Assembly: GCA_016182605.1 (NCBI GenBank)
Contig: JACPGE010000013.1
Span: forward strand, 1 to 42,765
Reading direction: 5' to 3'
DNA: 42,765 nt
From: Candidatus Hydrogenedentota bacterium
GTDB lineage: Bacteria; Hydrogenedentota; Hydrogenedentia; Hydrogenedentales; JAEUWI01
Shown in pieces: positions 1 through 42,765 of this stretch. The first letter of the stretch is position 1, and every line of letters begins with the position of its first letter. The notes under the pieces are model-generated. The model worked only from the letters and a program-made list of their open reading frames with translations, had not been told where the DNA came from and made no database searches. The translations under genes and the position numbers were made by a program.

Positions 1-12
1 AACCACATATGC

Positions 13-45
13 GTCGGTCTGTCAATAGAAATAAAATAGACCGAC
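13..45. repeat. Inverted repeat with 8-bp perfect arms
   Basis: GTCGGTCT (13-20) is matched by AGACCGAC (38-45) around an AT-rich 17-nt spacer. It could be a hairpin or an operator. On the minus strand, TTGACA (25-20) would be a perfect -35 box for a promoter firing out of the left window edge, but its -10 would fall outside the window. No gene in the first 87 bases can be supported. Confidence 0.45.
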
Positions 46-141
46 TCAAAATGCGAAGCGCGCGCGCAAGACGGAAGAAATCAGGTGATGAATAGTCTGA
101 ATACTGACGAAGAACTCGTCAGAAAATGTAGAAACTCCAGG

Positions 142-160
142 CCCCCGGCTTTGCCGGGGG
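142..160. repeat. GC-rich perfect hairpin at the 5' end of the WbsX-like gene
   Basis: CCCCCGGC, loop TTT, GCCGGGGG is a perfect 8-bp stem. The preceding bases AACTCCAGG (133-141) also precede the palindromic repeats near 15.9 kb (AACTCCAGG at 15921-15929), so this looks like a member of a dispersed repeat family. It lies exactly where the start codon and n-region of the next gene's signal peptide should be. No T-tract follows, so it is not a standard terminator. Confidence 0.5.
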
Positions 161-200
161 ATACTTACTGACACTGGCGATCCTGTTTTGCCCATTCACG

Positions 201-1349
201 GTGCAGGCGGCGAATTCCATTACGGTGGCAAGCTACTACTTTCCGAACTACCATCCGGGAGAGCCGCGTAACGTGGCGGAAAAGGGTGCGGGTTGGTCGG
301 AGTGGGAACTGGTGAAAGCGGCGAAGCCCCGTTTTCCCGGACACCGTCAGCCGAAGGTGCCGCTGTGGGGTTACGAAGACGAATCCGATCCGGCGGTGAT
401 GGCCATGAAGATTGACGCGGCCGCCGGCCACGGGATCCAAGCCTTCATCTTCGACTGGTACTACTATGAGGATGGCCCTTTTCTCAACCGGTGCCTCGAC
501 AAAGGCTATTTGCAGGCGCCGAACCGCGCGCGTGTAAAGTTTTCGCTCATGTGGGCCAATCACGACTGGTTCGACATCATGCCCTACAAGCACGAATCGC
601 CGAGGAAACTCCTCTACCCTGCGCGGATCAGCCGCGAGACCTTCGACCGGCTCTGCGCACACGTGATCCAGGGCTATTTCCTTCAGCCCTCGTACTGGCG
701 CATTGCGGGGAAGCCCTATTTTTCCTTTTACGATCTGAGCGCCCTGATGGAGAATTTCGGTTCCGTTGACGCCACCCGCGCCGCTCTGGACGCCTTCCGG
801 GCGAGGGCAATCGAAGCGGGGCTGCCTGGCCTCCACCTGAACGCGGTGGTCTGGGGTCAGGCCATACTGCCGGGGGAAAAGACGGTGATCGATCCAAAGG
901 CGCTGGTGGCTGCGCTGGGCTTTGATTCCGTGACCTCCTACGTGTGGGTCCATCACGCCCAGATGCCGGAACAGCAAACGGACTACGCCGTGGTGCGGGA
1001 CCAGTACTTGACCTACTGGGAGCAGGCCGACGCGCTGTTTGAGGTGCCCTACTATCCCAATGTATCCATGGGGTGGGACCCCAGCCCGCGATGCGCGCAG
1101 GAGGATGCGTTTGGCAATTTTGGCTATCCTTTCACGAATACGATTGCCAACAACACCCCCGCTCGTTTCCGCGAGGCGCTGGAACTGACGAAACAGCGTC
1201 TCCTCGAACGGCCGGCGGGACAGCGCATATTCAACATCAACTGCTGGAATGAGTGGACCGAGGGGAGCTATCTGGAGCCCGACACGGTGAACGGGATGGC
1301 CTACCTGGAAGCGGTCCGCGCTGTGTTTGGGGTGGGCGCCCCCGATTAG
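201..1349 (+). CDS. WbsX-like / GH99-like glycan-acting protein, secreted, N-terminus uncertain
   Basis: The protein (382 aa from the GTG at 201) matches the Glyco_tran_WbsX / GH99-like family. It opens with ASYYFPNYHPG, followed by GWSEWELVKAAKPRFPGH, then GIQAFIFDWYYYEDG and LMWANHDW, and near the end NCWNEWTEGSYLEPD. Members act on or build polysaccharides; the substrate here cannot be read. The same frame is open upstream to a TAG at 129-131. Codons 165-206 give a hydrophobic stretch ending in VQAA, a convincing signal-peptide core with a cleavage site just after the nominal GTG. No ATG, GTG or TTG occurs in that upstream stretch, and a hairpin repeat (142-160) occupies the place of the n-region. 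The gene is therefore probably exported but either starts at an unusual codon (for example CTG 168) or has lost its start by repeat insertion or an indel. Coordinates use the first conventional start codon. Confidence 0.75.
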   Translation: MQAANSITVASYYFPNYHPGEPRNVAEKGAGWSEWELVKAAKPRFPGHRQPKVPLWGYEDESDPAVMAMKIDAAAGHGIQAFIFDWYYYEDGPFLNRCLDKGYLQAPNRARVKFSLMWANHDWFDIMPYKHESPRKLLYPARISRETFDRLCAHVIQGYFLQPSYWRIAGKPYFSFYDLSALMENFGSVDATRAALDAFRARAIEAGLPGLHLNAVVWGQAILPGEKTVIDPKALVAALGFDSVTSYVWVHHAQMPEQQTDYAVVRDQYLTYWEQADALFEVPYYPNVSMGWDPSPRCAQEDAFGNFGYPFTNTIANNTPARFREALELTKQRLLERPAGQRIFNINCWNEWTEGSYLEPDTVNGMAYLEAVRAVFGVGAPD

Positions 1350-1401
1350 GAACGCGAAAGCGCCGTGATTCGGCCCCAGTGTGCCCGTAATTTGCGTATT
1401 C

Positions 1402-1430
1402 TTGGAATTCATGCCGGAGTGCGCTACACT
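1402..1430 (+). promoter_or_regulatory. Sigma-70-type promoter for the Mrp gene
   Basis: TTGGAA (1402-1407), a 17-bp spacer and TACACT (1425-1430) form a good housekeeping promoter. It would give a leader of about 180 nt before the TTG start at 1619. I could not assign that leader to a known riboswitch. Confidence 0.55.
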
Positions 1431-1618
1431 GTGGTCTACTTGAGGCTGGCTCCCCTTTTTCCCAAAATCTGCCCACAATCGTGCGTCAGGCCCGAAGAAT
1501 CAGCCTCGGGGTTCGACTGTGGAAGCGTTCCAGGTTACCCTGTGCGTGGGGCCATGGATCGGCATGCGGTGGTCCGTCCGGGCCAGCCGCTCAACACTGC
1601 AAATGGGAAGGCATCGCA

Positions 1619-2935
1619 TTGATTACAGAATCGGCAGTCCTCGCTGCGTTAAGCAATATCATCGATCCGGATCTCGGGCGCGACGTCGTGAGTCTGGGCT
1701 TTATCAAGGAACTGAGTATCGCGGACGGTGCGGTCTCCTTCAAGATGGAACTGACCACCCCGGCGTGTCCGGTGAAGGAACAATTCAAGACGCAGGCGGA
1801 ATCCCTGGTGAAGGCGATACCCGGAGTGCGCGCCGTGGAGGTGAGTTTCAGCGCGATGGCCCCCAAGAGCCGCCCCGGACCTTCGACGGATACGCTGAAG
1901 TCGATCGATACCATCATTGCGGTCTCCTCCTGTAAGGGCGGAGTGGGCAAGTCTACCGTGGCGGCGCATTTGGCGCGGGCCATTCAGCGCGAGGGCCACG
2001 CGGTGGGTCTGCTCGACGCGGACATCTACGGGCCTTCGCTCCCGACGCTGTTTCACGTGCAGGAGCCGGAGGTGTACATGCGCGGGGAGCTGATCGAGCC
2101 CGTGGTGGTCGACGGCCTGAAGACGATGTCGCTGGGCTACATGATGGGGGACAAGCCGGCGGTGCTGCGCGGGCCGATGGCGTCGAACTATACGACGCAG
2201 ATCCTGCGGCAGACCGACTGGGGCAAGCTGGACTATTTGATCATCGACATGCCCCCCGGCACAGGCGACATTCAACTGACGCTGGTGCAGCAGGCGGCGA
2301 TCGATGGGGCGATCATTGTGACCACGCCGCAGGCGCTTTCGCTGGTGGACGTGCAGCGCGGCATACTCATGTTTGAGAAGGTCAGTGTGCCGGTGCTGGG
2401 CATTGTGGAGAACATGGCGTATTACAGTTGCGGCGACTGCGGAAAGCCCCAGTTCATCTTCGGTGACAGCACAGGCAAGTTGAAGGAACGCTTCGGTCTC
2501 AGCACCCTGGCGCAATTGCCGATCCTCCCCGGCATATCGAGCACGGCCCACAAGGGAGACGGCGAGAATATTGCGGCGTTTGCGCAACTCGCCGAAAACC
2601 TGCACCGGGAGATCGGCAAGCGGCGGATGAACGCGGAAGAGAAGCCGCAAGCCGTGGCGGAAAAGGCCTTCATGCGGGTCATCTGGCCCGACGGCACGGA
2701 GAGCCGCGTATCGAACCGTGAAGTGCTGTCGGCCTGCAAATGCGCGCGTTGCGTGAACGAATACACCGATGCGGTCATCATCGACAAACGCACGCTTCCC
2801 TCGGAGATCCACATCGAGCATATCGAGCCCCTGGGCAACTATGCGGTGAGCGTCACCTGGGATCACGGCTGCTGTTCCACGAGCATCGTAACGTGGGATC
2901 TGCTGCGGCGCGTGGCGGGCCTGCCGAAATTGTAG
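1619..2935 (+). CDS. mrp: Mrp/NBP35-type Fe-S carrier ATPase with C-terminal DUF971 (HCF101-like)
   Basis: This 438-aa cytosolic P-loop ATPase should assemble or carry Fe-S clusters to target proteins. Domains in order are a MIP18/DUF59 domain (about 1-85, with TTPACPVKEQ), a Mrp/ParA ATPase (about 100-350) and a DUF971 domain (about 355-438). The deviant Walker A is SSCKGGVGKST, DADIYGPSLP is the Mrp signature, and YYSCGDCGKP supplies the CxxC that bridges a cluster between subunits. DUF971 contains CKCARC and, later, DHGCCSTS. The order MIP18-Mrp-DUF971 is that of chloroplast HCF101. TTG at 1619 is chosen because GGGAAGG lies 7 nt upstream and the MIP18 domain begins right after it; an in-frame extension back to 1481 has no domain content. 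It converges with the zinc-ribbon gene 8 bp downstream. Confidence 0.93.
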   Translation: MITESAVLAALSNIIDPDLGRDVVSLGFIKELSIADGAVSFKMELTTPACPVKEQFKTQAESLVKAIPGVRAVEVSFSAMAPKSRPGPSTDTLKSIDTIIAVSSCKGGVGKSTVAAHLARAIQREGHAVGLLDADIYGPSLPTLFHVQEPEVYMRGELIEPVVVDGLKTMSLGYMMGDKPAVLRGPMASNYTTQILRQTDWGKLDYLIIDMPPGTGDIQLTLVQQAAIDGAIIVTTPQALSLVDVQRGILMFEKVSVPVLGIVENMAYYSCGDCGKPQFIFGDSTGKLKERFGLSTLAQLPILPGISSTAHKGDGENIAAFAQLAENLHREIGKRRMNAEEKPQAVAEKAFMRVIWPDGTESRVSNREVLSACKCARCVNEYTDAVIIDKRTLPSEIHIEHIEPLGNYAVSVTWDHGCCSTSIVTWDLLRRVAGLPKL

Positions 2936-2943
2936 GTGGATGA

Positions 2944-3339
2944 CTATCCGAAGAGCGGTTTCTCGAAGAGCTGGCCGCAGTAAAGGCACTTGTGGTGCTT
3001 CGAATTGCAGACCCGCATACAGCTTGGGCATTTCACCGCGATGGTCGACAGTCTGCCGTCGGCCAGACCATCACGCAGATCGACCTCCCGCGCCTTGGCC
3101 TCAAGATCGGCATCGGTGAGCCCTGCGCGCTCGCGAATCAATTCCCACATTGCCTGGTTCATGAGGGAGAGCCGCTCCACCTGATGCTGAAGTTCCTTGA
3201 TATTGGCCTGATAGGTCACCGCCTCCGCGCGGGCTTCGCGATCGCGTGCGCGTGGCGGGCCACCGGGGTCGAGTTCCACCGGCCCCACGCCAGGACTTGC
3301 CGTGCTATTCAGGAGTCCATCGAGCCAAAGCATATCCAT
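2944..3339 (-). CDS. Small coiled-coil protein with C-terminal zinc ribbon
   Basis: I do not recognise a named family. The 131-aa protein has a Pro/Gly-rich N-terminus, a helical, probably coiled-coil middle (about 38-75, rich in Q, E, L and R), and a C-terminal four-cysteine zinc ribbon: CPSC, then 12 residues on, CLYC. Such layouts are common in small nucleic-acid-binding or adaptor proteins, but no function can be assigned. GGGAG about 7 nt before the ATG at 3339 supports the start. It is transcribed towards mrp and away from the small operon at 3517. Confidence 0.7.
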   Translation of the reverse strand: MDMLWLDGLLNSTASPGVGPVELDPGGPPRARDREARAEAVTYQANIKELQHQVERLSLMNQAMWELIRERAGLTDADLEAKAREVDLRDGLADGRLSTIAVKCPSCMRVCNSKHHKCLYCGQLFEKPLFG

Positions 3340-3393
3340 GATCTCACTCCCGGGGGAGCGGTCTGGCTTGGCCGTCTCCCCGTTGTGTCAATA

Positions 3394-3406
3394 CGGTATC
3401 ATACCG
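3394..3406. promoter_or_regulatory. Palindrome CGGTAT-C-ATACCG, candidate operator
   Basis: A perfect 6-bp-arm palindrome lies between the divergent zinc-ribbon and ART-cassette genes, about 44 bp upstream of the cassette -35 box. Its minus-strand reading contains TATGAT, which could also be the -10 of the zinc-ribbon gene, but I see no matching -35. Confidence 0.35.
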
Positions 3407-3449
3407 CAGTCTGGCCGGATTTATTCGGAGAATCTTTGCGGTGAAGCGA

Positions 3450-3478
3450 TTGAGAAACCGGGGAAAATGCTCTATACT
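3450..3478 (+). promoter_or_regulatory. Near-consensus sigma-70 promoter for the ART cassette
   Basis: TTGAGA (3450-3455), a 17-bp spacer and TATACT (3473-3478) precede the 48-aa ORF, with transcription expected to start near 3485. Confidence 0.65.
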
Positions 3479-3516
3479 CATGGTGTGCAAAGGCAAGAGG
3501 CCCCAAGGAACCGCAC

Positions 3517-3663
3517 ATGACTGAAAAAGAACTGAAGAGGCAGATCGCCGCCGTCCGCAAGACCAGGCGAAAGGTGTGCGCAACCAAGGAATCGGCACAG
3601 GCCTTCCTTATGCGCGCGGGCATTGTCACCAGGTCTGGAAAACTTGCAAAGGCATACCGATAG
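3517..3663 (+). CDS. 48-aa basic protein, putative antitoxin/partner of the downstream ART-like protein
   Basis: ATG at 3517 opens a 48-codon frame ending in TAG at 3661-3663, just 3 nt before the next gene. The product is small and basic, starting MTEKELKRQIAAVRK and ending AFLMRAGIVTRSGKLAKAYR. From memory, short ORFs with a similar 'AFL..AGI....GKL...YR' ending occur upstream of proteins carrying the YDWLGHGIYFWE motif, but I cannot verify this here. A strong promoter and close coupling make these two a single transcription unit. Antitoxin function is inferred from position and size only. AAGGAA about 7 nt before the ATG may be the ribosome binding site. Confidence 0.65.
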   Translation: MTEKELKRQIAAVRKTRRKVCATKESAQAFLMRAGIVTRSGKLAKAYR

Positions 3664-3666
3664 TCC

Positions 3667-4251
3667 ATGTATACCAGCCCCGTCACCCTGATTCTTGGGT
3701 TTCACGGCTGCGACCGGAAAGTGGGCGAATCGATTCTGGGCGGTAAAGCGGGCCACCTCCACAAGAGTGAAAACCGCTACGACTGGCTCGGCCACGGAAT
3801 CTATTTCTGGGAAAACAACCCCGTCCGGGCTTTGGAATTTGCCGAGGAACTGCAAGCCTTTCCAAGATCGGGGAAACAGACCATTAAGGAAGTGTTTGCC
3901 GTAGGTGCGATGATCGACCCGGGACACTGCCTGAATCTCATGGAATCCGGTTCATTGCGTCTCCTCCAGGAAGCCTACGCATTGTTGGCGGAATTGTCCG
4001 AGAAAAGGGGGGCCCGCATGCCTGTTAACAAACGGGCCGTGGATTCTGGAGAATTGCTGCAACGGGACTTGGACTGCGCTGTGATTGAAGTGTTGTGTTC
4101 ATCGGTGGATATACCGTATGACACGGTACGTGGCGTCTTCTGGGAAGGCTCCGAACTCTATCCAGGAGCCGGTTTTCGAGAGAAAAATCACATTCAGATC
4201 TGTGTGCGCAACCCATCCTGTATCAAAGGTTACTTTAGGCCTCTCGCATAA
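3667..4251 (+). CDS. ADP-ribosyltransferase-fold protein (DUF3990/PARP-like), putative toxin
   Basis: The 194-aa product has the sequence landmarks of small ART-fold proteins. An early FHGCDR (about residues 12-17) would be the NAD-binding His motif. YDWLGHGIYFWENNP (about 38-52) followed by ALEFA resembles the 'DFGxGFYxT...A..WA' block of DUF3990 and related ARTs. A late HIQICVRNPSCIKGYF replaces the usual third motif. The predicted reaction is transfer of ADP-ribose from NAD to a macromolecule; the target is unknown. It has no signal peptide or membrane segment, so it should act in the cytosol. Its 3-nt spacing after a 48-aa basic ORF is typical of a toxin-antitoxin pair. A host-protein-modifying enzyme without toxicity is an alternative. 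Confidence 0.7.
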   Translation: MYTSPVTLILGFHGCDRKVGESILGGKAGHLHKSENRYDWLGHGIYFWENNPVRALEFAEELQAFPRSGKQTIKEVFAVGAMIDPGHCLNLMESGSLRLLQEAYALLAELSEKRGARMPVNKRAVDSGELLQRDLDCAVIEVLCSSVDIPYDTVRGVFWEGSELYPGAGFREKNHIQICVRNPSCIKGYFRPLA

Positions 4252-4327
4252 CAACGTCATCATTGCGATGCATTGACTTGCCAGGTTGCCTCTTGCAACG
4301 CGTGCCCCGCCCACCCGAAAGGACCCC

Positions 4328-5023
4328 ATGACCAAGACGAACCGGCATTTGCCCCGCGGTCTCTCGATACTGCATGAAGACAAGGATATTCTGGTGGTGG
4401 ACAAACCGGCCGGCCTGCCGGCGCTGAGCGCGGATCGGGAGGTGGAGAATACGGTATTCAGCAAGATGACGGCCTATGTGCGCAAGGGCAACAGCAAATC
4501 CCGGGAGCGGCTCTTTGTGGTGCACCGGCTGGAACGGGATGCTTCGGGCGTGCTGCTCTTTGCGCGGACCGCGATCGCGAAGCGGGCCCTGCAGCAGCAG
4601 TGGGACACCTTCGTGAAGAAGTATCTGGTGGTGGTGACGGGCCGGATGCCGGAGCCGACCGCCGTGCTGGCGTCGTATCTGGCGGAAAACCGCGCGGGGG
4701 TCGTGTTTTCGACGTTTGATGAGTCGAAGGGCACGCTTGCGCGGACCGGCTACACGGTGCTGAAAGAGGCGGGCCCCTACAGCCTGTTGCTGGTGGACGT
4801 ATTGCAGACGCGCAAGGGTCAGATTCGCGCCCACCTCGCGGAAGACGGCCATCCCATCGTGGGCGACAAGAAGTACGGGCACAACGTGAAGGGGCAGAGG
4901 ATGCTGGCGATGCATGCGTGGTCCATGGAGATCGTGCACCCCTATAATGGCAAGTCCATGCTGCTGAAGACCGGGGCGCCGGCCTTCGTGCAGGCGCTCG
5001 TAGGCCCGGTAACGCTGAAGTAG
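4328..5023 (+). CDS. RluA-family pseudouridine synthase, catalytic Asp replaced by Glu
   Basis: The 231-aa protein is a compact RluA/RsuA-type RNA pseudouridine synthase without an S4 domain. It shows ILHEDKDILVVDKPAGLPA near the N-terminus, then HRLERDASGVLLFA, KKYLVVVTG, and QIRAHLAEDGHPIVGDKKYG. The catalytic block in this family is HRLDxxTSG. Here the Asp position is Glu (codon GAA at 4532-4534, residue 69), so activity is questionable or modified. ATG 4328 is preferred to an upstream start at 4286 because GAAAGGA lies just before it and homology begins soon after. It is unrelated in function to the adjacent ART cassette. The rRNA or tRNA target cannot be predicted. Confidence 0.88.
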   Translation: MTKTNRHLPRGLSILHEDKDILVVDKPAGLPALSADREVENTVFSKMTAYVRKGNSKSRERLFVVHRLERDASGVLLFARTAIAKRALQQQWDTFVKKYLVVVTGRMPEPTAVLASYLAENRAGVVFSTFDESKGTLARTGYTVLKEAGPYSLLLVDVLQTRKGQIRAHLAEDGHPIVGDKKYGHNVKGQRMLAMHAWSMEIVHPYNGKSMLLKTGAPAFVQALVGPVTLK

Positions 5024-5077
5024 GGCGTGCGCCTTCCTGCTTGCGCGGGCCGGCCCGCCTGTAGCACGCTGGTGTGC

Positions 5078-5671
5078 ATGAACCCGTCAAGCCCGCTGGA
5101 AGCATTGTTGAGCGAAGTGCGCGCATGCACCCTGTGCGCGGCGCATCTTCCATTGGGTCCCCGGCCGATCTTGCGCGCCAGCGATACCGCGCGCATACTC
5201 GTGATTGGGCAGGCTCCCGGCACGCGCGCGCACGAAACCGGCATTCCCTGGAATGACGCAAGTGGCGACCGGCTCCGGGCATGGCTGGGACTGGACCGGG
5301 AGACGTTTTACGACGGCACACGGATCGCGATCGTGCCCATGGGTTTTTGCTATCCGGGCCGGCTGCCCCGGGGTGGAGACGCGCCGCCGCGGCCGGAGTG
5401 TGCTCCACATTGGCATGCGCGTGTGCGGGCGCTGCTGCCGCGGATCGAAATCACGCTGCTGATCGGACAGTATGCCCAGAAATATTACCTGGGCAACGAA
5501 TGTGGCCGGACGCTGACCGAGACGGTACGGCACTGGGAACGGTTCGCGCCTTCTGTGCTGCCCATGCCGCACCCATCTTTCAGAAACACGGCCTGGCTGC
5601 GGAATAATCCCTGGTTTGCCGCAGAGATCGTGCCCTGCCTGCGCCAGCGCCTCCACACCCTCTTGCAATAA
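5078..5671 (+). CDS. Uracil-DNA glycosylase-superfamily protein with likely Fe-S cluster
   Basis: The 197-aa product resembles family 4/5-type uracil-DNA glycosylases, which excise uracil from DNA. VRACTLCAAHLPLG near the N-terminus gives two cysteines spaced CxxC. GFCYPG and PRPECAPHW give two more at the spacing expected for the [4Fe-4S] ligands of family 4 enzymes. Motif A appears as IGQAPGTRAHETGIPWND and motif B as MPHPSFRN. The asparagine or aspartate that activates water in classical families is not obvious in motif A, so substrate specificity is open. ATG 5078 is chosen over an in-frame start at 5027 because the family begins there. A terminator-like hairpin follows the stop codon. 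Confidence 0.82.
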   Translation: MNPSSPLEALLSEVRACTLCAAHLPLGPRPILRASDTARILVIGQAPGTRAHETGIPWNDASGDRLRAWLGLDRETFYDGTRIAIVPMGFCYPGRLPRGGDAPPRPECAPHWHARVRALLPRIEITLLIGQYAQKYYLGNECGRTLTETVRHWERFAPSVLPMPHPSFRNTAWLRNNPWFAAEIVPCLRQRLHTLLQ

Positions 5672-5673
5672 AT

Positions 5674-5722
5674 CCGTGTCCCGGTACCTTCCAGTTCCAT
5701 GGGAAACGGAGGCTTTCTTTTC
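5674..5722 (+). terminator. Probable rho-independent terminator
   Basis: CCGTGTCCC (5674-5682) pairs with GGGAAACGG (5701-5709) with one internal mismatch. It is followed by GGC and a T-rich run TTTCTTTT. Confidence 0.45.
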
Positions 5723-5736
5723 TTGAAACAGCGAGA

Positions 5737-5742
5737 TATACT
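5737..5742 (+). promoter_or_regulatory. -10 hexamer TATACT upstream of the hybrid kinase
   Basis: TATACT lies about 115 bp before the kinase start. The only good -35-like hexamer (TTGAAA, 5723-5728) is far too close, so this promoter is tentative. Confidence 0.3.
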
Positions 5743-5856
5743 AGGTTCGTGTTACGTGTGCTGTGGTGTGCAGTGGTGCGCTCATCGATTTACATACATG
5801 CAGTCTGTGTTTTGAAATTGTGTGACGCGAGCTGACTTCCTTTGGAATTGCCACGA

Positions 5857-8800
5857 ATGCTTTTACAAAGCAAGCTTTCCCGTTTTCCCCGGCTCCAATC
5901 CATCTCCATGCGTATAGCGGTTCTCTATGGCGTTGCAGGTGCAGTGTGGATCCTGGCGGCGGATGGCATGATCCTCATTCCGGGCCTTTCCCCGGATCGT
6001 TTTTATGCCGCGGAGACCTTTAAGGGGTTGTCCTTGGTCGCGGTGACCGCATTGGGGCTTTATGCCCTGTTGCGCAAACAGGTGGAACCGCTGATTGCGG
6101 CACGGGAAGCCATGACGCAGGCGCGGGAGCGGCTCATCCGCTTGAACCGCATTCATGACATGTCCAGTGCCATCAACAGGATAATCCTTCAAGAGCGGGA
6201 TACGGAAATACTCCTGGAGAAGGCGTGCGGGATTGCGGCGAACCAGGGCGGTTTTTGCCTGGCGTGGGTGGGCATGCGCGGCGCGGCGCCGAACCGGGTA
6301 GAGGTGGCCGCCAATGCCGGTGCGGGAGATGCCTATCTTGCGCGCTTGGGCCATGTTCTGGAGGAAGGACTGCGGGCCCACGGCCCCACGGCAACGGCGT
6401 TTCAGAGCGGCCAGCCGGTCGTGGTGAACCACATTGCAACGGATCCGCTGATGGCGTGTTGCCGGGAGGCGGCGCTGGCAGCGGGATTGGGCTCTTCGGT
6501 TGCATTTCCGCTTCTTGTGGAGGAGGAGATCCGGGGGACGCTCAACCTCTACCGTGCGGAGGCGGCGCCCTTCATGGAAGACGAGTTGGCGCTGCTGGGT
6601 GCGTTGACCTTGGATCTCGCCTTTGCCCTGGAGACCGCGCAGAGGAACGAAGATCGCCGGCGCATGGATCAGGCGCTTCAATCGAGCGAGCGGCGTTTCC
6701 GCCTGATATTGGACAACATGCACGAGGGCTATCAGATCCTGGGCTTCGACTGGCGCTACCGGTATCTGAACGAGGCGGCCTTGCGGCATGGCCGCCGGCG
6801 GCGCGAGGAGTTGCTGGGCCATAGAATTATGGAGTGCTATCCGGGGATTGAAAATACGCCTGTCTTCGCGGTCATGCGCCGCGCCATGGAAGAACGCGCC
6901 GTTGAGAGTATCGACAATGAGTTCGTTTATCCCGATGGGGCGCGGGGCTGGTTCGAGCTGTTCTTTCAGCCGGTCGAGGAGGGAATCTCGATACTCTCGC
7001 AGGACATCGGCAAACGCCGGAACGCCGAAATGGTCTTGCTGCAGAGCGAGCAGCGCTACCACAGTCTGGTGGAGTATGCCTCGGACGCGATCCTGGTGAA
7101 TTTGGACGATCATGTGGTGCTGGCGAACCGGGCGGCCCTCTCCTTGTTTGGCGCCGCACAGGAAAACGATCTGCTGGGCAAAAGTCCGTATGAGCTGTTC
7201 CCTCCCGAATGGCACGACCAGGTACGATCCCGGATTGCGGTTTTGCGGGAGCGGGGAGAAGCCGTTTCCCCCATGGAAGAGCAGATCCTGCGTCTCGATG
7301 GCGCCGTGGTGGACGTGGAAGTGTCGGCGGCGCCCTTCCGCTATGATGGCAAGAATGCGATTCACGTGATACTACGCGACATCACGAAGCGCAAACTGGC
7401 CGAGGCCCAGTTGGAAACGGAGCGCGCGCGCGCGGCGGGCATTGTCGAGTCTGCCATGGATGGCATCATTTCGATGGGTGAAGACCATCGCGTCCTGCTC
7501 TTCAATGGGTCGGCGCAAGCGATGTTCGGCTACACGGAGACGGAGATTCTGGGACAGCCGTTGGAGTGCCTCATGCCCAAGCGCTACCGATCCGGGCATG
7601 CGGAGCATGTGCGCAAGTTTGCGATGACCGGTGTCTCAAGCCGATCGATGGGAAAACTGGGGACGATCTACGGACTGCGGCGGGACGGCGAGGAGTTTCC
7701 CATAGAAGCCTCGATATCGCAGACGCTGCTTCAAGGGCGGCAGGTCTTCACGGTCATCCTGCGGGATGTAAGCGAGCAGAAGCGCGCCCACGACGAATTG
7801 CTGGAAGCCCGGCGCCGTCTGGAGCGGACGGTAAGCGCGGGGCATGTGGGATTGTGGGAATGGAACCTCGAGACGGACGAGGTGTATTTTTCTCCGGAAT
7901 GGAAGCGGCAACTGGGTTTTGACGACAGCGAGGTGGCAAACCATTTCTCCGAGTGGCCGGCCCGGCTGCACCCGGATGACTACGTGCAGGCAATGCAGAT
8001 CGTCGACGCGTATATTTCCAATCCAGAGGGGGCATACGCGCAAGAGTTCCGGATGCGCCACAAGGACGGCAGCTTCCGCTGGATATTGGCCCAGGGATCG
8101 ATTGTGCACGAAGGTGGCGGCCGTGCCCGGCGGCTGATGGGAACGCATATCGACATTACGGAGCGCAAGCGGCTGGAGGAACAGTTCTTTCAGGCACAGA
8201 AGATGGAGAGCGTCGGCCGGCTGGCGGGGGGCGTGGCACACGACTTCAATAACCTGTTGACGGGCATTCTCGGTTATACGGAGTTCGCCCTGAACAATCT
8301 GGATCACAATCATCCGATTCATGATGATTTGTTGCAGATTTATCAGGCGGCGGAGCGCGCCACGGCGCTTACGAGTCAACTGCTCGCGTTCAGCCGCAAG
8401 CAAGTATTGAAGCCCCAGGTGCTTGATCTGAACGAACTTATCCAGGAACTGCAAAAGATGATAGGGCGGCTGATCAGTGAGGACATCGCCCTGATTTTCA
8501 TTCCGGGAAGCAACCTGGGCCGGGTCCGTATAGACCCCAGCCAGATGGAACAGGTGATCTTGAATCTGGTCGTGAATGCGCGGGACGCGATGCCCAATGG
8601 CGGCAGGCTGGTGCTTCAAACGAGCAACGAAGAACTGGACGCGGACTACGTGCGCATGCACGGCCTGGTAAGCCTGGGGACCTACGTGCTGCTTTCGGTA
8701 AGTGACAGTGGATGCGGCATGAACTCCGGCACCCTGCAATGCATCTTCGATCCCTTCTATACCACGAAGGAACAGGGCAAAGGCACGGGGCTGGGCCTGG

Positions 8801-9318
8801 CAACGGTGCAGGGCATCGTGCAACAGAGCGGGGGGCATATTTTTGTTTACAGCGAAGAGGGTACGGGGAGCGCCTTCAAGATCTATCTCCCGCATGTAGA
8901 CGCGCCGGCCGAAGCCCGGACAAGCGCGAGCCATATACCTGTTCCGGGCACGGAGTGCATTCTGCTGGTGGAAGACGACGCCTTGTTGCGCCTGCTTACG
9001 GAACGCATGTTGAAGACGGCCGGATATGAGGTCCACACCGCCACGAATGGCAATGCGGCCCTGGAGCTAATGCAGGATGCCACGCTGGTTATCGATCTGG
9101 TGTTGACCGATCTGGTCATGCCCGGAATCGGCGGCCGTGAACTGGCCGACCGCCTGCAACGGTTGCGCCCCGGATTGAAGGTGCTCTACATGTCGGGCTA
9201 TACCGACGACACGATCATTCATCAGGGGGTCCTGGCGGAAACCATGCAGTTCCTGGGCAAGCCCTTCACCATCGGATCGCTGACGCAGAAGGTGCGCGAA
9301 ACCCTGGACGCGGAATGA
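5857..9318 (+). CDS. Hybrid sensor histidine kinase (2 TM, GAF, multiple PAS, HisKA, HATPase, REC)
   Basis: This 1153-aa membrane sensor has two N-terminal hydrophobic segments (about 20-40 and 52-70), a GAF domain (about 100-260) and four PAS modules (about 270-770, each introduced by an S..RY/RF-type heptad). The HisKA box GGVAHDFNNLLTGILGY has its phospho-acceptor His at residue 795. The HATPase_c domain shows NARDAM, DSGCGM and GTGLGLATVQG, and the C-terminal receiver has phospho-acceptor Asp at about residue 1085 in LTDLVMPG. Phosphate would pass from His to its own receiver. No second response regulator, DNA-binding output or Hpt gene lies next to it, so the partner must be elsewhere. 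ATG 5857 is preferred over TTG 5842. The signal sensed cannot be deduced. Confidence 0.93.
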   Translation: MLLQSKLSRFPRLQSISMRIAVLYGVAGAVWILAADGMILIPGLSPDRFYAAETFKGLSLVAVTALGLYALLRKQVEPLIAAREAMTQARERLIRLNRIHDMSSAINRIILQERDTEILLEKACGIAANQGGFCLAWVGMRGAAPNRVEVAANAGAGDAYLARLGHVLEEGLRAHGPTATAFQSGQPVVVNHIATDPLMACCREAALAAGLGSSVAFPLLVEEEIRGTLNLYRAEAAPFMEDELALLGALTLDLAFALETAQRNEDRRRMDQALQSSERRFRLILDNMHEGYQILGFDWRYRYLNEAALRHGRRRREELLGHRIMECYPGIENTPVFAVMRRAMEERAVESIDNEFVYPDGARGWFELFFQPVEEGISILSQDIGKRRNAEMVLLQSEQRYHSLVEYASDAILVNLDDHVVLANRAALSLFGAAQENDLLGKSPYELFPPEWHDQVRSRIAVLRERGEAVSPMEEQILRLDGAVVDVEVSAAPFRYDGKNAIHVILRDITKRKLAEAQLETERARAAGIVESAMDGIISMGEDHRVLLFNGSAQAMFGYTETEILGQPLECLMPKRYRSGHAEHVRKFAMTGVSSRSMGKLGTIYGLRRDGEEFPIEASISQTLLQGRQVFTVILRDVSEQKRAHDELLEARRRLERTVSAGHVGLWEWNLETDEVYFSPEWKRQLGFDDSEVANHFSEWPARLHPDDYVQAMQIVDAYISNPEGAYAQEFRMRHKDGSFRWILAQGSIVHEGGGRARRLMGTHIDITERKRLEEQFFQAQKMESVGRLAGGVAHDFNNLLTGILGYTEFALNNLDHNHPIHDDLLQIYQAAERATALTSQLLAFSRKQVLKPQVLDLNELIQELQKMIGRLISEDIALIFIPGSNLGRVRIDPSQMEQVILNLVVNARDAMPNGGRLVLQTSNEELDADYVRMHGLVSLGTYVLLSVSDSGCGMNSGTLQCIFDPFYTTKEQGKGTGLGLATVQGIVQQSGGHIFVYSEEGTGSAFKIYLPHVDAPAEARTSASHIPVPGTECILLVEDDALLRLLTERMLKTAGYEVHTATNGNAALELMQDATLVIDLVLTDLVMPGIGGRELADRLQRLRPGLKVLYMSGYTDDTIIHQGVLAETMQFLGKPFTIGSLTQKVRETLDAE

Positions 9319-9458
9319 TCGTGCCCGGACAGGGGCTGCCCGTCCGTGATCCTCTGCGCGGATACGTGCTATCGTGAAGCCCAAGCGTAAGCACTCTCCT
9401 CGCCTCGGAGACTCACTGGAGCGCGGGCCGGAGGATGTTGCGCGCAAGAAGGCGATCC

Positions 9459-11756
9459 ATGACACCACCCATCACCGAAGAGAAGCGCAGCACCCAGGTG
9501 GCATTGGCCATCAAGGGCATGCATTGCGCCAGTTGTGTGCGGCGGGTGGAGGATGCCCTGGCGAAGGTGGAAGGGGTGACTTCCGCGGCGGTGAATCTGC
9601 TCACGGAGGAGGCGCTGGTGAAGTTTGGCGAAGGCGTGGAGGCCACGCCGCAGGTGCTTGTCGAAGCGGTGAAGCAAACGGGCTACGAGGCGGCGTTGAA
9701 GCTGGAAGTGCCTGGCACACCCCTGCCCGAGTTGTCCGGGGAACAGGAACGTAACGCGCGGCGGAACGCGCTCCTCGCGTGGGCCATTACGGCCCCCCTC
9801 TCCGTGGCCATGGCGGGCCACATGCTGTTTCACGTCATGATTCCCGGCTACACCTGGATCGAGACCCTGCTGGCCGCCGTGGTGCTTGGGATATCCGGCC
9901 GCGAGACCTACCGCTCTGCGTTCAAGTCGCTCCGCAATCGCGTGCCCAACATGGATGTGCTCATCTTCATGGGGACCGGCGCGGCCTTTATCACGGGCCC
10001 GCTGAGCGCGATGGGCTTGCCCGTCGCGAGTTACGCGGGGGTGGCGGCGATGATCATGACCTTCCACCTCACGGGCCGCTACCTCGAAGCGCGCGCACGG
10101 GGCCGGGCCTCGTCGGCCATCCGGCAACTGCTCGAACTTGGCGCGAAGGAAGCGCGCGTATTGCAGGAAGGCGCGGAGGTGATGGTGCCCATCCAGGACG
10201 TGACCGTGGGCATGCTGGTCCGGGTGCGTCCCGGCGAGAAGATCCCGGTGGATGGCGTGGTGGTTGCGGGCGCCAGCGCCATCGACGAGTCCATGGCCAC
10301 GGGCGAGCCGATGCCGGTGGACAAGGCGGTGGGGGATGAGGTCATCGGTGCGACGGTAAACACCACGGGCACGCTGGATCTGCGCGCCACACGCGTGGGG
10401 AGCGACAGTTTTCTTTCGCAGGTGGCCGCGATGGTGCAACAGGCCCAGGCGTCGAAGCCGCCCATCCAGGACGTGGCGGATCAGATGACGGCGATCTTCG
10501 TGCCGGTCGTAGCGCTGATTGCGCTGTTGACCTTCCTTGCCTGGGTCATTTTGCCCGAGTTGATGCTCGCCCTCGGCCAGTGGGCCCTGCCTTATCTGCC
10601 CTGGCACGAACACGCCCACGCGGATCCCCTCTCCATGGGCTTCTTCTCCGCCGTGGCGGTACTGGTGATTTCCTGTCCCTGCGCGATGGGCCTCGCCACG
10701 CCCGCCGCCATCATGGTGGGCACGGGGATGGCCGCAAAGCTTGGCATCTTCTTTCGCGAAGGGAAGGCGGTGCAGGCCCTGCGCGAAGCGGCGATACTTT
10801 GCTTCGACAAGACGGGGACCTTGACCCTCGGCAAGCCGCGGGTCAACGAAGTGGTGGCTGCGCCAAGCTACACGAATGGCCAGGTGCTGGCGTGGGCGGC
10901 GGGCGTGGAGTTTTACTCCGAGCACCCCGTGGGCCAGGCCATTGTGAATCACGCTCAGGACCAGCATATGGATCTGCTGCCCAGCAGCGATTTCGAGGCG
11001 CTGCCCGGCCGTGGCGCGGCTGCGACGGTCGATGGCGCGACGGTACTCGTGGCGAAGCCTGCGCATCTGGAGAAGGAGGGCATAGCGATAGAAGCACTCG
11101 CCCACGAGCGCTACCGCATGGAGCGCGAGGCAAAGACGGTGGTCTTTGTCGTGCGCGACGGCGTGCTGGCCGGGGCGATTGGCATATCCGACACCCTCAA
11201 GCCCGAGTCGGTGCGCACCATCAAGACGCTGAAGAAGCTGGGTATCCAGTGTGTGCTTATCACGGGCGACAACCAGGCCAGCGCCCAGATCGTGGCGGAG
11301 CAGGTGGGCATTGAGCGCGTTGTGGCCGATGTGCTGCCCCACGAAAAGGCCACCGCGATCAAGCGCTTGCAGAAGGAAACCATCGGCGCGGTGATCATGG
11401 TGGGGGATGGCATCAACGACGCCGGGGCCCTGGCGCAGGCGGATGTGGGCTTCGCGCTCGGCACCGGCACGGACATCGCCAAGGAGTCGGCGGACATCAC
11501 CCTGGTGAAGGGTGACATCTCCCGCGTGTTGACGGCGATCCTCCTGGGCCGCGCCACGTACTTCAAGATCATTCAGAATCTGTGGTGGGCCGTGGCCTAC
11601 AATCTGGTGGCGCTGCCGCTGGCGGCGATCGGATTGATGCACCCCATGATCGCGGAGATTTGCATGGCGTTCAGTTCGCTCAATGTGATCTGGAACGCGA
11701 TGCGACTGCGGAGTTTCGACGAAGCAAAGATTGTTGCGAAGCGCACGCGGCGCTAG
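9459..11756 (+). CDS. copA: Copper-translocating P1B-type ATPase
   Basis: This 765-aa inner-membrane pump exports Cu(I) using ATP. There is one N-terminal heavy-metal-associated domain with GMHCASC. The transmembrane CPC metal site sits in [14 protein letters not shown], the phosphorylation site is DKTGTLT, the nucleotide-binding SEHPVG block is present, and the hinge is [11 protein letters not shown]. The last two membrane segments carry YN and MAFSS, which fit the Cu+-specific P1B-1 signature (YN in TM7, MxxSS in TM8). A His-containing periplasmic loop HEHAHAD follows TM5. ATG 9459 has GAAGG 7 nt upstream. No CopY, CueR or CsoR regulator or CopZ chaperone is adjacent. Confidence 0.95.
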
Positions 11757-11801
11757 CGTTTGCCTTGGCGCGGGGCGGCCGCAACCCTGGAGTATTGAGT
11801 G

Positions 11802-12833
11802 ATGGAATACCGGCAACTTGGCGCATCGGGCCTGAAGGTGCCCGTGCTCAGCCTGGGAACAGGCACCTTCGGCGGTAGTGGCGCGCTGTTTTCGGCCTGG
11901 GGGTCGACGGATGTGGCGGAGGCGCGCCGCTTGGTGGATGTCTGTCTGGAGGCGGGGTTGAACCTGTTCGATTCGGCGGACGTGTATTCGGCGGGCGCGG
12001 CGGAGGAAATCCTCGGGCAGGCGATTCAGGGCCGGCGCGATCAGGTGCTGATATCGACGAAGGCGACTTTTCGCATGGGTAAGGGCCCGAACGATGTGGG
12101 CTCTTCGCGGCACCACCTGATCCGATCGGTCGAGGGCGCCCTTCGACGCCTGGGTACGGACTACATCGATCTGTTTCAACTGCACGGCTTCGACGCGGTG
12201 ACGCCGATCGAGGAGGTCTTACAGACGCTGGACGGCCTGGTTCGTGCCGGCAAGATCCGCTACATTGGCTGCTCCAATTTTTCCGGATGGCACCTGATGA
12301 AGTCGCTGGCCATTTCGGAGAAATACGGCCTTGCCCGCTACGTCACGCACCAGGCCTATTATTTGTTGATTGGCCGCGACTACGAGTGGGAATTGATGCC
12401 CCTCGCCCTGGACCAGAAGGTGGGTGCATCGGTGTGGAGTCCGCTTGGCTGGGGCCGGCTCACCGGCAAGATCCGGCGCGGGCAGCCCCTTCCCGAAGTG
12501 AGCCGATTGCAGAGCCAGGTCAACCGGGATATCGGGCCGCCCGTGGACGAGGAATTCTTGTACAACGTGGTCGATGTCCTCGATGCGATTGCGGCGGAGT
12601 CGGGCAAGACGGCGCCGCAGATCGCCATCAACTGGCTGCTGCAGCGCCCATCCGTTTCGACGGTGATTATTGGCGCGCGCAATGAAGAGCAATTGCGCCA
12701 GAATCTGGGCGCGACGGGCTGGAATCTCACACCGGAGCAGGCCGCCCGGCTCGACGCCGTCAGCAAACGGCCGCCCGCCTATCCCTATTGGCACCAGCAC
12801 GGTTTCGCGGAGCGCAATCCGCTGCCGGTGTGA
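11802..12833 (+). CDS. Aldo/keto reductase
   Basis: The 343-aa cytosolic oxidoreductase belongs to the AKR superfamily (NADPH-dependent carbonyl reduction). The catalytic tetrad is visible as Asp and Tyr in FDSADVYSAG, Lys in ISTKATF and His in LFQLHGFD. The C-terminal cofactor-binding block VSTVIIGARNEEQLRQNL is typical. It resembles the YajO/YghZ-like branch, but the physiological substrate cannot be deduced. GTG 11799 immediately precedes ATG 11802; I use the ATG. It follows copA by 45 bp and could be co-transcribed. Confidence 0.9.
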   Translation: MEYRQLGASGLKVPVLSLGTGTFGGSGALFSAWGSTDVAEARRLVDVCLEAGLNLFDSADVYSAGAAEEILGQAIQGRRDQVLISTKATFRMGKGPNDVGSSRHHLIRSVEGALRRLGTDYIDLFQLHGFDAVTPIEEVLQTLDGLVRAGKIRYIGCSNFSGWHLMKSLAISEKYGLARYVTHQAYYLLIGRDYEWELMPLALDQKVGASVWSPLGWGRLTGKIRRGQPLPEVSRLQSQVNRDIGPPVDEEFLYNVVDVLDAIAAESGKTAPQIAINWLLQRPSVSTVIIGARNEEQLRQNLGATGWNLTPEQAARLDAVSKRPPAYPYWHQHGFAERNPLPV

Positions 12834-12948
12834 TCCCTGGCCGTGTCCGGACTCTTGAGGGTTGCACTGCGGATTGGAGGGAACCCGTTGGCCATCCGCG
12901 GGGCCCATGCAGGCAGTCGGAAGGGCCTATTTAGATCCCAGACCCCGA

Positions 12949-12976
12949 TTGACACCGCGTCGACTAAACTGATAGC
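12949..12976 (+). promoter_or_regulatory. Candidate promoter for the HDOD gene
   Basis: A perfect TTGACA (12949-12954), a 16-bp spacer and GATAGC (12971-12976), about 70 bp before the start. Confidence 0.4.
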
Positions 12977-13047
12977 GTCTCTCGTGTGCGTGGGTGCGGA
13001 ACCGAACAAGCATGGCCCGGCAGTTGGATGGGCCGTTGAGGGAAGTA

Positions 13048-14355
13048 ATGGCAAACCATCACGTAGAATGGGGCGAGTTGCTGGTCAACCAAGGGCTTAT
13101 TGCCGCGGAAGCCCTGAAGGATATCAGCCCCGGGGACTACCGTTCCCATGCTGCGCTTTTGGAAGAACTGATCGCGTTTGGGCATGCGGACATCCGGCGC
13201 GCGGCGCAATTGCTGGCAACCCTGCCCGAAGCGGATGTGCATGGCGAGGCCACCTACGATCTTTCGGAAACGCTGGTGAACCGCGTGCCGGCCGGCCTGG
13301 CCTTGAAACACCACGTGTTCCCCATTGACGACGAGCGCGGACAATTGATCCTGGCGGTCGATTACCTCCTCGACAACGCGGGTCTGGCGGAACTCGAAGA
13401 GGCCACCGGCTCCCGGATCCAATGTGTGCTTTGGAACAGTGACGACCTCTATATGGCGATCCATCGCTACTACCGCGAGGAACGCCAAAGCGCGGGCCGG
13501 CCCCTCTTCACCGAGCCGAAGGATGTGTACTTGGCCACCTTGAGGCTGGGGAGCATCGCCCCGCTTATCCGGGAGATCGACGAATTGCCGTCGCTTCCGG
13601 AAACGGTGCTGCGGGTGCAGGCCGCGCTGCACAACGACGAAATTTCGGTTGCGGACATTGCCGCCATCGTGCGCCGCGATCCCCCCATTGCGGCCAAGCT
13701 CCTGAAAACGGTGAACAGCGCCGCTTTTGGATTCCGGCAGCGGGTGGACAGCGTGGACCACGCCGTGGCCCTGCTAGGCATTCGCGGCACCTGGCTGGTG
13801 ACGGCCTCCTCGGCCATCATCGAACACTTCGAAAGTTCGCCCTATTTCGACTATCCGCTTTTCTGGGGCTATGCCCATTTCTGCGCGGAGACCTCTTCGC
13901 GCATTGCGCAGAAGCGCGGAGAACGGGACGGGTCTCTGGCGTACACTGCGGGGCTGCTGCACGACATTGGGCGGCTGGTTCTGGCAGAGGTTGCCCCCAG
14001 CCGCTATTCCCGGATCGCCTCGGCCCTGCCCAGCACCGGGCTGCTGGAGGCCGAGAGCAGCGAGTTGGGCCTGACGCATACCGAAGCGGGCTACCTGCTC
14101 GCCTCCCAGTGGAATCTGCCAGACGATCTTCTCGCGCCGATCCGCTACCACCATCATCTGAGCCACGCCCGGGAATACCGGGAACTGGTGGCCACGGTTC
14201 AGGTCTCCAATGTGCTCTATCTTGCGGCGGAGGCGGACCCCGCCCAGGCACCGCTGCTGCTGGAGGAATGCGCGGAAGCCTTGAGCCTGCTTGGGCTTAG
14301 CGACGAGGATGCCCTGACCATTGGCCGCGACGTCCTCGCGCAGCCGGGCAGCTAA
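13048..14355 (+). CDS. HDOD-domain signalling protein with T2SS-E/MshEN-like N-terminus
   Basis: The 435-aa protein has an N-terminal region (about 1-150; WGELLVNQGLI, ALLEELIAFG) that resembles the type II secretion ATPase N-domain found in some signalling proteins. This is followed by an HDOD domain (about 175-390) with LPSLPETVLRVQAAL, VRRDPPIAAKLLKTVNSAAF, and an HD-like GLLHDIGRLVLAE. HDOD proteins act in regulatory cascades, often around c-di-GMP and motility; enzymatic activity is usually absent. GAGGGAAG just before ATG 13048 decides the start over an in-frame ATG at 13012. No partner kinase or cyclase gene adjoins it. Confidence 0.87.
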   Translation: MANHHVEWGELLVNQGLIAAEALKDISPGDYRSHAALLEELIAFGHADIRRAAQLLATLPEADVHGEATYDLSETLVNRVPAGLALKHHVFPIDDERGQLILAVDYLLDNAGLAELEEATGSRIQCVLWNSDDLYMAIHRYYREERQSAGRPLFTEPKDVYLATLRLGSIAPLIREIDELPSLPETVLRVQAALHNDEISVADIAAIVRRDPPIAAKLLKTVNSAAFGFRQRVDSVDHAVALLGIRGTWLVTASSAIIEHFESSPYFDYPLFWGYAHFCAETSSRIAQKRGERDGSLAYTAGLLHDIGRLVLAEVAPSRYSRIASALPSTGLLEAESSELGLTHTEAGYLLASQWNLPDDLLAPIRYHHHLSHAREYRELVATVQVSNVLYLAAEADPAQAPLLLEECAEALSLLGLSDEDALTIGRDVLAQPGS

Positions 14356-14453
14356 CCCGGATAAATCACGGGCTCCAGCCGACGGAGCCATAACTCCCAC
14401 GCACACTTGTTGTTGCCCAAACCTTGGATCCGGAAATAACAGACAGCCCATGA

Positions 14454-14492
14454 TTTAGCCTGCCCAGTGAACGCCAGCCCAGGCAGGCTAAA
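14454..14492. repeat. 11-bp inverted repeat upstream of nagA
   Basis: TTTAGCCTGCC (14454-14464) is exactly matched by GGCAGGCTAAA (14482-14492). A second, imperfect pair, AAATCACGGGCT (14364-14375) and AGCCCATGATTT (14445-14456), encloses the segment to its left and overlaps its left arm. It could be an operator for nagA or the end of the HDOD transcript; no T-tract follows. Confidence 0.45.
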
Positions 14493-14525
14493 CGCGCAAA
14501 ACTGCACTTTGCCTCCGCCACGGGG

Positions 14526-14531
14526 TATAAT
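14526..14531 (+). promoter_or_regulatory. Consensus -10 TATAAT upstream of nagA
   Basis: A perfect TATAAT sits 60 bp upstream of the nagA ATG. No good -35 lies at 16-18 bp, so an activator may be needed if this promoter is real. The inverted repeat at 14454-14492 is just upstream. Confidence 0.4.
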
Positions 14532-14590
14532 CGCCAGTTTACTGGCCCTGCCGGGCCTGGCAAACTTGGGGAAGCGGAAAGGCGAGACGC

Positions 14591-15829
14591 ATGGCGGTTC
14601 CAGCCGGACACACAGTTCGAGGGCGTTGGCGGGGTGAAGGGGAGGTGATCGAGGTCACCGTGGCGGGCACGCACGTGGCCCGGGTGGGGGTGCTGCCTGC
14701 CCAAAAGGCGAGCCCGGAGGATCGCTCCACCGTGCTTTCGCCGCCCCTGCTCGACATCCAGGTTAACGGGGCGAAGGGCATCAGCCTGCAGTCGGACAGC
14801 TTGAGCACGGCGGCACTTCTCGAGATCGACGCTTACATGCAGCGCTGGGGCGTGAGCGCCTGGATTCCCACCCTGATCACGGGCAATCCCGATACGATGG
14901 AATATGCGTGCAGCATTATCGGGCGCGCCATGGGGGAGCCGGGCCTGCGCAAATCCATTCCCGGCATCCATCTGGAAGGCCCCCACATCTCCCCCGAAGA
15001 CGGCCCCCGTGGCGCCCACCCGCGCGAATGGGTCTGCCCGCCCGATGTAAACCTGCTCAAGCGCTTCTACCGCGCCGCCCAAGGCAAGTTGCGCTATGTC
15101 ACCCTGTCTCCCGAATGGCCGGAAGCCTTGGGCTACATCCGCGCCGCCCGCGAGATGGGGATCGTCGTATCCCTGGGGCATCACAACGCCGATGCCCCCA
15201 CGATCCGCGCGGCGGTAGACGCGGGCGCGACGCTCAGCACGCACCTGGGCAACGGTTCCGCGCCACAGATGCCCCGGCACCACAATCCGCTCTGGCCCCA
15301 ACTGGCGGAAGACCGGCTCTTTGCGTCGATGATTGCCGACGCGCACCACCTGCCCCCGGAAACGCTCAAGACCTTTGTGCGCGCCAAGACCCCCGCACGC
15401 ACGATCCTGGTGTCCGACTGTGTCGATCTCACCGGCTGCGCCCCGGGCGAATACAGCCTCTTCGGGGCGGCCGTGGAACTGCTGCCGTCCGGCAAGATTT
15501 GTTTGAAGGGCACCGAACTGCTCGCGGGCAGCGGCCTCATGCTGCTCTCGGGCGTGGTGAACGCCGCAGCCCTCACGGACTGCGCCATGACGCAGGCCAT
15601 TGCCTCGGCCACTTCGATTCCCGCGCGCGTGCTGGATGTGCGCCACTCCACGGCGCGGCCCCGCGAGGGCGGTGTGGCGCATTTCATCGCCTTCACGCCC
15701 AATCCTGGCGTGAACGGCATGGACAATGTCCGCATGAAGGCCGTATACATCCGCGGCAAACACGCGAGCACGGCGGACATGGCGCCTGCATCCGCTCAAG
15801 CCGAAGCTCCAGCGGAAACTAAAGCATAA
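14591..15829 (+). CDS. nagA: N-acetylglucosamine-6-phosphate deacetylase-like amidohydrolase
   Basis: The 412-aa cytosolic protein would deacetylate GlcNAc-6-P to GlcN-6-P in amino-sugar catabolism or wall recycling. Family marks are LLDIQVNGAKG, the metal-ligand Glu in PGIHLEGPHISPE, the His in SLGHHNADA and STHLGNG, IADAHHLP, and the catalytic Asp in LVSDCVDLTG. Several blocks deviate from textbook NagA (GHHNA for GHSNA, THLGNG for THLFNAM), so a variant substrate is possible. GGAAAGG 8 nt before ATG 14591 supports the start. The C-terminus ends in an Ala/Glu-rich tail. No nagB or transporter is adjacent. Confidence 0.85.
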   Translation: MAVPAGHTVRGRWRGEGEVIEVTVAGTHVARVGVLPAQKASPEDRSTVLSPPLLDIQVNGAKGISLQSDSLSTAALLEIDAYMQRWGVSAWIPTLITGNPDTMEYACSIIGRAMGEPGLRKSIPGIHLEGPHISPEDGPRGAHPREWVCPPDVNLLKRFYRAAQGKLRYVTLSPEWPEALGYIRAAREMGIVVSLGHHNADAPTIRAAVDAGATLSTHLGNGSAPQMPRHHNPLWPQLAEDRLFASMIADAHHLPPETLKTFVRAKTPARTILVSDCVDLTGCAPGEYSLFGAAVELLPSGKICLKGTELLAGSGLMLLSGVVNAAALTDCAMTQAIASATSIPARVLDVRHSTARPREGGVAHFIAFTPNPGVNGMDNVRMKAVYIRGKHASTADMAPASAQAEAPAETKA

Positions 15830-15922
15830 CTTCTTTTTTGCGCAATTGCTTAGGCATATTTACAATTGCAGCACTCAGCGAAGTTTGGGCGCTGAGTGAC
15901 GTTTTGAGCAGGAATTCGCAAA

Positions 15923-16315
15923 CTCCAGGGGCCCAGACATTCTTGTCTGGGATTGCGCGGGACCAAGGTTTCCCCTCAACCCGGCAGGAAAGTCCGGTCC
16001 CTTGATACTGTCCACGTTCCAGGGGCTCAGACATTCTTGTCTGAGATTGCGCGGGGCCGCACACGTTCAGCGCTATCCTCTTCAGCTCCGAAGGAGCGCC
16101 AGTCAGTTGCCTGGGGCGTGAGCCCCAGGATGAGGCCCGCCTCCACACCGAATCCGCGAAGCGGATGGCAGTCTACGTTCCAGGGGCCCAGACATTCTTG
16201 TCTGAGATTGCGCGGGGCCGCGCACGTTCAGCGCTATCCTCTTCAGCTCCGAAGGAGCGCCAGTCACTTGCCTGGGGCTCACGCCCCAGGCAAGTGACTG
16301 CCGCCGCTTCGCGGC
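15923..16315. repeat. Hairpin-rich intergenic repeat cluster
   Basis: The gap between nagA and bshA (about 630 bp) holds no credible gene. Three copies of a TTCT-loop hairpin (15932-15951, 16026-16045, 16187-16206) share the core CAGACATTCTTGTCTG. Two longer direct copies, 16014-16129 and 16175-16290, are nearly identical over 116 bp at an offset of 161. Each contains GCTCC-GAA-GGAGC and ends in a CCTGGGGC...GCCCCAGG stem. Further small hairpins are at 16152-16166 (ATCCGC-GAA-GCGGAT) and 16303-16315 (GCCGC-TTC-GCGGC). It resembles REP/BIME-type elements. Confidence 0.85.
16261..16300. repeat. Perfect 18-bp stem-loop
   Basis: CAGTCACTTGCCTGGGGC and its exact reverse complement flank a 4-nt loop (TCAC). 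It is the most stable element of the repeat cluster and lies about 155 bp beyond the bshA stop codon, where it could protect the 3' end of the bsh transcript or end transcription from both sides. Confidence 0.7.
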
Positions 16316-16456
16316 TCGATGGCGCCGAGCGCAACACCCCCGTCACTGACGTGCGTTTCGTGTCACTACGGCTGGATTCGTCGGAATAGGCAACGGCTGG
16401 CGTTACGTCGAGGAATATGCGGTCACGTGGGAGAGCGTGGCCGGCCGCAGTACGGA

Positions 16457-17620
16457 CTACACCCGGGCGCTTGCGGGGGCGGACCTGGGTTCGCAGTCTG
16501 CGAGGGGGTCGAGCATGCGGGCGTAGAGGGCCTCGTATTGCGCGACGATGGTGTCCTGGTTGAAGCGGGTGCGCGCGATTTCGCGGCCGTATTGCCCCAT
16601 GGCGCGGGCCTTGGCGGGATCGGTGAGGATTTCGATGCCGTAGTTGGCCATGGCTTCGATATCGCCGACCTCGGTGAGGTAGCCGCTTTTGCCGTGCTCG
16701 ATGACTTCGGTGATGCCGCCGCTGGCGGTGGCGAGCACGGGGACCCCGCAGGCCATGGCCTCGAGGGGGACGAGGCCGAAGGATTCGTGCTCGGAGGGCT
16801 GGAAGACGAGGTCGGCACAGGGGATGAGGTTTTCGATGCTCTCGTGGTTGCCGATGTAGCGGATATGATCGGCGATGCCGAGCTGTTTCGCGACGCCGAC
16901 GGCGGCCATTTTTTCGGGCCCTTCGCCCACCATGATCAGGCGGACATTGACCTGATCGGCCATCTTCTTGAAGGCGCGGACGACGTCCGTGACGCGTTTG
17001 ACGGGGCGGAAGTTGGAGATGTGCATGACGATTTTTTCGTCGCCTTCGACGAGGTGGCAGCGGTGATCGCTCTTGCCCTGGAAGCGGTCGAAGTCGATAA
17101 AGTTGTAGATGGTCTCCACGGGCTTGCTGAGCTCGAATTCGCGTTCGGTTTCGTCTTTGAGCCAGTTGGAGACGGCGGTCACGGCGCAACTGCGTTCCAT
17201 GGCGTAGCGGGTGATACGGTAGAAGGAGGGGTCGCTGCCGACGAGGGTGATGTCGGTGCCGTGCAGGGTGGTGACGAGGGCGAAGCGCCGCTCGGGGGGG
17301 AGCATGTCGCGTGCAATGAGGGCGGCGGCGGCATTGGGGATGGCGTAGTGCACGTGCCAGACGTCGATGTCGAATTCTTCCGCCACGTCGGCGATCTTCG
17401 AGGCGAGCGCCAGGGAATAGGGGGGCGTGCGGAAGAGGGGATAGGAGGGGGAGTCGACGTAGTGGCTGAAGATGTTCTGCTGGTAGCCCGTGAGGCGGAA
17501 GGGGGGCTCGCTCGTGACGAAGTGAATGGTGTGGCCGCGTTTGGCCAGGGCGATACCGAGTTCGGTGGCGAGGACGCCGCTGCCGCCGGCGGTGGGGTGA
17601 CAGGTGATTCCAATTCTCAT
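16457..17620 (-). CDS. bshA: N-acetyl-alpha-D-glucosaminyl L-malate synthase (bacillithiol step 1)
   Basis: The 387-aa GT4 glycosyltransferase joins UDP-GlcNAc and L-malate to give GlcNAc-malate, the first step of bacillithiol synthesis. The N-terminal ITCHPTAGGSGVLATELG is the BshA version of the GT-B donor loop. Other marks are LHGTDITLVGSD, ISNFRPVKR, and the EX7E motif inside EHESFGLVPLEAMACG. Length matches the family. It is the last gene of the methyltransferase-bshC-bshB1-bshA operon, 3 bp after bshB1. The C-terminal tail (about the last 15 residues) is poorly conserved. Confidence 0.95.
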   Translation of the reverse strand: MRIGITCHPTAGGSGVLATELGIALAKRGHTIHFVTSEPPFRLTGYQQNIFSHYVDSPSYPLFRTPPYSLALASKIADVAEEFDIDVWHVHYAIPNAAAALIARDMLPPERRFALVTTLHGTDITLVGSDPSFYRITRYAMERSCAVTAVSNWLKDETEREFELSKPVETIYNFIDFDRFQGKSDHRCHLVEGDEKIVMHISNFRPVKRVTDVVRAFKKMADQVNVRLIMVGEGPEKMAAVGVAKQLGIADHIRYIGNHESIENLIPCADLVFQPSEHESFGLVPLEAMACGVPVLATASGGITEVIEHGKSGYLTEVGDIEAMANYGIEILTDPAKARAMGQYGREIARTRFNQDTIVAQYEALYARMLDPLADCEPRSAPASARV

Positions 17621-17623
17621 GGC

Positions 17624-18352
17624 CTAGGCTCCACCTGGCGCGGGGGCCAGGAATTCGGGAAGCGTTCGGAATCCCATCCGTTCAGTGGTGTAGAGGGGCT
17701 CGCCGTATTCCGCGCCGACGCACTGTCCCCAATAGGCCGCGCGCGTGCGGATGTTGTCCCAGAAGGCCTTGGAGGCGATGTGGGTATCGACACCGGCATA
17801 GCCGGGATTGTAGAACTGGCTCTTGAAGGCCTGCAGCGCCGCGACCTTTTCTTCGAAGACGCCGCTCACATCGATGATGAGGGCGGGCGCCACCTGGGGA
17901 TCGTAGTAGGCGTGGTAATAGTAGATCCGCGCGGGGCGAAAGGGCTCCTGTCCCGTGTCGATGCGGTGCACGCCGGCGAAGAAGACGCTGCTGGTGACGA
18001 GGGCATGGGCGTTGGCGTGATCGGGGTGGCGATCGGGGGCCATCGGCGCGAGCACGGTGTGCGGGCGCAGGGCGCGAATGAAATGGATGAGGGCGAGGCG
18101 TTGCTCGTCGAGTTCCTGGATGGCGCCGTCGGGCAGGCCCGCATTCACACGGGAACCCACCTTGAGGCGTTTGGCGGCCTCTGCGGCTTCCAGGGCGCGC
18201 TCTTCGGGCGTGCCGCGCGAACCCAGTTCCCCGCGGGTGAGATCGAGGATCGCGGTGCGCAGGCCCTGGCCGGCAAGGTTCAACAGGAGGCCGCCCACAC
18301 CCAGATCGGCGTCGTCGGGGTGAGCGCCAATGGCCAGTACATCGCAGATCAT
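17624..18352 (-). CDS. bshB1: Bacillithiol biosynthesis deacetylase BshB1
   Basis: The 242-aa zinc-dependent PIG-L/LmbE-type deacetylase removes acetate from GlcNAc-malate. IGAHPDDADLGVGG provides the metal and base residues (His11, Asp13, Asp14), and DRHPDHANAH gives the further metal-binding His. RGELGSRGTPEER, near the metal site, and the late YGEPLYTTERMG are typical of BshB1. AHPDDAD has Asp where most family members have Glu (AHPDDxE), a minor change. Its ATG overlaps the bshC TGA by 4 bp, so translation is coupled. Confidence 0.95.
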   Translation of the reverse strand: MICDVLAIGAHPDDADLGVGGLLLNLAGQGLRTAILDLTRGELGSRGTPEERALEAAEAAKRLKVGSRVNAGLPDGAIQELDEQRLALIHFIRALRPHTVLAPMAPDRHPDHANAHALVTSSVFFAGVHRIDTGQEPFRPARIYYYHAYYDPQVAPALIIDVSGVFEEKVAALQAFKSQFYNPGYAGVDTHIASKAFWDNIRTRAAYWGQCVGAEYGEPLYTTERMGFRTLPEFLAPAPGGA

Positions 18353-19908
18353 AGTTCGATCTCATTCATGGTGAACGACTCCACATCCAGTTCCGCGATC
18401 AATCGGGGAATCAGTTCCCAGCCATACTCAAAGAGATGGGAGAAGACCGAGTATACCCTTTCCTGGGGTTTGCGGAAAGGCGCGAACGCGGTTTGCAGGC
18501 GCTGCACCTGCTGCTGGATGGTCTGGGATTGCGTATCGTCGAGGTGGACCAGGGCGCGCTCGAAACGGTCCCAGGCGCCACCCACCGTCTCGCGAAAACG
18601 GCCGGCATGGCTGCCCGCGTTGGGATACTTCTTCTGAAGGGGCGTCACGTCCAGGGCGATCCGATCCAGGAGGGCCTGGAGCCCGGCGCGGTGCGTTTGA
18701 AGGAGGGCATGGGCGGGATTCGCCGCACTCGCGCGCATCACGGTGTCTTCCAGGTCCGCCAGCGGCTGGAGCAGGGCGTCGGGGTCCAGGTGCAGCTTGC
18801 CCAGAAGTTTGTTCAGTTTCATGCTGGAGATCCGGCCCTGTGCGCGCGGATAGACCACCGGCATGGGGAGAGCAAACTGTGTGAAGAGCGGTTTGAGTTG
18901 TCCCCAGTAGGCCAGCTCGCCGGGTCCAGCGACGTACGCGAGCGTGGGGAAGAGGTGCTGCTGCACGAGGCAGCGCAGGGCGACGTTGGGTGTGAAAGCC
19001 TGGGGATCGTCGTCGAGCAGTTTCAAGAATTCGCCCTGCGTGTATTGGAGGCCGGCATCGGGCAGATGGAAGCGCCCATTCTCGAAACGCACGCGGCAGC
19101 GCCGGTTTTCGATTACAACAAAAAGGTTGCACGCGGCGCTATCCTTCACGACCTGCGCTTCGAAACCCGCCGTCTCCAGCATGCGGCCCGCTTCGTTCAA
19201 AGCGTGGGTGCTGCGCAGTGGATGCTCCAGTTCGTTCCGGAAAACAGGCGCGGCAGCCCTTCGCGCTTCGGGCAGGTCGGGCGCAAAAATCAGGAGTTCC
19301 GTGGCGGCGAAGAGTTTCGCCATGATTCGCGCATTCCAGTCGGAGAAAGAAGCCGACGCATCCAGACTCTCATGGAGAAAGGCCTGCACTTCCGCGCGCC
19401 ATTCGGATCCGGGAGCCTGATCCGCGGCCTCGTCGATCAGGGCATGCAGCGAGGATTCCACGGGCACATGGTACATGGGGAAGCGGTCGATGTCCTGCGC
19501 GGGTGCGTAGCTCAGGCTAAGCGTTTCATGCTTCTTCGAGAGGAGATGCGCGGTGCGCACTTCCTCGAAATCATGATCGTCGCTGCCGACCCAGAAGATG
19601 GGTTGCACGCGGGCGTTGCCCTGGCTGTTGAACTTGCGCGCAAGCTTCAACGCGGTGATCGCCTTGTAGATGGTGTACAGGGGGCCCGTCAAGAGGCCCG
19701 GCTGCTGGCCCGTTACGATCGCGTGTTCGTCACCGCAAATGCTGCGTTCGATTCCCAGGCGCTGTTGATAACGCTGCACGGCGTCCAGCAGGCCGGGATC
19801 CCAGGCACGGGCGGTGGCACTCGGCGCGCAGAATGCATTCAAGGGCTGCTCGAAAAAGGGCGACAGCGCGGGGGCTCCGTTGCAGTAGTCGTGAAGGAGG
19901 CTGCTCAT
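18349..19908 (-). CDS. bshC: BshC, putative cysteine ligase of bacillithiol synthesis
   Basis: The 519-aa protein matches BshC, thought to add cysteine to GlcN-malate as the final step. Diagnostic segments are IVTGQQPGLLTGPLYTIYKA, IFWVGSDDHDFEEV and YVAGPGELAYWGQLKPLF; the C-terminal third includes a predicted helical coiled-coil region. Length is typical. It overlaps the upstream methyltransferase stop and the downstream bshB1 start by 4 bp each (ATGA), which places all four genes in one coupled operon. Confidence 0.95.
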   Translation of the reverse strand: MSSLLHDYCNGAPALSPFFEQPLNAFCAPSATARAWDPGLLDAVQRYQQRLGIERSICGDEHAIVTGQQPGLLTGPLYTIYKAITALKLARKFNSQGNARVQPIFWVGSDDHDFEEVRTAHLLSKKHETLSLSYAPAQDIDRFPMYHVPVESSLHALIDEAADQAPGSEWRAEVQAFLHESLDASASFSDWNARIMAKLFAATELLIFAPDLPEARRAAAPVFRNELEHPLRSTHALNEAGRMLETAGFEAQVVKDSAACNLFVVIENRRCRVRFENGRFHLPDAGLQYTQGEFLKLLDDDPQAFTPNVALRCLVQQHLFPTLAYVAGPGELAYWGQLKPLFTQFALPMPVVYPRAQGRISSMKLNKLLGKLHLDPDALLQPLADLEDTVMRASAANPAHALLQTHRAGLQALLDRIALDVTPLQKKYPNAGSHAGRFRETVGGAWDRFERALVHLDDTQSQTIQQQVQRLQTAFAPFRKPQERVYSVFSHLFEYGWELIPRLIAELDVESFTMNEIEL

Positions 19909-20675
19909 GCGCCGGTCTTTCTGCCGATCAGGATCAGGCGGGGCGTGTCCGCGGAAAAGGCGAGGCCGGAATAACAGCCGAAAACACGCTCCACGGTGAG
20001 TCCGCAGCCTTCGAGTAGAAAGCGCATCTCGCTTTCGGTGTAGAGGCGCACAGATTCCATGGCCCGCGTGATTTCCGTGTTGTCCCGGAAGACCACGGTC
20101 AGCTTGTTCACGCGGTCGCGCTCCCTATCGATCCAGCGCTCTTCCACAATGCGCATGCCGTCGATCGTCCGGTCGGAGGAAGACTGTAAATGGGTCTCGA
20201 CATACTCGGCGTTCAAATAATCGATGAAGAAGCGGCCGCCGGGGCGCAAGGCGCGGGCGACGCCCTCGACGACGGCGTGATTCTCGCGGCTGTCCAGGAA
20301 GTAGCCGAAGCTGGTGAAGAAATTGGTCACGGCATCGAATGCGTTCTCGAAGGGGAGGTGGCGCATGTCGCCGCGCACAAGGAGGCCCTTTCCGGCGAGA
20401 GCGGTTTTTGCTGTAGCCAGCAATTGCGCGGAGTAGTCCAATCCAAACACGTGGGGGGTGTGGCGCGCCAGGTGGTAGAGGTGGCGGCCCGCCCCACAAC
20501 ACAGATCCAGCACCCGATCGTTCGGGCCGATGGCAAGTTGTTGCACCGCAAACTCGGATTCCGGGGCGGCCGATTCCACGGTGCGATGTGCATAGATGAG
20601 CGGATAGAGATCGTCAAAGGTGCTCGCGAACCAGTTCTTGTCGATTTCGTTTTCGGTCATGGGTTCGCGGCTCAT
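19905..20675 (-). CDS. SAM-dependent methyltransferase heading the bacillithiol operon
   Basis: The 256-aa class I methyltransferase has SAM motif I as VLDLCCGAGRHLYHLA, motif II acidic GLDYSA, and a post-I block RGDMRHLPFENAFDAVTNFF. It is the first gene of the operon and overlaps bshC by 4 bp. Green sulfur bacteria convert bacillithiol to N-methyl-bacillithiol with a SAM methyltransferase (NmbA; from memory, CT1040 in Chlorobaculum tepidum). The coupling here makes a thiol N-methyltransferase role the best hypothesis, but the sequence alone does not prove it. The start is ambiguous: in-frame ATGs lie at 20675 and 20660, with a further in-frame start at 20714. Confidence 0.85.
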   Translation of the reverse strand: MSREPMTENEIDKNWFASTFDDLYPLIYAHRTVESAAPESEFAVQQLAIGPNDRVLDLCCGAGRHLYHLARHTPHVFGLDYSAQLLATAKTALAGKGLLVRGDMRHLPFENAFDAVTNFFTSFGYFLDSRENHAVVEGVARALRPGGRFFIDYLNAEYVETHLQSSSDRTIDGMRIVEERWIDRERDRVNKLTVVFRDNTEITRAMESVRLYTESEMRFLLEGCGLTVERVFGCYSGLAFSADTPRLILIGRKTGA

Positions 20676-20783
20676 CGTTTGTTGGGGACCCTTCACAACC
20701 CGCCCGGCTGGCAACTCACGCCCTAAGAAGTCGTCTCCTGGGCCGCGGGCTTACAATTCGTGCCTTGGCCCGGTATCATGGCG

Positions 20784-22253
20784 CTACGCCTCGCCGATCG
20801 TATGCAGCTTGAGAAGATTGGTGCGTCCGCCGACGACCATGGGCGCGCCCGCCACAATGATGATGGTTTCCCCTTGTTGCGCCAGCCCATTTTCCAGAAG
20901 CAATTCCTCCACCCGCTGCACCAAGCCGTCGATCTCGTGGAAATCCGTGGTTGTGATCGAATTGACGCCCCAGATCAGGGCGCATCGGCGGCGGGTGCTT
21001 TCCGTGTTCGTGATGGCGGTGATCCGGCAGGAAGGCCGGTAACGGGCAATGGCGGCGGCGGTGTAGCCCGTGGTGGTGAAGCAGACGATGCGTTGTATTT
21101 GCAGGGTCTCGGCCATGCGGCAAACCGCCTGGCCGATGGCGTCGGCATAGGAATTCATACTGACGCGCAACGACTGACGCCGCGACTGCAATTCGGTGGA
21201 ACGCAGGCGGGTCCATTTTTCCTGTGAAGGATTGTCGGCCAGGTCGCTATCGGTTTTGAAGGCGATCTTGGCCATGACGGCGCAGGCATCGATAGGGAAT
21301 TCACCCGCGGCCGTTTCTCCGGAGAGCATCACGGCATCCGTCCCATCCATGATGGCATTGGCCACGTCCGTCACTTCCGCGCGGGTCGGGCGCGAGTGAT
21401 TCACCATGGATTCCAGCATCTGTGTCGCCGTGATCACGGGCACGCCCAAGTCGTTGCAGCGCCGGATCAGGCGCTTCTGGATTACGGGCAGCTCCTCGAA
21501 ATCCACCTCGACGCCGAGATCGCCGCGCGCCACCATCACCGCGTCGCTGCGGATGACAATCTCTTCGAAATGTTCCAGCGCTTCGGGACGCTCGATCTTT
21601 GCGACGATGCCGGGGTGGTGGGAGTGCGCATTGATGATGGCGCGAAGCTCATCGATATCCTGCGGGGTGCGCACAAAGGACAAGGCCACGTAGTCCACGC
21701 CCAGATCCAGTCCGAATTCGAGATCTTTCCGATCCTTCCGGGTCAGGCAGGGCTCTGCGATGTTCACCCCAGGGAGATTGATTCCCTTGTGCGATCCGAG
21801 CATGCCGCCGCGGATGATCGTGCAGTGCACCTCCGGGGGCGCCACCGCGTCGACGCGCAATTCCAGGGTGCCATCCGCGATCAGGATGCGGTCGCCCACG
21901 GAAACATCCTGCGGCATGTTCTTATAGGAGGTGGAAACCTTCTGCTTCGTGCCCTGGAAGGATTCCGTTGTGATCGAAATCTTCTTGCCCTCTTCCAGGG
22001 GAATGAGGGCGCCCTCGGCCACGGGGCCAGTGCGGATCTTCGGCCCCTGGAGATCCATCAGTATGGCGGCATTGGCGTTAAGTTCGCCGGCGATGCGGCG
22101 GATGCGCTCGTAAACTTTTCTGTGGTGCGCGTGCGAACCGTGGGAAAAATTCAGCCGGGCCACGTTCATTCCGGCCTGAATAAGGTTGGAGATGCCCTCA
22201 TCGCTGGAGGAGGCCGGTCCGATGGTGCAGACAATCTTGGTTCGCCGCCGCAT
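20784..22253 (-). CDS. pyk: Pyruvate kinase
   Basis: The 489-aa enzyme converts PEP and ADP to pyruvate and ATP, the last step of glycolysis. RRRTKIVCTIGPASSS opens the protein. Further marks are MNVARLNFSHGSH, DLQGPKIRTG, VMVARGDLGVEV, ATQMLESM and DGTDAVMLSGETAAG, with a full C-terminal domain. ATG 22253 starts 2 nt after the lysC stop and has GGAATGGGAA upstream; an ATG at 22265 overlaps lysC and is less likely. Coupling to aspartate kinase and proximity to the PTS genes place PEP consumption beside a PEP-dependent phosphorelay. Confidence 0.96.
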   Translation of the reverse strand: MRRRTKIVCTIGPASSSDEGISNLIQAGMNVARLNFSHGSHAHHRKVYERIRRIAGELNANAAILMDLQGPKIRTGPVAEGALIPLEEGKKISITTESFQGTKQKVSTSYKNMPQDVSVGDRILIADGTLELRVDAVAPPEVHCTIIRGGMLGSHKGINLPGVNIAEPCLTRKDRKDLEFGLDLGVDYVALSFVRTPQDIDELRAIINAHSHHPGIVAKIERPEALEHFEEIVIRSDAVMVARGDLGVEVDFEELPVIQKRLIRRCNDLGVPVITATQMLESMVNHSRPTRAEVTDVANAIMDGTDAVMLSGETAAGEFPIDACAVMAKIAFKTDSDLADNPSQEKWTRLRSTELQSRRQSLRVSMNSYADAIGQAVCRMAETLQIQRIVCFTTTGYTAAAIARYRPSCRITAITNTESTRRRCALIWGVNSITTTDFHEIDGLVQRVEELLLENGLAQQGETIIIVAGAPMVVGGRTNLLKLHTIGEA

Positions 22254-22255
22254 AG

Positions 22256-23593
22256 TTATTCCCATTCCGCAAACGCGTCGTAGATGGATCGTACCGCGGC
22301 ATGGAGGTCTTTGTCCTCCACGCCGATAATAATGTTCATTTCAGAGGAGCCCTGATCGATCACGCGAAGGTTAATGCCCGCATTGGCAATCGCCGTGAAG
22401 AGGCGCGCAGCAACGCCGATATGGTGGTGCATGCCCTGCCCCACGGTGGCAATCATGGCGATGCCGCTCTGCAAACTGACGGAATCGGGACAGCAGTGGC
22501 GCTCAATATCTTCCACGATTTTCCCGCCCAGGGGCCCCAGTTCCTCGTCGCGAAGAATGAGGGAAATGGTGTCGATGCCCGTCGGCATGTGTTCCCAGCC
22601 CATGCCGTGCTCTTCCAGAACCGAAAGAATGCGGCGCCCAAAGCCCCGTTCATGATTCATGAAGGTCTTTTGCACGTTGATCATCGTGAAGCCCTTGCGG
22701 CCGGCAATACCGCAGACCGGGTGGGTGCTGGTGCGCGAGGGCACGATGCGGGTGCCCGGATCTTCCGGATCCATGGTATTCCGGATCTGAATGGGAATGC
22801 CATCGCTGCGGACGGGGTAGATCGCCTCGTCGTGCAGGACCGTTGCGCCCATGTACGACAATTCGCGCAGTTCCTGGTAGGTCACCTCGTCCATGCGCTT
22901 GGCTTCCGGAACAATCCGGGGATCCGTCATCCGGAACCCGGAGACATCGGTCCAGTTTTCATAGAGCACGGAACCCGATGCGCGCGCCACAATCGCGCCG
23001 GTGATGTCGCTGCCGCCCCGGGAAAAAGTCTTGATGCGCCCATCCTCGTAGGCGCCGTAGAATCCGGGGATCACAAAACGTCCGTTCCCCTGGAGGCGTT
23101 TGGAAAACAGTTCATAGGTCACGGGGTCCAGGTCGCCGCCCACGGTGAAGCGGATGCACTCCGCGGGATCCACAAAAGTGGCGCCCAGGAGTTCGGCAAG
23201 GATGCAGCCATTCAGGAACTCGCCGCGGGAAGCCAGAAAGTCCGCCGTGGGCCTTGTCCCATCGGGAGCCGTCTCCAGCGCCTTGGCGAGGCTGGCATCG
23301 ATGGCCGCGAAATGGGCGGTGGTGTCGAAGCGGACGCCCAAATCGCGCGCGAGCCCCTCGAAGCGATCGGCGATGAGTTCCCGGGGTTCCGACGGGTCGA
23401 GGCCCTGCACGGCAATACCGTGCCACGCATACAAGAGGTCGGTGATTTTCCGATCGTCCGGGGCGCGCTTGCCTGGCGCCGAGGGGACGATGAAGCGGCG
23501 GTTTGCGCCGGCGTGGATGATCTTTTCCACCCGCCGGATATTCTCTGCGTCGGCCAGCGAAGTGCCGCCAAACTTGCACGTTACCAGACTCAC
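22256..23593 (-). CDS. lysC: Aspartate kinase
   Basis: The 445-aa enzyme phosphorylates L-aspartate, the entry to lysine, threonine, methionine and diaminopimelate synthesis. The N-terminus has CKFGGTSLADAENI, with FSRGGSDITGAIVA and the ENWTDVSGFRMTDPR substrate block following. Two ACT domains in the last 150 residues (INVQKTFMN..., IATVGQGMHHHIGVAARLF) suggest feedback control by an amino acid. The start is GTG, supported by AGGAG 7 nt upstream. A short palindrome CTCCTTGGAAGGAG lies in its leader. It is 216 bp from rseP, so it may have its own promoter, though I could not identify one. Confidence 0.95.
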   Translation of the reverse strand: MSLVTCKFGGTSLADAENIRRVEKIIHAGANRRFIVPSAPGKRAPDDRKITDLLYAWHGIAVQGLDPSEPRELIADRFEGLARDLGVRFDTTAHFAAIDASLAKALETAPDGTRPTADFLASRGEFLNGCILAELLGATFVDPAECIRFTVGGDLDPVTYELFSKRLQGNGRFVIPGFYGAYEDGRIKTFSRGGSDITGAIVARASGSVLYENWTDVSGFRMTDPRIVPEAKRMDEVTYQELRELSYMGATVLHDEAIYPVRSDGIPIQIRNTMDPEDPGTRIVPSRTSTHPVCGIAGRKGFTMINVQKTFMNHERGFGRRILSVLEEHGMGWEHMPTGIDTISLILRDEELGPLGGKIVEDIERHCCPDSVSLQSGIAMIATVGQGMHHHIGVAARLFTAIANAGINLRVIDQGSSEMNIIIGVEDKDLHAAVRSIYDAFAEWE

Positions 23594-23809
23594 TGCGATC
23601 TCCTGAATACTGCTTTACTCCTTGGAAGGAGCGTTGAAGCGTGACTGCGGGCATTGCGCCTGAAATTCACGGATGGTTTTGCCATTCCGCGGCGCGCCCC
23701 GCGATTGCCGCGGTTATTGCATCGGAACCGCAAATCCGGGCGGCCCGGAAACACAGCCCGTGGAAGCACGGAATGCCCGCGATTGGCCAGGCCCCCGAAC
23801 GGCCCCACC

Positions 23810-25510
23810 TCACGGCGTAATATTCTCAATCCACCGGCCAATGTCATTATAGGTGACAAAAAGCATCAACGCGAGAATGAAGACGACCCCGGCCTGTTGG
23901 ATCCGTTCCAGTATCATCGGGCTGAGCGGCTTGCGGCGGACCGCCTCCAGGCCGTTGAGCACGAGTTGTCCGCCGTCGAGCACGGGGAGGGGAAGAAGAT
24001 TGAAAATACACAGGTTGATGCTGATGTAGGCGGTCATGCTCAGGAGCAGGCCGAGCCCGCCCTCCGCGGCTTGCATGGTTGCCTGCGCAATCATGACGGG
24101 CCCACCCAAGTCTTTCACACTCACGTTTTGCACAGCGAGGGCCTTGAGCGTGAGCAAGATCTGGGTCACCGATTCCGAGGTGCGCCGCATCGCTTCCGGC
24201 ACGATCTGCCAGGCGGGCAGGTTCTGGTGGACGGTAAGGAGTTTTGTGGATATCCCAATGGCCCGAACGGTATCCACCGTCAATTTGGCGGAGAAGTTTT
24301 CCGCGCCCTGGAGCAGACCAAACATGACCGCGGGCCGCTCCACTTCCAGCGCGAGTTCTTTTCCGGCGGCGTCCCGCACGATATCCTGGAAGCGCGCCAC
24401 GGACACCTTCTCGCCATTTACGGAAACGATCTTGTCGCGCCGTTTCAGATTGAGCGTCTTGGAGAGTTCCTCGGTGATCATGGCGATCTCCGGTGTGGCC
24501 GTCTCCAGTTCTGCTTTGGTGGCGTCTTCGGGCCCACGGATATCCACGTCCTTGATGCGGCCAATCGAGTTGGGAACGATACTCAACGCGAGCTTTTCAT
24601 CGCCGCGCCGCACGCTCAATTGCACGGGCTGGCCTTCTGGATAGTCCTCCATAAGCTTGACGAAGGTGTCCCAAGACATGAGCGTCCCGTCTGCCCGTTC
24701 AATTATATCGTCCGGTTTCAGGCCCGCGGCCTCGCCCGGCATGCCCGGCATCACCTCGCCCACCACGGCCGTCTGGAAGGGGCCCACGCCAAAGCGCGGA
24801 TAATCCTGACCGTCTTTGGCGAGTTCGGGCGCCGCAATGCTCGCATAGCGCACGGCCGTGCCGTCGTCCTGAGGGCGCTCTATAACCAGCAGATGGGGCG
24901 TGCCTGCGCCATTCAAGACCGCCTCCATCGCCAGCGCGCGTATATTCCCCACGGGCTTGCCATCGATACTGACGATGAGATCTCCGGCCTTCCAGCCGGT
25001 CGCTTCGGGAGCGCCCGTGTACCCGGCGGCATCCTGGCCCGGCGCCTCCCGGTAGAGCGGGGCCTTCGCCGCGGGCGATTCCGGGTCCACCACGCCAATG
25101 CGGGCGTCCAGTTCGAATTCCGGCACTTCCTCACCCAGGGCCGCAATCAGGCCGTAAAGAAAGACGGCGAAGAAAAGATTCATCGCGGGACCGGCCACCA
25201 GTACGATAACCCGCTGCCACACCGGTTTGTTGTTGAACCAGCGGCTGGGGGGAACATGCCCATAGGTCTTGTCCCGTTCCTCTTCGGAGAGGGGGGCGTC
25301 TTCCTGGCCGGCCATCTTGACGTAGCCGCCGATGGGCAAGGCGCCAATGCAATAGTCGGTCTCGCCGTACTTGTAGCCGAGGACACGCGGCGGCATGCCG
25401 ATGCTGAACTGGTCGACGTAGATGTTGCAGGCCTTCGCCGCAGCGAAATGGCCCAATTCATGCACGAAGATCAAGACACTGAGGACAAGAACAAAAATCA
25501 GGATTTCCAT
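23810..25510 (-). CDS. rseP: RseP/MucP-type site-2 zinc metalloprotease with PDZ domains
   Basis: The 566-aa intramembrane protease cleaves membrane-anchored regulators. The first membrane helix contains HELGH (about 18-22), with the partner motif LPVLDGGQL in a late helix. ALPIGGYVKMAGQ and VLVAGPAMNLFFAVF are conserved. The periplasmic part between the catalytic helices is long (about 110-480) and holds PDZ-like modules (AGDLIVSIDGKPV, AAGLKPDDIIERADG, RRDKIVSVNGEKV); E. coli RseP has about 450 residues and two PDZs, so a third PDZ is likely here. It overlaps dxr by 13 bp. No anti-sigma factor gene is next to it. Confidence 0.94.
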   Translation of the reverse strand: MEILIFVLVLSVLIFVHELGHFAAAKACNIYVDQFSIGMPPRVLGYKYGETDYCIGALPIGGYVKMAGQEDAPLSEEERDKTYGHVPPSRWFNNKPVWQRVIVLVAGPAMNLFFAVFLYGLIAALGEEVPEFELDARIGVVDPESPAAKAPLYREAPGQDAAGYTGAPEATGWKAGDLIVSIDGKPVGNIRALAMEAVLNGAGTPHLLVIERPQDDGTAVRYASIAAPELAKDGQDYPRFGVGPFQTAVVGEVMPGMPGEAAGLKPDDIIERADGTLMSWDTFVKLMEDYPEGQPVQLSVRRGDEKLALSIVPNSIGRIKDVDIRGPEDATKAELETATPEIAMITEELSKTLNLKRRDKIVSVNGEKVSVARFQDIVRDAAGKELALEVERPAVMFGLLQGAENFSAKLTVDTVRAIGISTKLLTVHQNLPAWQIVPEAMRRTSESVTQILLTLKALAVQNVSVKDLGGPVMIAQATMQAAEGGLGLLLSMTAYISINLCIFNLLPLPVLDGGQLVLNGLEAVRRKPLSPMILERIQQAGVVFILALMLFVTYNDIGRWIENITP

Positions 25511-26685
25511 GACATTAAACTTCCATTATTTTCCATGACGCGCCGCGCAGTCTCTCGCGCCTGCCGGTCTGCATCCAGCACGGTTTCCAAATCAACGTGG
25601 AATACCGGCGGACACTGTGCACACACCGCCTCAACGACTTCGCTAATGCCCAGAAATGGCAAACGACGGCCGCAAAAGGCAGCGACCGCCTCTTCGTTGG
25701 CCGCGTTCAGTATGGCCGGCGCCGTTCCGCCACGTGCCGCGGCTTCGCGGGCAAGCCGCAGGCAGGGAAAGGCGCTAAAGTCCGGCCGGTCAAAGGTTAA
25801 GGCCTGCATCCGCGTCAAGTCCAGCCGGTCCATGGGGCATTGTACCCGATCCGGATAGGAGAGCGCGAACAGAATCGGGAAGCGCATGTCCGTTATCCCC
25901 AACTGCGCCAGAATGTTACCGTCTTTGAATTCCACCAGGCTGTGCACGATGCTCTGCGGGTGGATCACCACCTGAATCTGCGATTCCGGCAGCCCGAACA
26001 GCCACATCGCCTCGATAATCTCCAAGCCTTTATTCATCAAGGTCGCCGAATCCACACTTATTTTGGCCCCCATCTCCCAAGTGGGGTGTCTCATGGCCTC
26101 CTCCGGGCGGATTTCCCGCAGCGATTCCCGATCGCGCCGGTAAAACGGGCCGCCCGAGGCGGTCAGATGGATGCAGGCGACATCTTCCTTCGCCACGCCC
26201 TGCAGACACTGAAACACCGCGTTATGCTCACTGTCGACCGGCAAAATCGACACGCCGCGTGCGCGGGCCTCGGCCATCACCACCTCGCCGGCCATAACAA
26301 AGGGCTCCTTGTTGGCCACGGCCACATTGTTGCCGGCGCGGATGGCGGCAATGAGCGGGTGAATGCCGACAGCCCCCACCAGCGCGCACAGGACCACGTC
26401 CACCGGTTCCGAGGCAAGGGCGTTCATGCCGTCCATGCCACACAAGAGCGTGGGGGCGAGACCCAGGGCGGCATAGTGCTTTGCAGCCTCCGGATCGGAA
26501 ACAGCCACGAAACGAGGCTGGAATTCCCGTACCTGTTCGGCCAGCAGTGCCACATTGCTGTGGGCGCCCAGTCCAATCACTTCAAAGCGGCCTGGATACT
26601 TGCGCACCACGTCGAGCGCGCTCTTTCCGATCGAGCCGGTCGCGCCCAGCACGGTTATCTTCTTCGGTGCGGCCGGTTCCGTCAT
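25498..26685 (-). CDS. dxr: 1-deoxy-D-xylulose 5-phosphate reductoisomerase
   Basis: The 395-aa NADPH-dependent enzyme of the MEP isoprenoid pathway makes MEP from DXP. ITVLGATGSIGKSALDVV is the nucleotide-binding start. VANKEPFVMAG, LPVDSEHNAVFQCL, SGGPFY, VDSATLMNKGLE and LNAANEEAVAAF are the metal and substrate blocks. ATG 26685 overlaps the ptsI stop codon (ATGA); the open frame continues upstream inside ptsI without domain content and is rejected. The dxr-rseP pair is widespread, but the usual upstream uppS and cdsA are missing and replaced by PTS genes. Confidence 0.96.
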   Translation of the reverse strand: MTEPAAPKKITVLGATGSIGKSALDVVRKYPGRFEVIGLGAHSNVALLAEQVREFQPRFVAVSDPEAAKHYAALGLAPTLLCGMDGMNALASEPVDVVLCALVGAVGIHPLIAAIRAGNNVAVANKEPFVMAGEVVMAEARARGVSILPVDSEHNAVFQCLQGVAKEDVACIHLTASGGPFYRRDRESLREIRPEEAMRHPTWEMGAKISVDSATLMNKGLEIIEAMWLFGLPESQIQVVIHPQSIVHSLVEFKDGNILAQLGITDMRFPILFALSYPDRVQCPMDRLDLTRMQALTFDRPDFSAFPCLRLAREAAARGGTAPAILNAANEEAVAAFCGRRLPFLGISEVVEAVCAQCPPVFHVDLETVLDADRQARETARRVMENNGSLMSWKS

Positions 26686-28466
26686 GTATGGACGCCCGGA
26701 AGATGCGCTTGCCCCGTGCCGGCGCTTTGGCTGTCCTTTTGCAGCGCGGCATTCATGCGGTCCACCAGCAGCGCGCGAATCTCCTGCGAGGTCGACATTT
26801 CGCGCGTGATCTGGGCAAGTTTCCGGGCCTCCGCGCTGTCCACGCGCGACATCGCCGCGCGCACCGCCTGCAAGGCGATCGGGGTCATGCTCAGGGAGGT
26901 GAAGCCGAGTCCGATCAAGAGTTCGGTGTACATGGGGTCGCCGGCCATCTCGCCACAGATGCTGCACGGAATCTTTTCCAGATGCGCCGCGCGGCAAGTC
27001 CAATCGAGCATGCGGACGACGGCCGGGTGGGCGGGATCGTAGAGATGGGCGATTTTCTCATTCACGCGGTCCACCGCGAGCGAGTATTGGATCAGGTCGT
27101 TCGTGCCAATGCTGAAAAAGTCACACTCCCGTGCCAGCGCCCGTGCCAAGGCAACGGCCGAGGGGACCTCGATCATGATCCCGCACTTGAGCGCCTCGTC
27201 GAAGGGCTTCTCCTCCTCAATTAGCTCTTTCCGTACCGCATCCACCAGAACCTTTACCCGGCGCAACTCTTCCACGCTGCTGATCATGGGAAACATGATC
27301 TGCACGTTGCCATGGGCCGACGCGCGCAGCATGGCACGCAACTGCACCTTGAAGATGTCCGGCCGCTCCAGGCAGAAGCGCACGGCGCGCCAGCCAAGTT
27401 GCGGATTGTCCTCCCGCGAAATGTTGAGGTGGGAGACCAGCTTGTCTCCCCCAATATCAATGGTGCGCAAAGTAACCGGGGCCGGGCTGAAGCTCTCCGC
27501 GGCGCGGCGGTACGCATCGTACTGCTCTTCCTCGTCGGGAAGCGTGTCCCGGTTGAGGAAAAGAAACTCGGTGCGATAGAGACCGATGCCCTGCGCCTGC
27601 GCGTTGATAGCGCTCTGGATACCCAGGGGAAGCTCGATGTTTGCGTAACAGGGCACCGTCTTTCCGTCCTGCGTGTGGGCGGGGCCATGTTCCGCCGTGC
27701 GCCGCAGAGACTCATGCCGCAGGCGGTAACGCTCCTGCTCCTCGCGGAAGCGGGCGACCGTCTCGGGCGTGGGATTGAAAATCACCACACCCGACACACC
27801 GTCCAGCACGACCGTGGAATCGGGCTCCACACAGGAAGAGGCGTGTTTGATGCCCATCACTGCGGGGATGCCGAGCGCGCGGGCCAGAATGGCGGCATGC
27901 GAGGTTGCGCTGCCGGTGTCCAAGACCAATCCCAGCGTGTGCTTCAGATCGATGGAGGCGGTGTCCGAGGGTGCGATCTCGTGGGCGAGAATGATCTGGG
28001 GTTTTTCAAGAGCCTGCAGATTCTTTTTTTCCGCATCCAGAAGATTGCGCATGATCCGATCCAGCACGTCCAGCAGGTCGGCGGTGCGCTCCTGGATCAA
28101 CGGTTCGTCCACCGCCTGAAGCACCTTGACGTAGCGCTGCGTCAGCGAGTTCAGGATGTACTCCACGTTGATCTTTTCCGCCTCGATCCGTTCCGAAACT
28201 TCCTGGCGGATCATGACGTCGTCGAGCAACATCAAATGGGCCTCAAAAATATCGGCGTGTTTCTTTCCCAACTGCGCGGTGACCGAGCGGTAGATGTTGT
28301 TCAGGTAGATGCGCGTCTTCTCCACCGCCACGTTAAAGCGCGCCAGCTCCAACGCGGTATCCGAGATGGCAAAATGCGGCACATCATAGCGATCCACGTC
28401 GAATAGAAGTGCGGGACCGATCGCGATGCCGGGGGAGACGCCTATGCCGCGCAGTGCAAGTTCCAC
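26682..28466 (-). CDS. ptsI: PTS enzyme I (phosphoenolpyruvate-protein phosphotransferase)
   Basis: The 594-aa protein transfers phosphate from PEP to HPr. The phosphohistidine block is TGSATSHAAILARALG, the PEP-binding domain carries LYRTEFLF, MFPMIS, GIMIEVPSA and FFSIGTNDLIQYSLAVDR, and the active-site Cys lies in CSICGEMAGDP. Length is usual for EI, with no added GAF domain, so it is not the PtsP form. The GTG start overlaps the ptsH TAG by 1 bp. No EIIA/B/C genes lie in the window, which points to a regulatory use or to a transporter elsewhere. Confidence 0.96.
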   Translation of the reverse strand: MELALRGIGVSPGIAIGPALLFDVDRYDVPHFAISDTALELARFNVAVEKTRIYLNNIYRSVTAQLGKKHADIFEAHLMLLDDVMIRQEVSERIEAEKINVEYILNSLTQRYVKVLQAVDEPLIQERTADLLDVLDRIMRNLLDAEKKNLQALEKPQIILAHEIAPSDTASIDLKHTLGLVLDTGSATSHAAILARALGIPAVMGIKHASSCVEPDSTVVLDGVSGVVIFNPTPETVARFREEQERYRLRHESLRRTAEHGPAHTQDGKTVPCYANIELPLGIQSAINAQAQGIGLYRTEFLFLNRDTLPDEEEQYDAYRRAAESFSPAPVTLRTIDIGGDKLVSHLNISREDNPQLGWRAVRFCLERPDIFKVQLRAMLRASAHGNVQIMFPMISSVEELRRVKVLVDAVRKELIEEEKPFDEALKCGIMIEVPSAVALARALARECDFFSIGTNDLIQYSLAVDRVNEKIAHLYDPAHPAVVRMLDWTCRAAHLEKIPCSICGEMAGDPMYTELLIGLGFTSLSMTPIALQAVRAAMSRVDSAEARKLAQITREMSTSQEIRALLVDRMNAALQKDSQSAGTGQAHLPGVHT

Positions 28467-28738
28467 TACTTCTCTCCGAATCCGCCTGCAAACAGCTCTT
28501 TCACCGCTGCGAGGGCCGCTTCCGCGTCATTGCCTTTACAGCTTACCGTCAGGCGGCTGCCCTTCGTTGCCGCCAGGGTCAGCAACCCCATGATGCTCTT
28601 CGCATTCACGCGGTTGCCCTGAAATGAAATGAACACGTCGCTTTCGAAACCGAGCACCCGCTGCACAATGGAAGCGGCTGGCCGGGCGTGAATTCCCAGT
28701 TTATTGACGACGATGACTTCTTCGGTGGCTTCCTGCAT
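28466..28738 (-). CDS. ptsH: PTS phosphocarrier HPr
   Basis: This 90-aa phosphocarrier receives phosphate from EI on the His in LGIHARPAASIV. The regulatory serine of Gram-positive HPr is retained in NAKSIMGLLTLAA and fits the HprK encoded about 2.2 kb upstream in the same orientation. ATG 28738 overlaps the GH57 stop codon by 1 bp (TGATG), with GAAAGGA upstream; a longer frame running back to 28954 lies inside the GH57 gene and is not used. Confidence 0.95.
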   Translation of the reverse strand: MQEATEEVIVVNKLGIHARPAASIVQRVLGFESDVFISFQGNRVNAKSIMGLLTLAATKGSRLTVSCKGNDAEAALAAVKELFAGGFGEK

Positions 28739-30882
28739 CAACTGTCCTTTCGCTTCCGATTCGAGACCAGGGTTATCGTCAGGTTCATGCTTTGGCGGGC
28801 GCCCGCTTCCAGGCTCAACGGCCAGCAGGGCATCACGATGGATCCTTGATAGACCCGCTCCTGGCCCCCCTCCGATTGGCTCACCGTCTCTATCGGCGCC
28901 GTGTAGATGGCCGCGGCTTCGTCCAGGCGCAGATGAAACGCCACATTCAGCCACTCATCCACCAGACCGATGTGCGACAGCGGCGCGAGGCGTGTGTTCC
29001 AAATCAGCGGGGGGCGGTTCAGATCCCGTTCTTCACTTATAAAATAACGATCGGGCGCGTCTCCTGCAAGCAGGTTAACGGTCAATTCGGTGCCAAAGGC
29101 AAAATCGATGGTCCGGTCGCACATATTGCTGATCTCGTAATGCACCCGCAATTCAGGGTGATTCTTAACTAGGGTCAGCTCCTTGCGAATGCGGACGGTG
29201 CCCTGGCCATTGCCCAAATCCAGTACGGGAGAGGCCAGCGCGATGCCGTCCTCCGTCTCTTCCGCAGCGTATTCCCGTGTGACGAAAGATCCCAGCCCGG
29301 TCGCATTCGCGGTGAAGGCCGCCAAATCGGGTTCCACCGGAAATAGCCGGTCCCGCAGACCGGCCCGACGGCAGGGATCGTAGATCAGGTACTTTTCCAG
29401 CCCGGATTCCTTCACCCGCACAATGTCGTGGATGCTCAGCTTGCCTTCATCCGCTTCCGCTTGGCTGCCGTGTGCTTCCAAAAGGTGGGCGTGGTAGGGC
29501 TCTTCGCGCCGGGAGAGGGTGTTGAAAAAATTGAATGCGGCGGACTTCCAATCCAGTTCATAAATTGTGCCGCCGTCGCCGGGTTTGATGAAGGCGATCA
29601 GCTCCCGGTTCTCCAGCACCACTTCGATTTGCCCGTCGCCATCAACATCCGACTGCTCACAGGGGAAATCGGACTTCTTCTCGCAGGCGTCCAGCAGTAC
29701 GTCGGCTTCAATGCATTTCTGGTAGATCGCGGTGCGCAGGTGATTCAGATAGAGCCCGCCAAAGACCCCGTGCCAGTACGCGCAATTGCACTGCGCCTGA
29801 TGCAGCGTTTTGAGCGCCGCGGCGAATTTTTTCGACTTCTTGTGGCGTTTCTTCAGACGGTCCAGGCGCTTGCTCACGCGGAGCATGCGCTTGTGCACGT
29901 TGTTGGATTCCGGATACTTCGCCAGAAAGTTCCGCCAGAAGCTCCCCTTCAGAAAGGGCTTGAACTGCTCGTAGCGCCCGGCATCCTGCTTTAAGTCCTC
30001 TTCCAAGGCGTAGAAGTGCTTCTGCTGCGCCGTCGTCAGCGTCCACACCATCATTTCCTTGTACGACGCGCAGGGAATGTAGATCCGGCCCAGAGCGGGC
30101 TGGCTGCTCAGGATCTCGCTGTAGGTCGCCAGCATGAGCCAATCCCGATTGGCTGTCAACGCTTCAAAGAACTCTTCCAGCCAGCCCTCCTCGTACACAC
30201 TGTGATAGGTGCCGGGCCACACGCCAAACTTCTCGTAATCGTCGTGCAGAACGACCACGCGCGTGCCCTCCTCCGTCGCCAGTTCCTTCAGATAGTCCAT
30301 GGTCTCCCGCACCTGGTGGAAGGGGACCAGATAACGGAGCTTTTCCTGAATGGGAAAGACAGCGATGGCGGCGCCGTTGTCTTCGGTCATGTAGTAGCCG
30401 TAGAGATCTTCCGGCCGCAGCCCGGCGTTCATGAAGTGGGTATCGTCCAGCGCGGTGTACTTCAGGCCGCCCTCGGTGAGCGTGTGTGCCATGTGGGGTT
30501 CCCACACGCGCTCCGTGAGCCACATGCCGTTGGGCCGCGCGCCGAAGTGTTTCTTGCAGAATTTGTTCATGCGCTTGATCTGGGCAAGGGCGTCGCGCTC
30601 GGGAATGGCGCAGATCAGCGGTTCGTAATAGCCGCCGCCCATGATCTCGATCTGTCCCGCGCTGGCAAGTTTCGCAAGCCGTTTCAGGAACTCCGGCGCA
30701 TGTTCCACGAACCAGTCGAAGAGCGGGCCGGTAAAATGAAGGGTGCACTTTACATGGGGATAGCGCTCGAGCACGTCGATGAAGGGCAGGTAGGAATGAC
30801 GGTAGGCATCCGCAAAAACGAAATCGAAATTGCCCACGGGCTGGTGGGCATGGCAGCCCAGCACAAGCTTGATTGACCGCAT
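28738..30882 (-). CDS. GH57 family 4-alpha-glucanotransferase / alpha-amylase
   Basis: The 714-aa protein has the GH57 catalytic (beta/alpha)7 barrel followed by DUF1925 and DUF1926 beta domains, the layout of archaeal and bacterial 4-alpha-glucanotransferases. GCHAHQPVGNFD starts the barrel, MGGGYYEPLI follows, MWLTERVWEP carries the nucleophile Glu and VLHDDYEKFG the acid/base Asp. The C-terminal half includes VDGDGQIEVVLENREL and YELDWKSAAFN. It has no signal peptide, so it should act on intracellular glycogen-like glucans. It sits between hprK and ptsH, unlike classical PTS operons. ATG 30882 is the start. Confidence 0.93.
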   Translation of the reverse strand: MRSIKLVLGCHAHQPVGNFDFVFADAYRHSYLPFIDVLERYPHVKCTLHFTGPLFDWFVEHAPEFLKRLAKLASAGQIEIMGGGYYEPLICAIPERDALAQIKRMNKFCKKHFGARPNGMWLTERVWEPHMAHTLTEGGLKYTALDDTHFMNAGLRPEDLYGYYMTEDNGAAIAVFPIQEKLRYLVPFHQVRETMDYLKELATEEGTRVVVLHDDYEKFGVWPGTYHSVYEEGWLEEFFEALTANRDWLMLATYSEILSSQPALGRIYIPCASYKEMMVWTLTTAQQKHFYALEEDLKQDAGRYEQFKPFLKGSFWRNFLAKYPESNNVHKRMLRVSKRLDRLKKRHKKSKKFAAALKTLHQAQCNCAYWHGVFGGLYLNHLRTAIYQKCIEADVLLDACEKKSDFPCEQSDVDGDGQIEVVLENRELIAFIKPGDGGTIYELDWKSAAFNFFNTLSRREEPYHAHLLEAHGSQAEADEGKLSIHDIVRVKESGLEKYLIYDPCRRAGLRDRLFPVEPDLAAFTANATGLGSFVTREYAAEETEDGIALASPVLDLGNGQGTVRIRKELTLVKNHPELRVHYEISNMCDRTIDFAFGTELTVNLLAGDAPDRYFISEERDLNRPPLIWNTRLAPLSHIGLVDEWLNVAFHLRLDEAAAIYTAPIETVSQSEGGQERVYQGSIVMPCWPLSLEAGARQSMNLTITLVSNRKRKDS

Positions 30883-30983
30883 GAAGTGGGGATTCCTTGT
30901 GGGTTGATGCTGCCGGGGTCAGCAGGGACGGATGGCGCCGAAGTCGCCCGCCCTGGGGCGCGGGCCAGTGCACAGGCGCGGGC

Positions 30984-31955
30984 TTAAGGTTGATGCTGCT
31001 CGTTCATAATACTGAGAATCCGTTTGTTGAAGGCCTCGGCCGGGTTGGTTCCCAGTTCCTTGAGGCGGTGGTTCAATGCCGCGACTTCGATAATGATGGC
31101 TATGTTGCGGCCCGGCCGCACGGGAATGCGCAGATACGGAATGTCAATGCCGAGTATCGTCACGTGATCGTCGATGAGGCCAGTGCGATCGTAGATCGAA
31201 TCCTTCTGCCACTCTTCCAGCTCGATGACCAGGCCGATGCGCTTGGTATTGCGCACGCGGCCCACGCCGAAAACCCCTTTCACGTCCACGATGCCCACCC
31301 CGCGGATCTCCATGTGGTGTTCAATCACCGGGTTCGTCTCGGCGTACAGATTGTCCTCGCGCAGCTTCTTCAGGGCGACCACATCGTCCGCCACCAGGCG
31401 ATGGCCGCGTTCCACCAGTTCCAGCGCGGTTTCGCTCTTGCCGATGCCCGGCGCCCCCACGATGCAGCAACCGACGCCGTAGCAATCCACGGCCGTGCCA
31501 TGCACCACCGTGGAAGGGGAGAATTCCTCCGCAAGAAAGAGAATAATGCGCGAAATTACTTCGTCGGTACTGCGCGAAGAACGCATCACGGGCACGCCGC
31601 GCCGGTTGCACATGTCCAAAAAAGCATTGCGCGGACGCAGGTTCCGGGAAAGCACAAAGACGGGGATTTCAAAGGAAAACATGCCTGCGAGCCGCTTTTC
31701 CAGGGTGGCGGGCGTGAGGCGCTCCATGAAATGGATTTCGGTGTTGCCAAGCACCTGCACCCGGTCGTTCGCGAAGTACTCCATGTACCCGCTCAGCGCC
31801 AAGCCGGGCCGGTTCACGTCCGCCGCGAAGATGTGGCGGCCCATCCCCTGAAAACCGCCCAGGACCTCCAACTCCAAATCGCGGGCCATGTAATCCAAGA
31901 GCCGTGCAACGGCAATGGATTCCTGACGATTTACCGGGAGGTCCTGGGTGTCCAT
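30984..31955 (-). CDS. hprK: HPr kinase/phosphorylase
   Basis: The 323-aa bifunctional enzyme phosphorylates or dephosphorylates the regulatory Ser of HPr according to ATP, phosphate and sugar-phosphate levels. The P-loop is GAPGIGKSETALEL, followed by ERGHRLVADDVVAL. The family signature appears as HHMEIRGVGIVDVKGVFG, and MRSSRSTDEVISRI precedes the P-loop domain. An N-terminal domain (about 1-130) is complete. It is 39 bp after hpf in the same direction and 101 bp before GH57. Confidence 0.95.
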   Translation of the reverse strand: MDTQDLPVNRQESIAVARLLDYMARDLELEVLGGFQGMGRHIFAADVNRPGLALSGYMEYFANDRVQVLGNTEIHFMERLTPATLEKRLAGMFSFEIPVFVLSRNLRPRNAFLDMCNRRGVPVMRSSRSTDEVISRIILFLAEEFSPSTVVHGTAVDCYGVGCCIVGAPGIGKSETALELVERGHRLVADDVVALKKLREDNLYAETNPVIEHHMEIRGVGIVDVKGVFGVGRVRNTKRIGLVIELEEWQKDSIYDRTGLIDDHVTILGIDIPYLRIPVRPGRNIAIIIEVAALNHRLKELGTNPAEAFNKRILSIMNEQHQP

Positions 31956-31994
31956 TCACTTCCTAAACCTGGTTTCAGGCATTGGGGCAGGTGT

Positions 31995-32564
31995 CTAGAA
32001 TTGCGGCTCGATCAGTCCGTAGGTTCCATCTTCACGTGAATATATCACGTTTACTTGAGAAGATTCCGCATTGATAAACACCAGGAAATCATGGTCTTCC
32101 ACCAGATCGAGCTGCATCGCGGCCTCGTTCACGTCCATCGGCTTCATCGAAACCTTCTCGTGCTTCACCACCAAGTGGGTGCTTGCCGCCCCAGACTGAT
32201 CCACATCGCCGTTGTCCAGATGGGGCATGCTGATAATCGCATGGTTGTACATGCGCTTCTCACCCGCGGAGCGCGGCTTGTGCCGGTTGATCCGGTCCTT
32301 GAACTTCCTCACCTGCTTGTCGAGCTTCGCGATGACCGCATCCACCGACGCGTACATGTCGGGGGAGGCCTCCTTGCTGTGAATCCGCACCCCATTCGCG
32401 TGCAGATTAATTTCCGCGATGTGCCGGTGCTTTTCCACGTCCAGCACCACATCCGCGTCGATCACCTTGTCAAAATGGCCGTGGATCTTCTCCAAAGCGC
32501 TCTCGATATAGGCCTTTAACGCGTCCGTCATCTCCATATGGCGGCCCGTAACCGTAATGTTCAT
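31995..32564 (-). CDS. hpf: Ribosome hibernation-promoting factor, long form
   Basis: The 189-aa protein stabilises inactive 100S ribosomes. The N-terminal S30AE domain (about 1-100) starts MNITVTGRHMEMTDALKAY, and the C-terminal dimerisation domain (about 125-189) includes VVKHEKVSMKPMDVNEAAMQ and NVIYSREDGTYGLIEP, the hallmark of long HPF. ATG 32564 is chosen by homology; an upstream in-frame start at 32741 would read through the promoter. GGAGG lies about 12 nt before the ATG. It heads the hprK/PTS gene run. Confidence 0.95.
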   Translation of the reverse strand: MNITVTGRHMEMTDALKAYIESALEKIHGHFDKVIDADVVLDVEKHRHIAEINLHANGVRIHSKEASPDMYASVDAVIAKLDKQVRKFKDRINRHKPRSAGEKRMYNHAIISMPHLDNGDVDQSGAASTHLVVKHEKVSMKPMDVNEAAMQLDLVEDHDFLVFINAESSQVNVIYSREDGTYGLIEPQF

Positions 32565-32606
32565 AGTCCGAATAACCTCCCGGATTCCATTGTTAGGCTC
32601 AACCTG

Positions 32607-32636
32607 ATCATAGCACTCGCGAAGAAAAGGTGTCAA
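32607..32636 (-). promoter_or_regulatory. Near-consensus promoter for hpf-hprK
   Basis: On the minus strand, TTGACA (32636-32631), an 18-bp spacer and TATGAT (32612-32607), with transcription expected to start near 32600, about 36 nt before the hpf ATG. Confidence 0.7.
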
Positions 32637-32751
32637 AGTAATCCTGCATGGGAGAGGCTGGATCCGCATTCTGTAAGCGATTGTCCTGCTTGGGGTTGTG
32701 TTTTCCCTCTTGGAGTGGTGTGGGGTGGCGCCCCGGCCCAAAAAGAGAATC

Positions 32752-32780
32752 TTGCAATTTTGTCAATATATTACTATACT
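32752..32780 (+). promoter_or_regulatory. Near-consensus promoter for the ribbon-helix-helix gene
   Basis: TTGCAA (32752-32757), a 17-bp AT-rich spacer and TATACT (32775-32780) lie 36 bp before the ATG. It is back to back with the hpf promoter, about 115 bp away. Confidence 0.7.
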
Positions 32781-32815
32781 GGCTCCCAGTTCCCCACAGG
32801 GAGGGCGGCCAAGCA

Positions 32816-33316
32816 ATGGTCCGGCACAAACATGGAAAACTCGAGCGCATTGTCGAGGCCGTGCGCCTCGGCATTGAAGGTGAGGACGCAGTCCACTTCA
32901 TTCACAGCGCGGGTTTCGCCATGACCAGCCGGGGTATCGCCCGGCAGCTACAAGCCATGCAGGGGCGCGCGCATGTGGAATCGCTGATAGCCCAGGGAAA
33001 GAGCAACGTGGAAATACTGGAATCCTGCTTCCCACAGGAAGCGTTTGAAGAACAGCGCCGGATCCCCCCGCAGCAGGAAGACCTCTTTGGCGAACCCCGC
33101 GGCGCGGCCAACCCCGTCTTGCTCACCATGACCAAGCCCGAGGCCTTCGAGTCCACCAAGATGACCCTCCGGCTCCCAACCGACCTCTACGAGGCCATCC
33201 GCCTCGCCGCCAAGGCCGAGGACAAGTCCCAAGGACAACTCATCATAGACATCCTCACTTCGGCCCTGTCCCGCATGCCGGAAGGCCTTCGGGATGAGGA
33301 AGAGGACGCGCGATAA
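32816..33316 (+). CDS. Ribbon-helix-helix DNA-binding protein with unknown N-terminal domain
   Basis: The 166-aa protein ends in a CopG/Arc-like ribbon-helix-helix (about 114-152): MTLRLPTDLYEAIRLAA, followed by a basic/polar helix QGQLIIDILTSALS. The N-terminal half is helical (IVEAVRLGIEGEDAVHFIHS, GIARQLQAMQGR), reminiscent of a helix-turn-helix but not assignable. A Gln/Pro-rich linker joins the halves. ATG 32816 is taken because GGGAGGG and a strong promoter precede it; an in-frame frame back to 32648 would cross that promoter. Divergent placement suggests it could control itself or hpf-hprK. No toxin gene follows. Confidence 0.75.
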   Translation: MVRHKHGKLERIVEAVRLGIEGEDAVHFIHSAGFAMTSRGIARQLQAMQGRAHVESLIAQGKSNVEILESCFPQEAFEEQRRIPPQQEDLFGEPRGAANPVLLTMTKPEAFESTKMTLRLPTDLYEAIRLAAKAEDKSQGQLIIDILTSALSRMPEGLRDEEEDAR

Positions 33317-33499
33317 AAAGTAGCTAAATTCGGGGCCTTTCATAGGATCTGTCCCGAATGGCGCTTACTTCTCGTGCCGTGTTAACCCCAGATTCCCATT
33401 ACAAGACTTGCTGCCTGTTTGGTAGGGTTCAGATGGGTGCTTCGACGCAGAATGCCTACGCTCATCGAGCGAAGGCCTGCTTGGGTGGCATGCCCAAAC

Positions 33500-33532
33500 A
33501 GTAGCACGCTGCTCGCCGAGCGGCGTGATTGG
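33500..33532. repeat. 33-nt palindromic repeat, copy 1
   Basis: AGTAGCACG followed by CTGCTCG-C-CGAGCGGCGTGATTGG. The arms CACGCTGCTCG and CGAGCGGCGTG pair over 11 bp with one T-G wobble around a single central base. Copy 2 at 33868-33900 is 27/33 identical. Confidence 0.65.
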
Positions 33533-33572
33533 GGTAAGTCGGCAAAAGTTAGCGCCATTCGTTGCTGTCCTC

Positions 33573-33595
33573 ACTTTTCTCCGAAAGAGAAAAGT
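33573..33595. repeat. Hairpin with 9-bp perfect stem
   Basis: ACTTTTCTC, loop CGAAA, GAGAAAAGT. No T-tract follows. I read it as part of the dispersed repeat material rather than a terminator. Confidence 0.55.
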
Positions 33596-33677
33596 AGGTG
33601 GTGGGGGCGTCCCGCCCGCATTGCCGTTCCTGGGGCTCAATTCGGGTGCGTCATCGCCTCCAATTCGCGTGTCTTGG

Positions 33678-33717
33678 CGTTCATTCGCGGTCTTCGGAAT
33701 CAAACCGCGAATGAACG
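33678..33717. repeat. 13-bp inverted repeat
   Basis: CGTTCATTCGCGG (33678-33690) and CCGCGAATGAACG (33705-33717) are exact reverse complements around a 14-nt spacer. Confidence 0.65.
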
Positions 33718-33867
33718 TTGACGAACGCGAAAGGGAGCGGGAAATCAAGGCCGAGTGCAACTCGGCGATCCCAGGAGGGCTCACGCAAGGGCGCCGAGCC
33801 GCAACGTCCTGGGACAGCCCCCTTGGGTCGGTGGGGAGATCGTTGAGGTAAACATCGACGCCTCCGG

Positions 33868-33900
33868 AGTAGCACGTCGCTCGACGAGCGTCGCGATTGA
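33868..33900. repeat. 33-nt palindromic repeat, copy 2
   Basis: AGTAGCACG followed by TCGCTCG-A-CGAGCGTCGCGATTGA. The inner palindrome GCTCG-A-CGAGC is perfect. The T-G wobble of copy 1 is a C-G pair here, while two outer pairs are lost. Confidence 0.65.
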
Positions 33901-34309
33901 CGCGCCAACACCCACAGCCCGCCGCAAACAAGATTGCCCCAACCAAGTCTGTAGCCTGGATTCTCAAGGCGCTTCGCGTACCACGGACCACACGGAATCA
34001 AGCAGCGGGCCGTCTGGCAAGACCGGGAGGGAAGCCTTGGGCGCTTCGAGCAGCAGGCTACTTTCCTGCTTCGTACGCGTCCTCGTTGCAATAGGACTAC
34101 GTCATGGGGCAATAATTGGTTACTGTACCCAAGTTTCCCCAAGTCCTGCGCGGCAGAACACACCATAGCGGGACGCAGCCCCGAAGAAGCGGCGGCAGGC
34201 GCCTCCAATGCCGAAACGCGCATAGCGGTGCAAGTTTCAGCGATGCAGGCGTTTATGGAAGCAGAAGACACTTTTACGTAAAACCGCAAACGCATCCGTA
34301 TTTTTTTGC

Positions 34310-34338
34310 TTGACGGGTGCAATCTATTTTGATACCTT
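34310..34338 (+). promoter_or_regulatory. Candidate promoter for the secreted-protein operon
   Basis: TTGACG (34310-34315), a 17-bp spacer and TACCTT (34333-34338), preceded by a T-rich run. It would start a leader of about 155 nt. Confidence 0.45.
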
Positions 34339-34344
34339 CCGAAT

Positions 34345-34501
34345 GACACGTAGAAACGTTACCTGACGCGTACGGACAGTTGTGATACGAAGTCACTTGT
34401 TGAGATAACTCAACCATTGGGGAAGGCGGGGGATCGCCTGCATGTGTCGCTGTCCGGATGCTCACACCGGGGGTGAAACCCATTACCGGAGGGGATAGAC
34501 C
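34345..34501 (+). promoter_or_regulatory. Structured 5' leader of the secreted-protein operon
   Basis: The leader contains a perfect GTTGAG-ATAA-CTCAAC hairpin (34399-34414), a GGCG-GGGGAT-CGCC stem further on, and a strong ribosome binding site GGAGGGG ending 7 nt before the ATG at 34502. I compared it by eye with c-di-GMP, cobalamin and glycine riboswitch landmarks and could not assign it. Confidence 0.35.
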
Positions 34502-35653
34502 ATGTCCAGACTGCTGCTCCCGTTCTCCCTGACCCTGCTGCTCTGCCTGACCGCCGCTTCCCAGGATTGGGAGCAGCAGCTCATCGGCGACCGGGATGCT
34601 GCCAACACCCTCTTCGAGTCCGGGCAACTGATGGAAGGGGCCACCCGCCTGATCGCGGGCATGCACGCCCTGCCCACGGATCAGCCCGCGCTGGTGGACC
34701 CCGCGGCGGGGAACGTGCAGTTTCTCATCTTCGCCCTGGAATACCTCATGACCGAGGAACAGGTGAACACCTTTACCACGCAGGTGCTGGACACGGAGAA
34801 CAATGAATTCGACAACTTCATTGCCAACCTCTACAACCTGCAGATTGGGCAGGAGTCGTTTGGCAAGACGATCACGACGCAGGATTTGCAGCAAATGACG
34901 GCGTCCAGCAATGTCTTCGTCCGGGTTGGAACTTTATTCATTCTGTGCGAGCCCTACTATTTCCAGGATCCCATCTTCGTCCAGCAGCATCTGGACATTC
35001 TCGCGGCTGAGTTCCCCACGCTGGGGGTCACCCAGGAGGCCCTGTTGATGGCCGATCTGGCCGCGCAGCAGCAGCCGCCAGAACCGGAACCGGAGACCCA
35101 GGCGAAAAGCGTGGCCCCCGACCCTGCTCTGATTGCGGCGGAACCCTCTCCGGCTGAATTGCAGCAGATGGCGGCATCCCAGCGGACGCGCCCCGACAGC
35201 CAGTTTCTGGTCCGGGCACGCGGCGCGCTGGGGGACCTGCGGAACGATACACGGCGGACGGGAGCGCTCGGCGTCCTCGCGGAGGTCGCGGCCAACGACG
35301 ACCGCAGAACGCCGGAAGTGGCCCGCGCGCGCATCCTGCTGGTGCGCAAGGCGATCTCCGACTGGGAAGGGGGCAGCACCCCGCCCGGCGGCATGGTCCG
35401 GGTCCTGCGCCATGTCGACGATCTGCTGTCCATGCAATGGGAAGAGCACACCCTCGAGCGCGTCATCTGGGAGGACCGCATCAAGGCCGTCATGGACTTG
35501 GCCAATCTCCTGGTGGCCCGGGGAAACACCCGCGTTGCCATCGAACTCTGCGAACGTCTCATCGCGAAGTATCCCAACAGTCAGGTTGCCGAACGCTGCA
35601 CACAGAGCATTGAAGAATTCCGTCAGGGCCGCCGTTCCGTATCGCTGGAATAA
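34502..35653 (+). CDS. Secreted protein of unknown function, first of three
   Basis: I do not recognise this 383-aa protein. MSRLLLPFSLTLLLCLTAAS is a classical signal peptide with probable cleavage before QDW. The mature part is mostly helical. It has an N-terminal region with DRDAANTLFESGQLMEGATRL (TPR-like), a Pro/Glu/Gln-rich hinge (about 180-215), and a C-terminal helical region ending in a TPR-like hairpin (NTRVAIELCERLIAKYPNSQVAERC). It may be a periplasmic assembly or scaffold factor for the large secreted proteins that follow; that is inference from order and spacing (48 bp to the next gene). Confidence 0.75.
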   Translation: MSRLLLPFSLTLLLCLTAASQDWEQQLIGDRDAANTLFESGQLMEGATRLIAGMHALPTDQPALVDPAAGNVQFLIFALEYLMTEEQVNTFTTQVLDTENNEFDNFIANLYNLQIGQESFGKTITTQDLQQMTASSNVFVRVGTLFILCEPYYFQDPIFVQQHLDILAAEFPTLGVTQEALLMADLAAQQQPPEPEPETQAKSVAPDPALIAAEPSPAELQQMAASQRTRPDSQFLVRARGALGDLRNDTRRTGALGVLAEVAANDDRRTPEVARARILLVRKAISDWEGGSTPPGGMVRVLRHVDDLLSMQWEEHTLERVIWEDRIKAVMDLANLLVARGNTRVAIELCERLIAKYPNSQVAERCTQSIEEFRQGRRSVSLE

Positions 35654-35701
35654 GCCGCGAACGCGCCCGGTGTCTGCCCCCAAAACGGAAGGAGAGCCTC
35701 C

Positions 35702-38700
35702 ATGATGTCCCGGCACTTGAAGAAACATCTGACCCGGTATGCGTATGCGTTCGGTTTGGCCTGGGGTCTGGTGGCCGTCCTGGCCCTGCTGGCGTCCATT
35801 TTCCCTGGAATGCTGCGCCTGGGCGGGGACCATGCGGCCCACGCGAGCAGTGGCGGCACGATTACACACCGGTATGTCTTCCTCACCTTTGTCAATGGCA
35901 ACAACTCCTCTTCGGTTACTGCCGCCCCCGGAGGTACATATACCTCGGACACGACGATTTCCTACGCATACGCTGTAAACGGCAATGGCATTGAGATTGG
36001 CAGCGTAGTGCAATTTACCGTTACACCTAGTCCTGGACACGTTTTCAATGGGTGGCAGTACGGGCCCGTCAGCGGACCTCTCCAGACAACCTCGGCCGAC
36101 CAAACCAGCCTGACCATCACGGTCACGGGCAGCAACTGGTATGTCATCCCCCGATTCATAAAGAAATACACCCTCACGACCTCGGTTGTGGGCAGTAGCG
36201 CCAATACCCTTACGCCCCCGACCGGACCGGTGGACGCGGGCACATTCCTCACGCTGACGGCCACGCCCGCGCCGGGCAACCGCTTCGACGGCTGGAGCGG
36301 GCCCGTGAACAACCCCGATGTGACCCTGCCGGGCGGCGTGCACACCAATACCGTCACCATGAATGCGGACAAGTCAATAACGGCCACTTTTAAGGAGACA
36401 CGGACGCTGTCGGCACGGTTTGCGGGCTCGGGCACGGTTTCCGTGGCCTCGGGCACCTACGACAAGGGCACGCCCTTCACAATCGTTCCCACGCCAGCAT
36501 CGGGATGGGTCTTCGACCACTGGGACCTCGATGCGCCCACGCAGGCGATTGTGTACAGCCCCACCAACTACACCTTCAATTTGAACGAGAACACCATCAT
36601 TACGGCGGTATTCGCACAGCAGGCCGGTCTCTTCCGGCACGAGTTTGAATTGGCGCCTGAAATCGGTCACCCCCTTCCCTTTCCCTGGCGGGTGGAGGAA
36701 GACGACGGGCAAGACCGGGCCGGCATCGTATGGGGCTACGACGGGGCCAACGGCGCGCTTTGGAGCGATCCCACTGCCACCGCCACGGAGGCCATCATCC
36801 GGCTGGACGACATCCATCAAAACAATATCATCAGCTTCCGCTATGCGTCCTACGGCGGGTGGGAGGGCGGGTGGGGCGACGGACAGTTCGCGGGCCAATT
36901 CATTGCAATAAGCCCGCGATACAGATCCGAATATGAGAACCATTTCATTCTCAGGTTCTATCGGGACAGGATAAGTTTTACAGATAACGTCACAAATCCC
37001 ACCAATGTTAAAACTGCCCATTTCGAAGTCGATGAGGGCGACCAATGGCACGAGGTCTATATCGAGACCTTGGGCAGCACCTTCCGCGTCTGGAGACGCC
37101 TCCAGTCGGTTATCCCTTGGTCCATCTGGACGTTGACCAACCCACCCCTCATCTGGGAGGAGTTCGATCCACTGCCCGTCGACCTGGATTTACCGAACGC
37201 GGGCGTGCGCGTCCACATGCGCCTCCGGGCGGATGATGAGATGCCGGCCTTCGCTGGCTACACGGTGCTGGACAGTTTCACCCTCCAGACCTTTGCGGAT
37301 GACAACTACCCCGTCGACATCCCCGATCCCGTGCTCAACGCGGGGGTGCATGCCGCCCTGAATTTGCCCCAAGGCACCCCGTTGAAAGAACACAATCTAC
37401 TCACCCTCGAGGAACTCATCCTTCCCTACGCCGGATCCGGAGCCAAGATTGCCGATCTGAGCGGCCTGGAGCACGCACGAAACCTTAATATCGTCGAGAT
37501 TACTGGGCATGAACTGACCGACTACGTGGAATTGGTCCACGCACACGAACTGCATACGCTGAACCTGAGTCATAATCAGGTTTCTACTGACCTACCGGCC
37601 GTCTACCTAGTGCAAGACGCACTTCAAAATCTCGATCTGTCTTTCAACCCGCTATCGGGAGCCAATGCCGGTTTAGGATACCTTACAACCCTGAATTTGG
37701 CACACACAAATGTGCAATCACTACTCCCTCTAGCATTTGCGGCAATAGATCCATCTTATTCCCTATCCCTCCTGAACGTAACAGGATGCCCTCTGAATGG
37801 TGATACCCTCTGTAATTACTTGCTCGATCTGGTTCTTCGTGGAACGGAAGTGATTCCTTCCGACTTAGCCTGTCCGCAGCATACCCTCAGTTTGCAGATC
37901 GAAGGCAGAGGGCGGGTGTTCGTGAATGACGTCCCCTACCACGAGCCCATGGTATTCGATTATGGCACCGCCATCCACCTGCGCGCGGAAGCCGATCCCG
38001 GTTGGATTTTCGGCCATTGGGATGATACCGGGGGAGCGCTGCGAGAGGACCGCACCGTCCAGGCGGTATTCTTGCCGGATTCGGTGACCGATCTGGGGAG
38101 TTTCGACATCGCGTTCACCTATGACCGGCCGAAGGAAGACGTTACGAACTATAATCCTGACGACGATCTGACTCCAGGCGATCCGGATGATACCCTGTTT
38201 GATACCCGCGATTATTACGGTGCGCCGTTGGAACCGGTGGATCAGATTCTCAGCGGATCCGGACAAACCAGTGCGGTCTACTTCCGGGATTACGTGACGG
38301 CGATGTCTCCGCAAGGCGGACCCGCCACTCCGCCTTCCATGTACATGTTCTACGGAGGGCTTCCCGCGGCCACCTATACCTTCAAGACGCGAAGCCTCAG
38401 TTTTACAGCGATGATCGGCGGATTGAACGCAACAGTCCTGGGGTTGGAAGATGAGTTCGAGAATGAGGCTGGCGAGCCCGTGCAGTATATCCCGCAGATT
38501 GCCCTGGGGCTGAGCGTAAACATGACGCCCGACAACCGCGCGGGAACCTTGCCCCCGGCGGCGGTGCAACGTTTCGCCCTCGATCCGGCCGTGTTCAATG
38601 GAAAGTGCTTCGCCATCACCCGCGTATTGGGTTTCTCGGGACTAGGGTGTCCAGATCATAAAGCCAACCCACTTTCGGCGCGCACCACGGAATTCATACC

Positions 38701-40996
38701 CTACAGCGCGGAAACAGATATCAGTGAGGCAATCGCAAATGCGGTCCAGGCCAAAATACCCATATTCAGCACCGTCACGGTCGAACCGTGGACCTACGTG
38801 AAGGACGGGAACACCTCCTGGCCAGGCTGGGAACTGCGTGTCACCAATGTGAACCTGGAGCAGATAAGCATCGTGGGTCCAAGCGCTTGTGTTGCGGGCG
38901 GTGAAGGTGAAGGTGAAGGGGAAGGCGAAGGCGAGGGAGAAGGAGAAGGCGAACCCGGATGGATTGCGGAGAAAGTGTCCAGCGGCCCGTGCGAAGCCAC
39001 GGCCCACCTGGACAAGGCCCTGGGACTGAACGAGGGCGAACTCAACGCCTACTACGAGAACAACCCCTTCTACGCCGATCCCAACGCCATGCCGCCGGTG
39101 GAAGCGCCCGATGTGGAAGAGAACGTGCAGACCATGTTCGAGGAAATGGCCCTGGCATTCACCCAGATCGAGGGTCCTTTCTTCCTGCGGCTCGGCTTCG
39201 AGGCAGACTTCAGTCCAAATGCCCTGTGCGCGGAAACCTACCGGGAAACCTACCGCAAACTCATCCAGGAAATGCGCAAGCCCGAGTATGGCCTCGAGTT
39301 CGCCTCGCTGTGGCACATCATCGCCAAGGATAATTACGACTGGGAACCCTTCTATCCCGGGGATGACGTGGTCGATTGGGTCGGCATTTCCGCATTCTTC
39401 CGGTCCACACTGACAACGGGCAGTGAATATAATCGAATAAACGACGCCCTTACGTTTGCGAAAAACCATCTGAAGCCGGTCATGATCGCGGAGTCCTCCC
39501 CCAATGAGGTTGGCGTCACGGAGTTCCCAAGTGTCCCGGCGTCCCCAGGTGTCCCGGCGCTCCCCGGTGAAATGGCTCTAACGTACGGAGTTGAAAAGTA
39601 TCTCGATTGTGCTGACCAGGCCGAAGAGGATATTACAGACTGCGTGGGCTTTGTGGACGTTACCGCTACTACGGAGCATTTCAACGACTCCAACATTGGC
39701 CCCGGGAGGCCCTTTTTCGACACTCTTAACCCGGGAGAGAAGGCCTGGGTCCGGTGGTTCCGCCCTTACTTTGACCTCCTCAAGAAATACGAAGGTATCA
39801 AGGCCTTCTGCTATATCAACGACGATTGGGCAAGGTCCAGCTATACCAAGGAGCAAACAGTCAATACAAACAAGTGGCTGAAAGACGCACGGCTTACGCA
39901 GGGCACGGTGGTGCGTGGGGAGTATAAGAAGCAGATGAACAAGGGCGTCTTTCTCCATGGAAACGACCTGCCCACGAGCCCGCTCCTTCCCAGTTTGGCC
40001 TGGCGGGACAATGCAGGTAATGAGATCATGCGCTGGCTGCCCACGGGCGATGTGGTGCTCCTCATGGAGGGCGCCGAAGTGATTACAGCATATCCTATAA
40101 GTTACTTGTCGGATAGTGTGAAAGCCCGGGCGGTTTGGTCTCTTCTGAACTCGGATACCGGGGAATTGATTGCCTTGCTGGAAGGCGTCCCAGAAAACAG
40201 CTCCAGCGGCCTCGCCAAAGGCGATCTCTACCTAATGGGAAATGCTACCCCAGTTGCCGATCTGACGGCGGACCCCGCGCAGGCAGAGCTGGTCTACCGT
40301 GACAGCCAGGGAACGGCCCTCGCCCTCATAGACAAGGGTGGCAACCTCAAGTTTCGGGGCCAAATTCGGAGATCCGTCGACGCAAGAATGAAAGGTTTCT
40401 GTCAAGGGTGTGCGCGTTATCCAGGCGATTTCGGCAATCATGAAGGTGCTGCCTGCGAGGCTAGCGGAGCGCCGGTCCCCTGGTGTGTCGACGACGCATA
40501 TCACGATCCAATCATATGTAGTTTCCTGAACCGGCATGGCAATGCCAAGGCCCTCCCGATTCCGCCGATGGTGGTGTATACTGTGGAATATCAGGGCGTT
40601 GCCCTGCTGACGATTGACGAGAATGGCCAAGTCGATGTGCCTCGGGGCCAGGTCTATGCAAACGGAGAAGTGCCGCCTGCCGGAACAGAGCCGGACATCG
40701 TCCTGGTTACGTGCGGCGGCGTGGTCAAGGCGAAGGTCGTGGTGGATGCCAGCGACCCCGGCAATATCGCCGGTCACCTCTGGCTGGCGGGGGAGGTGCG
40801 TCTGGCGGACGACACTATTTTCCCGGCGGACCCGTGTGACCTGGTGGTGGAGGAGGATCCCTCCACTACGCTGGCCCTTATCAATGCGGATGGAAACTTG
40901 GTGGTCTGGGGCGGCGTGTCGGAAGGGGGCTTGGAGTATCCGGGTATCGTGAACAAGAAGCATGCGACCTGGAGCCCAGCGCTTGAAGAGTACTAG
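35702..40996 (+). CDS. Giant modular secreted protein: beta-repeats, LRR, GH26-like region split by a GE tract
   Basis: The 1764-aa protein starts with a basic n-region and a hydrophobic segment (about 16-38), with likely cleavage after AHA. Bacterial-repeat modules (residues about 55-305), of the type 'G.V..G..V.L.A.P..G..F..W....ITA.F', are followed by a beta-rich domain (306-540), leucine-rich repeats (about 560-720) and another bacterial repeat (about 725-795). Next comes IPIFSTVTVEPWTY, like strand 2 of GH26 barrels, then nine GE dipeptides (1067-1084). The second half of a clan GH-A-like barrel follows: LRLGFEADF (possible acid/base Glu 1167), FYPGDDVVDWVGISAFF, KPVMIAESSP (possible nucleophile Glu 1264), and KAFCYINDDW. 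The C-terminal 250 residues contain three 'ALALIDKGGNL'-type motifs. Substrate is unknown; beta-mannan-like polysaccharide is only a guess from GH26. AAGGAGAG precedes ATG 35702. Confidence 0.85.
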   Translation: MMSRHLKKHLTRYAYAFGLAWGLVAVLALLASIFPGMLRLGGDHAAHASSGGTITHRYVFLTFVNGNNSSSVTAAPGGTYTSDTTISYAYAVNGNGIEIGSVVQFTVTPSPGHVFNGWQYGPVSGPLQTTSADQTSLTITVTGSNWYVIPRFIKKYTLTTSVVGSSANTLTPPTGPVDAGTFLTLTATPAPGNRFDGWSGPVNNPDVTLPGGVHTNTVTMNADKSITATFKETRTLSARFAGSGTVSVASGTYDKGTPFTIVPTPASGWVFDHWDLDAPTQAIVYSPTNYTFNLNENTIITAVFAQQAGLFRHEFELAPEIGHPLPFPWRVEEDDGQDRAGIVWGYDGANGALWSDPTATATEAIIRLDDIHQNNIISFRYASYGGWEGGWGDGQFAGQFIAISPRYRSEYENHFILRFYRDRISFTDNVTNPTNVKTAHFEVDEGDQWHEVYIETLGSTFRVWRRLQSVIPWSIWTLTNPPLIWEEFDPLPVDLDLPNAGVRVHMRLRADDEMPAFAGYTVLDSFTLQTFADDNYPVDIPDPVLNAGVHAALNLPQGTPLKEHNLLTLEELILPYAGSGAKIADLSGLEHARNLNIVEITGHELTDYVELVHAHELHTLNLSHNQVSTDLPAVYLVQDALQNLDLSFNPLSGANAGLGYLTTLNLAHTNVQSLLPLAFAAIDPSYSLSLLNVTGCPLNGDTLCNYLLDLVLRGTEVIPSDLACPQHTLSLQIEGRGRVFVNDVPYHEPMVFDYGTAIHLRAEADPGWIFGHWDDTGGALREDRTVQAVFLPDSVTDLGSFDIAFTYDRPKEDVTNYNPDDDLTPGDPDDTLFDTRDYYGAPLEPVDQILSGSGQTSAVYFRDYVTAMSPQGGPATPPSMYMFYGGLPAATYTFKTRSLSFTAMIGGLNATVLGLEDEFENEAGEPVQYIPQIALGLSVNMTPDNRAGTLPPAAVQRFALDPAVFNGKCFAITRVLGFSGLGCPDHKANPLSARTTEFIPYSAETDISEAIANAVQAKIPIFSTVTVEPWTYVKDGNTSWPGWELRVTNVNLEQISIVGPSACVAGGEGEGEGEGEGEGEGEGEPGWIAEKVSSGPCEATAHLDKALGLNEGELNAYYENNPFYADPNAMPPVEAPDVEENVQTMFEEMALAFTQIEGPFFLRLGFEADFSPNALCAETYRETYRKLIQEMRKPEYGLEFASLWHIIAKDNYDWEPFYPGDDVVDWVGISAFFRSTLTTGSEYNRINDALTFAKNHLKPVMIAESSPNEVGVTEFPSVPASPGVPALPGEMALTYGVEKYLDCADQAEEDITDCVGFVDVTATTEHFNDSNIGPGRPFFDTLNPGEKAWVRWFRPYFDLLKKYEGIKAFCYINDDWARSSYTKEQTVNTNKWLKDARLTQGTVVRGEYKKQMNKGVFLHGNDLPTSPLLPSLAWRDNAGNEIMRWLPTGDVVLLMEGAEVITAYPISYLSDSVKARAVWSLLNSDTGELIALLEGVPENSSSGLAKGDLYLMGNATPVADLTADPAQAELVYRDSQGTALALIDKGGNLKFRGQIRRSVDARMKGFCQGCARYPGDFGNHEGAACEASGAPVPWCVDDAYHDPIICSFLNRHGNAKALPIPPMVVYTVEYQGVALLTIDENGQVDVPRGQVYANGEVPPAGTEPDIVLVTCGGVVKAKVVVDASDPGNIAGHLWLAGEVRLADDTIFPADPCDLVVEEDPSTTLALINADGNLVVWGGVSEGGLEYPGIVNKKHATWSPALEEY
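38900..38953 (+). repeat. (GGNGAR)9 tract encoding nine Gly-Glu dipeptides
   Basis: Nine hexamers within the giant secreted protein encode a flexible acidic linker. One unit uses GAG; the Gly codons vary (GGT, GGG, GGC, GGA), so this copy has diverged more than the tract at the window end. Confidence 0.95.
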
Positions 40997-41018
40997 GAAT
41001 ACCGCAGGAGATCAGGCT

Positions 41019-42765
41019 ATGAAACCGAACTGCCACGTTCCGGATCGGCCCTGGCGGGTGCGGCGCACCGCGCTGGCGTGCGCGCTGTGGTGCGGCATGC
41101 TCTCCGGGAACGCTTTCGCGGCCACGTTCGTAGTAGACGTCAGAGATGTCGATCTGGGCGACACCCAGCCCGGGGATGGTGTGGCCCTTACCAGCGAAGG
41201 AACAACCACCCTTCGGGCCGCGATTGAGGAGGCAAACGCCCTGCCGGGCGCCGATGAGATCCAGATGAACTCCTTTTTTCAGCGGGATTACAATTTCGAG
41301 GTACCGGTATATGCTGGATTGACCGTCTCGGACCATCTGGTAATGCGTACGTATTATTATCCGGAAACCGAAAAATATGAGATGGCCCATGTGGACTTGT
41401 TCTCCGAATTAGTTGGCGATGGTCCGTTCTTGCGAATCGAACCCGGCATTGCATGTGATTTCACGGGCTTCATTTTTGTTTCGGGTGACCTTGCGCGCGC
41501 TGGTACGGTATACGTGGGAGAAAATGCCCAATTGCGCATGAACTACGGTGGAGTGAGTGGGGAGGCGTTGGGCAATGGCGGCGGCATTTATAACGACAGG
41601 GGGAGCGTGACGTGTACTAACAGTAGTCTGTTTGGCGATGCAGGAGGGGACGGCGGGGTCATTTACAATTACCACGGCACCGTCGTGCTCAACCAAGTGA
41701 GGAGTGCCGGCATATGCGGAGGCCGGGGGGGGGTAATCTTTAACGAAGCTGGAGTGGTAGAGATTCGCGGCAAGCAGGGCAGTGGATTTACACAAAATTC
41801 GGCGGGAGTTTCTGGGGGCGTCATATACAACAATCAGGGGAATATAACGGTTACTGGCGTACAAGCAACACAATGTGCCAGCGTGAAGGGCGCGTTTGTG
41901 TACAACGTTGGCGGAACAATTACCGTCGATTCGTGCATCGTGAATAAGAATGATTCGGCAGAAGGTGGGGGTGCCATTTTTGTAGAGAGTGGCACGGTGC
42001 GTTTGGTCAACTCGAGCATTTGGCGCAACACGTCGGGTAGCGAGGGCGGCGCGATACGGGTCGAGGGCGGAGAAGTCGTCCTACTCAACTGTACTATTGT
42101 CAATAATCAATCTGGCGCAGAACCGGTAAAGCTAACGACAGGGGGTGGAGGGGTTTACGTCACGGGTGATGGCATATTCAAAGCCGGTAATTCGTTGCTG
42201 GCGCTGAATACGGACCTCGCCAATGCCTCACCCGATATGTTGGGCGCGGTGACCAGTCTGGGTGGCAATCTAATTGGCGTTGGAGATGGCGCTACGGGCG
42301 CGTTTTTGGCCAGCGACTTGGTGGGCACTTTTGGTTCTCCCCAAGATGCTGGCATCGTTAACCAGGGAGTGATATACATTCCGATCGAGAATGGCCCTTC
42401 CTTCGACGGGGGACTGGTGAGCCTCGTGCAGAATCCCCCCTTTGGCGATGCGATCCAATTCGATGGCCGTGGCGAAGGCTTTAACCGCGTCCGCAACGGC
42501 GCGGTGGATATTGGCGCGATCGAATTGCAGCTTGGAAGTGGTGAAGGTGAAGGCGAAGGCGAAGGCGAAGGCGAAGGCGAAGGCGAAGGCGAAGGTGAAG
42601 GAGAAGGAGAAGGTGAAGGTGAAGGAGAAGGAGAAGGTGAAGGTGAAGGTGAAGGTGAAGGTGAAGGTGAAGGAGAAGGCGAAGGCGAAGGCGAAGGCGA
42701 AGGCGAAGGCGAAGGCGAAGGCGAAGGCGAAGGCGAAGGCGAAGGCGAAGGCGAAGGCGAAGGTG
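41019..42765 (+). CDS. Secreted CSLREA / beta-helix / choice-of-anchor-Q protein with GE tract (truncated by window end)
   Basis: ATG 41019, with AGGAG 9 nt upstream, opens a frame that runs off the window, so at least 582 residues. An unusual n-region (PDRPWRVRR) precedes a hydrophobic core and AFA, where the signal peptide is probably cleaved. The mature start TFVVDVRDVDLGD with TTLRAAIEEANALPGADEI is a CSLREA-type motif. Repeated GGGIYN/GGVIYN/GGAIRV coils (about 180-370) indicate a right-handed parallel beta-helix as in polymorphic outer-membrane and adhesin proteins. NSLLALNTD, GGNLIG and NGAVDIGAIE form a choice-of-anchor Q region. At least 37 GE dipeptides follow. It probably works at the cell surface; enzymatic activity is not evident. 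It starts 22 bp after the giant protein, likely in one operon. Confidence 0.85.
   Translation, partial: MKPNCHVPDRPWRVRRTALACALWCGMLSGNAFAATFVVDVRDVDLGDTQPGDGVALTSEGTTTLRAAIEEANALPGADEIQMNSFFQRDYNFEVPVYAGLTVSDHLVMRTYYYPETEKYEMAHVDLFSELVGDGPFLRIEPGIACDFTGFIFVSGDLARAGTVYVGENAQLRMNYGGVSGEALGNGGGIYNDRGSVTCTNSSLFGDAGGDGGVIYNYHGTVVLNQVRSAGICGGRGGVIFNEAGVVEIRGKQGSGFTQNSAGVSGGVIYNNQGNITVTGVQATQCASVKGAFVYNVGGTITVDSCIVNKNDSAEGGGAIFVESGTVRLVNSSIWRNTSGSEGGAIRVEGGEVVLLNCTIVNNQSGAEPVKLTTGGGGVYVTGDGIFKAGNSLLALNTDLANASPDMLGAVTSLGGNLIGVGDGATGAFLASDLVGTFGSPQDAGIVNQGVIYIPIENGPSFDGGLVSLVQNPPFGDAIQFDGRGEGFNRVRNGAVDIGAIELQLGSGEGEGEGEGEGEGEGEGEGEGEGEGEGEGEGEGEGEGEGEGEGEGEGEGEGEGEGEGEGEGEGEGEGEGEGEGEG
42540..42765 (+). 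repeat. (GGNGAA)37+ hexanucleotide tandem repeat, continues past the window
   Basis: Seventy-five codons alternate Gly and Glu with no exception. Glu is always GAA. Gly third bases run in blocks: T2, C7, T, A2, T2, A2, T6, A, C14, T. Homogeneous C blocks and a repeated T-A-A-T pattern indicate growth by replication slippage. The encoded linker is acidic and flexible. The true length and the domain beyond cannot be seen. Confidence 0.97.

Follow-up and report, generated by a model that had tools for sequence, protein, structure and literature searches.

The window, that is, the whole stretch of 42,765 nucleotides of Candidatus Hydrogenedentota bacterium DNA analysed here, contained a four-gene array on the minus strand (20675 to 16457), which we read with good confidence, from gene content and homology, as the N-methyl-bacillithiol biosynthesis operon of this bacterium. 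Considering that a complete set of bsh genes is found in an operon headed by a relative of NmbA, N-methyl-bacillithiol is very probably made by this bacterium, judging from its genes. The earlier note had proposed an N-methyl-bacillithiol pathway, and this was very probably right: NmbA was the best PDB match of the methyltransferase, the two were reciprocal best hits, seven of eight signature residues were present, and the gene was conserved together with the bsh genes.

N-methyl-bacillithiol, the nmbA gene and the activity of the purified enzyme were already published, and the pathway was predicted in many phyla (PMC6282198, PMC12719100); the main texts of these two papers make no mention of operons. 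No pairing of Hydrogenedentota with bacillithiol was found in the literature searched, and the supplementary species lists outside that search could include relatives.

Operon layout and bacillithiol genes

Through inspection of the open reading frames and of the sequence, we found the genes in the order class I SAM methyltransferase, bshC, bshB1 and bshA, all on the minus strand. The first gene, of nmbA type, located at 19905..20675 and encoded 256 aa from the ATG at 20675; a second in-frame ATG at 20660 is a possible alternative start. It was followed by bshC for the cysteine-adding bacillithiol synthase (18349..19908, 519 aa, TIGR03998 and both Pfam BshC domains), bshB1 for GlcNAc-malate deacetylase (17624..18352, 242 aa, TIGR04001) and bshA for N-acetyl-glucosaminyl-malate synthase (16457..17620, 387 aa, TIGR03999). 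The NCBIfam scores were 499 bits for BshA (curated equivalog cut-off 274), 243 bits for BshB1 (cut-off 183) and 384 bits for BshC (cut-off 266), so the bacillithiol pathway is complete. These scores and the reading frames confirmed the claim of the earlier note that bshC, bshB1 and bshA were all present and overlapped or nearly touched. Its placing of the methyltransferase first, with an ATGA shared with bshC, was also borne out by the sequence, in which the methyltransferase stop and the bshC start overlap at 19905..19908. A second ATGA (18349..18352) joined the bshC stop to the bshB1 start, and bshB1 and bshA were separated by a 3-nt gap. The scan for sigma-70 promoters revealed nothing clearly above background.

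Directly upstream of nmbA, also on the minus strand, were two neighbours conserved across the order (20784-23593): pyk, encoding a pyruvate kinase outside the pathway (20784..22265; TIGR01064, 540 vs 306 bits), and a lysC-type aspartate kinase gene (22256..23593; PRK09034, 497 vs 434 bits). Downstream of bshA, the region 15924-16316 contained three copies of a 41-nt repeat, which includes the inverted repeat CAGACATTCTTGTCTG. A 120-nt direct repeat with 93% identity holds two of the copies; elsewhere in the genome the core of the repeat turned up only three more times, on two other contigs. Beyond them, convergent with the operon, a NagA-like amidohydrolase of the GlcNAc-6-phosphate deacetylase family was encoded at 14591-15829, with a score below the curated cut-off.

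The genome (6.76 Mb, 130 contigs) also encoded a bacilliredoxin (PF06491, 178 bits) and a YpdA-type reductase, the latter just over its cut-off (TIGR04018, 346.8 vs 339.9 bits). No glutathione synthetase above cut-off was found in the genome.

Relationship of the methyltransferase to NmbA

No NCBIfam or Pfam model named the methyltransferase, which gave only generic methyltransferase fold matches. When all chain sequences of the PDB were searched with the METHYLTRANSFERASE, Chlorobaculum tepidum NmbA (CT1040; crystal structure 9RI2) came first (E 2e-35, residues 12-252) and the runner-up was at 3.5e-16. With CtNmbA as the query against this genome, the operon methyltransferase was the best match (8.3e-35), followed by a protein in which a methyltransferase is fused to an ATP-grasp-like domain (1e-25). 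In the opposite direction, the window methyltransferase was searched against five genomes of other phyla (Chlorobiaceae, Armatimonadetes, Chryseolinea, Paenibacillus and Ignavibacteria) and matched the NmbA-type gene best in each (1e-36 to 1e-46), any second match being at least 20 orders of magnitude weaker; in the Chlorobiaceae genome that gene was the sole match (6.1e-37). Bidirectional best hits with E<1e-30 have served to assign NmbA (Hiras 2018, PMC6282198), and such a hit was obtained here, the reverse search being made in a Chlorobiaceae genome. The class I SAM motif I, VLDLCCGAGRH (residues 55-65), aligned with VLDIACGAGRH of CtNmbA, and identity to the assayed enzyme was only about 35-37%. 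Against profiles all built without Hydrogenedentota NmbA-type sequences, the window protein scored 271 bits with bsh-linked methyltransferases of other phyla, 241 bits with NmbA of known lineages and 221 bits with non-bsh methyltransferases. The nearest named relatives by methyltransferase alignment were Candidatus Hydrogenedentota MAGs, about 47-50% identical and sharing this gene neighbourhood; they were found with this alignment as the query, a single-protein query of genome contigs giving none.

Signature positions were defined by comparing 28 NmbA sequences of known lineages (Chlorobiota, Bacteroidota, Ignavibacteriota, Bacillota and two others) with 20 non-bsh methyltransferases, a small set; no Hydrogenedentota were included, and sequences were assigned to a group by their lineage and by the presence of BshC, independently of the residues. 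Eight positions discriminated (Y28, R31, A36, K191, I193, E207, V209 and Y235), and each of these residues occurred in 0-30% of the non-bsh methyltransferases. Seven were present in the window methyltransferase (Y28, R31, A36, K191, E207, V209 and Y235), T193 being the one that differs, and six (Y28, R31, A36, K191, E207 and V209) were invariant in 36/36 Hydrogenedentota sequences. Several signature positions map to, or next to, the N-terminal and late-strand parts from which the NmbA cap is built, and it is therefore a reasonable inference that these residues have a putative role in holding bacillithiol.

The tree joined the window enzyme in one branch with bsh-linked methyltransferases of Hydrogenedentota, Planctomycetota, Acidobacteriota and Gemmatimonadota. 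A second group comprised CtNmbA and the Bacteroidota and Ignavibacteriota enzymes, and the Bacillota enzymes stood apart. Methyltransferases of BshC-less genomes, together with the paralogue in this genome, made up a separate group (support 99/97). The best tree split all NmbA-type enzymes from all others, with a weak support of 72/28 for this split. The comparison with NmbA and its neighbours placed the window enzyme on the CtNmbA side of the tree, with the bsh-linked NmbA-type enzymes and outside the well-supported non-bsh group, as the earlier reading would require. The paralogue, the nearest in the genome, is the fused protein on contig C3 (L147, G000:C3, 2888-4810), whose 641 aa comprise an NmbA-like methyltransferase domain and then an apparent ATP-grasp (D-Ala-D-Ala ligase-like) domain. 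Such fusions, without the NmbA residues, were seen in several genomes of the order. One Hydrogenedentota genome carried a second, more distant NmbA-type copy (G044:C95:1118-1849) with 42% identity to the window protein.

The AlphaFold2 model of the window methyltransferase (pLDDT 93.7) had a fold compatible with NmbA and not discriminating. Foldseek ranked 9RI2 at 15, with N- and C-methyltransferases alike among the nearest folds, and in VIA-align 9RI2 (Z 25.2) was one of several structures tied within Z 1 of the highest score, 26.2. As a control, the same alignment was used to model a Chlorobiaceae NmbA, and this model ranked 9RI2 first; the control protein is about 50% identical to 9RI2, so the fold test is strong only near 9RI2. 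The cap domain of NmbA, with its unusual strand order and narrow pocket, is reported to be mispredicted by AlphaFold even for CtNmbA (PMC12719100).

Co-conservation and gene order in related genomes

In 60 genomes of the order, with NmbA-type methyltransferases called at E below 1e-40, the methyltransferase and BshC were both found in 49 and neither in eight; the three discordant genomes were due to contig ends. Through these counts, co-conservation of the methyltransferase with the bsh genes was upheld, and so was gene order: the methyltransferase adjoined bshC in 46/49 genomes, counting also pairs whose genes lie on neighbouring fragments either side of a contig break. In the other three (G027, G034 and G046) the two genes were on different contigs and the methyltransferase remained beside lysC or pyk, so strict operon linkage is not obligatory. 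The order lysC-pyk-nmbA-bshC-bshB1-bshA recurred in many families, with pyk absent from the stretch in some. The spacing between the methyltransferase and bshC was -11 to +9 nt in relatives; tight spacing was kept, the exact ATGA was not. Because it is conserved across the order, the four-gene arrangement is not due to chance.

The cluster nmbA-bshC-bshB-bshA also recurred in other phyla, with four loci each in Planctomycetota and Acidobacteriota; Gemmatimonadota, Zixibacteria and Calditrichota had the nmbA-bshC pair. Of 50 named genomes with a relative of the window methyltransferase, 38 gave a BshC match, and the eight with an enzyme of the non-bsh group all lacked BshC; these co-occurrence counts are phylogenetically non-independent. 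No BshC match was found in four genomes that carry an NmbA-type enzyme; these genomes could be incomplete, or the enzyme could act on another acceptor. Two Holophagaceae loci (L085 and L095) contained NmbA-type enzymes with the full core signature, in genomes whose BshC match was nil or very weak.

Long open frames resembling NmbA-BshC fusions in Acidobacteriota and Planctomycetota were rejected, as they turned out to have different frames or an intervening stop. A 657-aa methyltransferase-BshC frame (L166, G036:C129, about 5962-7914) lacked the end of the methyltransferase and the first 96 BshC residues, and was treated as a deletion or assembly join.

Predicted pathway, alternatives and comparison with known systems

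In the proposed pathway, BshA would join UDP-GlcNAc and malate, BshB1 would remove the acetyl group, and BshC would add cysteine to give bacillithiol; the methyltransferase would then methylate the cysteine N of reduced bacillithiol, for which we infer both the enzyme activity and the site of methylation. Compact spacing would allow the four proteins to be co-expressed, and the bacilliredoxin and YpdA-type reductase, encoded elsewhere in the genome, may use and recycle the thiol. The gene content, gene order, homology and co-conservation behind this proposal were directly observed. It is plausible that the methylated form predominates, with N-methyl-bacillithiol as the main thiol, because N-Me-BSH/BSH ratios were published for other nmbA carriers (PMC6282198).

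The methyltransferase might belong to the bacillithiol pathway and methylate another group or act at another step, and the candidate sites are the glucosamine N of GlcN-malate, free cysteine before BshC, the malate carboxylate, the thiol S, or a second N-methylation. The amino-sugar N-methyltransferases TylM1, CalS10 and KedS8 are among its fold neighbours, the assayed lineages (Chlorobium and Paenibacillus) lie outside its clade, and T193 differs at one diagnostic position. However, the remaining discriminating residues are all in common with assayed NmbA, which is the closest solved sequence by 19 orders of magnitude in E-value, and N-Me-cysteine was never seen in C. tepidum according to PMC6282198; we therefore consider this reading unlikely. 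Likewise, it seems improbable that the Hydrogenedentota-Planctomycetota-Acidobacteriota-Gemmatimonadota branch makes a different methylated bacillithiol, with the methyl at another site or with two methyls.

Still less probable, to a degree that we give it very little weight, is the reading that the gene encodes an unrelated methyltransferase for small molecules or macromolecules, and lies among the bsh genes by chance or to be co-expressed for housekeeping. The generic methyltransferase fold does match many families, and the three relatives that keep the gene beside lysC or pyk have bshC elsewhere. Against this, the methyltransferase was kept and lost together with bshC across the order, its link to bshC recurred in several other phyla, and the NmbA-type diagnostic residues were present. 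N-methylation of bacillithiol by an NmbA-type enzyme is the reading that we prefer.

With this reading, the N-methyl-bacillithiol prediction would extend to Hydrogenedentota and, via the same cluster, to Planctomycetota, a phylum with neither a documented nor a predicted thiol in the list of the 2018 paper (PMC6282198). The conserved nmbA-bshC-bshB-bshA order would provide independent genomic support for the NmbA assignment outside green sulfur bacteria, and the residue signature offers a testable means of telling true NmbA from look-alike methyltransferases in annotation.

The bacillithiol pathway of Bacillota (BshA, BshB1 and BshC) is similar in its three enzymes, here all over equivalog cut-offs, and in the accompanying bacilliredoxin and YpdA; the difference here is a single operon headed by a methyltransferase. 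CypM, TylM1, CalS10 and KedS8 are natural-product methyltransferases from an antibiotic or RiPP context, which is not known to include bsh genes. They have the Rossmann core with four-strand cap in common with the window methyltransferase, but matched it less well in sequence, by some 20 orders of magnitude or more. The likeness to NmbA of C. tepidum and Paenibacillus polymyxa includes full-length similarity, the class I SAM motif, 7/8 residues and co-occurrence with bshA-C, whereas the identity of about 35-37% and the separate branch with other uncultured phyla set the window enzyme apart. The C. tepidum genes are scattered (CT0548, CT1419, CT1558 and CT1040; PMC6282198), while here they make up one operon, and it is this well-conserved operon that constitutes the main added value over the known NmbA system.
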